The notes below the pieces were generated by a model, which was not told where the DNA came from, searched no databases, and saw nothing but the letters and a program-made list of their open reading frames with translations. From contig JAQMWT010000119.1 of the NCBI GenBank assembly GCA_029834535.1, positions 81,792 through 145,791 on the forward strand: 64,000 nt of DNA, read 5' to 3'. Positions 1 to 64,000 of this stretch are shown here, piece after piece; positions within the stretch are counted from its first letter, which is position 1; each line of letters begins with the position of its first letter. The DNA comes from Chrysophaeum taylorii (taxonomy: Eukaryota; Sar; Pelagophyceae; Pelagomonadales; Pelagomonadaceae). The position numbers and the translations under genes are program-made.

Positions 1-57
1 CACGCCTAAGACTGCACGCAGTCTCTACCATGTACCCGGAGAGGGTGAAATCTCTCC
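1..57 (+). repeat. 3' end of the 5' LTR of the copia-type element
   Basis: The first 58 bases match 19645-19702 with one mismatch and then diverge abruptly, ending in ...CTCTCCA. Typical LTRs end in CA, and a primer site follows at once. The rest of the LTR lies before the window. Confidence 0.6.
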
Positions 58-76
58 AGGTTATGGGCCCAGATGC
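55..76 (+). promoter_or_regulatory. Primer binding site, half-tRNA(iMet) type
   Basis: The bases GGTTATGGGCCCAG are complementary to the anticodon stem-loop of initiator tRNA-Met (CTGGGCCCATAACC). Drosophila copia and some algal copia elements prime from a tRNA-iMet half-molecule in this way. The position directly after the LTR end fits. Confidence 0.6.
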
Positions 77-542
77 GTAGGTGTGTCAGCCCAACTGTGT
101 TGTACGTTTAAATCGAATGATCAATTTACGCCTGATCACGAGTACAATGCGACAATGTGTTTGGCGGTGGTCTACTGTACATATTTGTTGTGTGACGGTA
201 TGTGCCCACCAGTTAAATTGGTTTGTGACCGAGTTGGTTCGGTCACTGGCCACATGCACTCGCATAACCAATAAAATAAAAATTTTTCCTATACAAGCCG
301 CGGAAACTTGTACGGGGCTTTACTTCCATTCCCCAACAAAAGACTGATTGCTCGAGAACTAATCCATTCTTCAGTCTCAAGTCACCTTGTTTTAAATAGC
401 ATGTTGATTTGTTTGGTCTTGTCAATAAGCCCACGTTTAAAATAGCGTACTGTACATAGAACCCGCACTTGAGAAACCCTTCATTCTTATGTGTCGAATC
501 TGTCTATCAATCCTCTAACCTATCCCTTAATAGGTCGCAATC

Positions 543-977
543 ATGTCAAAACAAAAAACAGTATCTACCACGGATATCTACAAACAAGAACAAATCCTTG
601 ATAAAATTAACGCAGGATTGCGTTTCCAAGATAATTCAACCAAGGTGAACTTGCAAATTGAAGCGCTTCGAAGGCATATGACAAGTCCATATGTGGACGC
701 GTTATTCTGCTTCGATTCATATGGAGCTTACACCCGGAATGCTCCGGAATATAATCAAATCCTTGAACAAGAAGTTGATATCATTTTCGCTCAATGGAAA
801 GCTGAACAAATTAATGATTTAAACTTACCTGATGAAGATGCCCTGCCTGACCATCTTAAAACTTGGCACGTCAACTCGTCGCATCAATTATCAGTTGATG
901 TCCGTAATAAACTTGAACGACTTTACTACCAAGAGTCGTACAACATTATTCGTCCCGAATTAAATGAGGATGTTAAA
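543..977 (+). pseudogene. Copia-type element, first ORF (gag-like, N-terminal part)
   Basis: An ATG at 543 opens an AT-rich reading frame of about 145 residues, rich in Lys, Glu, Asn and Gln with predicted helical character. It has no motif that I recognise. It is cut at about 978 by a repeat insertion, and the protein character resumes at about 1270 (SKLQEANPNP...). The position after LTR and primer site suggests a gag role, but this rests on location only. Confidence 0.45.
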
Positions 978-1268
978 CATACCGGCGTAGGTTGGCACGT
1001 ATTCGCCTCTCGGGCGGGCCGGTTGGCAGCCGGAACGTTCGCAGTGGGACGGGGTATGGCCGGGGGGCGCAGACGGAAGGTTATCGACGAGTTGGTTGTC
1101 AGTCACATCGCGGTCTCCTCGTCGCATGGCGACAAGCTTGATGATCACTCTCCGCCGACCCACCTTTCGGCGCCCCTCGTCTACAGGCCCGTGATTCCGG
1201 ACTGGCTCCTGTCGGTCCGGCCTGGCTCCCATGCTCGGGAGAGGTCCGAAGTTAGTTAGTTAGTTAGT
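978..1268 (-). repeat. Truncated TAAC-ended TIR element inserted in the first copia ORF
   Basis: Read on the minus strand, this starts with (TAAC)n, continues TTCGGACCTCTCCC, and stops near CCTACGCC. The same sequence forms the left part of the TIR element at 12992-13736 and one unit of the array at 21640-22010. It is GC-rich compared with the flanking ORF, which it interrupts. No clear TSD was found. Confidence 0.7.
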
Positions 1269-2543
1269 AAATTGCAGGAAGCGAATCCCAATCCTTCCAC
1301 CGACTCTAAAATGGTACAGGAGGAAATGAAAAGCTTATTGAGTACCCTTTGGACAACCGCTTCTCAAGCTTCGACACAGTCCTTAGATCCTGATGAAGCC
1401 ACCCAAGTTCATCTCTACGTATCTCGAGTTGATGCTATGTCCAATACAATATCGAACCTCTTGGAAGCCGATAAGGAATCTCTTGTTTCAGAAGAAAAGT
1501 ATCAAACTGAAACATCTGCTCCTGAAGCGTCCCCCAGTGATGCGGAGCAGAAGGGGACTGCTGATACAGAGAAAATGTTCCACACTTTCCTGTCCATTAA
1601 AGATGATGAAATCGATAACATCCCGCAACCGCTATTGCAGCACATAAACGCTAAAGCTCAGAATGCTATTGTTCGTCGTCAAGCTCGGGAAACTTCTTCG
1701 CACTCTGAGCTCCCCAGTAATTTAACCAACGAAGATGGTACAGATCCCCCTGTGTTGCTACCAAAATTAAATACTGGTTTTACACTCGTCGTTGTGCCTT
1801 CCGAACAAACGCAATGTTTCATGACACAGTACGTGTTTGGTCAAAGCTCAACACATGCCTGTTATGCAACAATGCTTAAACTGTACAACGAGTGCAATTT
1901 GCCGCTAATGACTGCGCCAGGATATGCTGACACATGTGCTTCTCAAAATGCAATTAACTTTTAACGTTATGCTGATCCTATCCACATCGTCAAGCTACCC
2001 GAGTCGTTATCACCTGCTATCCAGACTGCTACGGATACGCAGAGAATCACACATGCTATGATTATAAGGACCGTCATTCCTGCTCTGCCAAAGCATCCAA
2101 ATGTGGGATATGTAAAGCTAGACGTTGCGCTTTTTCGACCCAAGCAAAACGACCATAACGATCCCGATCTGCACATCATCAGTATGACTCAATGGGGAGA
2201 AGAGAAACTTGGTATACACCTTTATGGAGTTGAATTTAAAGGACAATCATCTATCCAGAGTAAAATTGATAAAATTGATGATAATGTCAAGATTACTTTG
2301 TTTAGACTCAGTAACCTGTTGCCAACTCTACCAGTTTACTCGCTACAACAAGCAAAAGCGCGTAAAATGGAGCTTCGCTCACTACAGTTCAGACTATGTG
2401 CTTTTAATGAACAACGCGAAATGCTCAAACTATATTCCACCCTCATGGAACGAGCAATTTACGTCCCATGGCTTAAAACCATCCTGGTGTCAATGCATTC
2501 GCAGCTGCCTTACATACGCAAGCATTTCCCACCTCCTGTATGA
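1269..2543 (+). pseudogene. Copia-type element, gag-like ORF continued
   Basis: The frame continues from the interrupted first ORF. It is open from about 1269 to a TAA at 1962-1964, stays in the same frame, and is open again to a TGA at 2541-2543. The first part is acidic and Ser/Thr-rich. The second is more globular, with a stretch resembling a folded domain (MIIRTVIPALPKHPNVGY). I see no zinc knuckle or aspartic protease motif. It could be gag, or a lineage-specific ORF carried by the element. Confidence 0.4.
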
Positions 2544-2667
2544 CGCAAGGTTACAACACGTTTGCTCCACACAGTAACTTCATCTCCTAGCCCACGAATA
2601 CCTACAGTAGCTTTACTTTGCTCTGGGATGTCCACTCCTGCATTCTTGGCTTGCGCTTCTAAATGAC

Positions 2668-3621
2668 TTGCAAATCAACATCAACGTTAAAGTTCTTGTT
2701 GAGAGCGACGACAATATCACGCACATGCTACGAAGACGTTTTGGTAATTCCATCGAAGTTTTCCTATCCTTACCTAAGTTTTTGACATATCTCCATCGAG
2801 CATCGGACGCTGAACGCGCACGATATTACACCGATATAGTGGAACTGACATCACCATGCACAAATCGCAACATAGTCAATGGGAGATCCATTTCCACCTT
2901 CGAGCGTGATATGGATGTTTCCTTGTTTCCAAGTGCTCTAAGTGTACTTGAGCTTTTAAAGCCGCTTGTTCTCTTCATGGAAATGACCCCACCACACTCC
3001 GCATCATACGAAGATCATATACGAGTTGCCAATCTCATCTTCTCAACGATGCACTATACGGTGGACATATGTGACCGATTTCCATGCTATTTATGTGGAG
3101 ATTATCAAGCCAGAGAAAGATGGATCCTCGTCGCACGCAAATATAACACCGGCCCTCTTGATCTGCGTTCATGGCCTAATAAACGAGTCACTTCCTTTCT
3201 GGATATTCAGACCACGCTAACTCCATCAGTCGCAAGTTAATAGTCGCCGAACCTTGGACACAGGTCTTTCCTGACATACCATTTGTGTCCACACCTAAAA
3301 CCTACAATGTTTTCAGTCGTACAGGATCCGTGCGCTTAACTGTGACTGAGCTTGAAACCTTAACTATGCTGTTCCTTCGTCTGCACTCTAATAAAACAGT
3401 CGAACATCCCAGTCAAGATGATATGGAGGGCATTTCTAACTTTCCCCTGGGATTCTTGACTAATTCAAGAAAACCAATTGCTTGCATGAGATCCCCTATT
3501 GAACTCAAAGCATTTGTGCTCCTCTATAATATTATGGGACGATTATTCCCTAAATCCATCACATTACCTGTGTCCTTTCGTATTACAACTATCGAATCTA
3601 ACCAACCATCTCACAGATCCT
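2668..3621 (+). pseudogene. Copia-type element, further ORFs before the HLE-A insertion
   Basis: Two reading frames (2668-3240 and 3285-3621) continue the AT-rich coding character in different frames, so at least one frameshift lies between them. The second frame ends abruptly at the HLE insertion at 3622. It resumes in frame after the insertion: SHRSL continues as FLNKSSTSSI across 3621/4688. No recognised domain is present. Confidence 0.4.
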
Positions 3622-4687
3622 TACTACTAATCGACAGACGTTTGTCTGTTTGTTTGTTTGTCTTTAAATGTCGACTGCTAAGAGGGGGGTGTGTGTGGTG
3701 AGCATGAAGGATGTGGGTGGGTTTGTGGGGTTAGTTTGTTTGTCCCATTTAGGGTAAGGATCAGATAGGCCCGCGAGCCAGCCATTGATCCTCCAAGCCG
3801 TCTACGGCGACCTTGCAGACTGTTTCCACGACCCGCGACGGCTCTTTCAGCGCGCCATTCTCACGCCCCGTCGAAACGATGTTGTCGATGCTGACAACGC
3901 GCGCATCGCCGCGGCCTTTTTTTCCTGGAGACGAGGCGTCGGAGTTCTTTTCAGCCGACTAGGTTGGGTCAGAAGACGACGCCTCGCTCTTTAAAGTCGA
4001 GTTTTCAACTCCCTGACAACCAACGGCATGCTGACTTTGATCGCGAGCTTAAAGTCTTCGCAACCTCGACCCGTCGCACGGCCACTGCAACGGTACCAGA
4101 TACGTGATCGATCGTGTCGTGTCACCGAGGCTCCTCCAACCTGTATCCCTTAAGGCCCGCCGACGCCAAACGATCAACAAGAGCCAGGGCCAGACGCCCC
4201 GCGAGGTCGGCGTCCTCTTGCCCCCAAGCCCGTCTTCTGTCACGTCCAGCTCTACGTGGCTCTCTGTCGATCGGCAGCCCCGAGAATATGCTCTTCTGAG
4301 TCGACGACTCCACCCTACCCCACACGCGCTGCGCAATACTGATAAGCCCCCTCCCGGCGTCTACACGCGCACTGTAGGTGAACTTACTGGGACCAGGTGA
4401 ACTTACTGGAACCAGGTGGACTTACGGAGGTTAGAGATTGGGACTAGGTGAAATTAGTGACCAGGCGAACTTACTGGGACCAAGTGAACTTACTGGGTTT
4501 TTTAGAGTAAACTCAAAGGTTAGCGGCGTGTGCGGATCAAAGCAGCTTAGATTGGCGAGGGTGAGAGGGACGAGTTAAAAGGAGAGGGGTGAGTGGATGT
4601 GAGCACGAGTGGGCTTACGCCGAACTTACTGGGGTTAGAGATTGGGACTAGGTGAACTTACTGGCGAACTTACTGGCCTGCACTTGT
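3622..4687 (+). mobile_element. Helitron-like element copy A (non-autonomous)
   Basis: The left end is TACTACTAATCGACAG followed by a TTTG/TCTG microsatellite. The right end is CCTGCACTTGT after a minisatellite of about 20-bp units (GGTGAACTTACTGGGACCA type). Between them is a broken Pif1-like helicase C-terminus of the Helitron type, with RAILTPR near 3850 and INKSQGQT near 4175. Removing the element joins the flanks in frame with no target duplication, as expected for rolling-circle insertion. A 71-bp LINE 3' fragment sits inside it at 3663-3733. Confidence 0.75.
3663..3733 (-). mobile_element. Severely 5'-truncated LINE 3' end inside HLE-A
   Basis: On the plus strand it starts TTTAAATGTCGACTGC. 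It is flanked by an 11-bp duplication GTTTGTTTGTC (3652-3662 and 3734-3744). It is the 3' terminus of the LINE at 5380-10406. Confidence 0.75.
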
Positions 4688-5324
4688 TATTCTTAAATAA
4701 ATCCTCTACTTCATCCATCATTTACATCACTGGTGGAAGACATACGGGCGGAGACATAACAGTTTCTAACTCTTCTTCTAATACCAGGCACACATAAATG
4801 CTTTTGGCGAAACCTACGCCCTTTTAACACACGATGCCGGAATCGATAAGACTGCTTCTCTCGAACCAGTAACCGGTTTTCTTTGGCTTTGCCAAGCATA
4901 CCATCATAATGAAAATCAAGACACACGTCCTCTAGTACAAGCACTGGTTTCATATACTTCTCCTGTATTTCACGATTCTTTTGTCTTCTACCCTCAGGAA
5001 AATCGTCTTGAATTTATCGACAAAATATTTGCTTTAAGTGACATGCATTTGTCCCAAAGCAGATATTTGGGCTTTATAACATCAAGCGATAGGAAGATGG
5101 GTGCCAAAGTTCACTCTATATATACTCCCACTCCTACCATTCGTGGATTTGCTAATATGCTCGTGTACGATCCACGACTCGATCGCATCCGACACTACTC
5201 AACTCGCGAATTGGCACGCGCCAATAACTTCACAGCGTACCAAATCAATTTTCTTTTGTCTTTGTCTCCTGACCTATGCGGTGATATCATCGCAAATGCT
5301 ATTCCAGCTGGAACATATCATCTT
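4688..5324 (+). pseudogene. Copia-type element coding segment between HLE-A and HLE-B
   Basis: A frame entering from 3621 ends at a TAA near 4798, and another frame is open from about 4797 to 5324. It contains NAFGETYALLTHDAGIDKT and RYLGFITSSDRKMGAKVHS. At 5324/12810 the reading continues in frame (AGTYHL then TIYKHVCQLVYDL) once the 7.5-kb insertion is removed. No domain was recognised. Confidence 0.45.
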
Positions 5325-5491
5325 AACTACTAATCGACAGATGTTTGTTTGTTTGTTTGTCTGTCTCTGTCTGTCTGTCTTTAAATGTCGACTGCTAAGA
5401 GGGGGGGGTGTGTGTGGGGAGCATGAAGGATGTGGGTGGGTTTGTGGGGTATGAAGGATGTGCTTGACGGGCGGAGATAAGTACGCGGGAC

Positions 5492-8162
5492 CTAGTCGGG
5501 GTCATCGCCGAGGCGTGTTCCAGGCGAAGAGAGGACGGGCCCCGCCCTTAGGTCGTACGCATGCTGCCGCCGGACGTATGTGCGACGAAGGGTGACGTCC
5601 TGCTGGGATCGGGCGGCCTGGGCGGGGTTCCCCGAGGCGGCGACATGGGTGAGGGCGGTGAGGGCACAGCGAGCCCGGCCTAATGCGTTGGCGATCCCCC
5701 ACTCACGGTAGATGCGGCGAGTTTGGGCCGCCTTTGCCTCGGTGAAGTTGGCGCAGCCGCTTGTCACCCAGGTTCGCGCAGCGATGCGCTCTGCGCATGT
5801 TTGGGCGAGAGCGTGGCACGCCGCGCTGGCCTCACCGAAGGCACCAAAGACGAGGCCGGCGACGGTGCCGTAGCTACGTAGCCGCTGTTCGACAGGGCCC
5901 AAGAAGCCAGGCGGTGGTGCTGTACCCGGCTGGGGGATGATGGCGTCGATGCCGCGGGCGTGAGCGAGGTATTCGGAGTGGACTTGCGCTGCGCGCCGAT
6001 CGACAGGCGACGGGTGGGAGGGATGGAGGGCGTGGGCGGTGTACAACGAACCCCAAGCGAGGGTTTTGATGTCGTAGAGTTGCTCCTTGTTGTCGAGCGT
6101 GGTGAGGATGTCTGGGACGACTTGACGTCGGGCGAGATTGCCTCGGTACCGGCCGTAGAGGCGCGTGCGAATGGTAGGGGCGACGACGTCAGCAAAGATG
6201 CCGAAAACCTCGGACAGGGCTGGGATGCCGGCCTCTTTGACGCTGCCGTGGACGCAGTCGAGCTGGCCGTCATGCCAGGTGGTCCGCGCTCCTCCGCGGT
6301 TGACAAGGTTGGCCTGCGTGAGAAGCACCTTGCCGTGAGCGTCGAGAACGACGTCAGTGCCCAGAATGCGAGTGCCCACGAGGCCCAAACAAGCTGGAGA
6401 GGGGTAGCCAAAGTACTGGGCACACATCTCAGCCCAGCAGCGGTTGGGGATTTGAAGGCCAGAGCTGGGCCACGAGCTGATGAACGTGGTCGAGAAGCGA
6501 TCCCATGAGGACGCCGCTACTCGAAGTGCTTCGGTGATGGGAAGGGTGGCCGCAAGGCGCTGGAGTGCAGTGGCCCGAGCTGTCTCGCGCTGGGAGGTTA
6601 GAGCACGCTGGAGTTGGGGTATGAGCACGGGTGTCGAGATGGTGGGGTCGACGAGGACGCCCATGGAGACGAATTCGTGGGAGAGAGGACCGTCGACGAG
6701 ATGAACGTTGGCGGGGTCGCCGGAACCAGCGCCGCCGTGGGAAGCCAGCGTGGTACGGAGATCAGCCCGAAGTCCGTCCCACGCAGTCTCGAGTGCCCGC
6801 CCCAGGCGGCAACCGGATGCGAGGAGGTGGTGCCAACGGTGCAACTCGTTACCTGTGCGAAAAGAAGTGGCACCCAGGACCGAGGCGAGGCGGGGAGGTA
6901 GCCAGGGACCTCCAAGGCACCCGTAGGATCGCGAAGGTCGACGAGGTGTGGGAGGGCCTGGGCCGCCGTGCCAACAAAGGCGGCGGGGCTGAGGTCGGCG
7001 CAGGAGCGAATGCCGCCACCCCCACTTCGAGCAGGAAGACGGAGGCGTTGGAGGACGATGCCGGTGGAGTCAAAAACCTGACGCGGATCTGCGCCAAGTG
7101 CTGTGGCGACGAAGCTGAGGACGGCAACGTCGAAGCGGCGGAGCGCGCTCAAGGCATTGGTGGGGTAGCAGTGTTGCGCGATGTAGTCCATGCGCGGGGC
7201 GATGCAGTAGCGGCCCAACGAGTACATGCAGTGGAGGGAGACGTTCTGGAGCTTGGTGCGAATACGGCTCATGTAGCTCACCTGAGCGTCAACCTCGCGT
7301 TGCAAGGTAGCTTCGACATAGGCATCTCCGGCGTGGCCGGGGAGCCGATGGGCACACCGTAGATTACGAGGCCGTCGGCGACAACGGGGATACCAGCAAG
7401 AGTACGCGTGCCGTCAGGCGCAACTTGGACGTGGTCGTGAACATCGGGGTGGTCGAGAAGCCCCATGCCAAGTGCCGGACAGAACGCCACGCACTTGTCG
7501 AGGCGGAGCTCCTCGCCGCTAGCTTGGATGTCGCGGGCGTACTGCAGGAGGGCGTCGACAACCTCACGAGGGGAACCAGAGATGACGCCGTCGTCCATGC
7601 CAAATCGGGCGTAGCCGGCACATGAACGTAAGCGGGTGTCAAGGGCCTGAGCGGCGTCATGCGTTGCCAGACAGTACGCCGGTGGATAGGTGGGGTCGCC
7701 TTGCTGGCCGCCTTCTTGAGAGTCGAAGGGGGCGCGATCGAGGCCGGTGGGGCCGTGGAGGGCCACCCAGGATGCCGGCCGCAATTGCTTGAACATAAAG
7801 TGGCCAAAGGCACGCAGCTTAGCGTTGGCGTGGTTTGCGAGTTTGTCCACGACGGTTCGGCGCTTGAGCTCGTTGAAGGCGTTGCGTTTGTCCAGCTTGA
7901 TGATGACCTGGTCGGGGTACTGCTCCGCGTGGGTGCGGACGCCAAAGACGAGGCGCGAGGGGCCGCCCTTGACCCCGACGGCAACGTTGATCGGGTACAG
8001 TGCCTCAGAGAGCTCGGAGTGGAGGCTACGCACAAGGCACCGTCCAGTGGCACGGCGGCGGACGGTGCCAATGCCGATAGGTCGAACGTCAGGTGCTTGG
8101 TTAGCGTCAGCGGCGCGTCGTTTTACCAACGGAATGAGGGTTACCGTGGTGGTGATGAAGTC
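5492..8162 (-). pseudogene. LINE polyprotein: reverse transcriptase and C-terminal domain
   Basis: Read on the minus strand from 8162, the RT core shows VRPIGIGTVRRRATGRC, KLDKRNAFNELKRR, a QQGDP box, and GMDDG in place of the usual (F/Y)xDD. A frame change follows near 7290 and another near 6850. The last frame (6844-5492) contains LYDIKTLAWG, followed by an RAAQVHSEYLAHARGID segment and a conserved-looking GPVEQRLRSYG...GAFGEAS region. The RT class belongs to non-LTR elements with QGDP and xxDD boxes. The DIKT segment resembles a PD-(D/E)XK nuclease core, which is inference. Two frameshifts make this copy inactive. Confidence 0.7.
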
Positions 8163-8164
8163 CT

Positions 8165-9227
8165 AACTACTAATCGACAGATGTTTGTCTGTCTGTCTGT
8201 TTGTTTGTTTGTCTGTCTGTTTGTCCCTCGATTTAGGGTAAGGATCATGTAGGCGCGAGAGTAAGCATCAGGTAGGCGCGAGAGCCAGAAAGTGATCCTC
8301 CAAGCCGTCTACGGCGACCTCGCAGACTATTTCCACGACCCGCGGCGGCTCTTTCAGCGCGCCATTCTCACGCCCCGTCGAAACGATGTTGTCGATGCGG
8401 ACAACGCGCGCATGACCGCGGCCTTTTTTTCCCGGAGACGAGGCGTCGGAGTTCTTTTCGGCTGACTAGGCTGGGTCGGAAGACGACGCCTCGCTCTTTA
8501 CAGTAGAGTTTTCAACTCCCTGACAACCAACGGCATGCTGACTTTGATCGCGAGCTTAATGTCTTCGCAACCTCGACCCGTCGCACGGCCACTGCAACGG
8601 TACCAGATACATGATCGATCGTGTCGTTGTCACCGAGGCTCCTCCAACCTGTATCCCGTAAGGCCCGCCGACGCCAAACGATCACCAAGAGCCAGGGCCA
8701 GACGCCCCGCGAGGTCGGCGTCCTCTTTCCCAAGCCCGTCTTCTGCCACGTCCAGCTCTACGTGGCTCTCTGTCGATCGGCAACCCCGAGGATATCCTCT
8801 TCTGAGTCGACGACTCCACCCTACCCCACACGTGCTGCGCAATACCGATAAGCCCCCTCCCGGCGTCTACACGCGCACTGTAGGTGAACTTACTGGGACC
8901 AGGTGAACTTACTGGGGTTTGAGATTGGGACTAGGTGAACTAAGTGACCAGGTGAACTTACTGGGACCAAGTGAACTTACTGGGGTTTTTAGAGTGAACG
9001 CAAGGGCTAGCGGCGTGTACGGATCAAAGCAGCTTAGATTGGCGGAGGTGAGAGCGACGAGCTCGAAGGAGAGTGGGGTGAGTGGATGTGAGCACGAGTG
9101 GGCTTACGCCGAACTTACTGGGGTTAGAGATTGGGACTAGGTGAACTTACTGGGACCAGGTGAACTTACTGGGGTTAGAGATTGGGACCAGGTGAACTTA
9201 CTGGCGAACTTACTGGCCTGCACTTGT
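8165..9227 (+). mobile_element. Helitron-like element copy E nested inside the LINE
   Basis: It has the same termini as the other copies, a microsatellite, TCCCTCGATTTAGGG, the helicase remnant and the minisatellite. It splits the LINE coding sequence. The flanks rejoin in frame on the minus strand (PDWY then DFITTTVTLIPLV) apart from one TAG at the junction. There is no LINE fragment in its microsatellite, so it represents the uninterrupted HLE structure. Confidence 0.8.
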
Positions 9228-9966
9228 AATACCAGTCAGGAAGAGCTCCACGAACGAACAAGGTCTCAAGGTTGTCGATTTTGTCCATCGCCGAGCGTGC
9301 CTTGACGTTGCTCGGGAAGGGCTGGGCGAAAACGGAGAGGAATTCATTGCGGCACTGGTCGGGGCCCACACCAGCCTTCGGCCGGAGCGTGCGGTAAGTT
9401 TCACGCAGGGCGACCGAGAGTGTGGCGAGCCCTTGCGGGTGGTTGGGGAAAGTGTGAAGGTCCTCCTTGCGAGCAGGATGTTTGGACACGAGTTGGCGCA
9501 TGACGTCTGGGTGGCATGGGTCGGCGATGCCCAGGCTGGTGAGAATACGGCACGCCCGAGAGAGGTCGCCAGATTCAGCGAGTCGCAATGCACGAAGTGC
9601 GTCCGCGTCATCGTCGGGGGCCGCCCGTGAGCGTACATGGGAGCGCACGCGAGTCACGTCGTGGAGGTAGCCGTCAATGAGGAGGTCGTAACGCCCTGCG
9701 GCGAAGGCTGTAAAGCGGTCAGTGAGCACGTCGGGCCGACGGGCGCCGCCTCGTGGTGCTCGCCGAAGAAGTAGGCTGTGAAGGCTCATGTACCAAAGGA
9801 GGGCACGGTCACGAGCGTTATCGGAAGTGGCGTCTTCAAACCATGAACACACCTCGGCCATTGCGCTCGCCCATGCCTCGCGGAATTGGGCGGGAATGGT
9901 GCGAATGCAAGAGCACGGCGATATAATGAGGTCTTTGATGGAGACCTCGTCGATCGCAGAGCGCAA
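9228..9966 (-). pseudogene. LINE polyprotein, N-terminal part before RT
   Basis: This minus-strand frame of about 245 residues is separated from the RT by HLE-E. It contains DALRALRLAESGDLSRACRI and PKAGVGPDQCRNEFLSVF, a helical pre-RT region as seen before RT motif 1 in several non-LTR elements. No ATG was found at the left edge of the frame. The frame is open further upstream into the Pro-rich tract. No apurinic endonuclease domain was seen. Confidence 0.6.
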
Positions 9967-9971
9967 ATCGC

Positions 9972-10406
9972 TCAGGTCACGTGGACGGCGTGTCGGGAGG
10001 GAGGGGGCTGGCCCGGTTGACGTAGGGTGGGCGGGGGCAACAGACGGTGGCGCCGAATGTGACCGAGGCCCAATGGGAGAAATGCCAGGAGACGCGCTCG
10101 TGGGGGCTGCAGCCGTGACAGGGGTGTTGCGGTGGCTGGTGGCAGGGGCAGGGGCGCGGCGGTTGCCGGCGGCAGCGGCGGGAGTGGAGGAGGTGCTAGT
10201 AGTGGGGGTGGTCCGGGTGCCAGCGGCAGGGGTGTGGCGGCTGGCTGTGGCATTCGCAGTGCGGTTGCCAGACGCAGTGGTGCGGCGGTTGCCAGCGGGA
10301 GGGGTGGTAGGGGTGTTGCGGGTGCCAGTGGATCGCGTGCGGGAGCCAATGTGGGAGAGGCGGGCGGCACGGGCAGCTTGAGCAGCGTGGGCGGCAGCGC
10401 GATGGG
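9972..10406 (-). other. LINE 5' region, Pro/Ala-rich low complexity
   Basis: GGTGGC-type imperfect repeats give Pro-, Ala- or His-rich translations in all minus frames. It lies between the TSD boundary and the first recognisable coding part. It is either the N-terminus of the polyprotein or the 5' UTR. Confidence 0.45.
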
Positions 10407-10421
10407 CTCTGTCTGTCTGTC

Positions 10422-11399
10422 CCTCGATTTAGGGTAAGGATCATGTAGGCCCGAGAGTAAGGATCAGGTAGGCGCGAGAGCCAGACAGTGATCCTCCAAG
10501 CCGTCTACGGCGACCTCGCAGACTATTTCCACGACCCGCGGCGGCTCTTTCAGCGCGCCATTCTCACGCCCCGTCGAAACGATGTTGTCGATGCTGACAA
10601 CGCGCGCATGACCGCGGCCTTTTTTTCCCGGAGACAAGGCGTCGGAGTTCTTTTCGGCTGACTAGGTTGGGTCGGAAGACGACACCTCGCTCTTTACAGT
10701 CGAGTTTTCGACTCCCTGGCAACCAACGGGATGCTGACTTTGATCGCGAGCTTGAAGTCTTCGCAACCTTGACCCGTCGCACGGCCACTGCAACGGTACC
10801 AGATACATGATCGATCGTGTCGTGTCACCGAGGCTCCTCCAAACTGTATCCCTTAAGGCCCGCCGACGCCAAACGATCAACAAGAGCCAGGGCCAGACGC
10901 CCCGCGAGGTCGGCGTCCTCTTGCCCAGGCCCGTCTTCTGTCACGTCCAGCTCTACGTGGCTCTCTGTCGATCGGCAACCCCGAGGATATGCTCTTCTGA
11001 GTCGACGACTCCACCCTACCCCACACGTGCTGCGCAATACCGATAAGCCCCCTCCCGGCGTCTACACGCGCACTGTAAGTGAACTTACTGGGACCAGGTG
11101 AACTTACTGGGGTTTGAGATTGGGACTAGGTGAACTGAGTGACCAGGTGAACTTACTGGGACCAGGTGAACTTACTGGGGTTTTTAGAGTAAAGGGTTTT
11201 TAGAGTAAACTCAAAGGTTGGCGGCGCGTGCGGATCAAAGCAGCTTGGATTGGCGGAGGCGAGAGCGACGAGCTCAAAGGAGTTGGTGTGAGCTAGGTGA
11301 ACTTACTGACCAGGTGAACTTATATGAAACTTACTGGAAACAGGTGAACTTACTGGGGTTAGAGATTGGGACTAGGTGAACTTACTGGCCTGCACTTGT
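10422..11399 (+). pseudogene. Helitron-type helicase remnant and 3' arm of copy B
   Basis: The translation in changing frames gives YGDLADYFHDPRRLFQRAILT, then [13 protein letters not shown] and a [13 protein letters not shown] segment. These correspond to the late motifs of Pif1-family helicases of Helitrons ([26 protein letters not shown]). The same stops and frame changes recur in every copy in the window. The family was therefore already broken when it amplified and relies on an enzyme made elsewhere. Confidence 0.7.
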
Positions 11400-12809
11400 A
11401 ACTACTAATCGACAGATGTTTGTTTGTGTGTTTGTCTGTCTCTGTCTGTCTGTCTTTAAATGTCGACTGCTAAGAGGGGGGTGTGTGTGGGGAGTATGAA
11501 GGATGTGGGTGGGTTTGTGGGGTATGAGGGATGTGCCTGACGGGCGGAGATAAGTACGCGGGACCTAGTCGGGGTCATCGCCGAGGCGTGGGGCAGGCGA
11601 AGAGAGGACGGGCCCCGCCCGTAGGTCGTACGCATGCTGCCGCCGGACGTATGTGCGACGAAGGGTGACGTCCTGCTGGGATCGGGCGGCCTGGGCGGGG
11701 TTCCCCGAGGCGGCGACATGGGTGAGGGCGGTGAGGGCACAGCGACCCCGGCCTAATGCGTTGGCGATCCCCCACTCACGGTAGATGCGGCGAGTTTGGG
11801 CCGCCTTTGCCTGTCCCTCGATTTAGGGTAAGGATCAGGTAGGCGCGAGAGTAAGGATCAGGTAGGCCCGCGAGCCAGCCATTGATCCTCCAAGCCGTCT
11901 ACGGCGACCTTGCAGACTGTTTCCACGACCCGCGGCGGCTCTTTCAGCGCGCCATTCTCACGCCCCGTCGAAACGATGTTGTCGATGCTGACAACGCGCG
12001 CATGACCGCGGCCTTTTTTTCCTGGAGACGAGGCGTCGGAGTTTTTTTCGGCCGACTAGGTTGGGTCAGAAGACGACGCCTCGCTCTTTAAAGTCGAGTT
12101 TTCAACTCCCTGACAACCAACGGCATGCTGACTTTGATCGCGAGCTTAAAGTCTTCGCAACCTCGACCCGTCGCACGGCCACTGCAACGGTACCAGATAC
12201 ATGATCGATCGTGTCGTGTCACCGAGGCTCCTCCAACCTGTATCCCTTAAGGCCCGCCGACGCCAAACGATCAACAAGAGCCAGGGCCAGACGCCCCGCG
12301 AGGTCGGCGTCCTCTTGCCCAGGCCCGTCTTCTGTCACGTCCAGCTCTACGTGGCTCTCTGTCGATCGGCAACCCCGAGGATATGCTCTTCTGAGTCGAC
12401 GACTCCACCCTACCCCACACGTGCTGCGCAATACCGATAAGCCCCCTCCCGGCGTCTACACGCGCACTGTAGGTGAACTTACTGGAACCAGGTGAACTTA
12501 CTGGGGTTGAGATTGGGACTAGGTGAACTGAGTGACCAGGTGAACTTACTGGGACCAGGTGAACTTACTGGGGTTTTTAGAGTAAACTCAAGGGTTGGCG
12601 GCACGTGCGGGTCAAAGCAGCTTGGATTGGCGGGGGTGAGAGCGACGAGCTCAAAGGAGTGGGCGTGAGCACGAGTGGGTTTACGCCGAACTTACTGGGG
12701 TTAGAGATTTGGACTAGGTGAACTAACTGACCAGGTGAACTTACTGGGACAAGGTGAACTTACTGGGGTTAGAGATTGGGACTAGGTGAACTTACTGGCC
12801 TGCACTTGT
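11400..12809 (+). mobile_element. Helitron-like element copy F, adjacent to copy B
   Basis: It starts AACTACTAATCG directly after the terminal T of copy B and ends CCTGCACTTGT. It contains a 357-bp LINE 3' fragment (11455-11811), then the helicase remnant (11880-12470) and the minisatellite. The left microsatellite before the LINE fragment is almost the same as in copy B. F may therefore be a deletion derivative of a B-like copy rather than a separate LINE insertion. Confidence 0.75.
11455..11811 (-). mobile_element. LINE 3' fragment in HLE-F
   Basis: It matches the last ~350 bp of the LINE at 5380, including the C-terminal codons ending in GDDPD. The right junction (GCCTGTCCCTCG) leaves only about 5 bp of possible duplication, unlike the other copies. 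Confidence 0.7.
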
Positions 12810-12991
12810 ACAATTTATAAACACGTGTGTCAGCTTGTTTACGACTTGCGTACATTAACACTATCACCATCGTTTGACCCTGATCACGCTCCTCTAACCA
12901 AAAACTATAGGTCAACCTTCTTTACAAATATATTCCCAGCAGATACATCTTTAACATTACACCAGAGTTCTATTACTATGTTCTACATTTA
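12810..12991 (+). pseudogene. Copia-type element coding segment between HLE-F and TIR element
   Basis: This AT-rich segment reads in frame from 5324 (TIYKHVCQLVYDLRTLTL...). Near its end another frame, PEFYYYVLHLADVV across the TIR-element site, joins the segment after the insertion. A small frameshift must therefore lie here. Confidence 0.45.
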
Positions 12992-13736
12992 ACTAACTAA
13001 CTAACTTCAGACCTCTCCCGAGCATGGGAGCCAGGCCGAACCGACAGGAGCCACTCCGGAATCACGGGCCTGTAGACGAGGAGCGCCGAAAGGTCGGTCG
13101 GCGGAGAGTGACCATCAAGCTTGTCGCTATGCGACGAGGAGACGGCGATGTGACTGACAACCAACTCGTCGATAACCTTCCGTCTTCGCCCCCGGCCATA
13201 CCCCGTCCCACTGCGAACGTTCCGGCTGCCAACCGGCCCGCTCGGGAGGCGAATAGGTTATAAACCCCTTAATAACACCCCATGTTAATCATTTCCCCCA
13301 GCGCGGACTTTCCGGGTGCTAACCGGCCAGCCCGGGAGGCGAGCAGGCACCGTCTCACTCCGGGACGGCCGGGGCCGCCGCAGGGAGCAAGCGTGTTAGG
13401 CGCCGTCCTCCATCGCAACCAACGGTTAGCGATCGCAGGGGTTAGGATAGGCCGGTTAGCACCCGGAAAGTCCGCGCTGGGATGGGGTTCGCTCGGTTGG
13501 GCAGAACGCGACGGACAGGTCGATTGTTCGTGGACCAACACGTCCGCGGTCTGCGACGCTTTTGCACGACTTCGCACAAGACCGCGCGCAGTGGCGGTCC
13601 GTCATCAACGAGTCCTCGTCCCTCGCCTCAGCCCCAACTGCGTGATTTTCCTATGTGATTCCGGATCGGCTCCTGCCTGTCCGGCCTGGCTCCCATGCTC
13701 GGGAGAGGTCTGAAGTTAGTTAGTTAGTTAGTTAAT
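12992..13736. mobile_element. TIR (foldback-type) element with CATTTA target duplication
   Basis: It is flanked by CATTTA at 12986-12991 and 13737-13742. The ends are inverted copies about 75 bp long: (TAAC)n, CTTCAGACCTCTCCCGAGC, CATGGGAGCCAGGCCG and on to GGAATCAC. The two ends differ by one TAAC unit and a few bases. A second inverted pair (CCCAGCGCGGACTTTCCGGG at ~13299 and its complement at ~13467) bounds an inner element. No transposase is visible, so it is non-autonomous. Confidence 0.75.
13299..13487. repeat. Inner inverted-repeat element nested in the TIR element
   Basis: CAGCGCGGACTTTCCGGGTG, then CTAACCGGCC, is mirrored by GGCCGGTTAGCACCCGGAAA, then GTCCGCGCTGG, about 155 bp further on. 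The unit between is GC-rich and non-coding. It looks like a small MITE inserted in the larger foldback element. Confidence 0.6.
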
Positions 13737-13742
13737 CATTTA

Positions 13743-13814
13743 GCCGACGTTGTCCTTAATCCTGAAAACGGTCAAGTCCGTATTTCCTCTAAACTGACTT
13801 TTACCCATCTTCCT
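13743..13814 (+). pseudogene. Copia-type element coding segment before HLE-C
   Basis: It reads ADVVLNPENGQVRISSKL then TFTHLP in frame, and continues across HLE-C as ISKSPPDYEQHPPP at 14730. This sits where the integrase-RT linker of a copia polyprotein is expected. Confidence 0.5.
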
Positions 13815-14729
13815 AACTACTAATCGACAGATGTTTGTTTGTTTGTTTGTTTGTCTGTTTGTCCCTCGATTTAGGGTAAGGATCAGGTAGGCGCGAGAGT
13901 AAGGATCAGGTAGGTGCGAGACCCAGACAGTGATCCTCCAAGCCGTCTACGGCGACCTCGCAGACTATTTCCACGACCCGCGGCGGCTCTTTCAGCGCGC
14001 CATTCTCACGCCCCGTCGAAACGATGTTGTCGATGCTGACAACGCGCGCATGACCGCGGCCCTTTTTTCCCGGAGACGAGGCGTCGGAGTTCGGAGTTCG
14101 GCTGACTAGGCTGGGTCGGAAGACGACGCCTCGCTCTTTACAGTCGAGCTTTCAACTCCCTGACAACCAACGGCATGCTGACTTTGATCGCGAGCTTAAA
14201 GTCTTCGCAACCTCGACCCGTCGCACGGCGACTGCAACGGTACCAGATACATCATCGATAGTGTCGTGTCACCGAGGCTCCTCCAACCTGTATCCCTCAA
14301 GCCCCACCGACGCCAAACGATCAACAAGAGCCAGAGGCAGACGCCCCGCAAGGTCGGCGTCCTCACACACACACACGCACGGTAGGTGAACTTACTGGGA
14401 CCAGGTGAACTTACTGGGGTTTGAGATTGGGACTAGGTGAACTTAGTGACCAGGTGAACTTACTGAGACCAAGTGAACTTACAGGGGTTTTTAGAGTGAA
14501 CGCAAAGGCGAGCGGCGTGTACGGATCAAAGCAGCTTAGATTGGCGGAGGTGAGAGCGACGAGCTCGAAGGAGAGTGGGGTGAGTGGATGTGAGCACGAG
14601 TGGGCTTACACCGAACTTACTGGGGTTAGAGATTGGGACTAGGTGAACTTACTGGGACCAGGTGAACTAACTGGGGTTAGAGATTGGGACTAGGTGAACT
14701 TACTGGCGAACTTACTGGCCTGCACTTGT
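13815..14729 (+). mobile_element. Helitron-like element copy C
   Basis: The left end is AACTACTAATCGACAG and the right end CCTGCACTTGT. The helicase remnant at 13930-14365 is shorter than in other copies, because the part after the GEVGVL-coding region is replaced by an ACAC tract near 14365. The flanks rejoin exactly in frame (THLP then ISKSPP) with no target duplication. No LINE fragment is present. Confidence 0.8.
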
Positions 14730-17560
14730 ATTTCTAAATCTCCTCCTGATTATGAACAACATCCACCTCCCGCACCTTCACCCGACATTCCCTTCTCTGT
14801 TCACAGCACCCCCAATGATGCGGCGCAGAGGGGGAATGCTATGCCTACCGACACCGACCATGAGTGGGGGGCTCCTTCTTCTGATCTCCATGCTCCTTCT
14901 CTGCTCCCGCATCTGCTCCAGCTGTTGCTCCTACACCCGCTACTTCCGCCACCACACCTACATCTGAAGTGTCTCCCGACACTCTGCCACTTTTACCACC
15001 TTATCGGTCTCTTTATTCCCAGGATGTCCTCCGTCTCACCCGTGGTCCTCATCACCCTCAGCCTCGTCGCAAAACCAATCTCAAGGATGTTCTCACTCGT
15101 ATTGCTTCGCCTACTGTTGCCGCTTATAAACAAGCCGGTGGTACGCTCGCCGACTTGAAGTATGACCTCTCCAAGCAGTACATAACATTCTGCGACCCCA
15201 CCCTCCACTCCCTTCATATCGCTCATGGCATCCACTGGACGGCTATACCTCCAGAGGGGGAATTTACACCATCCCTTCATCACCATGTGCACCAAGCGAT
15301 TTCACAGTCCCCTTCAGTTATGTGTCATAGGAGCCATAGCCACCCATCGCCTGATGCTCCCCATGTCCACTTCTACGACGACGTCAACCTTGCCGATTTT
15401 CACCTTCCTCGAGCTCTCGTTCATTTAGTTTCTGAACATGCTCACGCCTTTCAAGTTCCTCCCGCTCAATATGCTTATGCTTTGTTCACGCCCCACTCCA
15501 TTTTGGATCATAATGACGCTTCTTATGGTGCTTCCGAGCCTCATCTCTCCGCCATCGAAGACTATATCACCGTGCAATCGCATTACATTGAAGCCCACCT
15601 TGGTGATGCTCCTCTACTAGTCGTTCAACTCATCGAAGATCCCGATCACGCTCATCTGCCCGATAATGTCGCTTCTTACGCAATTACGCATCTGACGAAG
15701 ACTCATGACCCCAGCACGGTTGGTTCGGACGAATACAAGATTCAAGCCAAAGATATCAAAATTGATGAATATGAATTGAACTGCCTCAAAGGTCTCTCAG
15801 ACGCTGATCGCAAAGCTTATGTTGCTGCCATCTCTAAAGAGATTTTTGACATTGTTGAGTTTGGCTGCTTTAAACTAGCGTTGCCAATGGCCAACTCAAA
15901 GCCTATTGACACCCGTCTCGTCCTACGTATAAAAACCAACGCTGCTGGTCAGTACATTGAACATAAAGCACGCCTGGTACTACGAGGATTCTTAGCCTCT
16001 CTGGGCACCGATTTCTTCAACACATTCAGCCCTATGGCACAGCTTACCGGCATCCGTTGTGTTTTGGCGCTAGCAGCTCATCTGCGACTTCCCGTCTATC
16101 ATGTCGACGTCCCTAACGCTTTTGTTCAAGCTCCCATCGATTCGCATGTCTACGTTAAACTGCCACAAGGCATTTACCTTCTCGATCCCGAAGATACTAA
16201 ATACCAAGGCCGCCGTCTCCCAAAGCTACTTAAATCTCTCTATGGATTGCGTCAGAGCCCTGCCCTTTGGAATCAAACCAAAAACTGCTTCTTTGATTCA
16301 TTAGGTTACACACGATTTCGAACAGGTACATGCATTCACGCTAAAGTCCAAGCTGACGCTACATTTCTAATTTGCACGCTCTCAGTAGACGACGTCGTCA
16401 TTACTTGTACTTCGGAAACTCTACGTCGTGAGTTCCAACAAGCCCTGAAAAAGGAATACTCAGTCGACACCTTCGAGGAAGTCCATACTCTCCTAGGCAT
16501 GCGCATAACGCGTACAACAGATGGCTCTATATCACTGGATTGTCAGGCTAAACTTGACGCATTGTTCGAAGAGTACCCCATTTTAATGCAGTTACGTCCC
16601 ACGTCTACACCGATGTCACCATCAACCACGTATAAAACTGGAGAGCCATCATCTGATATGGACAATTTCATTCTTCATACCTTCTCTACGCTACTCGGCA
16701 AGCTCACGTTTGTTCAATTGGCCTGTCGCCCTGATTTATCCCAAAGCCTTAGTCGTTGCTCTCGAGGAATGCACAATCCAGCATTTCTGCATGTTCAAGT
16801 AATAACAGGAACGCTCCGCTACTTGCGTAAGCCCGAAAATCGTAATCTTCGCCTCTGGTACTACTCTGGTCCTTCCGCTCTAATGGACCATCTTCGACTT
16901 CTTATTGGTAATCGTACTGACATGGCCACCATGTTGGACCACACTAAAGAACAAGTTGATTCAGGTAATTTTGATCCACTGGTCGCATTCGTTGATGCCG
17001 ATAATGCACCTTCTTATGAACAAGACCGCAAATCTACAACAGGCTAGGCTATCTTTTTGTTTGGTTCTCTAATCACTTGGAAGTCTAAGCTACAGCCTAT
17101 AACAGCTACTTCTACGCATGAGAGTGAACTTATCGCCCTCAATATGTGAGCCGATGATGTGGTTTGGTTACGCAAATTGCTAACGGGAATGGCATTCGTT
17201 GTAAACCCTCACTTCTATCTCCGCCAACCTTCAGGGAAAGATCTGCGACTAGACTATGATGCTCACGACATTCCCCTCCCATTGGACATGTCGTCCATAC
17301 GTAACAGTCCTATACTCGGAGATTCGGCCTCTGCTATTCATCTATCAAATAACCCCGACAGCGCGACTAAGGCTAAAGCTATCAGCACACGCTGGTTCCG
17401 TATACGTGACTACGTACAGTTAAAACGAATCCGCCTACATCATGTTTCCGGTACCCATAATATCGCCGATGGATTTACCAAACCCTTTGGAGCTCCACTC
17501 TTCAGCAGATTTCGCACGTTACTCGGCTTACAACAACCCATAGCTCAACAAGATGGTTAA
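14730..17560 (+). pseudogene. Ty1/copia-type pol: linker, reverse transcriptase, RNase H
   Basis: A Pro/Ala-rich linker comes first, with a frame change near 14.9 kb. Then comes a long frame containing the copia RT: KPIDTRLVLRIKTNAAGQY, ARLVLRGF, FNTFSPMAQL, HVDVPNAFVQAP, LKSLYGLRQSPALWN. SVDD (16382-16393) stands in place of the usual YVDD, and LGMRI and the LGKLTFVQLACRPDLS region follow. RNase H continues with FVDADNAPSYEQDRKSTTG, TATSTHESELIAL, ILGDSASAIHL and the TKAKAISTRWFRIRDYV segment ending HNIADGFTKP. It carries in-frame stops TAG at 17045 and TGA at 17147. The family assignment is firm from the gene order and motifs. Confidence 0.9.
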
Positions 17561-17633
17561 TCATTACCCTCCATTATGTCCGAAATGACTTTAAACTAAC
17601 CCTGCTATGCACAGGATACTGGCTTGCTAAAAT

Positions 17634-18386
17634 GTGAAATGCTACATAAAATGTGATGTGGAGATTCCTCTCATGATGAATCCCACTAAAAACAAAGACG
17701 CTGCGAGCCGACGCCACTCTACCATGAACCGTGGTCGCGGTGGTGGTATACTGTCACTGTCTCCACCCTTTAATGCTCTAACTCCAAGCGCTGCACCGAC
17801 TAGTTCCCCTAATCGGAAACATCAAACCTATTTGTCGGTGGCGCAAGGACATCAATCTACGCCCAAGGCGCCCAAGACAGCTGCCCAACAACAGTCTAAA
17901 TCACAAGCAGCAAAGTCTGAGTATTTCCTGTTCAAACATTGTAAATTTGACGTATTAGCGATGATGTCCGGGAACGTTACTGCTCTTGGCTCATCACCAC
18001 CCAACTTTCTTATTCCGCAACACAAGGACCCCCAGTGCTGGCTTAAGTCTTTGCAGCAGCTGCTTACGGAAGCACAACAGACAGAGTTTGTAGACAACGT
18101 ACAATATCTCAGCTCAGTGTTGTGTGTCAAGACTAAGCGTATCCGAAACGCCCCCGATATATCTCCTAACGAGGGTATACGTCTTCATCGCTTCCCACCC
18201 ATTAAAGGGGTTGTCAAAGTACATGTGACGTGTACAAAGTGCTACAACAAAACGGATACACCAGGCACTCCAGTCGTGCTCATCATATGTAATGAGGATG
18301 AACTTAAAACTGACAGGATTCGCCAAATTACCGCCAATGCTTATATATTTTCGTCAACTATCACCTGTACAGCAAACTGCACTTAA
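17634..18386 (+). CDS. Unknown ORF downstream of copia RNase H
   Basis: About 250 residues with a basic, Ser/Pro/Gln-rich N-terminal third (MNRGRGGGILSLSPP near residue 31). A more globular part follows, with paired cysteines (CTKCYNK) around residue 205. The base composition matches the retroelement, not the host. Copia elements normally end soon after RNase H. A further ORF would be an env-like or lineage-specific third gene, or a gag from a second element. I do not recognise it. Confidence 0.4.
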   Translation: MKCYIKCDVEIPLMMNPTKNKDAASRRHSTMNRGRGGGILSLSPPFNALTPSAAPTSSPNRKHQTYLSVAQGHQSTPKAPKTAAQQQSKSQAAKSEYFLFKHCKFDVLAMMSGNVTALGSSPPNFLIPQHKDPQCWLKSLQQLLTEAQQTEFVDNVQYLSSVLCVKTKRIRNAPDISPNEGIRLHRFPPIKGVVKVHVTCTKCYNKTDTPGTPVVLIICNEDELKTDRIRQITANAYIFSSTITCTANCT

Positions 18387-19457
18387 AATGTGCTAATCCA
18401 GGTTGGCTACCCTTCGGATATAATTGATGTCTTTTCAGATGATACTTCTTCTGAAGATGTTTCACCAGCGCTGATCGACAATCCACCCGCTGAACCCACG
18501 CCAGATAAAGCTAACGACGATATGGCTGAATCTTTAATTCAATGAAAAGAAGAGGCTCGGTCTTTATCTTTACGTCTCACTAATACCGAGCAGCAATTGA
18601 TGGCACGAGATCAACAACTATCGCTTGCATTAACAACTCTCACACAGATGCAATAGACTTACGAAAATCTAAACACTCAAGTGATTGAGAACATCAAGCA
18701 TGTGTCTCTATTAGACAACATCTTGTCAAGTCTTCAGATGCATCAGGACACCATAATCCCGTCCTCTGCTGTATTTGTCCATATCATTTCTCGGTCACTT
18801 ATCTCATCTATTGGACAGCTCCCTCCAGATACGTATAATGAGGCTCAGCAAGTTCAAATCGACGCAGCAGCTCATCATCTCCACACAGCTATGTCTGATG
18901 CAAATGATCGTGTTATTCCTGCATTGGATCTACACACTCTTACACCCGATTCTGCTATGTCTTTCCTTTCGTCTGTCATATCACCCTTGGTCACCTTGAG
19001 TGATAAAATGACTACGCACAATACTAACACTACTAACGACCCTTCTTCTGATGTTCATAATTCGCCTTCTCCAGAGTTAAAGGAACTGGACGATAATAGC
19101 GAAGATGAATTGGACCATACATCTGATGTGGATACTAATACAGCTTCTTTGCGTAGCATTACAACACGCTCGACATCATTATTAATTTGTCCTGTTCTGT
19201 TGTTGTTTGTTCCATTGTCCACTGTTTTTATGTATATCGCACAAGTTCCGCCTCAAGAACGTCTGAAATGCATAAACCGTTTCCACACGTTGAGGGGGTC
19301 CAGAGAGCTACACTATTATGTGTGCGATACTGGAACATTTTCACACCTATCTCTACACGAGGGTTTTCTCTCCGTAATACGGCATTCCCTCTTTCTTTCC
19401 TTTTTTTCCTTACCCTTCCGCCCCTTTTCTTTCATGACTATGAAGAACCCAGTCTGA
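18387..19457 (+). pseudogene. Unknown AT-rich coding remnant, 3' part of the copia-type element
   Basis: Reading frames with single in-frame stops (near 18543 and 18654) run into an open frame from 18681. They encode a Gln/Leu-rich coiled segment (QQLSLALTTLTQMQ), then an acidic Asp/Ser-rich tail (SPELKELDDNSEDELDHTSD). It ends before the 3' LTR region. It may belong with the preceding ORF as one broken protein. Confidence 0.35.
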
Positions 19458-19644
19458 AGCTCTTTTCCAACATGGAGTAGGCCTCCAGGTGCGTACCGTC
19501 GAGTACGGGGTTTTCTGTTTAATTAACAGAGACTTCGTTCCCCGTTGTCAGTGTAAACGCTTCTATGGGACTTAATGTCCTTAAGAAGTTAGGGCCTAAA
19601 TCCCTACCTTGTGTAGTAGCATGTGACAAGCGGAATGGTCTGTA

Positions 19645-19702
19645 CACGCCTAAGACTGCACGCAGTCTCTACCATGTACCCGGAGAGGGTCAAATCTCTC
19701 CA
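19645..19702 (+). repeat. 3' end of the 3' LTR of the copia-type element
   Basis: It matches window positions 1-58 with one mismatch, in direct orientation. The LTR start lies somewhere upstream, probably between 19460 and 19640, but is not resolvable because only the last 58 bp of the 5' LTR are in the window. Confidence 0.6.
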
Positions 19703-21189
19703 TGGCTATACCCTTCTCCTCATATCCCTACGATCCCAGCTCCGATTTTGCCCGCGGGTATACCATCCCCCACCCCCCTGGCGCCGGCGTTCGAGCGTGT
19801 TATCGATATTCGAACGATAGCAATAGATTTCGTGCCTTGTTCAATTCGAGCAGGTCTCGCGACGGGCTGGCCGGTGGCTGGATTGGTTTTTGGGATGTTC
19901 AGAAACCAAATTATGTCGCTCCGTCCGTAAAGGAAGTTTGAAATGCGCTGGGTCGCGATACCGATGCAGACTCTAATGCTGTCAACCCCACTCCCTCCGC
20001 TCAGTAATTGCCTTATCACGATGTCGCGAGCGTGGCTGAAGTCCGCAGCTTCGCCTCCGACGATGATGAGTACGATCTCATCGCAAAGCTGAGCGCCGAG
20101 GATGCGCCCCAGCCGCTCGCTCCTCGGAGAAATAACCCTCCGCGGCATAAATAACAATCTGCGTGTCGGTAACTTGGACCCCGAGGCCCCTCATGTCCCG
20201 GTCGGCTAGGTTAGCGAACGAAGCGATTGTCGCGGTTGATACCACTGTGCAGCGTTGAAAAAATGTTGCGGTCGAGATTGCTGCTGCGCATCCGATGCAA
20301 AAGCTGGTCTCAAGGGCCCATAAGGTGGACCTGGGAGTTCGTCAGCATTGGATCCTGCGCTGGACGCACCAATCCGATGAAGTGGTGGAACTGCCCCGAA
20401 ATCCGAAGCGCGGAATTTGAGCGCCAGGCACCGCCATCGCCCCGGAAAACGTAACGTTCATGCTCGCAAAGTTGACAGCACTGATAGAATCGCGAATGTG
20501 GTCTTCGAAGTTGCGGCCCAGTGTGTCGGTGCGAATTAAGAGATGGCTGCGGAATCGCTGGCAAGACGACAGACACCCCCCTTGCCTCACAACGGTTGTG
20601 CGAACGTTTCTTATTTGCGTCTGGTGGCTAATACGAAGCTCGGTATTGCTGGCTCTCGACCGTCATCGAATCTAAATTGCTTTCGTTGATCGCGCTTTCA
20701 TTGAACTATTCGATGGCATCCGACGCCCCAGTTGGAAAATCCGAGCCTCCAATCTCTCACCATTGATAATGATTATTATCTCGATGCTGTCGCTGATGTC
20801 GACGATCCGAAGCCTGGGAAGCGTGGTGTTGCTGCTGCTTTTGCTGTCGCCGATTTCGAAGGATCCGTTTGCGTTTCTGGTCGACGTAGCTGTAATCAGC
20901 ATTGCGGCTACTATTCCAAAGGCGGTAGTCGCTTGCCGCTCAAATGGCAAGCAGTACACCGTGCACCACTGCATGATAAGCATGGATCAGCATGCCGGTC
21001 ACCCGAAGAATGCGGTTGTCAGACATCGCTCGAATTGAGGTGGTATTCTGCGGCTCCCGCCGCGCCGCCGCGTCATCGACAGGCACAGGCACGCGCGCTG
21101 AGCAATAACTGCTTCCGCAACTGCCATGGAAGACCGTTCTTATCAGCGGAGTTGGCAAAGCGGGTCAACGACGGACGTGAAATTGTCTA
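19703..21189. other. Decayed region of unknown origin
   Basis: There is no recognisable gene. Short open stretches occur on both strands. The most protein-like is a plus-strand acidic segment near 20000-20150 (VASVAEVRSFASDDDEYDLI, with stops on both sides). The composition is between that of the copia element and the host. It is probably an old transposon remnant. Confidence 0.4.
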
Positions 21190-22300
21190 ACTAGAGGCCA
21201 GCCTAATGCACGGGGCGTATTCTAATCCCATCGCCGTGGCGCTTGGGATCAGGGTCACCGGGTGTTCAGACGGCGAGTTGATGGTCTGTCGCCAGTTGTC
21301 ACGGTCTTGAGCGAGGGAGTACCATGTCTTCGTTGTTACGTGGAAATTGCGGAGTGCTTTGTTGAGACCCCGGCCGTACGTGAACTATCTTCGCCTCATT
21401 TTTGAAACCGCGGACATTCTGACTCACTATCGACTTCGTCGTCAACTTCCTTCTGCGCCCCCGGGCCTTACCCCGCCCCCCTGCGAACGTTCCAGCTGCC
21501 AACCGGCCCGTTCGGGAGGCGAATAGGTGCCAAACTACGCCGGAAGGACAGATGCCCTCGCAAGGCGCGGGTTCAGAAGGCACCGTCCTCATCGCGACCA
21601 TATCGGTGCCGATCAGGGTTTACCCTCTAAATAACTAACTAACTAACTAACTTCAGACCTCTCCCAAGCATGGGAGCCAGGCCGGACCGACAGGAGCCAG
21701 CCCGGAATCACGGGCCTGTAGACGAGGAGCGCCGAAAGGTCGGTCGGCGGAGAGTGACCATCAAGCTTGTCGCCATGCGACGAGGAGACCGCGATGTGAC
21801 TGACAACCAACTCGTCGATAACCTTCCGTATTCGCCCCCCGGCCATACCCCGTCCCACTGCGAACGTTCCGGCTGCCAACCGGCCCGCCCGGGAGGCGAA
21901 TAGGTGCCAACCTACGCCGGGAGGGCGGATGCCCTCGCAAGGCTCAGGATTCATGAGGCACCGTCCTCCATCACAACCGCAGTCGGCGATCAGGGTACCC
22001 TCTAAATAACTAACTAATTAACTAACCATCTGACTATAGGCCAGGCCAGCCCAGTGCATGGGGCGAAGGCCAATCCAAGCGCACTGGCGCGCGGGATCAG
22101 AGTCGCGGGGCCGATAGACGAGGGGCTTGAAAGGAGCGTCAGGAGGGAGTCGACGCCTGCCGCCATGCGGCGCGGGGACCGCGAGTTGACCGACAACCAT
22201 GTCGTCGTTAACGTTTCCTTCTGCGTCACCAGGTCTTAAACCGTCTCATTGCAAACGCTCCGGCTTCCAACGGTCCGCCCGGGAGGCAAACATAGGCGCT
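21190..22300 (+). repeat. Array of three related TAAC-bounded repeat units
   Basis: Three units of roughly 300-430 bp are separated by AAATAACTAACTAA-type microsatellites (near 21630 and 22010). Each contains a variant of GGCCAG..GCATGGG, then an anchor GACAACCA, then GCGAACGTTCC..CTGCCAACCGG and GGGAGGCGAATAGGTGCCAA. The second unit is closest to the sequences at 978-1268 and 12992-13260. It is non-coding, although GC-rich chance frames run through it. Confidence 0.65.
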
Positions 22301-22639
22301 TCTACGACTATTATCTTATTACGGCCGTTGGCCGATCTAATTCGAATCTAACTGTAATATAATCGCCTCTCTCTTCCTTTCCGCTCGACGCTCTCAGCCC
22401 CGCCAATCTAAGCTGCTTCAATTAGCGCACGCTTCGCCCTTTAAACTTTGAGTTTACTCCTAAACCAAGATATAATTTAAGGGTGAACCTTATACCTTTT
22501 GGATCAAACTTATAAGTGCTAGGTTTTTCTCAAACTAAGTTATTTCTGACCTCAAACTAATGAAGCGCTGCTCAAATTACGATACTTCCAAATTAATAAT
22601 ATTGGATGGATGGATGGATGGATTACCGATAGGAGGCGA
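22301..22639. other. Intergenic, no gene seen
   Basis: AT-rich non-coding sequence with a GGAT microsatellite at about 22601-22625, just beyond the stop of the minus-strand LRR gene. It probably includes that gene's 3' UTR. Confidence 0.5.
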
Positions 22640-25600
22640 TTATGCCTTGCTGCGTCTCGGCCCCTTGGGTCGGCGGCTTCGTCGCCTTGCCTGGTTGACC
22701 ATCCGCTGCTCCATGTCAAGGCGGCCCATGCTCGATGTGGTCGCCCGTGCCTTGCACAGGGCGGCGATGTCCAGACAGACATCGGTTGAAACTTCCTCAA
22801 TGCTGAGCTGGAGATCAACGAGGGCGGCATTATCCGCGAGGTGGCTCAAAAAGGCCGTGCCAACATCCGAGTCAAAGTGATTGTCGCGGGCATTTAGCGT
22901 GAGGAGGGTGTTGTTTTTCGCAAGTGCCTGCGCGATAGCCATGCCGGCTTCCGGGCCGAGGAGGTTCCCTTCGCAATCAAGATGGCGCAGGTAGGCGTTC
23001 TTGCAGATCATGTCGGCGAGGGCGACGCCGGCGGTAGGACCGTTGGTGCCGAGACTGTTGAAAGAGAGATCGAGGTAAAGAAGCGCTTTGTTTGCTTCGA
23101 GCTTGGTGGCGATAGCAAGGCCGCCCTCCCAGCCGATGTCGTTTCGACTGAGGATGAGGGATCGGAGATTGCCGTCGTCCTCGAGCTTGTCGGCGATCGC
23201 GATGCCAGACTGGTGGTCTAAGTGGTTGCCCTCAAAGTTGAGCTCAGTTAGGGCGGGGTTTTCCTTGAGGGCCTGGGTGACACCGATGCCACACTCGAAG
23301 CTAATGCCATTCTCGGCGAGGTCTAACGAGACGAGAGCGTAGTTGTGCTCGATCGCCGCGGCGCATGAGTTGCCGTAGTCGCCGATCTCGTCGCGCTCCG
23401 TACCGAAATCGGGCCCGACGTTGTTGTCGGCTAGCGAGAGGTACGCGAGGGACGAGTTTCGTCGCAGCGCCCAGAAAATGGGGTTGACGCCGTCTTTGCA
23501 CAGTTTGTTTGAAGCGAGGTTGAGCGAGCGCCACTGGATCGTATTGCGTCGGAGACACTCGGAAACGCTCTCGCCAGCATCGGGTCCGATGTCGTTATGG
23601 CTCAGGTTTATCTCTTGGGTTACGGGGCTTCGGAGCGCGAAGAAGATGTCGCGGGCGGCGTCCGTGCCGATCTCGTTTTTCGCAAGCGCGAGTCTGACGC
23701 AGTGCGCGGGGCGCGCGACGAAACCGGACTCGACCAGTTCGCACAGAGCGTCGGCAAGTGCGGTACCAACAGCCGGCGTGAGGCCGTTGTCGGAGAGGTC
23801 GATGTCGGTGAGACTGGTGTTGACTTCCATGGCCCGCGCCAGCGGTAGACCACCCGTCTCTCCGATCGAGTTTGCCGAGAGGTCCAGTTTTGTGATCCTG
23901 CAAGCGCCTTGTTGTGACGAAAGGAAGTCGCCAACGTGCTCTCCAAGCTTGGAGCCCATCGCGTTGCCGGCGAGATGGAGCTCGGTCAAGTTCATGAGGG
24001 ACATGAGGGCGCTCACTGCGACAGGACCCGCCCGCGCACCAAACTTGCAGTTGTTGAGGCCGACCGAGCAGAGACCCGAAAAGACGCGGGACTCAGCCAA
24101 ACCGCCAAAGTTCATCAGCGCCGCGGCGGCCGTGCCCCGAGACGGGGGGCGCGCTGACGCGGTCCGCGTGCGGCGCCTCTGGCGGTCGAGGCTGTTTGTG
24201 AGCTGGAGCACGCAGGCGTTGTCGAACTCCTGGCCGTCCAACGCGACGTGTACGAGCGATCGATTGTTGGCAAAACCCGTCAGGATGGCGAGGAGTTCCT
24301 CGCAGGATACGTGTGCCCCGCGGAGGTCGAGACCCGTGAGAGTGTGGTTGACTTCGAGCGCCTCACCGAGCGCCGCGCCGACACCGGCGGTCTCGCCACC
24401 TTCGAAGCTCTGCGCGCCGAACCGGTTTGCCGAGAGACCGACGTACGCGAGGGTCTTCCCTTTGCCCAGAAGGCTCGCAAACGCTCGAAACGCGTCCGGT
24501 CCAAAGCCGTTGTCGGCGGCCTCGATGGAGGTGAGCGTTTGGTTTTCGTGGAGCGCGAGCGCGATGGCCCGGCCGACCTTGGTCCCGAGGCAGTTTTGAC
24601 TAAGGTCGAGAGCCACGAGCTGCGAATTCTTCTTGATAGCCGCCGCAAATGGCAACCCGACGGCCGAGCCAAAATTGTTCCGAGCCGCGTCGAGTTGCGT
24701 GAGGCAGACGCGGCTCGTGAGCGCGTGCGCGAGGGCCTTGCCGCCCTCGCCAGCGAGGTTGTTTCCTGAGAATCCCAACGACACTAGCGGACTAAACAGA
24801 TGGCGTCGAAACGACTTGTCGAGCTCGATGGCCGCCTCGGCGCCGAGGTTGTTGTTTGAGACGTCGAAGTGCGTGAGCCGTTGGTTGTGTCGAAGCGCGG
24901 CACAGAGCGCCGGTCCCGAGCTCGCGACGCACGCTCGCGCGAGCCGGTTGCGCCAGAAGATTCGCGGGCCAAGGCGGTTGTTGGCGAGACTCAACGACCG
25001 AAGGCTGCCTTGTTTTTTGTTCTCTTTAAGCAATCGCGCAAAGGCTTCCCCAGACTCCGCCTGGAGCCTGTTGTGAGCAAGCGAACACGTCGTCAGCGTT
25101 GCGTTTTGGCCGAGCGCCTCAGCGAGCGCGACCCCAGCATCGTCGCCGAGGTGGTTGTAGCGGAGGTCGAGGTAAACGACAGACGTGTTACCGTCGAGCG
25201 CACGCGCGACTGCCAGGCCCGCGTCGTCGCGCAGGCGGTTGTGTGGGGCGACGAATCGGACGATGTGTATTGGATAAAACGTGAAGAAGTTGGACTCCCT
25301 GGTGATCGACGTCTGGGCCATCTCCAAAGCGCCGAGCAGCGCCTGGATCGTCCGCGAGCCGACATCGCCGAGTTCGCACCTCGGGAGCTCGACACGGTCG
25401 CGGCACGCCAAGAAGCATTGCGCGAGAAAGTCGGGGATGTCTCCGGGATAGTGAAGCCACTTGGAAACGCGCACGAAGCCGGGTGGCGGACGCAAGTTGA
25501 GAGCAAGTGCGAGCTGCTGTACAAGCTCACCATACAGCGGGACGGCGATGTCTCCTAAGGCGCGGAAATGAGGCAGACTCCACGGCACGCGGTAGTGTTG

Positions 25601-28600
25601 GATTTGGTCCGACAGCAGGATCTCGGCGAGCTTTGACCGCTTCCACTCGGTCTGCTGTGTGGGCATTCGCACGTGATCGAGGAGCGTCTTGGCCAGCTCC
25701 TTGAGTGCGATGATGACGGGCGAATCGCGCTGGTCGTCGATCGCGTCCAAGAGCTTGGGATGATGGTAGAGGATCCACGCCACGGCCTCGGGCTCGGCCT
25801 TGAGCATGGCGCTGTGCAGGATGCACTGGCCCGTTGGCGTGCGGAACGTCGCGAGATTCATGCTACGGGCGGCAGCCCACTTGACGAGAAAAAGCTTTTG
25901 CCAGAATGTGATGAGCTTCCGGGGTTTCGGCGAGGGCCATGCAATGAAGCCGGTGCTCCACTGCTTCGCGAGCAGCTCGTCCCACTGCTGCAAGAGCCGG
26001 AGGCCGAGGTTGGAGTCCTCGAGCACGTACGACTTGACGTCGAGACTCTCGGCGACGAGAGAGAGGACAAGGCTGTCGAGTTCGCGGATCGTAAAAGAAC
26101 ACGCGTCGCGGACAGCGTCGTGGACCCGTAGCAGATAAAGGAGCCGCACGGCGGTGTAGAGCACGAACGTGGACGCGAAGACGTCGAGCATCGACCTCGC
26201 GTAGCTTTCGTCCCTCGAGATGAGATCTAGCACGCCGCCGACGAGGAATAAGATGATGATGGTGGTCCGCGTCAGCTCGTCCAGCTGGCGCTCGTGCAAA
26301 TACATGTAGGGGCGCTTCAACGTTGTGGCAATGCCAAAGCCGATGCAGACAAGCGCCGCGCCCAAGCACTGAGCCCACGGATGTTGCGACGCGCGAAGGA
26401 AAGTTATGACGGCGCAGAAGACAAGATTCTCGCCGAGCAACACGACGCGCCAGAAGCTCGCGTTGCTCTTGAATGGTCTGATCAGGTATCCGAGCGCGCT
26501 CGTGTCGACCACGGCGTCAATGTTCTCTATGAGAAGTTCGTGGTCGCGCGTGAACTCGTCGAACGAGATGGCGTATTCGTTCTTTGCGTGTAGGTACGAG
26601 TGCTTCATCTTTTCGATTTTTGCTGGCAGGCTTTTGCTGATGCGCCAGAGACCGGCGCGGGCTCCTCGCTCCATCTGTTCTAGGAGCGCGGTGCTGAGAG
26701 GTGTGTCGGCGACCCAGCGAAGCACCCATGCCCTAATTGCCCTGAACACGGGGTCGAGGTTGCTGCCGAGCTTGAGCACGCGCAACGTGCGGGCCATGCG
26801 CGCCATGCGCAGCATTCGTACACTCTTCAAGGCGCGGAGCGACCTAAGAAAGCTGACGTTCGTGCCACTGCCGACCAACACATCAAGGAGCCACAAAAGG
26901 ATCAGCACGAAATCGAGGTTGTTAAAGCGCGACCGAAAGTAGTACCGCGGCGTGAACGCGATGATCTTCACCAGGAACTCGGCGACAAACAGGAGGCCAA
27001 GCGCCCAGGTCACCAGCAGATTCAGCGTGGTTTCACCCATGAGCTCTTCGAGCTCGGCTTGTAACACGAGCGGGGATAGCGACAATAAGACGGCCACCGT
27101 TATCGCGGTGTTGAAAAGTTTGCTCTGGCATATTCGATAGAGGCGCGCGCGAAGTCCGCGCTTGGGTGCGTTGAACTCGCGATGATCCGATACTTTGAAG
27201 AGCCGTTTTCGCTTTCGCTTCTTGCCAACGCTCCCGGACTGTAGTTCTTTCCGCCACCTCCGAGCATTCTTTGGAAAGAAGCAGCCGCAGAACGCGACGA
27301 GAGCCGTCCCCACGAAGCCAAAAAAACGGCGCGATGTCAACAACGAGAATGTACCGCTCGACTCGTGACGGCCCGTCTCCTCGAGATTCATCGCTTTAGG
27401 TGGAGACGTGTGGGTTCGCGGTTGCTTCTTTTTCTTTTTTTTGATTTTGGCTTTGCCGCCGCACAAGCTCGCGACGAGCCGCGCCAGGTGGCAGCTCGTG
27501 CAGATTGCCGACACGACAAACTTTAACACGCGACGCGCTGTTGCGACGACAAGCTCCAACGTGACCTTTGCTTCCTTCTGCGCGTCGTGCTTCCACAACC
27601 TTGCCGTGGTGATGAGGACGTGCTCGAGGCTGTACGCTTCGCACTCGGCCAGAACGTAGGTGAAACGGCGCCACGCAGTCTGATAGTTTTGCCACCACTC
27701 GCAGCTGTGGAGCTGCTTGGTTGCCGTGTAGGTGAGGTGCAAGACGGTTACCGGCAGGCCGGCACCGTAGAGAAAGAATGTGGCCACGGATACGGTGAAG
27801 ACGAGAATGCCCGCGGACGTGTCGCAGTCGAGGCGACGTGTCGCTTCGTGTGCGTGGAAGGGGTGGGGTGGATAGCTGACGAAACCGGGCGGCGCGACGC
27901 GACCTCGTCTCGCGCGCGACGATTTCGGTCGGATGCGAGGAGGGAAGCTGACGTAGTAGCAGGCGATGTGGCGGTAAGTATTTTCGAGCGGCTCGTGCAT
28001 CGTCTCGCCACTGTGTCGGGTCCAGACTTTGGCCGAGTAGACTGGCCGCATCCCGCCGGCGACGTACAAACACGTCGGGAGATACGTGAGAAACAGCAGG
28101 ACAAAACAAAGCGTGCTCTTGGCGCTCACCGTTTCTTTGAGCAGCACGATCGCCGCGTAGGACCGGTTGTGGGTGACTTTCGCGCGGAAATGCGCGCGCC
28201 AGGCCGACGCGAGCACGACAAAGATTATCCAGACGTAGAGAGCGAACGTCCCGCCGACCATCAACATCGCGTTGGCGTGCTCGAAGTGTCCTTGGCTGCC
28301 GTAGGTGAGGAAGGCGATGCCCGCGGGCACTCCGACGACGACGAGGCTCGCGACGAGAGCATAGGCGAACGAGCGCGGGATGCCGAGCCTGAACCAGCGT
28401 TCGACATAAAGCAGCATCCAACGATCCGTGATCTTAGGATCGGTGTAGTCGTCGATTTCCCAGAGTCGGAACAACGACGCGAGGAGTACGGCGCTGAGCG
28501 CGATCGATGACGCGTAATTGACGACGTCGCGATAAAAGTACAAGTCGACGGCGGATCGTGGCATCCACTGGCTCGCTCGTTCGACCAGGGTCCACGGTCC

Positions 28601-29731
28601 GTTGCGGAGGCCCTCCGCCTTATCGTCGCGGTGGCGGCGGCGGCGGTGGAGGTGCTTTTGGACGTAGGTGAGCGGATAGAGATGTCCGTCGAGGACGCGC
28701 GTCGTCCAGTCGACGAGGAACTTGAACCCGGGTGGCCAATCCACGTCCATGGACGCCACAAGTCCTAGCATCTGCAAGAAATGGATCGTCCGCTCGAGTT
28801 TATAGACTTGCGAGCCGTGCTTGAAATCCGGGGAAGACTGCTGCTGCTTCTGCTGCTTGCTTTTCGGACTGACGACGTCGTCGTCGGCGGCGGCGGGCGC
28901 GTCGCCCTCCGACCACGGCGGCTCCTCCTCCTCCTCCTCCTCCTCCTCCTCCTCCGTGGCGAGGTCCGCAATAATCGTTTCTGGCTGCGAGGCTTCGATG
29001 CTGTCCAAAATAGCCGAGACGCCTTTTGTCAGCGATAAGTCGTCGAGGTCGATCGTGAAGCCGACGTCGGCGTCTCCGAGGCGAGAGCGCCAGACAAAGG
29101 CCGAGAAGCGCTCGCGATACTTGAAGACGCTGTCGGCCATGCGCAAGAGGTCGAGCTGGCGTTGTTGGAGCGAGATCGAGGGGTCGACCTTTGCGGGGGG
29201 TTTGCGACACGTGATGTGAGAGACCTTCTCCTTGGCCGCCTCGAGGTCCTGGGGCGTCTCGCGCTCGATCTCGAACTCTTCTTTCTTCGGCTTGGATTTG
29301 TGGTACCGTTCCTCGAGCATCACGATTTTTTTCGGGTGGTCGAGAACCGATGCGTCAAGCTGTTCTGTCGCCATGAGCTTGGCGACCTGGGACGCGTCGA
29401 TGCCGGCTTTTGCCATTCTGATGTAAACCCGGAGCTCGGGATGGTCCCTGGCCTCGACGAGGACGGTCCCCGGCGGAAACATGGGTTCGACATCCTCGAC
29501 GACCGGTTCTTGTGGCGACGGCGCGTCGTCGAGCGTCTCGGGCACCTCCTCCTCCTCCTCGATTTTGGCAGCGTTCTTCGCGACGTATCGCCACGAGGTG
29601 CCGACCTTGACGAGTCGCTCGACGAGGTCCTGTCGCTCGCGCCGCTCCCGGGTAACGTCATCCTCGACGGGGACGACGATTTTCTTCCGCCGGTCGCGCT
29701 TGAGCCGGACCTTCTTCCGGACGGGCTTCAT
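22640..29731 (-). CDS. Giant membrane protein: voltage-sensor-like domain plus leucine-rich repeats
   Basis: One uninterrupted frame of 2363 residues starts at an ATG at 29731. The N-terminal 260 residues are charged, with a Glu run at about 258-268. Several membrane segments follow (about 410-760). Next comes a unit at about 865-990 that looks like S1-S4 of an ion-channel voltage sensor: S2 FVAEFLVKII, S3 FNNLDFVLILLWLLDVL, S4 RSLRALKSVRMLRMARMART with Arg/Lys every third residue. I see no pore loop after S4. More membrane segments lie at about 1085-1200. From about 1490 to 2320 there are roughly 28-residue RI/NOD-type leucine-rich repeats (LDLRYNHLGDDAGVALAEAL). It is probably a surface or organelle sensor. 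Two irregular inserts (about 575-620 and 1590-1605) might be unspliced in-frame introns. Confidence 0.8.
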   Translation of the reverse strand: MKPVRKKVRLKRDRRKKIVVPVEDDVTRERRERQDLVERLVKVGTSWRYVAKNAAKIEEEEEVPETLDDAPSPQEPVVEDVEPMFPPGTVLVEARDHPELRVYIRMAKAGIDASQVAKLMATEQLDASVLDHPKKIVMLEERYHKSKPKKEEFEIERETPQDLEAAKEKVSHITCRKPPAKVDPSISLQQRQLDLLRMADSVFKYRERFSAFVWRSRLGDADVGFTIDLDDLSLTKGVSAILDSIEASQPETIIADLATEEEEEEEEEEEPPWSEGDAPAAADDDVVSPKSKQQKQQQSSPDFKHGSQVYKLERTIHFLQMLGLVASMDVDWPPGFKFLVDWTTRVLDGHLYPLTYVQKHLHRRRRHRDDKAEGLRNGPWTLVERASQWMPRSAVDLYFYRDVVNYASSIALSAVLLASLFRLWEIDDYTDPKITDRWMLLYVERWFRLGIPRSFAYALVASLVVVGVPAGIAFLTYGSQGHFEHANAMLMVGGTFALYVWIIFVVLASAWRAHFRAKVTHNRSYAAIVLLKETVSAKSTLCFVLLFLTYLPTCLYVAGGMRPVYSAKVWTRHSGETMHEPLENTYRHIACYYVSFPPRIRPKSSRARRGRVAPPGFVSYPPHPFHAHEATRRLDCDTSAGILVFTVSVATFFLYGAGLPVTVLHLTYTATKQLHSCEWWQNYQTAWRRFTYVLAECEAYSLEHVLITTARLWKHDAQKEAKVTLELVVATARRVLKFVVSAICTSCHLARLVASLCGGKAKIKKKKKKQPRTHTSPPKAMNLEETGRHESSGTFSLLTSRRFFGFVGTALVAFCGCFFPKNARRWRKELQSGSVGKKRKRKRLFKVSDHREFNAPKRGLRARLYRICQSKLFNTAITVAVLLSLSPLVLQAELEELMGETTLNLLVTWALGLLFVAEFLVKIIAFTPRYYFRSRFNNLDFVLILLWLLDVLVGSGTNVSFLRSLRALKSVRMLRMARMARTLRVLKLGSNLDPVFRAIRAWVLRWVADTPLSTALLEQMERGARAGLWRISKSLPAKIEKMKHSYLHAKNEYAISFDEFTRDHELLIENIDAVVDTSALGYLIRPFKSNASFWRVVLLGENLVFCAVITFLRASQHPWAQCLGAALVCIGFGIATTLKRPYMYLHERQLDELTRTTIIILFLVGGVLDLISRDESYARSMLDVFASTFVLYTAVRLLYLLRVHDAVRDACSFTIRELDSLVLSLVAESLDVKSYVLEDSNLGLRLLQQWDELLAKQWSTGFIAWPSPKPRKLITFWQKLFLVKWAAARSMNLATFRTPTGQCILHSAMLKAEPEAVAWILYHHPKLLDAIDDQRDSPVIIALKELAKTLLDHVRMPTQQTEWKRSKLAEILLSDQIQHYRVPWSLPHFRALGDIAVPLYGELVQQLALALNLRPPPGFVRVSKWLHYPGDIPDFLAQCFLACRDRVELPRCELGDVGSRTIQALLGALEMAQTSITRESNFFTFYPIHIVRFVAPHNRLRDDAGLAVARALDGNTSVVYLDLRYNHLGDDAGVALAEALGQNATLTTCSLAHNRLQAESGEAFARLLKENKKQGSLRSLSLANNRLGPRIFWRNRLARACVASSGPALCAALRHNQRLTHFDVSNNNLGAEAAIELDKSFRRHLFSPLVSLGFSGNNLAGEGGKALAHALTSRVCLTQLDAARNNFGSAVGLPFAAAIKKNSQLVALDLSQNCLGTKVGRAIALALHENQTLTSIEAADNGFGPDAFRAFASLLGKGKTLAYVGLSANRFGAQSFEGGETAGVGAALGEALEVNHTLTGLDLRGAHVSCEELLAILTGFANNRSLVHVALDGQEFDNACVLQLTNSLDRQRRRTRTASARPPSRGTAAAALMNFGGLAESRVFSGLCSVGLNNCKFGARAGPVAVSALMSLMNLTELHLAGNAMGSKLGEHVGDFLSSQQGACRITKLDLSANSIGETGGLPLARAMEVNTSLTDIDLSDNGLTPAVGTALADALCELVESGFVARPAHCVRLALAKNEIGTDAARDIFFALRSPVTQEINLSHNDIGPDAGESVSECLRRNTIQWRSLNLASNKLCKDGVNPIFWALRRNSSLAYLSLADNNVGPDFGTERDEIGDYGNSCAAAIEHNYALVSLDLAENGISFECGIGVTQALKENPALTELNFEGNHLDHQSGIAIADKLEDDGNLRSLILSRNDIGWEGGLAIATKLEANKALLYLDLSFNSLGTNGPTAGVALADMICKNAYLRHLDCEGNLLGPEAGMAIAQALAKNNTLLTLNARDNHFDSDVGTAFLSHLADNAALVDLQLSIEEVSTDVCLDIAALCKARATTSSMGRLDMEQRMVNQARRRSRRPKGPRRSKA

Positions 29732-29822
29732 ATCTTCTTCTTCTTAAATGTTGTAAGTCTAACGTGTCGCATCCTCACTAACCCTCACGCACTTTAACGT
29801 TTTGACGACGACGACGACGACG
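29732..29822. promoter_or_regulatory. Short divergent intergenic region (shared promoter)
   Basis: Only 91 bp separate the ATG of the LRR gene (29731, minus) and the ATG of the Obg gene (29823, plus). Any promoters must overlap here. A GACGAC repeat precedes the Obg ATG. Confidence 0.5.
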
Positions 29823-31121
29823 ATGCGTCGGTTCGCGGATCGCGCGCGCGTGTGCGTCCGAGGCGGGGCCGGCGGCAAGGGGAGCGTGGCATGGGATCCG
29901 ATTCGCGGGGCTCGCAAGGGGTTCGGGAAGCGGCCGACCGGGGGTTCGGGGGGTCGCGGGGGGGACGTGATCGTCGCGGCGACCGAGTCGTTGGACTCGT
30001 TGTCGTCCATGCCAGGAAGCGTGGTGTGCGCCGGTGGAGGCGCCAACGGGGAGCGGCGCATGCGGCACGGCATTCGCGGCGAGAACACGACGCTGTTTGT
30101 TCCGTGCGGGACCGTCGTTCGCGCGAGCGACGACGACGATCCCGAGAAAGACGCGTCGACGGAGGTTCACAATCTCACCACGGCGGGGTCGTCGGCGGTG
30201 GTCGCGCGCGGAGGGCGCGGCGGGCGCGGAAACGGCGTGACGCGGACGCGGGCGTACCAGAACAAGTACGAGCGCGGACCGCCGACGCCGGGACGGAGCT
30301 TTGGCCACGTTCTGGGTCAGCCGGGCGAGGCTCGAACGCTCGACCTCGAGCTCCGGACGATCGCGGACGTCGGTCTGGTCGGAAAACCGAATGCCGGAAA
30401 GTCGAGCCTGCTGCGCGCCCTGAGCGCCGCCGAGCCGGAGGTCGCGGCTTACCCCTTCACAACGCTCCGGCCGCACGTAGGGGTCTGCGAGTTGTGGAAG
30501 CGGAGGGAAGGTGCCGTCGTTGATCGCGACGCCCTGAGGATCGCCGACGTCCCCGGTCTCGTCGAGGGCGCCGCCGAAGGTCGTGGCTTGGGATTAGACT
30601 TTCTGCGCCACGTGTCGCGCACCAAAGCGCTCGTCTTCGTGGTCGACGCCTCGCGAGGTTTCGGGGCAGCTATCGAAGACCTCGTCGTCGTCGCCAGCGA
30701 GATTGCCGCGTCCAAGTGTCACGCGCGACCGCCCCCCGCCCTCGTTTTCGCCAACAAACTCGACCTCGTCCGCCATCGCGCGAACCTAGTGCGACAACTC
30801 CGCGACGCCATACTCCAGCACTCCTGGGCGCCCGCCTTCATGGATGTACTCGGAGGCAGCGCTCTCACCGGCCTAGACATCCCCGCCCTGGTAAGATGAA
30901 TTCCTTTTGACTCGCCGACGACGCCTCTCCAGGCCCTTCGCCTCCACCGCCTTGTCCGCGTCGACCTCGAGGTCCACGACCAGTTCCAGGGAGAAGAAGA
31001 ACGAGGAGAAAACCCCAAAATCGGGGACGGCGGCGGCGGCGTCATGCGACCTCGACCGCTTCCGGCTCCTCGAACCTCGAGGCCTTCTTCTTCTTCTTCT
31101 TCTTCTTCGTCGTCGTCGTAA
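29823..31121 (+). CDS. obg: Obg/CgtA-family GTPase
   Basis: Exons are 29823-30890 and 30933-31121. The 42-nt intron (GTAAG...CTCCAG) removes a stop and extends the protein to about 418 residues. The N-terminal Gly-rich Obg fold is clear (RGGAGGKGSVAWDPIRG, GGSGGRGGDVIV, then RGGRGGRGN). The GTPase motifs follow: G1 GKPNAGKSS, G2 YPFTTLRPHVG, G3 DVPGLVEGAAEGRGLG, G4 NKLD, G5 GSALTG. Obg proteins act in ribosome assembly and, in algae, are often in mitochondria or plastids. The start MRRFADRARVCVRGG leaves little room for a targeting peptide. The C-terminal exon is charged and ends in a Ser run, and the usual bacterial C-terminal domain is missing. Confidence 0.9.
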
Positions 31122-31923
31122 ATACAAAGCTATCGACTCGGCGGAATTTGGGTAGTGGTGGTCCCACTCGGTCTCTCCGAGTTGTTACGGGTTCTTGCTC
31201 GCTGTGACTTGGAAGCTACCTGCGACGGTGCTTGCGCAGGCAGAGCATTCTCTGCCCACTTTGTGGCCGCATCTATATACCGTGTCTTCATCTCCATACG
31301 ATCGAGAGTTGGGAAAGTCAGGCCGGAAAATTTTGTCGAGCGAAACAACACCGCGCGTCGTCGTCGTCGACAGAGTTGGGCGTCCTTTGGCAGGAGATGC
31401 ACTGGGAGGCCTTTTTACCCCTTTCCTTTGGAGGAGATCCTGCCTTGCAGGGTCAGCGAGCGCGCTCTTTTACATGGAAATTTCATTCCGATGGGCTTCC
31501 TATTCCAGTCCTCCGCGTGCTGCTGCTGCTTGTCGCGCTGCTTCAGCATCCTCTGCTTGCTACGTGTCGCTGGCGTTCTATGTCGCCTCGTCTGCTGCCA
31601 GATTCGGCACAGGCCCGAGGCTCTTCACTCTACTGTAGACAATATAAACCACCACCACGCTATAAGTGGCCGAACCAAGCAGGTTGTTGGGATTTATTTA
31701 TTTAATTAATTTCTGAGAGCACAATCTACGAGCGACCTCAACGTCGGCACCTTACGCGGTGCTTCAATCCCTTGAGTAGTAGGTATGCGGCAACTCCGCT
31801 TTGGTAGCCCCCCCCAAAGAAAAGAAACGCTCATGCACGTTGTCCAACCACCTACGTGATGACGGCGATTCGCGAGAACAACACGTCTCCTGCGACGACC
31901 TTTTTCGAGCGGCCTAATCGCTC
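31122..31923. other. No clear gene; weak overlapping frames on both strands
   Basis: A plus frame (31195-31638) and a minus frame (31130-31402; TKFSGLTFPTLDRMEMKTRY) are open, but neither has a recognisable domain or a convincing start. A C-run sits at 31807. It may include the 3' UTR of the Obg gene and of the gene at 31924. Confidence 0.35.
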
Positions 31924-32241
31924 TCATATTCCAATCAAGCCCATTTGGTTGAAGATGATGATGAGGAGAAAGGGAAAAAAGATGCTGACAAGGCCAATGA
32001 TAACTAGGGGGTCTTTGAGTTTGTCGGTTGCCGAGAGCGATTCGAAATTGCTCGCAAAGTACTCATCGGGCTCGTTCTCGCGCGTTAGCTTCGGCTTTTC
32101 ATCATCGTCGCCAGCGCCAAAGGCCATGTAGGCTGGGCCGCCGCTGTGACGCCTCGTCACCTTTTGCAGCCCCTGGGAGGGTACAAGCGCCAACGCGCTG
32201 CCGAGCAGCACGGCGGCGGCGAACAACAGACTACGCGCCAT
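31924..32241 (-). CDS. Small predicted plastid (or secretory-route) membrane protein
   Basis: 105 residues from an ATG at 32241. The N-terminus is a strong signal peptide (ARSLLFAAAVLLGSALA), followed by a basic, hydroxylated stretch as in bipartite plastid targeting of secondary-plastid algae. The middle is acidic and Lys-rich. The C-terminus is one long hydrophobic helix (DPLVIIGLVSIFFPFLLIII) ending NQMGLIGI. It looks like a small thylakoid or envelope protein. I do not recognise the family. It is divergent from the gene at 32304 with 62 bp between. Confidence 0.65.
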   Translation of the reverse strand: MARSLLFAAAVLLGSALALVPSQGLQKVTRRHSGGPAYMAFGAGDDDEKPKLTRENEPDEYFASNFESLSATDKLKDPLVIIGLVSIFFPFLLIIIFNQMGLIGI

Positions 32242-32303
32242 CACGCGCACTTCAACTTACGCCTCGATTGATAGAGCCGTTTTGTAGCCGTTCCAAGGAT
32301 ACG

Positions 32304-32849
32304 ATGATGCTCCATCATCATCATGACCGGGGGTCGACGCGTTTGACGGAGAGCAACACGACACTAACGCGCGATGTTGGGATCGAGCTGCGCGAAGCGC
32401 CACCGCCATCCATCAGGGCAAGCCGCGATGAAGAGGAGGTCTTGTTGGTAAAGGCTGACAAAGAGAGCCACGTCGAGGAGTTGCGGCAAGCGTTGTGCGT
32501 GGCGGCGACGCGCGCCAAGTCGATCGAGTTGCGACGCGCCGACTCGATCTGCGAGGGGCATCGGCGAGCCCTCGCTCATCGAGATGCCGAGGCGATGGCG
32601 CTGCGGCACATCAACTGTCTTCTTGCGCACGCTGCGAGGCGCGGCGGAGGCGAGAAGATGCCGCTTCTCTTGCCCGCGGCCGTCCACAAATACGGCGCTG
32701 TGCTCGTTGGCGTCGCGCGCGAGGCGCGCATCGGACCGGAGCCGCTCGACCCGCTTGTTCACGACGAAGCGCGCTTGATGAACTTTATCGCGCACTTCCT
32801 CGACGTGGCCGCGGAGAAGTACGACCGACGCAGTCCCGCGGAACTGTGA
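32304..32849 (+). CDS. Hypothetical protein, 181 residues
   Basis: It starts at ATG ATG at 32304/32307, opposite the small membrane protein gene. It is charged and helical (ESHVEELRQALCVAATRAKS, IELRRADSICEGHRRALAHR), with a C-terminal part ending FIAHFLDVAAEKYDRR. No domain, signal peptide or membrane segment is visible. The codon use fits host genes. Confidence 0.55.
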   Translation: MMLHHHHDRGSTRLTESNTTLTRDVGIELREAPPPSIRASRDEEEVLLVKADKESHVEELRQALCVAATRAKSIELRRADSICEGHRRALAHRDAEAMALRHINCLLAHAARRGGGEKMPLLLPAAVHKYGAVLVGVAREARIGPEPLDPLVHDEARLMNFIAHFLDVAAEKYDRRSPAEL

Positions 32850-33152
32850 CGTTATGATGCCCCTGCATAGTTGACTATGTGGCGTGTATGGCGTGTTCGC
32901 GATCATGTATGTTTTCGAGCGTCATACTCCTTCCGTCATCACCAACAAAGAGGGACGTGGCGCGCAATCATTTTGTTATTAGTCGTCCTCGATCGTTCCC
33001 GTGGCCAGACGGGCCGGTGAAGAAGAAGTAGAAAAAAGGGCAAAACCCCGGGTGTGTTTGTTGTCAACCGGTGTCGGATGGGGACCGCTATGCGTCGCTC
33101 GCCACGCCATTGGAATCTGGCGCGCGCGCGAAATGAATCTAAGTTTAAAATG
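32850..33152. other. Intergenic, no gene seen
   Basis: Chance frames only. It probably contains the 3' UTR of the preceding gene. Confidence 0.4.
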
Positions 33153-33412
33153 CGGCTCTGGTTTTATAGCGCGAGCTCTAGAAATTCTATTGTTTTGGTG
33201 TGCGAAAAGACAGAAGAAGGAAGTTCGTCCTCGTCTCGACGCTGATGGGTCGAGCTCGCACCTCGCTCTCCCGCGCCCTATCTAGCTTGCGCACTAGGTA
33301 TCTTCAGTCAAAGCGGCAAGCGCGAGCATTAGCACTTAGTGTCGCTCGTTGCGAGCGCATAAATAACCACCAGGCTGCGGGGTAGCCATCTATGTACTGT
33401 GATGGCAGCCTG
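33153..33412 (+). repeat. Dispersed ~255-bp repeat, copy 1
   Basis: GGCTCTGGTTTTATAGCGCG ... GTACTGTGATGGCAGCCT recurs at 53158-53410 in the same orientation with few differences (a short indel near the AACCACCAGG segment). It is non-coding. TGGGTCGAGCTCGC is loosely like a pol III B box, so a SINE is possible. It could also be a duplicated promoter or non-coding RNA. Confidence 0.65.
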
Positions 33413-33705
33413 CTCAAGTTCGACGCTTACACAGGATGTGTAGAGAACTCTACCGTCGTGCTCAAATACCAGGTCATCCAGACTCTCGGTGTCCAGCGAC
33501 TGATCGGCACGTCTTCGAAGGTCCCATCACCGTTGAATCTCCGAACAGTGATGTCCTAACTACTAATCGACAGATGTTTGTCTGTTTGTTTGTCTGTTTG
33601 TTTGTCTTTAAATGTCGTCTGTTTGTCCTTACTACTAATCGACAGATGCTTCCTTACTACTAATCGACAGATGTTTGTCTGTTTGTTTGTCTGTTTGTTT
33701 GTTTG

Positions 33706-33845
33706 TCTTTATATGTCGACTGCTAAGAGGGGGTGGGGGGAGCATGAAGGATGTGGGTTTGTTTGTTTGTCTTTAAATGTCGACTGCTTGTTTGTCTATA
33801 AATGTCGACTGCTAAGAGGGGGGTGTGTGTGACTGCTTGTTTGTC
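33706..33845 (-). mobile_element. Serial short LINE 3' fragments in HLE-D
   Basis: Several fragments each begin TTTAAATGTCGACTGC or TATAAATGTCGACTGC after TTTGTC: near 33706, 33768 and 33797. The one at 33797-33830 is bounded by GACTGCTTGTTTGTC on both sides (33782-33796 and 33831-33845). Each insertion regenerates the TGTC target for the next. Confidence 0.65.
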
Positions 33846-34299
33846 TTTAAATGTCGACTGCTAGAGGGGGGTGGGAGGGATGGGTGGGTTTGTGGGGTAT
33901 GATGATGCCTGACGGGCGGAGATAAGCGGCCTAGTCGGGGTCATCGCCGAGGCGTGGGGCAGGCGAAGAGAGGACGGGCCCCGCACGTAGGTCGTACGCA
34001 TGCTGCCGCCGGACGTATGTGCGACGAAGGGTGACGTCCTGCTGGGATCGGGCGGCCTGGGTGGGGTTCCCCGAGGCGGCGACATGGGTGAGGGCGGTGA
34101 GGGCACAGCGAGCCCGGCCTAATGCGTTGGCGATCCCCCACTCACGGTAGATGCGGCGAGTTTGGGCCGCCTTTGCCTCTGTGAAGTTGGCGCAGCCGCT
34201 TGTCACCCAGGTTCGCGCAGCGATGCGCTCTGCGCATGTTTGGGCGAGAGCGTGGCACGCCGCGCTGGCCTCACCGAAGGCACCAAAGACGAGGCCGGC
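33846..34299 (-). mobile_element. LINE 3' fragment (454 bp) in HLE-D
   Basis: It is flanked by the 15-bp duplication GACTGCTTGTTTGTC (33831-33845 and 34300-34314). It encodes the C-terminal ~120 residues of the LINE protein on the minus strand, ending GDDPD, close in sequence to the copy at 5492. Confidence 0.8.
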
Positions 34300-35295
34300 G
34301 ACTGCTTGTTTGTCCCCCGATTTAGGGTAAGGATCATGTAGGCCCGCGAGCCAGACATTGATCCTCCAAGCCGTCTGCGGCGACCTCGCAGACTGTTTCC
34401 ACGACCCGCGGCGGCTCTTTCAGCGCGCCATTCTCACGCCCCGTCGAAACGATGTTGTCGATGCTGACAACGCGCGCGTGACCGCGGCCTTTTTTGCCGG
34501 AGACGAGGCGTCGGAGTTCTTTTCGGCCGACTAGGTTTGGTCGGAAGACGACGCCTCGCTCTTGACAGTCGAGTTTTCAACTCCCTGACAACCAACGGCA
34601 TGCTGACTTTGATCGCGAGCTTAAAGGCTTCGCAACCTCGACCCGTCGCACGGCCACTGCAACGGTACCAGATACATGATCGATCGTGTCGTTGTCACCG
34701 AGGCTCCTCCAACCTGTATCCCTTAAGGCCCGCCTACGCCAAACGATCAACAAGAGCCAGGACCAGACGCCCCGCGAGGTCCGCGTCCTCTTACCCACAA
34801 GCCCGTCTTCTGTCACGTCCAGCTCTACGTGGCTCTCTGTCGATCGGCAACCCCGAGAATATACTCTTCTGAGTCGACGACTCCGCCCTACCCCACACGT
34901 GCTGCGCAATACCGATAAGCCCCCTCCCGGCGTCTACACGCGCACTGTAGGTGAACTTACTGGGGCCACGTGGACTTACTGAGGTTTGAGATTGGGACTA
35001 GGTGAATATAGTGACCAGGTGAACTTACTGGGACCAGGTGAGCTTACTGGTGGTTTTAGAGTAAACTGAAAGGTTAGCGGCGTGTGCGGATCGAAGCAGC
35101 TTAGATTGGCGGAGGCGACAGCGACGAGCTCGAAGGAGTGGTGTGAGCACGAGTGGGTTTACGCTACTGGGGTTAGAGATTTGGACTAGGTGGTGAACTT
35201 ACTGACCAGGTGAACTTACTGGGACCAGGTGAACTTACTGGGGTTAGAGATTGGGACTAGGTGAACTTACTGGCGAACTTAATGGCCTGCACTTG

Positions 35296-36434
35296 ACTGT
35301 CCAAAAGCGAAGTCGAGTAAACAACATTGGCCTGGGCCAACTAGACCTTCCATCGAGTCGGTGCCACGGAACCAGTAGTGGCGGTCGCAGGGCTCAGTGC
35401 AGTCGACGGGTCCACGAAGATCCGATGGCCTCCTTGCAACAACGTGCTCCGCGAAGTCGGGGTCGAGTGACAGCTTGACGATGGCGTCAGGTTTGTCCTC
35501 CAATCCTCTTGCAACCACATCGCGCGACATCTCGACGCGAGCGGCAGTGATTGACTCGACGAAATTACCGCGCTTCAGGAGAACCTGCCGCACGCTACGG
35601 TACGGTAGCCGCAGTGCCCGTCGCCCACCTCGTTCTGCCGTCGGCGTGCGCATTCTGTCATTTGCTCGTCGTCGATAAGACTGCGCATCACGTCGTCGGC
35701 GAAATCTGCATTGCGTACGATCCGAAACCAAGGGGGCCGTTCCGAAGCCGCGACGCCAAGCCCATCCCTGTGGTGCGACGGGCCCAACAAGAAGTCGACT
35801 ACCGAGTTGCCCATTCGCACCGAACAGAGCGTCGTGTCGGCTTCCGCAGGACGGAGGACAATTCCTTGGGGCCAAGAGCGACCGCCATCAGCCGAAGAAC
35901 GAGACATAATTGTCCATCGGCGCAGGAGCTCACCCGGGATGACGCCTCCGCGATCGAGTGCTGTCGGTACAAACCCGACGCTGGAGCTTTCTGTACTCTT
36001 GCAGGTCGAAGCCGCCGAGTCCACACAAATTGCTTGGATTCACATCGGTCACGTCGACGTGGAGGTCAATCGGGTCGGGACTTCCAGGAGTTGGCCTGAC
36101 CGGTTCTGCTTCTGACATCACCTCATTGTGTAAGTCGTCCTCGTCGTCTCGCACTCCACCGTTGTCCCTGACTGATTTGGCTCGTTTCCTCGCCGCGGCT
36201 GGAAGAAGGCCCTTCGAGCCTCTGCAGCGTCGCCTTTGCTTCAGCTACCCACTGCTCCTCCGCACGCTTGTCGCGTTCAATCTTTTCGTTGGTACGGCGC
36301 TTTTGCGGCTGAAGGTCCCTCCCCCGAAACATAGTTCGGTCAGTGGTCGGTCGATGTTGCTCGCTCGTCAAACGTCTTGAGCAGCACGCCGCAAAATTAA
36401 TGCTGACGTGTGACGAGCTATTCTGGCCTCTCAT
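35296..36434 (-). pseudogene. Decayed gene with OTU-protease-like DGHCGYR motif
   Basis: On the minus strand, three frames follow one another. The first starts at 36434, is coiled and basic, and contains KIERDKRAEEQWVAEAKATL. The second starts near 36170, is acidic, and contains NEVMSEAEPVRPTPGSPDPI. The third, from 36024, contains PPWFRIVRNADFADDVMRSL and NEVGDGHCGYRTV. The last changes frame into LLKRGNFVESITAARVEMSR and DPDFAEHVVARRPSDLRGP. The DGxCxxR block followed by a helical region resembles the Cys box of OTU proteases, often carried by retroelements. There are frameshifts and no intact start, and its 3' end is cut by HLE-D. Confidence 0.4.
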
Positions 36435-36907
36435 TGGCTAGTGCTGACGCGTGTCGTCTCCTCGTCGTGCGCACACGCCTCCTTCCTCTTCTCCCGTCAT
36501 CCTAACTTTCCCGCCTCTATTTTGGCGGTGCGCCCGCAATGCCTGTTCCGGCTCGCGGGTGCTGATGAGCTGCAGGTGTTAACAGTTTGTCCCTCCTCCA
36601 TCTTTCCCTCACCCCGCTCTGTTCGAGCTTAACTCTATCTGACCTTCCACTCTCGTGAGGCTCCTTCCGCGCACGCCCTGCCCTTGACCTTTGAACTTAC
36701 TCCCAAACCCCTGAACGCCCGTGCTCTTGATTGCTCCCGTTCGCACCCAGCCCCCTTGGCAGTCAGTCATCTTTAACCCCCCAAAGCAAACGAACGTCCT
36801 GCGTGTTCCTGGTCGAGATTCTGTATCTTACGGACTGCACGGGGAGGCCTACTGAAATTCAGGGGGTGTCTGGTGTCGGCGTGTAGTTCGCTGACTCCCG
36901 GCAAAAT
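36435..36907. other. No gene seen
   Basis: Pyrimidine-rich non-coding sequence. It may be the upstream region of the decayed minus-strand gene. Confidence 0.4.
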
Positions 36908-36979
36908 GTGTGAATCATGGTGGGGGCTGATTTTGTACTGCGACTCGCAGTACAAAATCAGCCCCACCATGATTCACAC
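36908..36979. repeat. 72-bp near-perfect palindrome
   Basis: GTGTGAATCATGGTGGGGGC, then TGATTTTGTACTGCGA, is followed almost at once by its reverse complement, with one G missing in the right arm. The arms are about 35 bp with almost no loop. No ORF crosses it. Confidence 0.85.
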
Positions 36980-37139
36980 TGCGAGCGCTATGACGAGCTA
37001 CAATTAATCTGAACGCTGATTGGTTCGTTTAGCTAGTCACATAAGCACAAGTCGATAGGGTAAGGGTTAAGGTAAGGTTAAAGGGCCGACCGCGTGGTTG
37101 AGATTGTGTAGCACTGAGTACGGGGACGTCGTAAGTAGT

Positions 37140-37420
37140 CTTGGTCATCGCCGATCCGCGGGGCAGACGAAGAGAGGATGGGTCCCGCCTTCAGGTCGTA
37201 CGCATACTGCCTCCGGACGTATGTGCGACGAAATGTGACGTCCTGCTGGGCGCAACAGTGCGGCCTGGGTGGAGCTATACGTTTTTATATGGCTGAGGGC
37301 GGTGAGAGCACAGCGCCCAGCCCAAGGCGATGGCGATCCCCCACTCACGGTAGTTGCGGCGAACTTGGGCCGCCTTGGCCTCGGTGAAGTTGGCGCGGCC
37401 ACTTTCCACGTCAGCGCTGC
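37140..37420 (-). mobile_element. Diverged LINE 3' coding fragment
   Basis: It matches the C-terminal part of the LINE protein (IYREWGIA region to the end) with many substitutions and small indels. It lacks the LINE 3' UTR. It is older than the other copies. Confidence 0.65.
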
Positions 37421-37717
37421 GACGCGCTCCGAGGAGACAGCACTCCGCTGGGTTGGTGGGCCCGCGCGACCACCGTTGCGTTGACGATTTTGACTGGCAG
37501 AGTCGCCGACAAGCAGGCTAGACGCTCTGTGACGTGCTTACGCTCTCTGACTCACCTTCGCGCGCAGCCTCCGCCAGCACTCTCTCGCTGCATCTCGGCA
37601 TCGACTAGTCCATAGCCTGCCACTTATCCCAGCCTCATCACACGCGAAGATCTGCACCGCAGCCCACCACTCGGCTATCTCATCACGCACGACCGGCAGA
37701 CATCACCGTCACCTCGA

Positions 37718-38077
37718 AATGTCCGGCTCCAACGATGTCGCACCCAATCCCGCGGCCGACGCGACGCCGACCCGCTCGTGACATTCGCGGAATTCTCGCG
37801 CATCTGGCGCGCCGCCGACGACTTCAACGCCACCACTGACAGGACCGCCAACGCCCGCGCCTTTCGTCACTATTGTACCTGGCTTGGGAATCTTTTTCGC
37901 GGCGCTTTGTGCATCGTGCGCTTACCCGCCATTTCTTTCCCCTTCCATCCTCTGTCTTCCCTCTCCATCGGCATTCCACCACGTCCCCGGACGTCCCCGC
38001 GCCGCTGCGGGAGAGCAGGAGATCCCCGTGCGCTCCCCCGCCATCCCGGATTACAGACAGGAGCTCCACTTGGCTAG
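37718..38077 (+). pseudogene. Hypothetical remnant upstream of the gypsy-type element
   Basis: ATG at 37718 (MSGSNDVAPNPAADA) meets a stop after 20 codons. A shifted frame continues VTFAEFSRIWRAADDFNATT, then AFRHYCTWLGNLF. One frameshift joins the two. It resembles the start of a retroelement gag or coat protein in composition, but I do not recognise it. Confidence 0.3.
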
Positions 38078-38098
38078 TGATCCACAGGACACTAGACA

Positions 38099-38266
38099 AC
38101 GGCCCTCCCCAAATCACGCTAGTCAATCCTCTAAAGATTCTCGTGCGCATGAACAGACTCCAGACAGACTCGAGACCGACTCGAGACAGACGCGAGACAG
38201 ACGCGAGACAGACTCCGTCCCCTCATCCATCAGACAGACTCAAGTCAGACTCCAGACAGACAGCGA
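38099..38266 (+). repeat. Flank F, copy 1, with AGACAGACTC minisatellite
   Basis: ACGGCCCTCCCCAAATCACG ... CCAGACAGACAGCGA. It recurs between LTR2 and LTR3 at 48618-48774, where it is one 11-bp minisatellite unit shorter. Its last five bases AGCGA are the target duplication of the gypsy-type element. Confidence 0.8.
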
Positions 38267-38674
38267 TGTGGCGGCAACTCCCGCCTCCTACGGCTTACCC
38301 CTACTCTAGGGCCCCCCTTATCAGGGGCGCCCTACTCCGTTCTGATGATGTCTTTAAATGTCGACTGCTAAGAGGGGGGGGTGTGTGTGGGGAGCATGAA
38401 GGATGTGGGTGGGTGATGATGTCAGTGTTCTCTATGACATCATCTTCCTTTTCCGCGACATGCGTCACCCTGATTTCTGTTTTTCGACATATCCTTGATC
38501 ATAAAGCAACAGCCGGTCCTCAAGTTGAGAGGACCAGGCACGGAAGTTGTTTGTGGTCGTGTGGCGGGAGAACGGCCATCCTCGTCCAGTGACCCCACCA
38601 AGGGCACGGACGCGAGCGGCGAGCCAGGATTCGAAGGCACGCCAGGTAGCCCCTAAAATTCTCCTTACGCCACA
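38267..38674 (+). repeat. 5' LTR (LTR1) of the gypsy-type element
   Basis: It starts TGTGGCGGCAACTCCCGCC and ends CTCCTTACGCCACA, 338 bp without the 70-bp inserted block (a LINE fragment plus its duplicated target). It matches 48281-48617 and 48775-49112. It is preceded by AGCGA, which recurs after LTR3. Confidence 0.9.
38353..38413 (-). mobile_element. 61-bp LINE 3' fragment inside LTR1
   Basis: It is flanked by TGATGATGTC (38343-38352 and 38414-38423). The plus strand starts TTTAAATGTCGACTGC. LTR2 and LTR3 give the empty site, GATGATGTCAGTG, so this is a clean recent retrotransposition event of a tiny 3' end. Confidence 0.85.
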
Positions 38675-38700
38675 GGTGGTGGAGGAATACGAGATTCGAG
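38675..38700 (+). promoter_or_regulatory. Putative primer binding site of the gypsy-type element
   Basis: Two bases after LTR1 the sequence TGGTGGAGGAATACGAGATT, then CGAG, is the reverse complement of a tRNA-like 3' end (CTCGAATCTCGTATTCCTCC then ACCA), with a T-loop-like CTCGAAT and terminal CCA. The tRNA identity is not determined. Confidence 0.5.
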
Positions 38701-38725
38701 CGACTATATCGGTCGCAGCGAACTA

Positions 38726-41455
38726 GTGCATCTTGCATTCTCTACACGGTCCGGACAAGCCGTGCGCGCCCTGATCAAGCGCGCCGACAAGGAATTCCAG
38801 AAGGACCATTGCCGTGGGAAAGTCCCTTGGCCGGATACGTTAGTCGTCGGAAGTGACGACGCGCGATTCGGTGCTAACCGACGCGCAACCCGGGTACCGC
38901 TGCCGCAGGCGAGCGGAGTGAGATCGCAACTCACGGATAAGGCATTGATTGCCGGGCAGAGACGAATTCTGCCGCCCACCGGACTGATAGATTTGTCGGT
39001 GGAAGACGCACGCAACGACGATATTACGCGTGTCGTGGACGATTAGAAGTTCCAGAGTCGAAGGAGCACGAGAACGACGATGACTCAATTATTTTGGACC
39101 CGCTCTGATCTCGGCCGACTAGAACGAGCCAGAGCCGATATGGAAGACGATGATGCTGCCGTCGAGCAGCTACGATATGACGAACCGCCAAGCCGTCAGG
39201 ATGAGACGAGCGAGGGGAACGATGACGATGATACTGATTATGATGATGAGGAAGAAGAGCTGAACTACTACGGCGATGAACTGCCGAGGGCGCCGCCGAC
39301 GAGACAACCGGCCGCCCATCCAGAACGTGCGCGAGGTGATGAACCACCGAATGCTGCAAAGATTTACAAAGCCCAGTTACGCGAGATACGCCGAGAAAAT
39401 AAGCGCGCACAAGAAATCCTCACCCAGCTGATAGTAGAAGAGATACGGCGTGAATCGATACACCGGAATGAGATAAAAATAATGCAAGAGCAACTGCGTA
39501 GGGCCAACGCTCGAGCAGACGCCTTCCAAGATCAAGTAAGCTCGTTGACACGTGAAAGAGATGAATTGCGTACGCCGAGTCGCCCGAGGCGAGCGAGCAG
39601 TCTCGAGGGAGAATTCCGACCCTCGGAGGTACCGCCGCCCACGCGAACGCGAGCGAAAGTTAGGAAGCCGCGCGACAACGACGACGAGTCGTCCGAGATG
39701 ACCGAAACGTCGTTATACTACGAGCAAGAGCAATCCAAGTCAAAGGAGCTCACCCAAACCAAAATCCCCACAGAATCGGAGAATCTGACCGAAACGTCGT
39801 TAAACTACGGGCCGAAGCCGACAACCGCTTCTATCCCGGCGTCACCGTTGGTGGCACGATAAAATTTGTCGTCAGCTGACACAACCCTCGGTTTTGACGA
39901 CGCGCCGGAGTTATGTGTGAATCCGATTTACGAGCCCCGTGCAGCCGATGACGCCCAAAGTAAGGGACCCGCCGCTGCTACGCTCGATGCTATGAGTTTA
40001 CCTCCGGACATTCAAGTGGATGGCACTTCGTCTCCACGATCGATCGACGATGCGTCGCAGAGGATTACCTCGAATGATAAGCGCGCACCTGAGTACACAC
40101 CCATCGAACGTCACGTGCCCTTTGGTGGCCATTTCTTGACAGATATGACGTCGGGGACGACGCCTTCTTCTTTTGCAGGCCCCCCCGACGAACCGATTAC
40201 AGACGTTTTTGCAGACGTTAGTGCAGATGTTTTATTCCCTTTGACGATGGCATACGTTTCGTGTGCCGACATTTTTAGTGACAAGGGGATTGCCGATATT
40301 CTAAGCGATGGAGTGGATGATAGGCCGAGTGAAACGGCCGAGAAAATGAATACGAAAGCGGAAGAGGTGAAGAATCTTATAACGCATGAACTGCCTTTGG
40401 AGCTCAGTGAAAGCCCTGGCGTATTACTCACGAACGAAGAGTTCAAAGATTTTCAGCCTGCATATGATGATGGCTACGCGATAATAAAAGATCCCGAACA
40501 TACTATGAGGGATGAGTATAGCTGCCGCCCGGAATCGAATTTGGATGGGACGATCAGCATGGATAAGAGGAAGATGAGCGTACCGACGGTATGGATACGA
40601 GCTCACTGTTTCCTGAGGAAGAAACCGCCAGAGCGGAAAGAAGTGCGATTCCGACCCCGAGGCATGGATTTATTCGCCAACGGAGAGTTAATTTACGTTT
40701 GGTCGGAGTTTTGGCAAGAAGACGACGCATGTGTCGATGTTTCGATAGATGAGACGATTGAGACAGTTCGGATAGGCTTGGGAGCACCAGTCGCCTACAG
40801 GGACGATCCAGAGGTACTAGGACCTGCCGAACTGACGCCAGAGAGAGACAAAGATAACAAGAGCCCCAGTCGAAGTTCGCGCCGGCACAGACGACGCCGA
40901 TCGCGCGACGACGAATACGACGGAGGCCGACACCAATATAATTTGGGTTTTTTGAGCGCTACGCTCGCGTTTACGACCCCTTGCGGTCAACAGTTACCAT
41001 TAGGAGTGATGGTGTACCCGAACACGGACACCCGCCCCGACGACGCAGCCGACGCCCTTGCCGCGGCCGCATTCGAAGATCGTGCTCGCCCGCCGCCGGA
41101 CGAGCCACCCAACGAAGTGCTGTCCGATCGTCGGTCTTTGGCACAGATTTATGAGCAGATGTCGAGCGATGAGCTCGAAGATTCGAGCGAGGAACTTGAA
41201 GCTCCACGATACTGGGAAGGCGATTCAGATTTGGAAGATGAAGAAGCTACACCTTGTGAACCAGTGTCCGCGATAACGTTATTTGACGAGTCGTCCACGG
41301 ACGACCCACCGTTTATTTTTGACGAGGAAGCCTCGATGCCATCGGCTTATCTTTGGACCCTCCAGAGACGACCGTTGGCGACCGAACTGGCTGTGAGCCA
41401 GACATGGATTTCTGCAGTGATAGCTCGTGCGCTCATTCGACGGACGAGACGATGA
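38726..41455 (+). pseudogene. Gypsy-type element gag-like region
   Basis: One reading frame spans this region with stops at 39044-39046 (TAG) and 39860-39862 (TAA). The section from the ATG at 39080 is acidic, then coiled-coil (IRRENKRAQEILTQLIVEEI, QLRRANARADAFQDQVSSLT), then Arg/Ser-rich. The following part is acidic with a globular core (VPTVWIRAHCFLRKKPPERK) and an Arg-rich run RRHRRRRSRDD. There is no CCHC knuckle. The assignment to gag rests on position, coiled coil and basic patches. Confidence 0.55.
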
Positions 41456-43350
41456 CCATCGCGTGTAATGCAGACGACGATCTTACGATAGAGTTGACGT
41501 CGGGGACGACGCCATCTTTTCCTGCGGACCCCCCCGAAACGGTTTCGGTTACTACGGATTGAGCCACGTATACGCCGCCGGAAGAAAAGGATAGATTTAA
41601 GAAGACGATTAGCAGCGTTCTCAAGTGGGACGAAGACGAGCCGACGTCGAACCTGCAGGATTGGTGGACGAAAACTCAGAATTTCTTGTTAAAGAAGCCA
41701 CCAGAACAACCGCTCAGCGACGGAGTCAAAGCCGCAGCCGACACGGAACCGATCGCCGATGATGATGAAGATCAACCGGCGACGAATGAATTCACAGATG
41801 CATTCTGGAACGACGAAATGAATGATTTAAGGGAGGGGTCGTTTGCTTCCAAGAACTACGAAGACCAGGATCCCCTACCAGCGTTGATTCCCTCCGAGAT
41901 TGTCTTGGAGGAAGAGCGGAAGCCGCCAGATAAAGAGGCTGACGCGAGCGTTATGGCGAAGACGCCAACAACAGATGATACGAAAGCTCAAGCCGCGGTA
42001 TCGATTCCCAACCCCGGAGATGAGCGAGTCAGAGCCCGGTGTGCTCACACTTCGTTGACGCCGCGAGATGGCAAGACGATAGAAGATGATTTGGTTCCCC
42101 TCAGTTGTTTAGATACGGGTACTCTAACGTTTATAGCCTGTCATATCTACAGGAATCGTGACGGACCGAAATTCTCGACGACCATCGGTGTCGATGGAAT
42201 GGCAGATGCTTCTTATATTTGCCGAGAAATGGTCAGAAAATTGGCCAAAGATCAGTTGATTTTCGCTGAAGGCGAACTTCCGATTAAGCGCAAGCTGTAC
42301 GGATCAGGGTTGAATACGACGACGATCTATCGTTGGATCGCCATTCGGGTCGCCCTCGCCGACGACTTCGCTGCCCCCATTGTCGCTATTGTAGCCGATA
42401 CGAACTATCTGTTCCTGTTGGAAGGGCGCGATATACGAGTTTTAGGCGCCATTGTGGACTATCCCCACGATCGGATCTGTTTTTATCGAACCCAAGTCGT
42501 CTACGGACGCAAGAAGATTAAAGTTAAGGATGAACGAGTCGATGCACCCATCGTGACCTTTCGATCTATTTACGATCGAGATCCGATAACCGTGCCGATT
42601 TACAATCATCAACACGATGCCTTTCGGAAGAGTCTCGACCTAGTCAAGACTCGAGTTTACGCTCGTTTGAGCACGATTAAAGACCTCCGAAGCCCGCCGC
42701 CGGAACGAACGGTAGCCTTGGCTACGCGGGGGCATGCCACGACCAAATTCTCCCCAGCTCCGGGAGAAGCCGCGCAGGAAGTAGTCGCTTACGCTGCGCG
42801 CACGCTTCAAATCGAGCCCGGTCGAACTTACAATCTACCGGTTATTTTGTCGAAGCCTATGGAAATGGGACAGGTTTTCGTCGCTACGTTTGCTGAGAAC
42901 GAGCAGATGGGCGTTGTCGAAGGAATGTGTTCTTCTTGCGAAGAGCACGACCGATCCGCTGCTCGGGTGGCGGTTACTGCCACGGAAGAAGTGCCGACGG
43001 TCGTCACTCAAGGCGAAGTCCTTGCGATTGGAAGTATCGTTAGGTACGAAGACGAGTTGAACGTCTCTACGATCAACGAACTTATGAAAGAATGTGAAGA
43101 AGGATACGACAAGGGGAACCTTCCTTTCACCGTTTCTGTCGCTAGTCACTTGACGCGATGCGACGCATCTCCCCCGCCGATGCTGCTGAGCACGGTGCAG
43201 AAGGACGCTACGACCGCTATGGCGGACAAGTCCACCCTCAAACGACCTGAAGGCAGCGACGATTTCGCTCGAAGGTCAGAAGAAGATGAAAAGAAATGCC
43301 GCGAGATCACCGAAGCGGAGATCGGCCGCCGATATGAAAAGGTTCAATGG
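41456..43350 (+). pseudogene. Gypsy-type element protease-like region
   Basis: This frame has a TGA at 41560 and is then open to 44493. After an acidic linker there is a retropepsin-like segment: IGVDGMADASYICREMVRKL near 42185, KRKLYGSG, IVADTNYLFLLEGRDIRVLG, then IVDYPHDRICF. The order (active-site loop, flap region, LLG/RDxL-like second half) fits an aspartic protease. The usual D(S/T)GA reads DGMA, so the site is altered. The linker to the methyltransferase follows (to EKVQWLPIAYRK). Confidence 0.55.
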
Positions 43351-44493
43351 CTTCCAATCGCTTATCGCAAGGTGGTGATGCTGTTCAGTGGAGCCGGAGG
43401 CAGTACTTTAGGTCTCCAACGAGCCCACGAAACGTGTGGGACGTCGTTTCGAGTCGTGCTAGCACTCGATGCGTCGGACACCGCCAACCAGATCCACCAT
43501 AAGAATTTTCCGAACATTCCTGTGGTGCAGCACACACTGTGTGGTCGCTATGTTACAACCTTACGGTTGATCGAATCTTATTTACCCTACGCGGAATGGT
43601 CGTCGTCGATGTGTATCGCGTCGCCACCCTGCGTACACTCCGCTCTGTGCAACTTGACCTCCAGAGATGTTGGGGAAGGAGTCACCGCTACCCACTGGAC
43701 GATGAAATTATGCAAGGTGGCTGGTTTCTTCATGTGGCTGATAGAGCAGGAGGCTTCGATTATTTCTTACGTTGCACGTTTGCACCCGTACGTATACGTC
43801 GTCAATTTTTACGACATAACTCCTAGTTTGATGAGCTGTCGCGTGCGATTGTTGGTTTCGAGCCATCCGCTCCATTTGCGCGCAGTTCCAAAGACTGGCA
43901 AGAATATGCAACAAGAGTTCGCCGCTGCGCTTGGCTACGCCGACGAACGACATTTACTTCAGATGAACAATTTAGGATCATCACGAGCCGCGACAGACGC
44001 AGCTTATACTGTTACGCGTGTCCCGCTTCGCGTAGGACCGCACCGTTCCGATTACAGATCTCTGAATCTGGAAATGACTTCGGAGTTGCTGACGATGTCC
44101 CCTGATTTTGATTGGGCCGGCTTCTCCAGGACGACCTCGTTGAAACACTTGGCGTCCGTCGTGCCACCTGACACGATGGCCTTATTAGTGCTCGATCTGC
44201 ACAGCTCTGTGACCAGGGAATTTCACCTGAGCGGCGAAGCTTTGCCGTCAGCGTTGAGTCCTGCAGACCGACCGTTTGATTATTATTTGCAAATTGATAA
44301 AACCACCCTTCGTCACGTACAAGTTCCGCTGTTAAACACGCGCACACGTGTCGTAAGATGGGTGTCGAATGATGATCTTCAAGATCTCACCAAATGGAAA
44401 CCTCCAGAGGTACCGTTGATTCCGCCTGCAACAGATGAGCCGGGGACGTCTCATGCTTCTTCTGCTGCCCCCCCCCCCGACAACCAAATTTAG
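43351..44493 (+). pseudogene. C5-cytosine DNA methyltransferase domain in the gypsy-type polyprotein
   Basis: This is in the same open frame as the protease-like segment. Motif I is VVMLFSGAGGSTLGLQRA (from 43372), the AdoMet-binding FxGxGG loop. Motif II-like is VVLALDASDTANQIHHKNFP. Motif IV is MCIASPPCVHSAL, with the catalytic Pro-Cys at about 43624-43632. A later segment, ITPSLMSCRVRLLVSS, is placed like motif VIII. The ENV of motif VI is not clear. The target-recognition part is short. The enzyme would transfer methyl groups to cytosine C5. It sits between protease and RT, so it is part of the retroelement polyprotein. The frame ends at 44493 before the RT frame begins. Confidence 0.8.
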
Positions 44494-46731
44494 ACGTTCC
44501 GCCAGATCCTGAGCGAGATCGGGAACCGAAAATTAAGAGCGAGCCGAGTGTTCGTGTCAAAGGCGAGAGGATCAACAAAAGCCACCCGGAAGTGAAACTA
44601 AAATACGAGGAAAAGTTCGATGTGCCATGGAAAGATGCGCCGCGCGATGCTGAGGGTGCACCGCTGCCGCAAACTCCCGAGCATGTCAAGGACAACGAAG
44701 CAATGAAAGTTAAAATTCCTACGAAGGAAGAAGTTGACAAGGTTGTGCAGGAGCTGGGAATTCCTGACAATCCGCACTTAGATGACGAGGCGAAATTGAT
44801 GCTCCGTCACTGTGTGCAATATTCTTGGGCCTTTTTCGACCCGATTATGAGACCTGTGGACTCGCCTCCTGTGTCTCTACGATTCAAAGACGCGAATCCG
44901 CGACCGATAAAGATGACGCCCTACCGATTGACGCCTGCGAAGCTCGATTGCCTCCGCAAGCAGATCAGCGAGTGGTGCCGGGATGGAGTCATTCGTCCGG
45001 CCAACTCACCTTGGGGCTTTCCTGTGTTGATGCTTCCGAAGAAAGGAGCTGAGATTGGAACGTCAAACGCGTTCCGTGCTGCAGTTGACTTACGTCAGCT
45101 CAACGATCAATTGGTCAATGACAGTTGGCCAAACATTCGACAAGATGATGCTTTAGCCCTTTCTCGCGATGAGACGATGGCGGACATGCATTGATATTAG
45201 ATGGGGATACCACAACCTTCGTCTGGATCCGGCAGCGCAGGACGCTGTCACGATGGTTAGCCCACTTGGCGCTCATAGTTTCTTGCGATTACCTCTAGGT
45301 GTGAAGACGGCCGGAGCTCTTTTCTGCAAGCAAATGGCGAGCGACCTTTCGAAATGGATGTATCAAGACTTGGTTGCGTTTGTTGACGATATTATGATGG
45401 GATCCGACGATCTTCATCGACATTTACAAGTTTTGATCGAAGTGATGTGTCATTTGGCACAGAGAGGGTACAGCGGTCGAACCGCGAAGTTCCACCTTCT
45501 CAAGGATGATATAGAATTTCTGGGACACATTTCTACCCCAGAAGGCTTGAAGCCGAATCCGAAGACGCTGGAAGCACTGCAGAAGATGCCGATTCCAGGT
45601 ACTTTACCGAATACTTCCCCGAAGACCCAGATACGCTCTTTCATCGGCATGAGTAATTATTGCCGGCGATATGTAAAGAACTACTCGAAGATTGTGGAAC
45701 CGTTGAGACGATTATGCCTCGAAGGTGTAAAGTTCGAGTGGACGCCCGAGTGTCAGAAAGCTTGGGATATGATTATTGAAGCTTTGGTTGATTCCCGTGG
45801 AGTCTACCACGCCGATTATGATCTGCCTTTTCAGATCCGATCCGATGCTTCTAAGGATGGACTTGGAGCATATCTCTTCCAGATTGTCGAAGTCAAGGAC
45901 GATGCCGGAAGAGTGACTCGAGAAGAACGAGTAATTGAATACTGGAGCCGAGCTGTGCCGAAGGAGATGCGGAATTATGAGCCCCGTCGGCTAGAGCTGC
46001 TGGCAGTTATACTTTCTCTAGAGCACTTTCGAGCCTACATCGAAGGGCACCGTACTGTTTTGGAGACCGATCACCGAAATTTGACGTTTTTACGTAAGGC
46101 GACGCACTCGTCTGGGCAGCTTGCTCGTTGGGCGATGCGCCTCGCCAATTTTGACCCTGAACTTGGTTACAAGCCGGGAAAGTCACCGGGAATGAGTATC
46201 CCTGACTGTCTCTCCCGCAACCCGATAGATCATGTCATCGAGACTGACGAGTTTGGAGAACCTTTGAACCACGCTTATTTAGTGTTCCAAGAGCTTCCCC
46301 GACCTGTTGATGACCGAGGAGTTCCCGCCTCCGGCTGCCACTTCATAATGTCGTTTATTACGACCGAACTGCCGGAAGACGAAGACGAAGACCCTGAAAA
46401 GGATCCGATGAAATTGGCTACGTCTCACGCTACGAGACAACGTCGGAAGAACCGTGCGCGCGATGAGCCACAGATCTTCAAGGACGCAGCCGCTTACAAA
46501 GATTATATCGATAAGATACCCGATAATATGACGCTCGCTGAGATCGCACGTGAGCAAGAATCGGATGCTACTTGCGAGGATATTCGCTACCGAATGGCCC
46601 AAGGTCAGGCGCCGCGACGTTCCCGAGCGAACGAACGATTCGAAGTCGTTAAAGATGTTCTTTACCGCATTTCTGCTGATTTGCACCCGATGATTGTTGC
46701 ACCCGCTACGTTGCGTAAGCGCATTATTTGA
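44494..46731 (+). pseudogene. Gypsy-type element reverse transcriptase and RNase H
   Basis: RT: YRLTPAKLDCLRKQISEWCR, DGVIRPANSPWGFPVLMLPK, then AAVDLRQLNDQLV. A frame change at about 45180 precedes DIRWGYHNLRL, FLRLPLGVKTAGALF, and the catalytic FVDDIMMG near 45378. FLGHISTPEGLKPNPKTLEA then the SFIGMSNYCRRYVKNYS thumb region follow. RNase H: QIRSDASKDGLGAYLFQ, YEPRRLELLAVILSLEHFR, LETDHRNLTFL, then DCLSRNP. These are the family's standard blocks. The frame closes with a TGA at 46729. Confidence 0.9.
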
Positions 46732-48240
46732 CTCTACCACGACACTCCGGTTAACGGTGGTCATATGGGACGTCACAGTACCGTCCAGGCTATCCAAGAA
46801 CGATTTTGGTGGCCTCACATGTCGAACGAAGTTGGAGTCTTCATTGCTGAATGCTTGGTTTGCCAGAAAGCTCGTACGCCTGAGCCGAAACGAGCTGGAC
46901 TCTTGCAGCAGCCCGTCTACGACGGTGATGGTGCTGTTCTTTGCATGGATTTATTTGGACCCTTGCCCAGCGCTGGTCCCGAGACGTATCTTCTAGTATT
47001 TTTTGATCCGTTCTCGCATTTCTTGATTCTGGATGTTTTGAACGATAAGACTGCTGAGTCTGTCCTCGAGTCTTTTATCATTAACATCCTTCTCAAGGGC
47101 TAGTTGCCCCAGATGATTCGTACCGACAACGGTAAAGTGTTCGTGAACAGGTTGATGCGCGAGTTTTGCTATCTCTTCCACACCCGATACCAAACTACGA
47201 TTCCTTATCATGCCCAGTCGAACCCGGCTGAGCGTGCCAACCGATTTATCAAGGCCTTCCTCCGTGCTTGCCTTCAAGGACGGAACATCACGGATTGGCC
47301 TGACTTTGCTCATTGTATTGCGTTTTGCTACAACCGAAAGTTTGTTCCAGGCACGCAGATTTCCCCCTTTATGCTGCGCCTGAACCGTCAGCCGATGCTG
47401 CCGACTGACTACACGCTCATGGATTTTGATACACGATTATTGCCGAAGACTCGCTCTGATGCAGTCGCCGAGACTCGCGAACGATTGAAATATTATACCA
47501 AGATCGTCCGCGAGGCTCGTGATAAAGCTTTGAAGAAACAGCGATTGGCTTACAATGCTGATCATGTTGATGTTGAATACAAGGAAGGATCGCACGTTTT
47601 GCTCTACATTCCTTTCCTTCAGAACAAACTTCGACCGGAATGGCGAGGGCCGTTTATTATCAAGGAACGCCTCTCCCCGGTCACCTACAGGATTGAGTCT
47701 CTCGACTCTCCGCCCGAAGAGCGGCGTGTTCATGTAAGTCAGATCACGCCTGTGATGGTACCTCCGATCGTTGATCAAACCATCCGCAAACCCGAAGAAA
47801 CCTTCCGTGATGATTATCAGCACGGTAAGTTTGTTGTTTTCCGGATCCCTGACCGGAAGCGCTCTGATTGGCGCAAGAAGATTTATGTTGCCGAAGTTTA
47901 CGAGCCTTACGATTACCAAAATGATCGTGTTGCTCTACATTTATATTCCGATTTGGGTCCGAACGATGATGTCGCTTATTTCAAGCCGACCTCTCGCCTT
48001 TCGCACCGCAAGCTCAAGCCCGAATTCAAGGACGTTGAAGGTCGAAGTTTCACCGACAAGTCCCGAATTTCTTCCAACACAACTCCTTGTGTCACGGATT
48101 TCGCTCCACACGAGATTGATGTGTTGATACCCAAGTTTACTTTACGCAGTGGTCGAGTTCCTGAACCGATCATCACCCGCGTTTACCAGAAGATTCGTTC
48201 ACGAGATGCTCGTGAGGCGAAGCCGCGCTCCTCGCGCTAG
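46732..48240 (+). pseudogene. Gypsy-type element integrase and C-terminal tail
   Basis: It is in the same frame as RNase H after a TGA. The zinc HHCC finger reads LYHDTPVNGGHMGRHSTVQA then CLVCQK. The catalytic triad is Asp in CMDLFGPLP, Asp in RTDNGKVF (after a TAG at 47101) and Glu in NPAERANRFIK. The C-terminal half includes EGSHVLLYIPFLQNKLRPEW then RGPFIIKERLSPVTYRI, a GPF/Y-type module. A tail of about 150 residues ends at TAG 48238-48240. Confidence 0.85.
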
Positions 48241-48280
48241 CACCTCGCTGGGGCAGCTCGAATTCTTACCAGGGGAGTCC

Positions 48281-48617
48281 TGTGGCGACAACTCCCGCCT
48301 CCTAAGGCTTACCCCTCTTTTAAGGCCCCCCCTCATCAGGGGCACCCTACTCCGTTCCGATGATGTCAGTGTTCTCTATGACATCATCTTCCTTTCCGTG
48401 ACGCATGTCACGCTGATTTCTGATTTGCGATATATCCTTGATCATAAAGCAGCAGCCGGTCCTCAAGTTGAGAGGACCAGGCACGGAAGTTGTTTGTGGT
48501 CGCGTGGCGGGAGAACGGCCATCCTCGTCCAGTGGTCCCACCAAGGGCACGGACGCGATCGGCGAGCCAGGATTCGAAGGCACGCCAGGTAGCCCCTAAA
48601 ACTCTCCTTACGCCACA
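48281..48617 (+). repeat. LTR2, 3' LTR of the gypsy-type element
   Basis: It starts TGTGGCGACAACTCCCGCC after a purine tract (CAGGGGAGT). It ends CTCCTTACGCCACA and is followed directly by flank F copy 2 instead of the target duplication. It differs from LTR1 at many positions. Confidence 0.9.
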
Positions 48618-48774
48618 ACGGCCCTCCCCAAATCACGCTAGTCAATCCTCTAAAGATTCTCGTGCGCATGAACAGACTCCAGACAGACTCGAGACCGACT
48701 CGAGACAGACGCGAGACAGACTCCGTCCCCTCATCCATCAGACAGACTCAAGTCAGACTCCAGACAGACAGCGA
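48618..48774 (+). repeat. Flank F, copy 2, between LTR2 and LTR3
   Basis: It is nearly identical to 38099-38266. The junction LTR2/F shares ACA with the start of F copy 1 (GACAACGGCC), so a short microhomology marks the recombination point. Confidence 0.8.
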
Positions 48775-49112
48775 CGTGGCGGCAACTCCCGCCTCCTACG
48801 GCTTACCCCACTTCTAGGGCCCCCCTTATCAGGGGCACCCTACTCCGTTCTGATGATGTCAGTGTGTTCTCTATGACATCATCTTCCTTTTCCGTGACAT
48901 GCGTCACCCTGATTTCTGTTTTTCGATATATTCTTGATCTAAAGCAACAGCCGGTCCTCAAGTTGTGAGCACCAGGCACGGAAGTTGTTTGTGGTCGTGT
49001 GGCGGGAGAACGGCTATCCTCCTCCAGTGACCCCACCAAGGGCACGGACGCGAGCGACGAGCCAGGATTCGAAGGCACGCCAGGTAGCCCCTAAAATTCT
49101 CCTTACGCCACA
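48775..49112 (+). repeat. LTR3, additional LTR copy
   Basis: It matches LTR1 more closely than LTR2 (CTACGGCTTACCCC, TTGATCTAAAG region), with the first base changed (CGTGGCGG). AGCGA lies on both sides (48770-48774 and 49113-49117). Confidence 0.85.
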
Positions 49113-49162
49113 AGCGAGACAGATCCGCGTGGAGGAGGATAACAATTACCCCAGCACGTCAC

Positions 49163-50797
49163 ATGTTGACGAGTGCGTGCTGTGATGGTGACATCGGCGC
49201 CGTGCGATTGCAGCTCGATTCTTCTTGTTATTCCGACGTGAACGAGGTCGATGATAACGGTTACTCGCCCCTCGTGGGGGCGAGCTTCGGCGGCCACGTC
49301 GGCGTCGCCCAGCTCTTACTCTCACGAGGCGCTGAGGTGAACCAGACAGCCAAGAATGGTTGGTCGGCGCTGTACGCCGCGAGTCTGTACGGCCACGTCG
49401 AGTTGGCAAGCCTACTGGTCTCGAACGGCGCTGACGTCAACCAGGCCGCCGAAGACGGTTTATCGCCGCTGCACGTCTCGTGTAGGAACGGAGACGTTGA
49501 GGTGGCTACCCTGCTGCTCTCGAAGGGCGCCGACGTCAACCGCGTCGACGATTACGGTTGCTCGGCGCTTTGTCTTGCGAGCCAGCATGGCCACGTCAAA
49601 GCGGTTGCCCTGCTGCTGCTCGAGAAGACAACCAGCGTCGATGTCAACCTTGCCGATAACGATGGTGCCACGCCGCTATGCGCGGCCAGCCAGAACGGAT
49701 TCGTCGCCATCGTCCGATTGCTGCTTTCTCGCGGCGCTAACGCCAACCACGCCGGCGGCAACGGTGCCTCGCCGCTCTGCATGGCGAGCGAGAAGGGCCA
49801 CGTCGATGTGGTTCGGTTGTTGCTCGCGAATGGTGCCGACGTGAACCACGTCAAGGACGACGGCGGATCCTCGTCTCTTCACCTCGCTAGCAAGTACGGC
49901 CACGTCGAAGTGGTTCGATTATTGCTCGAGGAGACAACAGGCGCCGACGTCAATTTGACCGACAACAAGGGTGCCTCGGCGCTTCGGCTTGCGAGCCAGC
50001 ATGGCCACGTCGAAGTGGTTGCCCTGCTGATGCCCGAGAAGACAACCAGCGTCGATGTCAACCTCGGCGATAACGACGGCGCCACGCCGCTCTACGCGGG
50101 CTGCGAGTTCGGATTCGTCGCCATCGTCCGATTGCTGCTTTCTCACGGCGCTAACGTCAACCAAACCGCCTGCCGAGGTTGCTCGCCGCTCGGCGTGGCG
50201 AGCGAGGAGGGCCATGTCGATGTGGTTCGGTTGTTGCTCGCGAACGGTGCCGACGTGAACCACACCATGGACGCCGGCGGCTCGTCTCTTCATTTTGCCA
50301 GCCAATACGGCCACGTCGAAGTGGTGCGGTTGTTGCTCGCGAGCGGCGCCGACGTCAGTTTGACCAACACTATGGGTGCCTCGCCGCTTTGTCTTGCGAG
50401 CTTTGCTTCCTGCGTTTCCGTCGTCCAACTCTTGCTGAAACACGGCGCTGACGTCAATCAGGCCGCGTGGAATGGCATCTCGCCGCTTCATTTCGCTAGC
50501 TACGAAGGTTGCGTCGACATCGTTAGGTTATTGATTGAATATGGTGCCGACGTCCGCTGCGTGGATTCGAACGGCATGATGCCTATCGACGCGGCGCGCA
50601 ACTGTGGCCATCGCGCCGTCGTTTCCTGGCTGGTCGCCGCTACCCGATCTCCTCTCGACGAACTCATCTTGGAATTATCTTTCGGACAGGATGATGATTT
50701 TCAGGTTTTGGTTAGGAAAGAAAGCCGCACGACGAAGAAGTGTCCGCGCTGCGGTCGTCGACGAGTCCGTTTAAATTCCAGAGAGTCATGCCCATAG
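49163..50797 (+). CDS. Ankyrin-repeat protein with C-terminal CxxC motif
   Basis: 544 residues from an ATG 50 bp beyond LTR3. About 14 ankyrin repeats of ~33 residues fill residues 5-490 (pattern DxxGxSPLxxASxxGHVxVVxLLLxxGADVN). Two repeats are longer by insertion of EKTTSVDVN-type blocks. The C-terminus is separate and carries KKCPRCGRRR, half a zinc ribbon. Ankyrin repeats bind proteins; the partner is unknown. The repeats are very similar at DNA level, suggesting recent internal duplication. The upstream promoter would lie within LTR3. It may be a truncated host gene or a new ORF driven by the LTR. Confidence 0.75.
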   Translation: MLTSACCDGDIGAVRLQLDSSCYSDVNEVDDNGYSPLVGASFGGHVGVAQLLLSRGAEVNQTAKNGWSALYAASLYGHVELASLLVSNGADVNQAAEDGLSPLHVSCRNGDVEVATLLLSKGADVNRVDDYGCSALCLASQHGHVKAVALLLLEKTTSVDVNLADNDGATPLCAASQNGFVAIVRLLLSRGANANHAGGNGASPLCMASEKGHVDVVRLLLANGADVNHVKDDGGSSSLHLASKYGHVEVVRLLLEETTGADVNLTDNKGASALRLASQHGHVEVVALLMPEKTTSVDVNLGDNDGATPLYAGCEFGFVAIVRLLLSHGANVNQTACRGCSPLGVASEEGHVDVVRLLLANGADVNHTMDAGGSSLHFASQYGHVEVVRLLLASGADVSLTNTMGASPLCLASFASCVSVVQLLLKHGADVNQAAWNGISPLHFASYEGCVDIVRLLIEYGADVRCVDSNGMMPIDAARNCGHRAVVSWLVAATRSPLDELILELSFGQDDDFQVLVRKESRTTKKCPRCGRRRVRLNSRESCP

Positions 50798-51995
50798 GTG
50801 ATTAAGGGGCGTGTCACTCTCTTGCCTGTTGATGTGAGCTGTACTGAGGAACTGTTTTTTTGCGTACTCTTTGTTGTAACTGTGGTCACGAGCTCGCAGT
50901 CGTCGTCGTGCTTGAGTTTGGTTGAGACATCGACAGAGCGCGGGCCTTTCTTTTTGAAGGCACCATCGGAGACCTTCGCGTTCTCGAGTGCTCGGGGAAT
51001 GATCACGTAGAACCCCTTGGCTGGGCGAAGGCCGCTTCCAGGGGGTGGGGCGGGCGAGTCATAAACGAGGTACTGCACCCCCCCCCCCAGCGCTAAAGTT
51101 TCGTGCCGAGGTGGAGGTCTGCGACCCCCCAGCGCTAAAATTTCAAGCGGGGAGGGGGTGGGGTTCCTGGCCGCGCACCTACGCTTACGCGCCTGTCTCT
51201 AGCACTCGCTAGTCGGTCGCGAGAAGGTCTCATACGCGAGGGTAAACCTGGCTTGCTTGCCAGGCGCCCCGGTCTTCAGAGTTGACGCTAGGGTTAAACT
51301 GCCTCGCTCCGGTCTTCAGAGCCGCCGTTCTACGGAACGCCGCGAACTGAGGCTCGGCGGCTCTGTCGGAGGGGAGCGCCTCTGAGAGTCTCGGGCACGG
51401 GCGTTGAAGGCTCGGAGGATCAGAGGGAGCGCTGCGGCAGAGAGCTCAATTTGCCGTAGCCAAACGCGCGACTCCGAGCCGTCATACTTGGCGAGGTACT
51501 GAATGCGACCTGTTTTCGGCTCGGACCGCCTGCTTTCTACAGTTTCAGAGATGCGAAGATCTGCCGCGATGCATGAGGGTCCAAGTGGGAGTTCGGTGAG
51601 CCCTGAGCACTCGAGGTGCGTATGGCGGGCGAAACGGCACCTCACCGGCACAGGGGTATATCGCCGACACGCCGAAAACGGTCCGCAAGTGAATGTGGGG
51701 GTATTTTATTCCGCCACCTCCTAAAACAGACTTCAAGACAGACTCAAGACAGACTCCAGACAGACTCCGGGGTGACGGCCACCAGGCAGATTGCAGTCGG
51801 ACTCCAGTCGAACTCCAGTCGGACTCCAGACAGACTCCAGACAGTCTCCAGGTAGGCTCCAGGTATTCACCAGACAGCGGCGACGCCGTCTGCGATCATA
51901 AACCAACAACCAACGACGAAAAGGGTTTTGACTAGAATTCAGGGTTCACTCACGAGGGGTTGTCGTGCGGCGGAGTGCGCAGCCATCGATCGTTC
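50798..51995. other. No intact gene; remnants and minisatellite
   Basis: Minus-strand frames at 50701-51078 (FYVIIPRALENAKVSDGAF) and 51316-51651 (GRIQYLAKYDGSESRVWLRQ) look like protein fragments but have no recognised domain. A C-run and a duplicated CCCCCCAGCGCTAAA lie at 51069-51140. At 51725-51860 a minisatellite of GACAGACTCCA-type units resembles that in flank F. Confidence 0.45.
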
Positions 51996-53018
51996 GTGAT
52001 GATAGCTTTGACGATGCCCGAGGCGGGCTCGACGGCACATGCGGCGGTGACGGCCCCGGTGGCGCTGCCGGCGGAGGAGACTGAGGCATTATTCCCTGAA
52101 GAAGGACGCTCGGCTCTAGCGTAGCATGGTCTGGAGTTTCGCTCAACTCTTGAAGAGCTTCTGCCGGCCACCGGCGTCGGGAGCGATCTGGTTATCGAGC
52201 ACTGCGAGGCGGCTGGTGAGCATCTTAGGCAGTCGGTCTGCGAGTTTGACGGCGCGAGCACGTACTCGCTGATCGTAAAAGACTCGATCCGTGGGCAGCG
52301 ACACGGCAGGACTTTCTGGATCTCGAGCTCTGTCGCCTTAACAGCTCTGTCGCCTTAACAGCTAAAGTGAAGAAGAAGGTGCACATCTTGAAGGTCGAGG
52401 CCCACCGCAAGTACACGGTCCAAGATCTCGGCCCTTGCTACTGGCTGTGCATTTCCAATTCGAGCCCAACTCGTAAGAGTACTACAACGCGTATGCCATC
52501 GTTTTCTCCCCTATGATGCAAGCCACCCTCGCCATCAAGCTGACGAGTATCACGGCCATGGTGATCGAGGACCGGACGTAAGACGAGGCCGAATCTCGTG
52601 TCACGGCCAGCCCCTCCAAGCTCCGTGGTTTCTGATCACGCTGCCTAAGTCGTTTGCCGCCCGTGCTGTTGCGGGGCTGGACTACACCGTCAAGGACGAG
52701 GCGCTCGAGAATACCATGAACGAGAAGGCGTCGGAGGAAAGGAAGCTCGTCGAGCTCTCGGGCGGCGCGACGTCAAAGTCGATGCTGACGCGGTCGATGG
52801 CGCCGATAGTGTTGATTTCGATAAGGACCTCACGCGGGTCCTCCGGCGCAAGCTCGCGGCCAAGGCTGCCCGGCAGCAACGGCAGAGCGGCGGCGGCGAC
52901 ATGGCGGCCATGATGCAGCAGCAACAACTCTCGGCGCTCCTTGCACAGCTAGCTGGCGGCGGCCGCGCCAACAAGTACGGCCCTTTCAACCTTTTTGGGA
53001 ACACATGGGCACGTTAGG
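51996..53018 (+). pseudogene. Decayed gene of unknown function
   Basis: Plus-strand frames follow one another: TMPEAGSTAHAAVTAPVALP, then EHCEAAGEHLRQSVCEFDGA, KVEAHRKYTVQDLGPCYWLC, and at the end DFDKDLTRVLRRKLAAKAAR, a Gln/Met-rich run and KYGPFNLFGNTWAR followed by TAG. Stops and a tandem 18-bp duplication (GCTCTGTCGCCTTAACA at about 52326-52361) break it. I do not recognise the family. Confidence 0.4.
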
Positions 53019-53157
53019 CAGCACCGCCCTTCTTCATGGCCTTCAGCGTCTTCCAACCAGCCCCTCTAAGACCTAATCCGTCGCGCACCGGCAGCGTGCT
53101 AGGAGACCACTGCCGTGGTCTTTCTGGTTCGGTGCGCCTTCCCCCGCTCAATGATTC

Positions 53158-53410
53158 AGGCTCTGGTTTTATAGCGCGAGCTCTAGAAATTTTTATTGTT
53201 TTGGTGTGCGAAAAGACAGAAGAAGGAAGTTCGTCCTCGTCTCGACGCTGATGGGTCGAGCTCGCACCTCGCTCTCCCGCGCCCTATCTAGCTTGCGCAC
53301 TATGTATCTTCCGCAAAAGCGGCAAGCGCGAGCATTAGCACTTAGTGTCGCTCGTTGCGAGCGCACAACCAGGCTGCGGGTAGCCATCTATGTACTGTGA
53401 TGGCAGCCTT
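53158..53410 (+). repeat. Dispersed ~255-bp repeat, copy 2
   Basis: Same as 33153-33412, same orientation. It follows the decayed gene and precedes a GAA microsatellite (53523-53552). Confidence 0.65.
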
Positions 53411-53856
53411 GGCATCACACCGGGCTATTTTACGACATAACGCAGACAAAAAAAGCTGCCCGTACGAGAAAAAAACTGCGTGGCTCGGGGCGAAATGTGC
53501 CGACGGTGACCTCCTTTTACGTCGAAGAAGAAGAAGAAGAAGAAGAAGAAGAAGGAGAGTGCTCTAGAGGCACCGCAGGCACTGGCGCGTCAGTCATTCA
53601 GTATCGACGACCAAACAAGAGGCAGCAGTACGCATTCTAAGGAACGCATGGGGAGCGTCCTAATCGTGCCCGGCGCACGGGCTCATCGATTATTACTTCG
53701 CGCGCGACGACAAAAGAAGCAGAAACAAAATGCGCTCCGCGCGAACGAATGATGGCAGGGAGGCTCAGGCACACTGCATTTGCGGAGAAAAAAAACGCTT
53801 GGTTTTGGTCAGCCCTCGAGTCAAGAAGAAGTTGGGAAGGCGAAGAAGGTCACATC
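53411..53856. other. Intergenic with GAA repeat
   Basis: No gene seen. A run of GAA at about 53523-53552. The end overlaps the probable 3' UTR of the minus-strand phytol kinase-like gene. Confidence 0.5.
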
Positions 53857-54881
53857 TCATCTCAGGAGCGTGGTGGCTAGGATCGCAGCGACGAGCGGGA
53901 CGGAGATGTTGTCGTCGGCAGCGGGAACGAGCTCGGTAAACGCGCACAATACGGAGATGAGAAAGAGGCGGGCGAGGAGGTCGGTTGTCTCGAAGGGAAG
54001 GGCGAGGCATCCTGCGATTTGAAACCATCGCAAGAGGGCGAAGCTCGCGAGCGTGGCGGCGAACGCGAAGGCTATCGAGCCGGCGTAGGACTTGCTCGGC
54101 GCGAAGGGCCATTTGTGTCGTTTCCCAAAGCGGCGGCCGACGATGTCGGCGACGCCGTCGCCGATTGCCATCTGGGCTATGGCGACGACGGCGGCGGACG
54201 AGCCGCGCCAGCCGAAGAGGGTCGCGGCGAGAAGGACGGCGCAATAGAGGAGGGGTCCGCCGAGGACCTCCTTCGCGTCGCCCGATCGCCTGCGGGTGGG
54301 GTCGCGCGCTTCAGCCAGGGATCTTACGAGACGGCGGTGACGATGTCTGAAGAGTCGCGCTTGGTCCCGGCGGCGACGAGCCTCGCCATGTTGAGCGCGG
54401 GGACGAGGGCCGCGACGAGCCTGGCGTTAGGCTCGAGCGAGTAGAGGGGCCAGACGAGCAAAAAAAGGGGTCCCGAGCCGCAGTGGATAATTTTCCTCGA
54501 GAGCCGGGAGTCCATCGCGCCCGACGCCGCTAGAGATGTCCAGACTTTGAGCCAGCCGACCGCCCCAACGACCGCGACGATCGAGCAGGCCGAGTCTCTA
54601 ACGAGAGGGTTAGATGCCAAGACCGAGAGGTCGGTCGAGGCGAGGCCGGCGGCGACGAAGCAGCCGATGGCGAGGGGTGGGCCGACCCTCGACGCCACCG
54701 CCGGCACAGATTGTCCGGCGCTGCTGTCGTTCGGGGAAGGGGGGGGGTGTCCCGTATCTTCGGGGAGGGCTCCGTAGACCGGCACGGTGCCGCGGTACGC
54801 TTTTTTCCGCGCGCTGCCGCCCAGCGGGGTCTTCTTGAAGCGCACCGGGTGGAGCCATAGCAGGGCGAGCGCTATCATCAT
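53857..54881 (-). CDS. Phytol/farnesol kinase-like membrane protein (VTE5/dolichol kinase superfamily)
   Basis: Two exons, 54881-54328 and 54289-53857, with a 38-nt GT-AG intron (54290-54327), give 328 residues. Splicing restores VTAVSRSGDAKEVLGGPLLY, the SRSGD...LxGPLxY block typical of phytol kinases. Other family marks are LSRKIIHCGSGPLF early and QMAIGDGVADIVGRRFGK later, the CTP-binding DGxADxxGRxxG region. There are several membrane helices. In plants VTE5 phosphorylates phytol from chlorophyll breakdown for tocopherol synthesis in the plastid envelope. Substrate (phytol or farnesol) cannot be told from sequence alone. No clear targeting peptide is seen beyond a hydrophobic N-terminus. 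Confidence 0.85.
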
Positions 54882-54968
54882 GGGCGCTGCTTCTTCTTCC
54901 TCACCACATCATCGTGTGTGTGGATCGGCGGGATGTTGAAGTCAAGGTTGAGCTGACACACGAAAAAA

Positions 54969-55361
54969 AACCTGGTGGCAAGCGGCTGCGCCAACTTCAC
55001 AGAGGCAAAGGCGGCCCAAACTCGCCGCATCTACCGTGAGTGGGGGATCGCCAACGCATTAGGCCGGGCTCGCTGCGCCCTCACCGCCCTCACCCATGTC
55101 GCCGCCTCGGGGAGCCCCACCCAGGCCGCCCGATCCCAGCAGGACGTCGCCCTTCGTCGCACATACGTCCGGCGGCAGCATGCGTACGACCTCCGGGCGG
55201 GGCCCGTCCTTTCTTCGCCTGCCCCACGACTCGGCGATGACCCCGACTAGGTCCCGCATACTTATCTCCGCCCGTCAGGCACATCCCTCCTACCCCACAA
55301 AACCACCCACATCCTTCATGCCCCACACACACACCCCCCTCTTAGCAGTCGACCTTTTAAA
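54969..55361 (+). mobile_element. LINE 3' fragment (393 bp) in the 5' region of the glycosyltransferase gene
   Basis: It is bounded by GACACACGAAAAAA (54955-54968 and 55362-55375), a 14-bp target duplication. It carries the C-terminal codons of the LINE protein in plus orientation and the 3' UTR ending GTCGACCTTTTAAA. The right duplication ends 14 bp before the glycosyltransferase ATG at 55390. Confidence 0.85.
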
Positions 55362-55389
55362 GACACACGAAAAAAGAAGTTCGTTCATC

Positions 55390-57645
55390 ATGCTTGACCT
55401 TGCGCGACGGCTCTTCGTCGTCGTCGCTTCGGCAGCGGCGTGGGTGCGCGTGGTAGAGCCCCCCGACGGCGCGGAGGTTTCGAGCGCGGCCAACGAAACG
55501 GTCCGGTTCTCGATCGCGTGTGCCGCCGATGTTGCACGGAAGGGGCTCCAGATTTGCGCGCAGCTGACGAACAAGCGCTTGTCTTACGAATCGTTCACGC
55601 AATGCGTCACGGCGCGCGAGGGCGGGGTCGCGTTCGAGCTGCGGGGCGTCGCGGCAGGCGTCTGGCGGTGCCGGGCCTACGCGACGCGCGGCCAGCCGAC
55701 GAGCTTCAGCCGGCGCGGAGCGGCCACGGCGGTCGAAGGCGACGTCGACGTCGCGTGGTTCGTCGTCGACCGCGAGCGATGGGTCACCGGGCTCGCTCCC
55801 GGCACACCCCCGGCAGCCCTGGCGGCGCTCCAGCGCGCGCGGGCCGACGCGGGACTCGGCGCACAGCTGCGCGAGGTGGCCAAAGGGTCGAACCTGATCG
55901 TCGCGAGCGCGGCTAACGCGCCGCACGTCAACCTCGCCCTCAACATGGTCTACTCGGCGCGGCGCGCGGGCGCTCCCCCGGTGTTCGTGTTTGCGTTGTC
56001 GGAGACCGCGGAGGCAAGGCTGGCGAGCGCCAACGTCGCGACGGCCAGGCTCGACTCGGGCGTCGACCTCGACGCGCGCCGCGATGTCCAAACCAAGGGC
56101 TTCGCCGCCATCGCCGCGATGAAGCCCGTGGCCGTCCTGACGGTCCTTCACGCGGGCCTCGATGCGCTTTGGATCGACACCGACGTCGTCTTCTTCGCAC
56201 CTTTTCCCGCGGAGCTTCTGGAGGACGCGGATTTCGCGTTCCAGTCGGGCAGCCTCGGGCCCCTCGACGTCGCGCGGGGCGAGGACCACTTCCACGTCGA
56301 AGCCTGCACGGGCGTGTACCGCGCGCGCCGCAGCCCGAGGGTCGTCGCTGCCCTCGAGGCCGTCATCTCCGAGCTCGAGGCGGGCGTCGAGCGCGGCTTG
56401 GACTGGTTCGGCGACCAGGCCGCGACAAACCTCGTGCTTTTCGAGCAACGGTTTCGGGACGGCCCGCCGGCGACCGTTTCTCTCCTCGAGCCGACGATTT
56501 TCCCGGCCGGTGGCCTCTTCTTCGAGACGGATCGCTACTCGCCGCGAGCCGTACTCGCCCACAACAACTTTCTCGTCGGCGAGGCCGCCAAGGTCGCTCG
56601 CTTCGAGCGACGGGGTCTCTGGTTTGCATCGAGTCAGCCCGACCACGTCCGCCGCGAGTTTTCGCGACGATCCGACGCCTGCCGCTTGGCGAGTCTCCTG
56701 GTTGGCGGAGCGCGCCCGCAGCGACGACCGCTCGGCTCTGCCGCCGACCTCCGCGGTAACGTCGTCCTCGCCGCCGACCCAAGCCTCTGCGACGCCGCCT
56801 CCCGCGCCGTCGCCGTCGTCTCGCTCGGCCATAGGCCCTGGTTCCTCCCCCACCTCGCGCCCCGCATCGTCCATTACGCGCGGCGCGCGGGCGATGCGGA
56901 CGTCGTCTTCCTCGGCGACTACGCCGCGTGCGCGACCGACGCCTGCGCCAAACGACAGAAACTGCTCCTCGCGACCCACGCCCTCAACATCTACGAGCGG
57001 CTCTTGCTGATCGACGACACGGTGGCGATCCGCCGCGACGCTCCCGACATCTTCGAATTAGTTCCGCCCCTAGCGCTTGGCGCGACGCTCGAAGACGTCC
57101 GAATCCGCGCAAGCGCCGAGGCCCAGACGCTCCTCGCGCTCTCGCGCCTCGCGCACGACCCGGATGCCGACCTGGGGGTCACCAGTGACGCCTCCTGGTT
57201 CAACTCGGGCGTGCTGGTCCTCTCGTGGCTCCACGTCCCGCTCCTCGCCGACCCGCCCCTCGCCCTCGACCCCGCGCTCTACTGGGACCAGGTGCGCAAG
57301 TGCCTGCTTTATCTCACTCACTCACTCACTCTCTCTCTCTTCTAAGGCTTATGTCAATGCGATGCGCGCTCGCTACGACGTCCCCGTCGCAACATTGGGC
57401 TACAGGTATAATTACCTTGGCTCTTTCGAGACCGCGAACCGCGACAACGTACGTGAGGGCGGGCGGTGTCACTTTGATGATGATGATGATGATGATGAAT
57501 GTAGCTTTTTTATTATGCGCAGGCGCCCTTTCCTGCCCGCGACGCCTACTTCGTCCACGCGACCACGGGCCTCTTGATGTCCCCTGCCGACCGCACTGCC
57601 TACCTGCGCAACATCACTCGCGACTGGGGGGATCGCGGCCTCTAG
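55390..57645 (+). CDS. Secretory-route two-domain glycosyltransferase
   Basis: Exons are 55390-57291, 57347-57448 and 57523-57645, with GT-AG introns of 55 and 74 nt. The protein is about 708 residues, starting at MLDLARRLFVVVASAAA, a signal peptide or anchor. Residues ~170-430 resemble the nucleotide-diphospho-sugar transferase fold (PF03407-like): DALWIDTDVVFFAPFP holds the DxD, then SGSLGPLD and GLDWFGDQAATNLVLFEQ. Residues ~470-700 form a second GT8-like unit: NIYERLLLIDDTVAIRRDAP, then ASWFNSGVLVLSW and a C-terminal HATTGLLMSPADRTAYLRNI. The second unit lacks a clear DxD (IDDTV). Such proteins add sugars to cell-surface or secreted glycans in the Golgi. Donor and acceptor are unknown. 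Confidence 0.75.
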
Positions 57646-58292
57646 TATATACGACGCATCAGCAACTCGGATTATTTCATTCTCCTGTCGGGATTATTCC
57701 GCCTCAGAACGTTTCGAGCGGTAATAATAGTACCCTCGTATCCCCCCCCATTCTCTTGGAGAGAAGAGAGAAGTGCCGGAGTCGATCTCAGTCGTCGTTC
57801 GGTGGCCCCGTCGCGAGTCGCGTCGTCGGCCGCTTACGATTAGTCTCGTCCAGGTCCTCGACACTGTATGGGCGAAAGCTGGGGGCGAAAGTCCGATACG
57901 TCTTAGAGAAGCTTGGGTGAGCGGATGCGCGTAAAAAAACGTCAGAGACGCAAAGGACGTGGAAAACTTTTGGGAAGGGGGGAGGCGACGGGGACGTGAT
58001 GGGGGCGGAAAGTTCGCGGGGGGGCGACCTTTCGGGGTCGGGGGGGGGCAAAAGAACCCCCCTCCACCCAAGGGTCAAGAAGAAGTCCCAACGATATTGA
58101 CGTAACGAAAGGGGGCCTTCAGGGGAACCGGATGGAGCGGGGGGAACGTAGCGAAGTATGAGGGGAAGAGATGGGGGTCATAAAGGGTAAGGGAAACATA
58201 CCCTTTCGGCAGTTGGTCTAAGTGTTCGCGAGCGACCTGCCGCTAACGACGACCATAACGACGGCGACGGCTTTGCTTGGCGCGAGAGATCG
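57646..58292. other. Intergenic, no gene seen
   Basis: Homopolymer-rich sequence with runs of G and C (about 57743 and 58040). Chance minus-strand frames are Pro/Arg-rich. It probably holds the 3' UTR of the glycosyltransferase and the promoter of the next gene. Confidence 0.45.
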
Positions 58293-59453
58293 ATGACGAT
58301 TCAAAGTAGCAGCGCGAGGCCGAGGCCTTTTCGCGTGCGTTTCGAGGACAACGCGGGCCCGTTGTCGCGACAACCGAGCTTCTCGGTGTTCGGGCCGGCG
58401 CAAGGCGTCGAGAACGTCGGCGCGCTGGGCGCACTCGTCTCGGAGCGGTGAGGCTTGGGATAAAGTATGCACGCCGTGACAACTTCTCATAGGTGGAAGC
58501 TGCCGAGCGAGGTGGTCGTGCGGTTCCGCACGAACGAGGGAAATATGCTCGCGCCGTCGCTGCCGCTCGCTCGCGTGTGCCCAGCGTGCGACGGCGTGTT
58601 ACTCGACGCCGTCGTGCAGAGGGTGCGGCGTCCGCCGCACGACGAAGATCGCGCGACCCACCTCAACGAGCGCACGCGGCGCCCGGCAGCCGCTCACGAG
58701 CCGCCGCGGCTGAGCCGGCGCGAAAGGCTCGTGTCGCAGGACGGCGGGCAGCTTGTCGTGTCTACGGCGAGCGACGATACGGTGGACGAGGAGGAGGACG
58801 ACAGCAAAGAGGTCGTCAACTATCCGATGAGCGACTACAGCGACGACGACGAGCCGCTCCACGAGAAACCGATCCTGCCGCCGCACAAGGCGGGGTGCGT
58901 TCCCGAGTGGGCGCGACGCGACAGCCGCAGCATGCTGCTCCGGGCAGCGTACGAGCAGGCAGCGATCGACCCGGCAGACATCTTCGGGCCCCAGGTCCAG
59001 CGCACGATCGACTTGTTCGAGGTGTTCGGCCACGATCCCGGCGCGAAGAAGACGCGCAAAAAGCGCAAGCTCCATCACCACCATCGGGCCTCCTCCTCAT
59101 CTTGCGCCTCGGTCGACGATTTCGAGATTACGTGCGTCGCCGCGACCGACCTTCCTCGCGTCGTCGACGACGACGGCGGCGACCACGATAAGGGCCCTTT
59201 CATCGTTGCCGGCTTCAAGTACGTCGTCGTCATGCGAGGCACCGAGACATTTGGCAACTTGCGCCGCCACTACGCCAAGTACAACAAGTGCGACCAGTAC
59301 CGTATCGCCTTCAAGCTCGACAACGACGGCCCCGATATCGACCTCGATTCCACGCCTTTTTGCCACGACATGGTCTTGGGCGCGACCATCTACGTGCACC
59401 GCGCTGCCTCGCCTCGACTCGTCTCGTCGATCACTTCCTGCAACGGAGACTAG
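58293..59453 (+). CDS. INCENP-like protein with IN-box and C-terminal SUMO-like domain
   Basis: Exons are 58293-58447 and 58493-59453 (45-nt intron), 371 residues. The start MTIQSSSARPRPFRVRFEDN was chosen because splicing joins it in frame to WKLPSEVVVRF. A CxxC pair (CPACDG) lies near residue 85. At about 205-245 the segment CVPEWARRDSRSMLLRAAYE, then QAAIDPADIFGPQVQ and IDLFEVFG, has the layout of the INCENP IN-box, which binds and activates Aurora kinase (PxWA...L...IDPxxIFGP...DLxxIF). The C-terminus (FIVAGFKYVVVMRGTETFGN through FKLDNDGPDIDLDSTPF) reads like a Rad60-SLD/SUMO-like fold. This combination is unusual. Both calls come from motif reading. Confidence 0.55.
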
Positions 59454-60767
59454 CGTTGTGATCGCCCCTTCATCGCTTGTCGCATCGTTTTTTCTCGTCC
59501 AGGCGCGCCCAGCTAGTCGCTCCTCCGATGTCTTCGTGCACGGCCTCAAAGAAGAAGCAAAAGCAAGAAAGAATGCAGGAAAATGAGGCCCGAGGTGATT
59601 TTATATTTTCCGTTCGTAAGACCAATGTAATTTCGTCCACGCGCGTCGAAGGACGCGTGTTTTCTTCTTCTTCTTCTTCTTCTCCTCTTCTTCTTTGTCT
59701 TCTTCTCTTGTCGTCTCTCGAAGAGGCGTGCTATCGGGAGGGACGAGACCTCGTGGGTCGGTATCGCCGCCAAGAGGGAGACGGCGGGTCTTTTCTAAAG
59801 GCCGACTGCTATAATGAGGGGGGTCGGTGAGACAGCGGCTCGCGAAGGGGACAGCACTTTTCACAAGGTCGTAAGGTGAGGCAACGAGGGAGGGGGACTG
59901 AGTGACTTCGACGAATCATTAAAGGAAGGGGCGAGGACTGACATTGGAACGCGGACTAGGCGCCCGCGTCGAGCTCTCCGGAGGTCGGAGACGCTTCCGG
60001 CGCCGGGTGTGTTGTTGGAATCGGAAGGGGTATGGCGCTGGTGCCGACGATGGTGAGGAAAGCGGCTGCTGAGGTCCTCTTCTTCTGGAGCCGGCAGTCA
60101 TTATGTGCCTGGCGGATATTGTTGTACTCTTGCTTGATCTTGGTCGCATCCCAGCCCACGTTCTTCCACTATTTCTGAAACTTTTTCCACTCGTTGACCT
60201 TCGTGCCGCCTTCAGTACATATGGTCTCAGCCACCTCGCTAACCAGAAGAGCCGCAGCGTCGTAGATGCGCGTCAGCTCGGCCTTTGTCGCATTTGGTTT
60301 TAATCGATTGCAGCCAGAGATCATCCGCCTTGATGGTGACCTTGGCCGTTTGATGAGGCTCGAGTGCTGGTCGAGGTGCTCCGCAATGTTGCACTACGTA
60401 ACAAACGTATTGGGCACTTATGCCGGGGGGCTTTCGCAGCCCGGAAGCTCCCGCACGTAAGCTACGAGGACAGCTCTTCGCGTCGAAGAACTTCTCGACC
60501 AGGGCGCGTCGCTACATTCCGCATCAACGACGATTTCGAGTACGCGCAACAGCCCATGGCGATTGAGCGTGTTGGTCTCCCACTGATGACGACTGTTCGG
60601 CGCCATGGCCACGAGTAAGTCTCGATCCACGTCGTCATCTGCCAGCAGTCGTGCTTCAACGGCTAGAGCTGCGCCATGGTCTCGTAATTGAGTCCCCTTA
60701 CTTACCCTATGTAATACATCCTCCAACAAAACAGGTTGAAGTCTGGGACCAACTGAGTCAACTGAGC
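59454..60767. other. Intergenic with TTC repeat and decayed coding remnants
   Basis: A TTC microsatellite lies at about 59660-59700. Minus-strand remnants at about 59950-60310 and 60418-60798 are described separately or are chance. No intact gene. Confidence 0.45.
59956..60310 (-). pseudogene. Decayed ORF with a SANT/Myb-like helical look
   Basis: The minus frame reads KAELTRIYDAAALLVSEVAE, then KVNEWKKFQK followed by a TAG, then WKNVGWDATKIKQEYNNIRQ and AHNDCRLQKKRTSAAAF. The W..W spacing resembles SANT/Myb-type modules found in transposon proteins. There is one stop and no start. Confidence 0.3.
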
Positions 60768-63700
60768 ATGTTGCGCACACTCGTGGTCGCGGGCTCACTC
60801 GCGACGCAGGGGGTGTCCATGTCGCGGCGAAGCGCGTTTGTGCGCGGACCGGGGGGCGTGACGCGGCGGGCGAGCGCGAAGAAAGGGCGGCGCGCGCTTT
60901 TGCGGCGGGAATCGTTGACGGCGCCCGAGGTCGACGAGGCCGTCGACGACGACGACTCTGAGAAGTACCGTAAAACCGTGGGTGTTTCGCTCGAAAATCA
61001 GATGACGAGGATTGTATCGCAGGTGCTGCTGCCGTCGACCGAGTTTTCGCAACGCGCGAACGCCGTCAAGTGCGTCGTCGTCGCGGTCGCGGGAGGTTTG
61101 AGATCGGGCGACGCAGGAAGGAGCCAGAATTGCAGAAGTGGTGGGACGAGCAGCGCGTGTACGAGCGGATCTGGGAGCGCGCGACCGGGCCGACCTTTAC
61201 GCTCCACGACGGGCCGCCCTATGCAAACGGCGACCTCCACATCGGGTGCGGCACCCCCCTTTAGTAGTAGTATTAAGCGTCGCTCGTTTTGAACTTCAGG
61301 CACGCGCTCAACAAAGTGCTCAAGGACTTTATCAACCGGTACCGGATGCTGCGGGGGAACAAGGTGCGGTACGTGCCGGGATGGGACTGCCACGGACTTC
61401 CGATCGAGCTCAAGGTGGTGCAGGGCCTGCAGGCCGAAGAGAAGAAGAAGAAGAAGAAGAAGAAGAAGGAGAAGGACGAGGGGGGTTCGCCCCCGCCCCC
61501 GTCCAAGGCGCTGGATCCGCTCGAGTTGCGCGAGAAGGCGGCGTCGTTCGCATTGGAGACGGTGGAGAAACAAAAGGCCGCGTTCAAGCGGTACGGGGTG
61601 TGGGCTGACTGGGATCGGCCGTACTTGACGTTGGCGCCCGAGTACGAGGCGGCACAACTCCGGGTGTTCGCGAATATGTTCGAGCGGGGACACATTTACC
61701 GGGGCCGCAAGCCCGTGTGGTATTCGCCGTCGAGCCGCACGGCGTTGGCCGAGGCCGAGCTCGAGTACCCCGACGGACACACCTCGCCGTCGGTGTACGC
61801 GAGCTTCGACGTCGTCGAGGCGGCGCCGTGCGCGGCGGAATACGCGAAAAACCTCAAGCTCGCGATCTGGACGACGACACCGTGGACGCTGCCGGCGAAC
61901 CTGGCGGTCGCGGTCGGGGGCGAGCTCGAGTACGCGGTGGTAGAAAGAACAGAACGCGAGGAGAGGCTGGTGGTGGCGTCGGAGCTGGTCGAGACCTTGA
62001 GCGCGAAGTTTGGCGAAGAATTGAGGAGGTTGGCGACGTTCACGGGCGAAGAACTCTCGCGGGGCACGACGTACGCTCGACCGGTAAAGAACGAGGGCGG
62101 CGAGGTGGGTCGCGTGGTGGTGGGCGGCGACTACATTACGGCCGAGGGCGGGACGGGCTTGGTGCACACGGCGCCGGGGCACGGGCTGGACGACTTCGTC
62201 ACGGGAAATAAGTACGGGCTGGACGCGTTCTCTCCTGTCGACGCGGCGGGCGCGTTCACGAGCGAGGCGGGCGAGGGTCTCGCGGGTCTGAGCGTGCTGG
62301 GCGAGGGCGGGAAGGAGGTGGCGTCGCGGCTCGAGGCCTCGGGGCACGTCTTGCTGGCGGAGCCGTACGCGCACCGGTATCCGTACGACTGGCGGACGAA
62401 GAAGCCGGTGATCATGCGCGCGACCGACCAGTGGTTCGCGTCGGTCGAGAGTTTTAAGGAAGCGGCCCTCGCAGCGATCGACGAGGTCGCGTGGACCCCG
62501 AGCGTCGGGAAGAACCGGATCTCGGCGATGACCTCGGGTCGCGGGGACTGGTGCATCTCGCGGCAGCGCGCGTGGGGCGTGCCGATTCCGGTGTTTTATC
62601 GCAAATCGAACGGCGAAGCGCTCGTGACGTCCGAGACTATCGCGCGCGTCGAGGCGATCGTGAAGGAGAAGGGGACGGACGCGTGGTGGTCGCTCGAGGT
62701 TGGAGAGTTGCTCCCGCCCTCGATGCGCGACGTCGCCGACCAGTATATCAAAGGAACGGACACGATGGACGTGTGGTTCGACTCGGGAACGTCGTGGGCG
62801 GGCGTCGTCGCCTCGCGGGACGAGCTCGGCGCGCTCCCCGCCGACCTTTATCTCGAGGGGTCGGACCAGCACCGCGGCTGGTTCCAGAGCTCGTTGTTAA
62901 CCTCGGTCGCCGTGAACGGCGGCAAGGCGCCCTACAAGGCCGTCCTCACGCACGGATTCGTGCTCGACGAGAAGGGTTTCAAGATGTCCAAATCCTCGGG
63001 GAACGTCGTCGACCCGCGCGAGGTCATCGAAGGCGGGAAAGACAAGAAAGCGCAACCGCCGTACGGCGCCGACGTGCTCCGGCTCTGGGTCGCCGGCGTC
63101 GACTACGCCGCCGACGTCCGGGTCGGCGCGAACGCCCTCAAACAAGTGTTCGAGCAATATCGCAAGCTCAGAAACACCTTCAGGTACTTGGTTGGGAACG
63201 TCTTCGACCTCGACGAGAAACCGGATCTCGCCTACGACGCCCTGCCCTCGCTCGATAAGTGGATCCTCGGCCGCCTCGGCGCGTTGGAGATCGAAGCTTT
63301 CGAAGCCTACGAGTCGTACAACTTCGCGCGCGTCGTCAACGCCGCGACGAGGTTTTGCGTCGTCGACCTCTCTGCCTTGTATCTCGACGTCTCGAAGGAC
63401 CGCCTCTACGTGTCTCCCGCGAACGCCAAGCGCCGGCGAGACTGCCAGGCGACGATCGCGGCCTGTCTGAGCGCGCTCCCCCGCATTCTCGGCCCCCTCC
63501 TCCCCCACCTCGCCGAAGACCTCTGGCAGGCGATTCCCTATTTGGACGGCGAGCCCCTCTCTCCCGACCGCGCCTCGGTCTTCGACCTCGACGCGCCCTG
63601 GGATATCGAGAACGACGATTCCCGCTTGGCCCCCTTCCCCCCGCACGACGAGGCCCGCTGGGACGTGATCCGAGCGCTCCGCGACGACGCGAACAAGGCC

Positions 63701-64000
63701 CTCGAGGCCGCGCGCCGCGACGGTCTCCTAGGCGCGTCGCTCGACGCGCGCCTTTTTGTCGCGCCTCCCTCCGAGAACGACGACCGACAACGAGCGTTTC
63801 ATGCGGCGATCGCCCCTTTCCTCCAAAACGCGCCCTTCCAGCCGCACTCGGCCGGCTGGTCTGACGTCGACGACCTCCGCTTCCTCCTCTTGGTCTCGGG
63901 CGTCGACATCGTCGAAACCCTCGAGGGCACGCCCTGCGACCCGGCCCACGTCGTCCCCTCCGACCTCTCCGAAACGGGCGCCACCGTCGGCGTCGCGCCG
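60768..64000 (+). CDS. ileS: Isoleucyl-tRNA synthetase, bacterial/organellar type (3' end outside window)
   Basis: Exons are 60768-61069, 61117-61245 and 61300 onward; introns of 47 and 54 nt. The first exon ([20 protein letters not shown], Arg-rich) looks like an organelle targeting peptide. The class I signature [15 protein letters not shown] is completed only by splicing intron 2. [20 protein letters not shown] then CHGLPIE follow. The editing domain has [35 protein letters not shown] and [14 protein letters not shown] give the second signature. The anticodon-binding region starts around 63220 (DKWILGRL). A Lys run (about 61440-61478) interrupts the connective region. The enzyme charges tRNA-Ile, probably in plastid and/or mitochondrion. 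The frame is open to the window end. Confidence 0.92.

Follow-up and report, generated by a model that had tools for sequence, protein, structure and literature searches.

A Ty3/Gypsy retrotransposon family of the pelagophyte Chrysophaeum taylorii, designated F1, carries within its Pol region a domain of the C5-cytosine-methyltransferase (MTase) type, and judging from the sequences compared and by the criteria tested, the family has been successful and has maintained this domain. Hosts commonly use cytosine methylation against transposons, and elements with a C5-MTase of their own therefore present a paradox. The explanation that we consider best as a whole, and hold with somewhat better than even confidence, is that the Pol-borne C5-MTase of F1 is active and premarks new copies of the element.

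Organization of the element in the window

The window is the 64,000-nucleotide stretch of the C. taylorii genome that was analysed, and the coordinates below are positions in it. It contains a broken copy of F1, a Ty3/Gypsy-type LTR retrotransposon that spans positions 38267-48617, or up to 49112, and that presents the order RT (reverse transcriptase), RNase H and integrase together with Gypsy-type RT families. The element comprises the following features:

38267-38674, + strand: 5' LTR (TGTGGCG...CGCCACA), which recurs at 48281-48617 and 48775-49112
38677-38702, + strand: putative primer-binding site of 26 bases, starting with TGG, 2 bases past the LTR
39047-41455, + strand: gag-like region, so called by position only, in two frames split by a single stop
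41563-44493, + strand: open frame of 976 aa, with protease-like segment, linker and MTase domain
42190-42462, + strand: protease-like segment, with VDGMADASYI at 42190-42219 and LFLLEGRDIRVLGAIVDY at 42409-42462
43369-44229, + strand: C5-cytosine-methyltransferase-type domain, from motif I to just beyond motif X
44733-46731, + strand: RT and RNase H, here in two frames with a break near 45157-45194
47104-48240, + strand: integrase, consisting of the 3' part of the core (rve, sub-threshold) and a C-terminal Integrase_p58_C (over the cut-off)
48281-48617, + strand: 3' LTR, 92.9% identical to the 5' LTR
48775-49112, + strand: third LTR copy, 95.6% identical to the 5' LTR; the 160 bases ahead of it repeat the left flank of the 5' LTR without a difference

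In the window copy the coding sequence is interrupted by stops or frame overlaps at about 39862, 41455-41563, 44439-44493, 45157-45194 and 46731-47104, so that the protein is spread over several frames, and the 5' part of the integrase is interrupted. The RT and RNase H exceed the Pfam cut-offs (PF00078, PF17917 and PF17919), with the RT motif FVDDIM starting at 45379. The gag-like frames matched no Pfam family above the cut-off; a sub-threshold Tropomyosin match was obtained for the first frame and none for the second. The active site of retropepsins is DTG (D-T/S-G), and its place is occupied by DGM in the protease-like segments of F1 and F2, a sister Gypsy family (window 42190-42219, with equivalents in L024 and L029); the segment at 42190-42462 lacks any Pfam match. 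A second protease-like stretch is nevertheless retained (LLxGxRDxRVLGAIVDY in F1).

The putative primer-binding site is the complement of a tRNA-like 3' end terminating in CCA, and a 19-base part of it is found 99 times in the genome; no matching tRNA gene was found with one sequence pattern or in three loci. The 5' LTR holds an extra insert of about 61 bases (about 38353-38413) that is absent from most other genomic matches. This insert is found again, inverted, at 55303-55360, and further inverted arms lie at 37136-37250/55135-55249 and 37308-37409/54975-55076 (85%). The pentanucleotide AGCGA, a candidate target-site duplication, stands before the first LTR (38267), before the third (48775) and after the third (49112), and does not follow the second. 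The arrangement with a third LTR could have come about by LTR recombination after a local duplication, or by the joining of two haplotypes end to end in the assembly. An 11-base minisatellite (GACTCCAGACA-like) adjoins the LTRs at 38134-38266 and 48653-48774, and appears again 2.6 kb downstream, at 51719-51888. Just downstream of the element lies a 569-aa frame (49088-50797), ankyrin-repeat-like by eye, with DNA repeats 99 bases apart.

A C5-methyltransferase-type domain between the protease-like segment and the RT

The first-pass annotation had placed C5-MTase motifs in one frame at 43351-44493 and had positioned the enzyme between a protease-like segment and the RT of a Gypsy element. Both claims are borne out: motif I, the acidic position and the ASPPC loop all lie in the 41563-44493 frame, and the assignment of 43369-44229 as a C5-cytosine-methyltransferase-type domain at that location is confirmed at the level of homology. 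The domain proper stops at about 44229, and the interval from there to 44493 is a linker toward the RT. Motif I (KVVMLFSGAGG, 43369-43401) is in the same frame as the remaining MTase motifs, the acidic motif II/III position is D57 in VVLALDAS, and motif IV (ASPPC, 43618-43632, + strand), with the predicted catalytic Cys, is the same in all 15 aligned family members. Beyond the motifs named at first pass, a VI-like segment, WLIEQE (43735-43752), contains the candidate motif VI, EQE (43744-43752, + strand), in place of ENV, whose first Glu is likewise invariant in all 15 members and lies 38 residues from the motif IV Cys in F1. The Cys-to-Glu spacing of M.HhaI is also 38 residues. EQE is probably motif VI of F1 and F2, an assignment that rests on spacing because hhalign does not align this Glu with ENV. 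The VIII-like (SCRVRLL, 43834-43854), IX-like (RSLNLEM, 44056-44076) and X-like (LASVVPP, 44149-44169, + strand) segments follow, so that motifs I, II/III, IV, VIII, IX and X stand in canonical order in the F1/F2 domain. It departs from the C5-MTase consensus in having EQE for ENV, no Gln in QxRxR and Ser instead of Asn in GNxVPP; both Arg residues of motif VIII and the VPP of motif X are kept.

On its own, the window copy scores below the Pfam cut-off of 22 bits for PF00145 (17.6 bits, E 0.0027, with the whole ORF; 19.9 bits, E 5e-4, with the domain alone), and the match spans only motif I to about motif III. For this reason, a family alignment of 15 rows was built (seven F1/F1b and eight F2/F2b). 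In the PF00145 comparison proposed at first pass, the window copy taken alone thus falls short, and the family goes well beyond chance: every one of the 15 rows hits the model (E up to 1; best 3.1e-10), and the F2b copy L049 reaches 33.9 bits, above the cut-off. The same 15 rows match TIGR00675 dcm (E up to 1; best 1e-5), with the window row far below that model's own cut-off, and the phage methyltransferase family phrog_116 (E up to 1; best 1.9e-12). Twelve motif positions are all invariant across these rows, in which 84 of 287 core columns are invariant; the corresponding chance of 2e-7 flatters the result, because the motif positions were chosen with the alignment in view.

Profile comparisons extended the homology over the whole domain. 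With hhalign, whose E-values here are per single profile pair and not database-scaled, the F1/F2 alignment matched an alignment of four prokaryotic/viral C5-MTases with a probability of 97.8 (E 7.8e-13) over 261 columns, placing F1/F2 columns 16-294 on columns 37-368, from motif I to motif X. Against 16 Dnmt2 proteins, the probability was 96.1 (E 3.6e-9) over 156 columns, in the N-terminal half only. A PDB search with the F1/F2 profile returned three matches at E up to 1, none to a chain named Dnmt3: 8yf3 (a prokaryotic C5-MTase, E 0.027), 3g7u (a C5-MTase, 0.44) and a glycosyltransferase (0.49). The match to 8yf3 consists of the motif I stretch and then the motif IX-X stretch, in that order. 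When a single sequence was used as query, Dnmt2 ranked first (E 0.04). The SPPC loop, considered unusual in the first-pass annotation, turned out to be ordinary: it is present in the public protein P0001 and in five of six viral loci (L056 has SPEC), and is invariant in the 16 Dnmt2 proteins.

The domain is a fixed part of the family

The genome searched comprises 70.8 Mb in 697 contigs. An MTase-domain query gave at least 104 matches (104 of 1135 candidates scored), 76-100% identical, and 80 of these 104 contain no stop within the matched stretch. At least 89 copies were scored with an RT query (of 1521 candidates), and for 48 of them the MTase matches listed include one on the same strand, no more than 2.5 kb upstream. 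For the other 41, the upstream DNA was read (1.4 kb for 39 of them) and was found to hold more than 150 of the 345 MTase residues in 30 copies, 20-150 residues in eight and none in three. In total, 86 of the 89 scored RT copies keep the domain wholly or partly, and it occupies the same position in F1, F1b, F2 and F2b. The F2 family shares the domain at about 35% identity, with the motif positions invariant, and an F2 MTase query gave 121 matches, some of which are fragments of one copy. The search for intact copies that the first-pass annotation had proposed turned up long open ones: two carry both the MTase and the RT match within a single open frame of more than 3,000 aa.

A search of the genome for MTase-free Gypsy relatives, in which two loci were read, led back to the same families. 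One of them, L187 (G000:C335), is an F2b copy that lost the MTase by an internal deletion and still has an open RT; the other, L186, is F1b-like and, over the 2.8 kb that were read, shows the MTase's C-terminal half. The MTase domain is therefore a fixed part of the family, and domain-less copies are the exception. The possibility that a gene fragment was inserted by chance into one copy, for which the three domain-free copies among the 41 read separately and the loss in L187 might speak, is refuted by the retention in 86 of 89 copies and by the shared position across the four groups, and we give it practically no credence.

Relatives in public proteins were scarce. None of the 43 matches found by RT contains PF00145 (8000 candidates scored), and with the MTase profile only P0001 passes E 0.01 (E 4e-5; 8000 candidates scored from a database of 5.8 billion proteins). 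A search for relatives of P0001 in a database of genome contigs gave nothing useful.

Selection on the domain and age of the insertions

The MTase domain is under purifying selection, somewhat looser than that acting on the RT. Its median dN/dS was 0.23 within F1 (36 pairs) and 0.05 between F1 and F1b (36 pairs; dS 2.3, near saturation), and the RT of the same copies gave 0.11 and 0.02, respectively, so that within F1 the MTase value is about twice that of the RT. For the MTase, the values were 0.06 inside F1b (6 pairs), 0.16 inside F2 (10 pairs) and 0.07 between F2 and F2b (15 pairs); inside F2b, three pairs with hardly any change gave 0.87, and the comparison of F1 with F2 was saturated. These are Nei-Gojobori counts on non-independent pairs, taken only from rows without stops in the MTase. 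Several RT rows are truncated or run across frame breaks, which makes the RT values inside F1b, F2 and F2b unreliable; the RT values used are those within F1 and, with the same caution, between F1 and F1b. These dN/dS values indicate that the domain was retained throughout the divergence of F1 and F2, now about 35% identical.

In four other copies, the two LTRs are 98.2, 97.1, 99.5 and 97.7% identical (difference 0.55-2.9%). Since the LTRs of one copy differ by only 0.55%, some insertions are recent.

Origin of the F1/F2 domain

A tree of 21 rows, built without DNMT1, DNMT3, the chromomethylases and the Copia (F3) enzyme described below, united F1 and F2 with full support (100/100), on a stem 3.28 changes per site long, with a program warning of long branches. 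Its viral rows derive from 80 loci, of which 77 had a usable frame, reduced to two rows at 50% identity. The neighbour of F1/F2 is one viral MTase, with 53% support, and the best tree puts F1/F2 outside the Dnmt2 clade. In AU tests, grouping F1/F2 with Dnmt2 (p 0.12) or with the host DNMT5 (p 0.11) costs 3.1 log units in each case and neither grouping is rejected. The tree that the first-pass annotation had called for thus unites the two families and leaves the domain unplaced among the other enzymes, and an old link of the F1/F2 domain to Dnmt2 or DNMT5 is compatible with both tests.

A recent origin from a present host gene was rejected; no close host relative was seen, and the host-type genes found are Dnmt2 and DNMT5. 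A fair statement is that these comparisons point to one capture before the split of F1 and F2, with the likeness best to prokaryotic/viral enzymes among the sets compared.

A Copia family with a different C5-MTase and the host enzymes

The genome also harbours a Copia family, F3 (PF07727 RVT_2, E 1.6e-38), whose polyprotein carries a C5-MTase ahead of the integrase. This MTase matches PF00145 with 32.1 bits (E 1.1e-7) and has LPCQ and ENV motifs; the integrase is sub-threshold (rve, E 0.006). An F3 MTase query gave 157 matches, some of them fragments of one copy. In the F3 loci L020, L032, L012 and L022, the MTase is placed between a protease-like DGGAS and the integrase, and a motif X-like ANAVPHHM lies about 350 residues past motif VIII, as if a large extra segment were inserted in the domain.

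The F3 MTase profile matched the prokaryotic/viral set with a probability of 91.9 and Dnmt2 with 39.7, and its hhalign comparison with the F1/F2 profile gave a probability of 0.1, that is, no match. One recent common capture for the Gypsy and Copia families is rejected because the profiles do not match, with the reservation that the F3 alignment is shallow; an ancient common source of the two MTases is possible. Since F3 carries a different C5-MTase, two separate captures, one in Gypsy and one in Copia, probably coexist in this genome.

A PF00145 search of the genome gave at least 121 matches (123 of 474 candidates scored, exon by exon, a procedure that intron-cut genes could escape). Coordinates assign 81 of the 121 to F3 (56), F1 (15), F2 (8) and the host (2). 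Only the beginning of the profile is matched by the remaining 40, as is the case for F1, and the three of these that were read (L027, L029 and L077) are F1 or F1b. One host gene is Dnmt2 (L009, G000:C634), identical over 360 aa to CTAYLR_008533. The other is an orthologue of DNMT5, a maintenance enzyme (L010, G000:C621); it matches PDB 7r76 at E 3e-143, a chain deposited under the name Rad8 that we take to be Cryptococcus DNMT5. No further host-type C5-MTase gene was recognised among the 121 scored matches. That C. taylorii has no de novo cytosine methyltransferases other than those of its retrotransposons seems improbable to us; if it were so, the methylation pattern of the host would be seeded by Gypsy and Copia elements, with the host merely maintaining it.

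Methylation footprint and possible function of the domain

Observed/expected CpG ratios range from 1.13 to 1.30 across eight F1 copies, from 1.03 to 1.11 across four F2 copies and from 1.00 to 1.10 across seven F3 copies; three window stretches outside the element gave 1.01, 1.28 and 1.32, a span that includes the F1 values. Among the eight F1 copies, C/T differences show no excess at CG (CG 3.0%, CA 2.1%, CC 3.3%, CT 4.3%). No clear CG enrichment was observed in F2 (CG 5.2%, CA 3.4%, CC 4.7%, CT 5.0%), and F3 presents a slight CG excess (CG 9.4%, CA 3.6%, CC 8.0%, CT 6.7%). Given ordinary CpG ratios and no CG excess of C/T differences, heritable CG methylation of F1 copies has left no mutational trace, and CG self-methylation visible as CG decay in F1 is rejected. 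Transient methylation of cDNA, methylation in other contexts or a host without loss of methylated CG may be compatible with the absent F1 footprint.

We infer the methylation activity, the target and the benefit of the F1/F2 domain as follows. The MTase would be made as part of Pol and packed with the RT and integrase in the particle. With SAM as methyl donor, it would methylate cytosines, either in the newly made cDNA or in the host DNA where the element integrates. A new copy would thereby enter the genome already marked, and the DNMT5 of the host could go on to maintain these marks. What the element would probably gain is a resemblance to host DNA, or being quiet enough to be tolerated. This premarking explanation draws on the C5-MTase homology over the whole domain, the invariant motif positions, its fixation, purifying selection, the two copies with MTase and RT in one long open frame, the young insertions, the parallel in F3 and the precedent of SymbioDIRS (see below). 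Against it stand the EQE, Gln and Asn changes, the missing CG trace, a dN/dS higher in the MTase than in the RT within F1 and reaching 0.87 in the F2b pairs, and the yeast assay of the precedent Gypsy MTase, which gave no methylation and which its authors consider inconclusive.

Some of the same observations would suit a domain that keeps the MTase fold and is no longer a methyltransferase, serving instead within Pol as a structural part or to bind DNA or SAM. The replacement of ENV, of the QxRxR Gln and of the GNxVPP Asn is in line with such a role, as are the lack of a CG footprint in F1 and a divergence so extreme that a single public protein, P0001, was retrieved with the MTase profile. 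However, the Cys, the glycines of the SAM loop, the candidate motif VI Glu, the motif VIII Arg and the motif X Pro are invariant in all 15 members at 35% identity, and a purely structural use would not need the catalytic Cys. We regard this alternative as unlikely, albeit the most serious competitor of premarking.

Less likely again is an enzyme that, like Dnmt2, methylates RNA, either that of the element or its primer tRNA, rather than DNA. The SPPC loop is shared with Dnmt2, which also ranked first in the single-sequence PDB search and whose grouping with F1/F2 was not rejected by the AU test, and with an RNA target a missing CG deamination footprint would be expected. Nevertheless, the profile match to prokaryotic/viral DNA MTases is both stronger and longer than that to Dnmt2, and motif X reads VPP, as in the prokaryotic/viral set, and not GNSLHV as in the Dnmt2 consensus.

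An enzyme aimed at DNA elsewhere, be it that of rival elements, of the host's genes or of large DNA viruses, and acting as a weapon or a host defence, seems slightly less probable still. Such a role has been proposed for retrotransposon methylases generally (PMC6338049), and the presence in one genome of two families whose MTases are unlike would accord with it; yet selection on each family would favour an effect on the element itself.

If new F1 copies are premarked, an element could tag its own copies with the mark that hosts normally use for silencing. With probably two captures in one 71-Mb stramenopile genome, capture looks like a repeatable solution and not an accident, and one of the two involves an enzyme type without a demonstrated Dnmt3 link (the tree contained no Dnmt3 rows). 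C. taylorii offers a small, culturable genome for testing element-borne methylation, and in a host where DNMT5 is found and no de novo enzyme was recognised, who writes the methylome becomes directly testable.

Comparison with known systems

According to the accessible text of PMC5890265, C5-MTase-bearing elements are described for two lineages, dinoflagellates and charophytes, and Pelagophyceae is not among them, in agreement with the first-pass suggestion of a possibly undescribed lineage. The same annotation had referred to captures by LTR retrotransposons in algae and dinoflagellates; the algal and dinoflagellate precedents exist, but most are not LTR elements, comprising LINE and DIRS elements in Symbiodinium and one Gypsy family in Klebsormidium (PMC5890265). 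A pooled sentence of PMC6338049 lists Dam-/Dcm-encoding Ty3/Gypsy and DIRS elements in stramenopiles among others, and a stramenopile case may therefore have been noted earlier. Copia and DIRS elements with DNMT3 members are mentioned in PMC12344493, an N4C/6mA-type methylase is reported in an Ectocarpus DNA transposon (PMC12477816) and DNMT5 is reported in pelagophytes (PMC9998398, PMC3145265). In the literature searched, mostly outside subscription journals and preprints, no report of retrotransposon C5-MTases in pelagophytes was found, and the available text describing the C. taylorii NIES-1699 assembly (71 Mbp, 702 contigs) contains no word beginning with 'transpos' (PMC10366177).

The Dcm-type C5-MTases of prokaryotes and phages (P0001, PDB 8yf3, phrog_116) share with F1/F2 the motif order, the (A/G)SPPC loop and VPP. 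However, they are free enzymes with ENV, the QxRxR Gln and GN, whereas the F1/F2 domain is embedded in Pol and has these residues changed. Dnmt2 (TRDMT1, including the host L009) has the SPPC loop and an alignable N-terminal half in common with F1/F2, but its C-terminal half is not aligned by hhalign. The Dam-type methylases of DIRS and other elements are also encoded by transposons, but they are adenine methylases and structurally unrelated (PMC5890265).

Like F1, SymbioDIRS-Dnmt3 and SymbioLINE-Dnmt are retroelements that carry C5-MTases in many copies, hundreds in Symbiodinium, although they belong to other classes, namely tyrosine recombinase DIRS and LINE ORF1 (PMC5890265). Two forms of the SymbioDIRS DNMTs methylate CG de novo in yeast, and SymbioLINE copies are CG-depleted whereas those of SymbioDIRS are not (PMC5890265); F1 copies, which are not CG-depleted, resemble SymbioDIRS in this respect and differ from SymbioLINE. 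KnitGypsy-Dnmt3 of Klebsormidium nitens, like F1, has a C5-MTase inside a Gypsy Pol, with purifying selection reported; when the Gypsy MTase was assayed in yeast, no methylation was obtained, a result that its authors consider inconclusive (PMC5890265). The KnitGypsy MTase clusters with Dnmt3 and the repeats of KnitGypsy are DIRS-like (PMC5890265). The F1/F2 tree contained no Dnmt3 rows, the LTRs of F1 are ordinary direct repeats, and the two host lineages are unrelated. In summary, element-borne C5-MTases as such were already known (PMC5890265), and what is new here is the host lineage, the enzyme type and the multiple captures.
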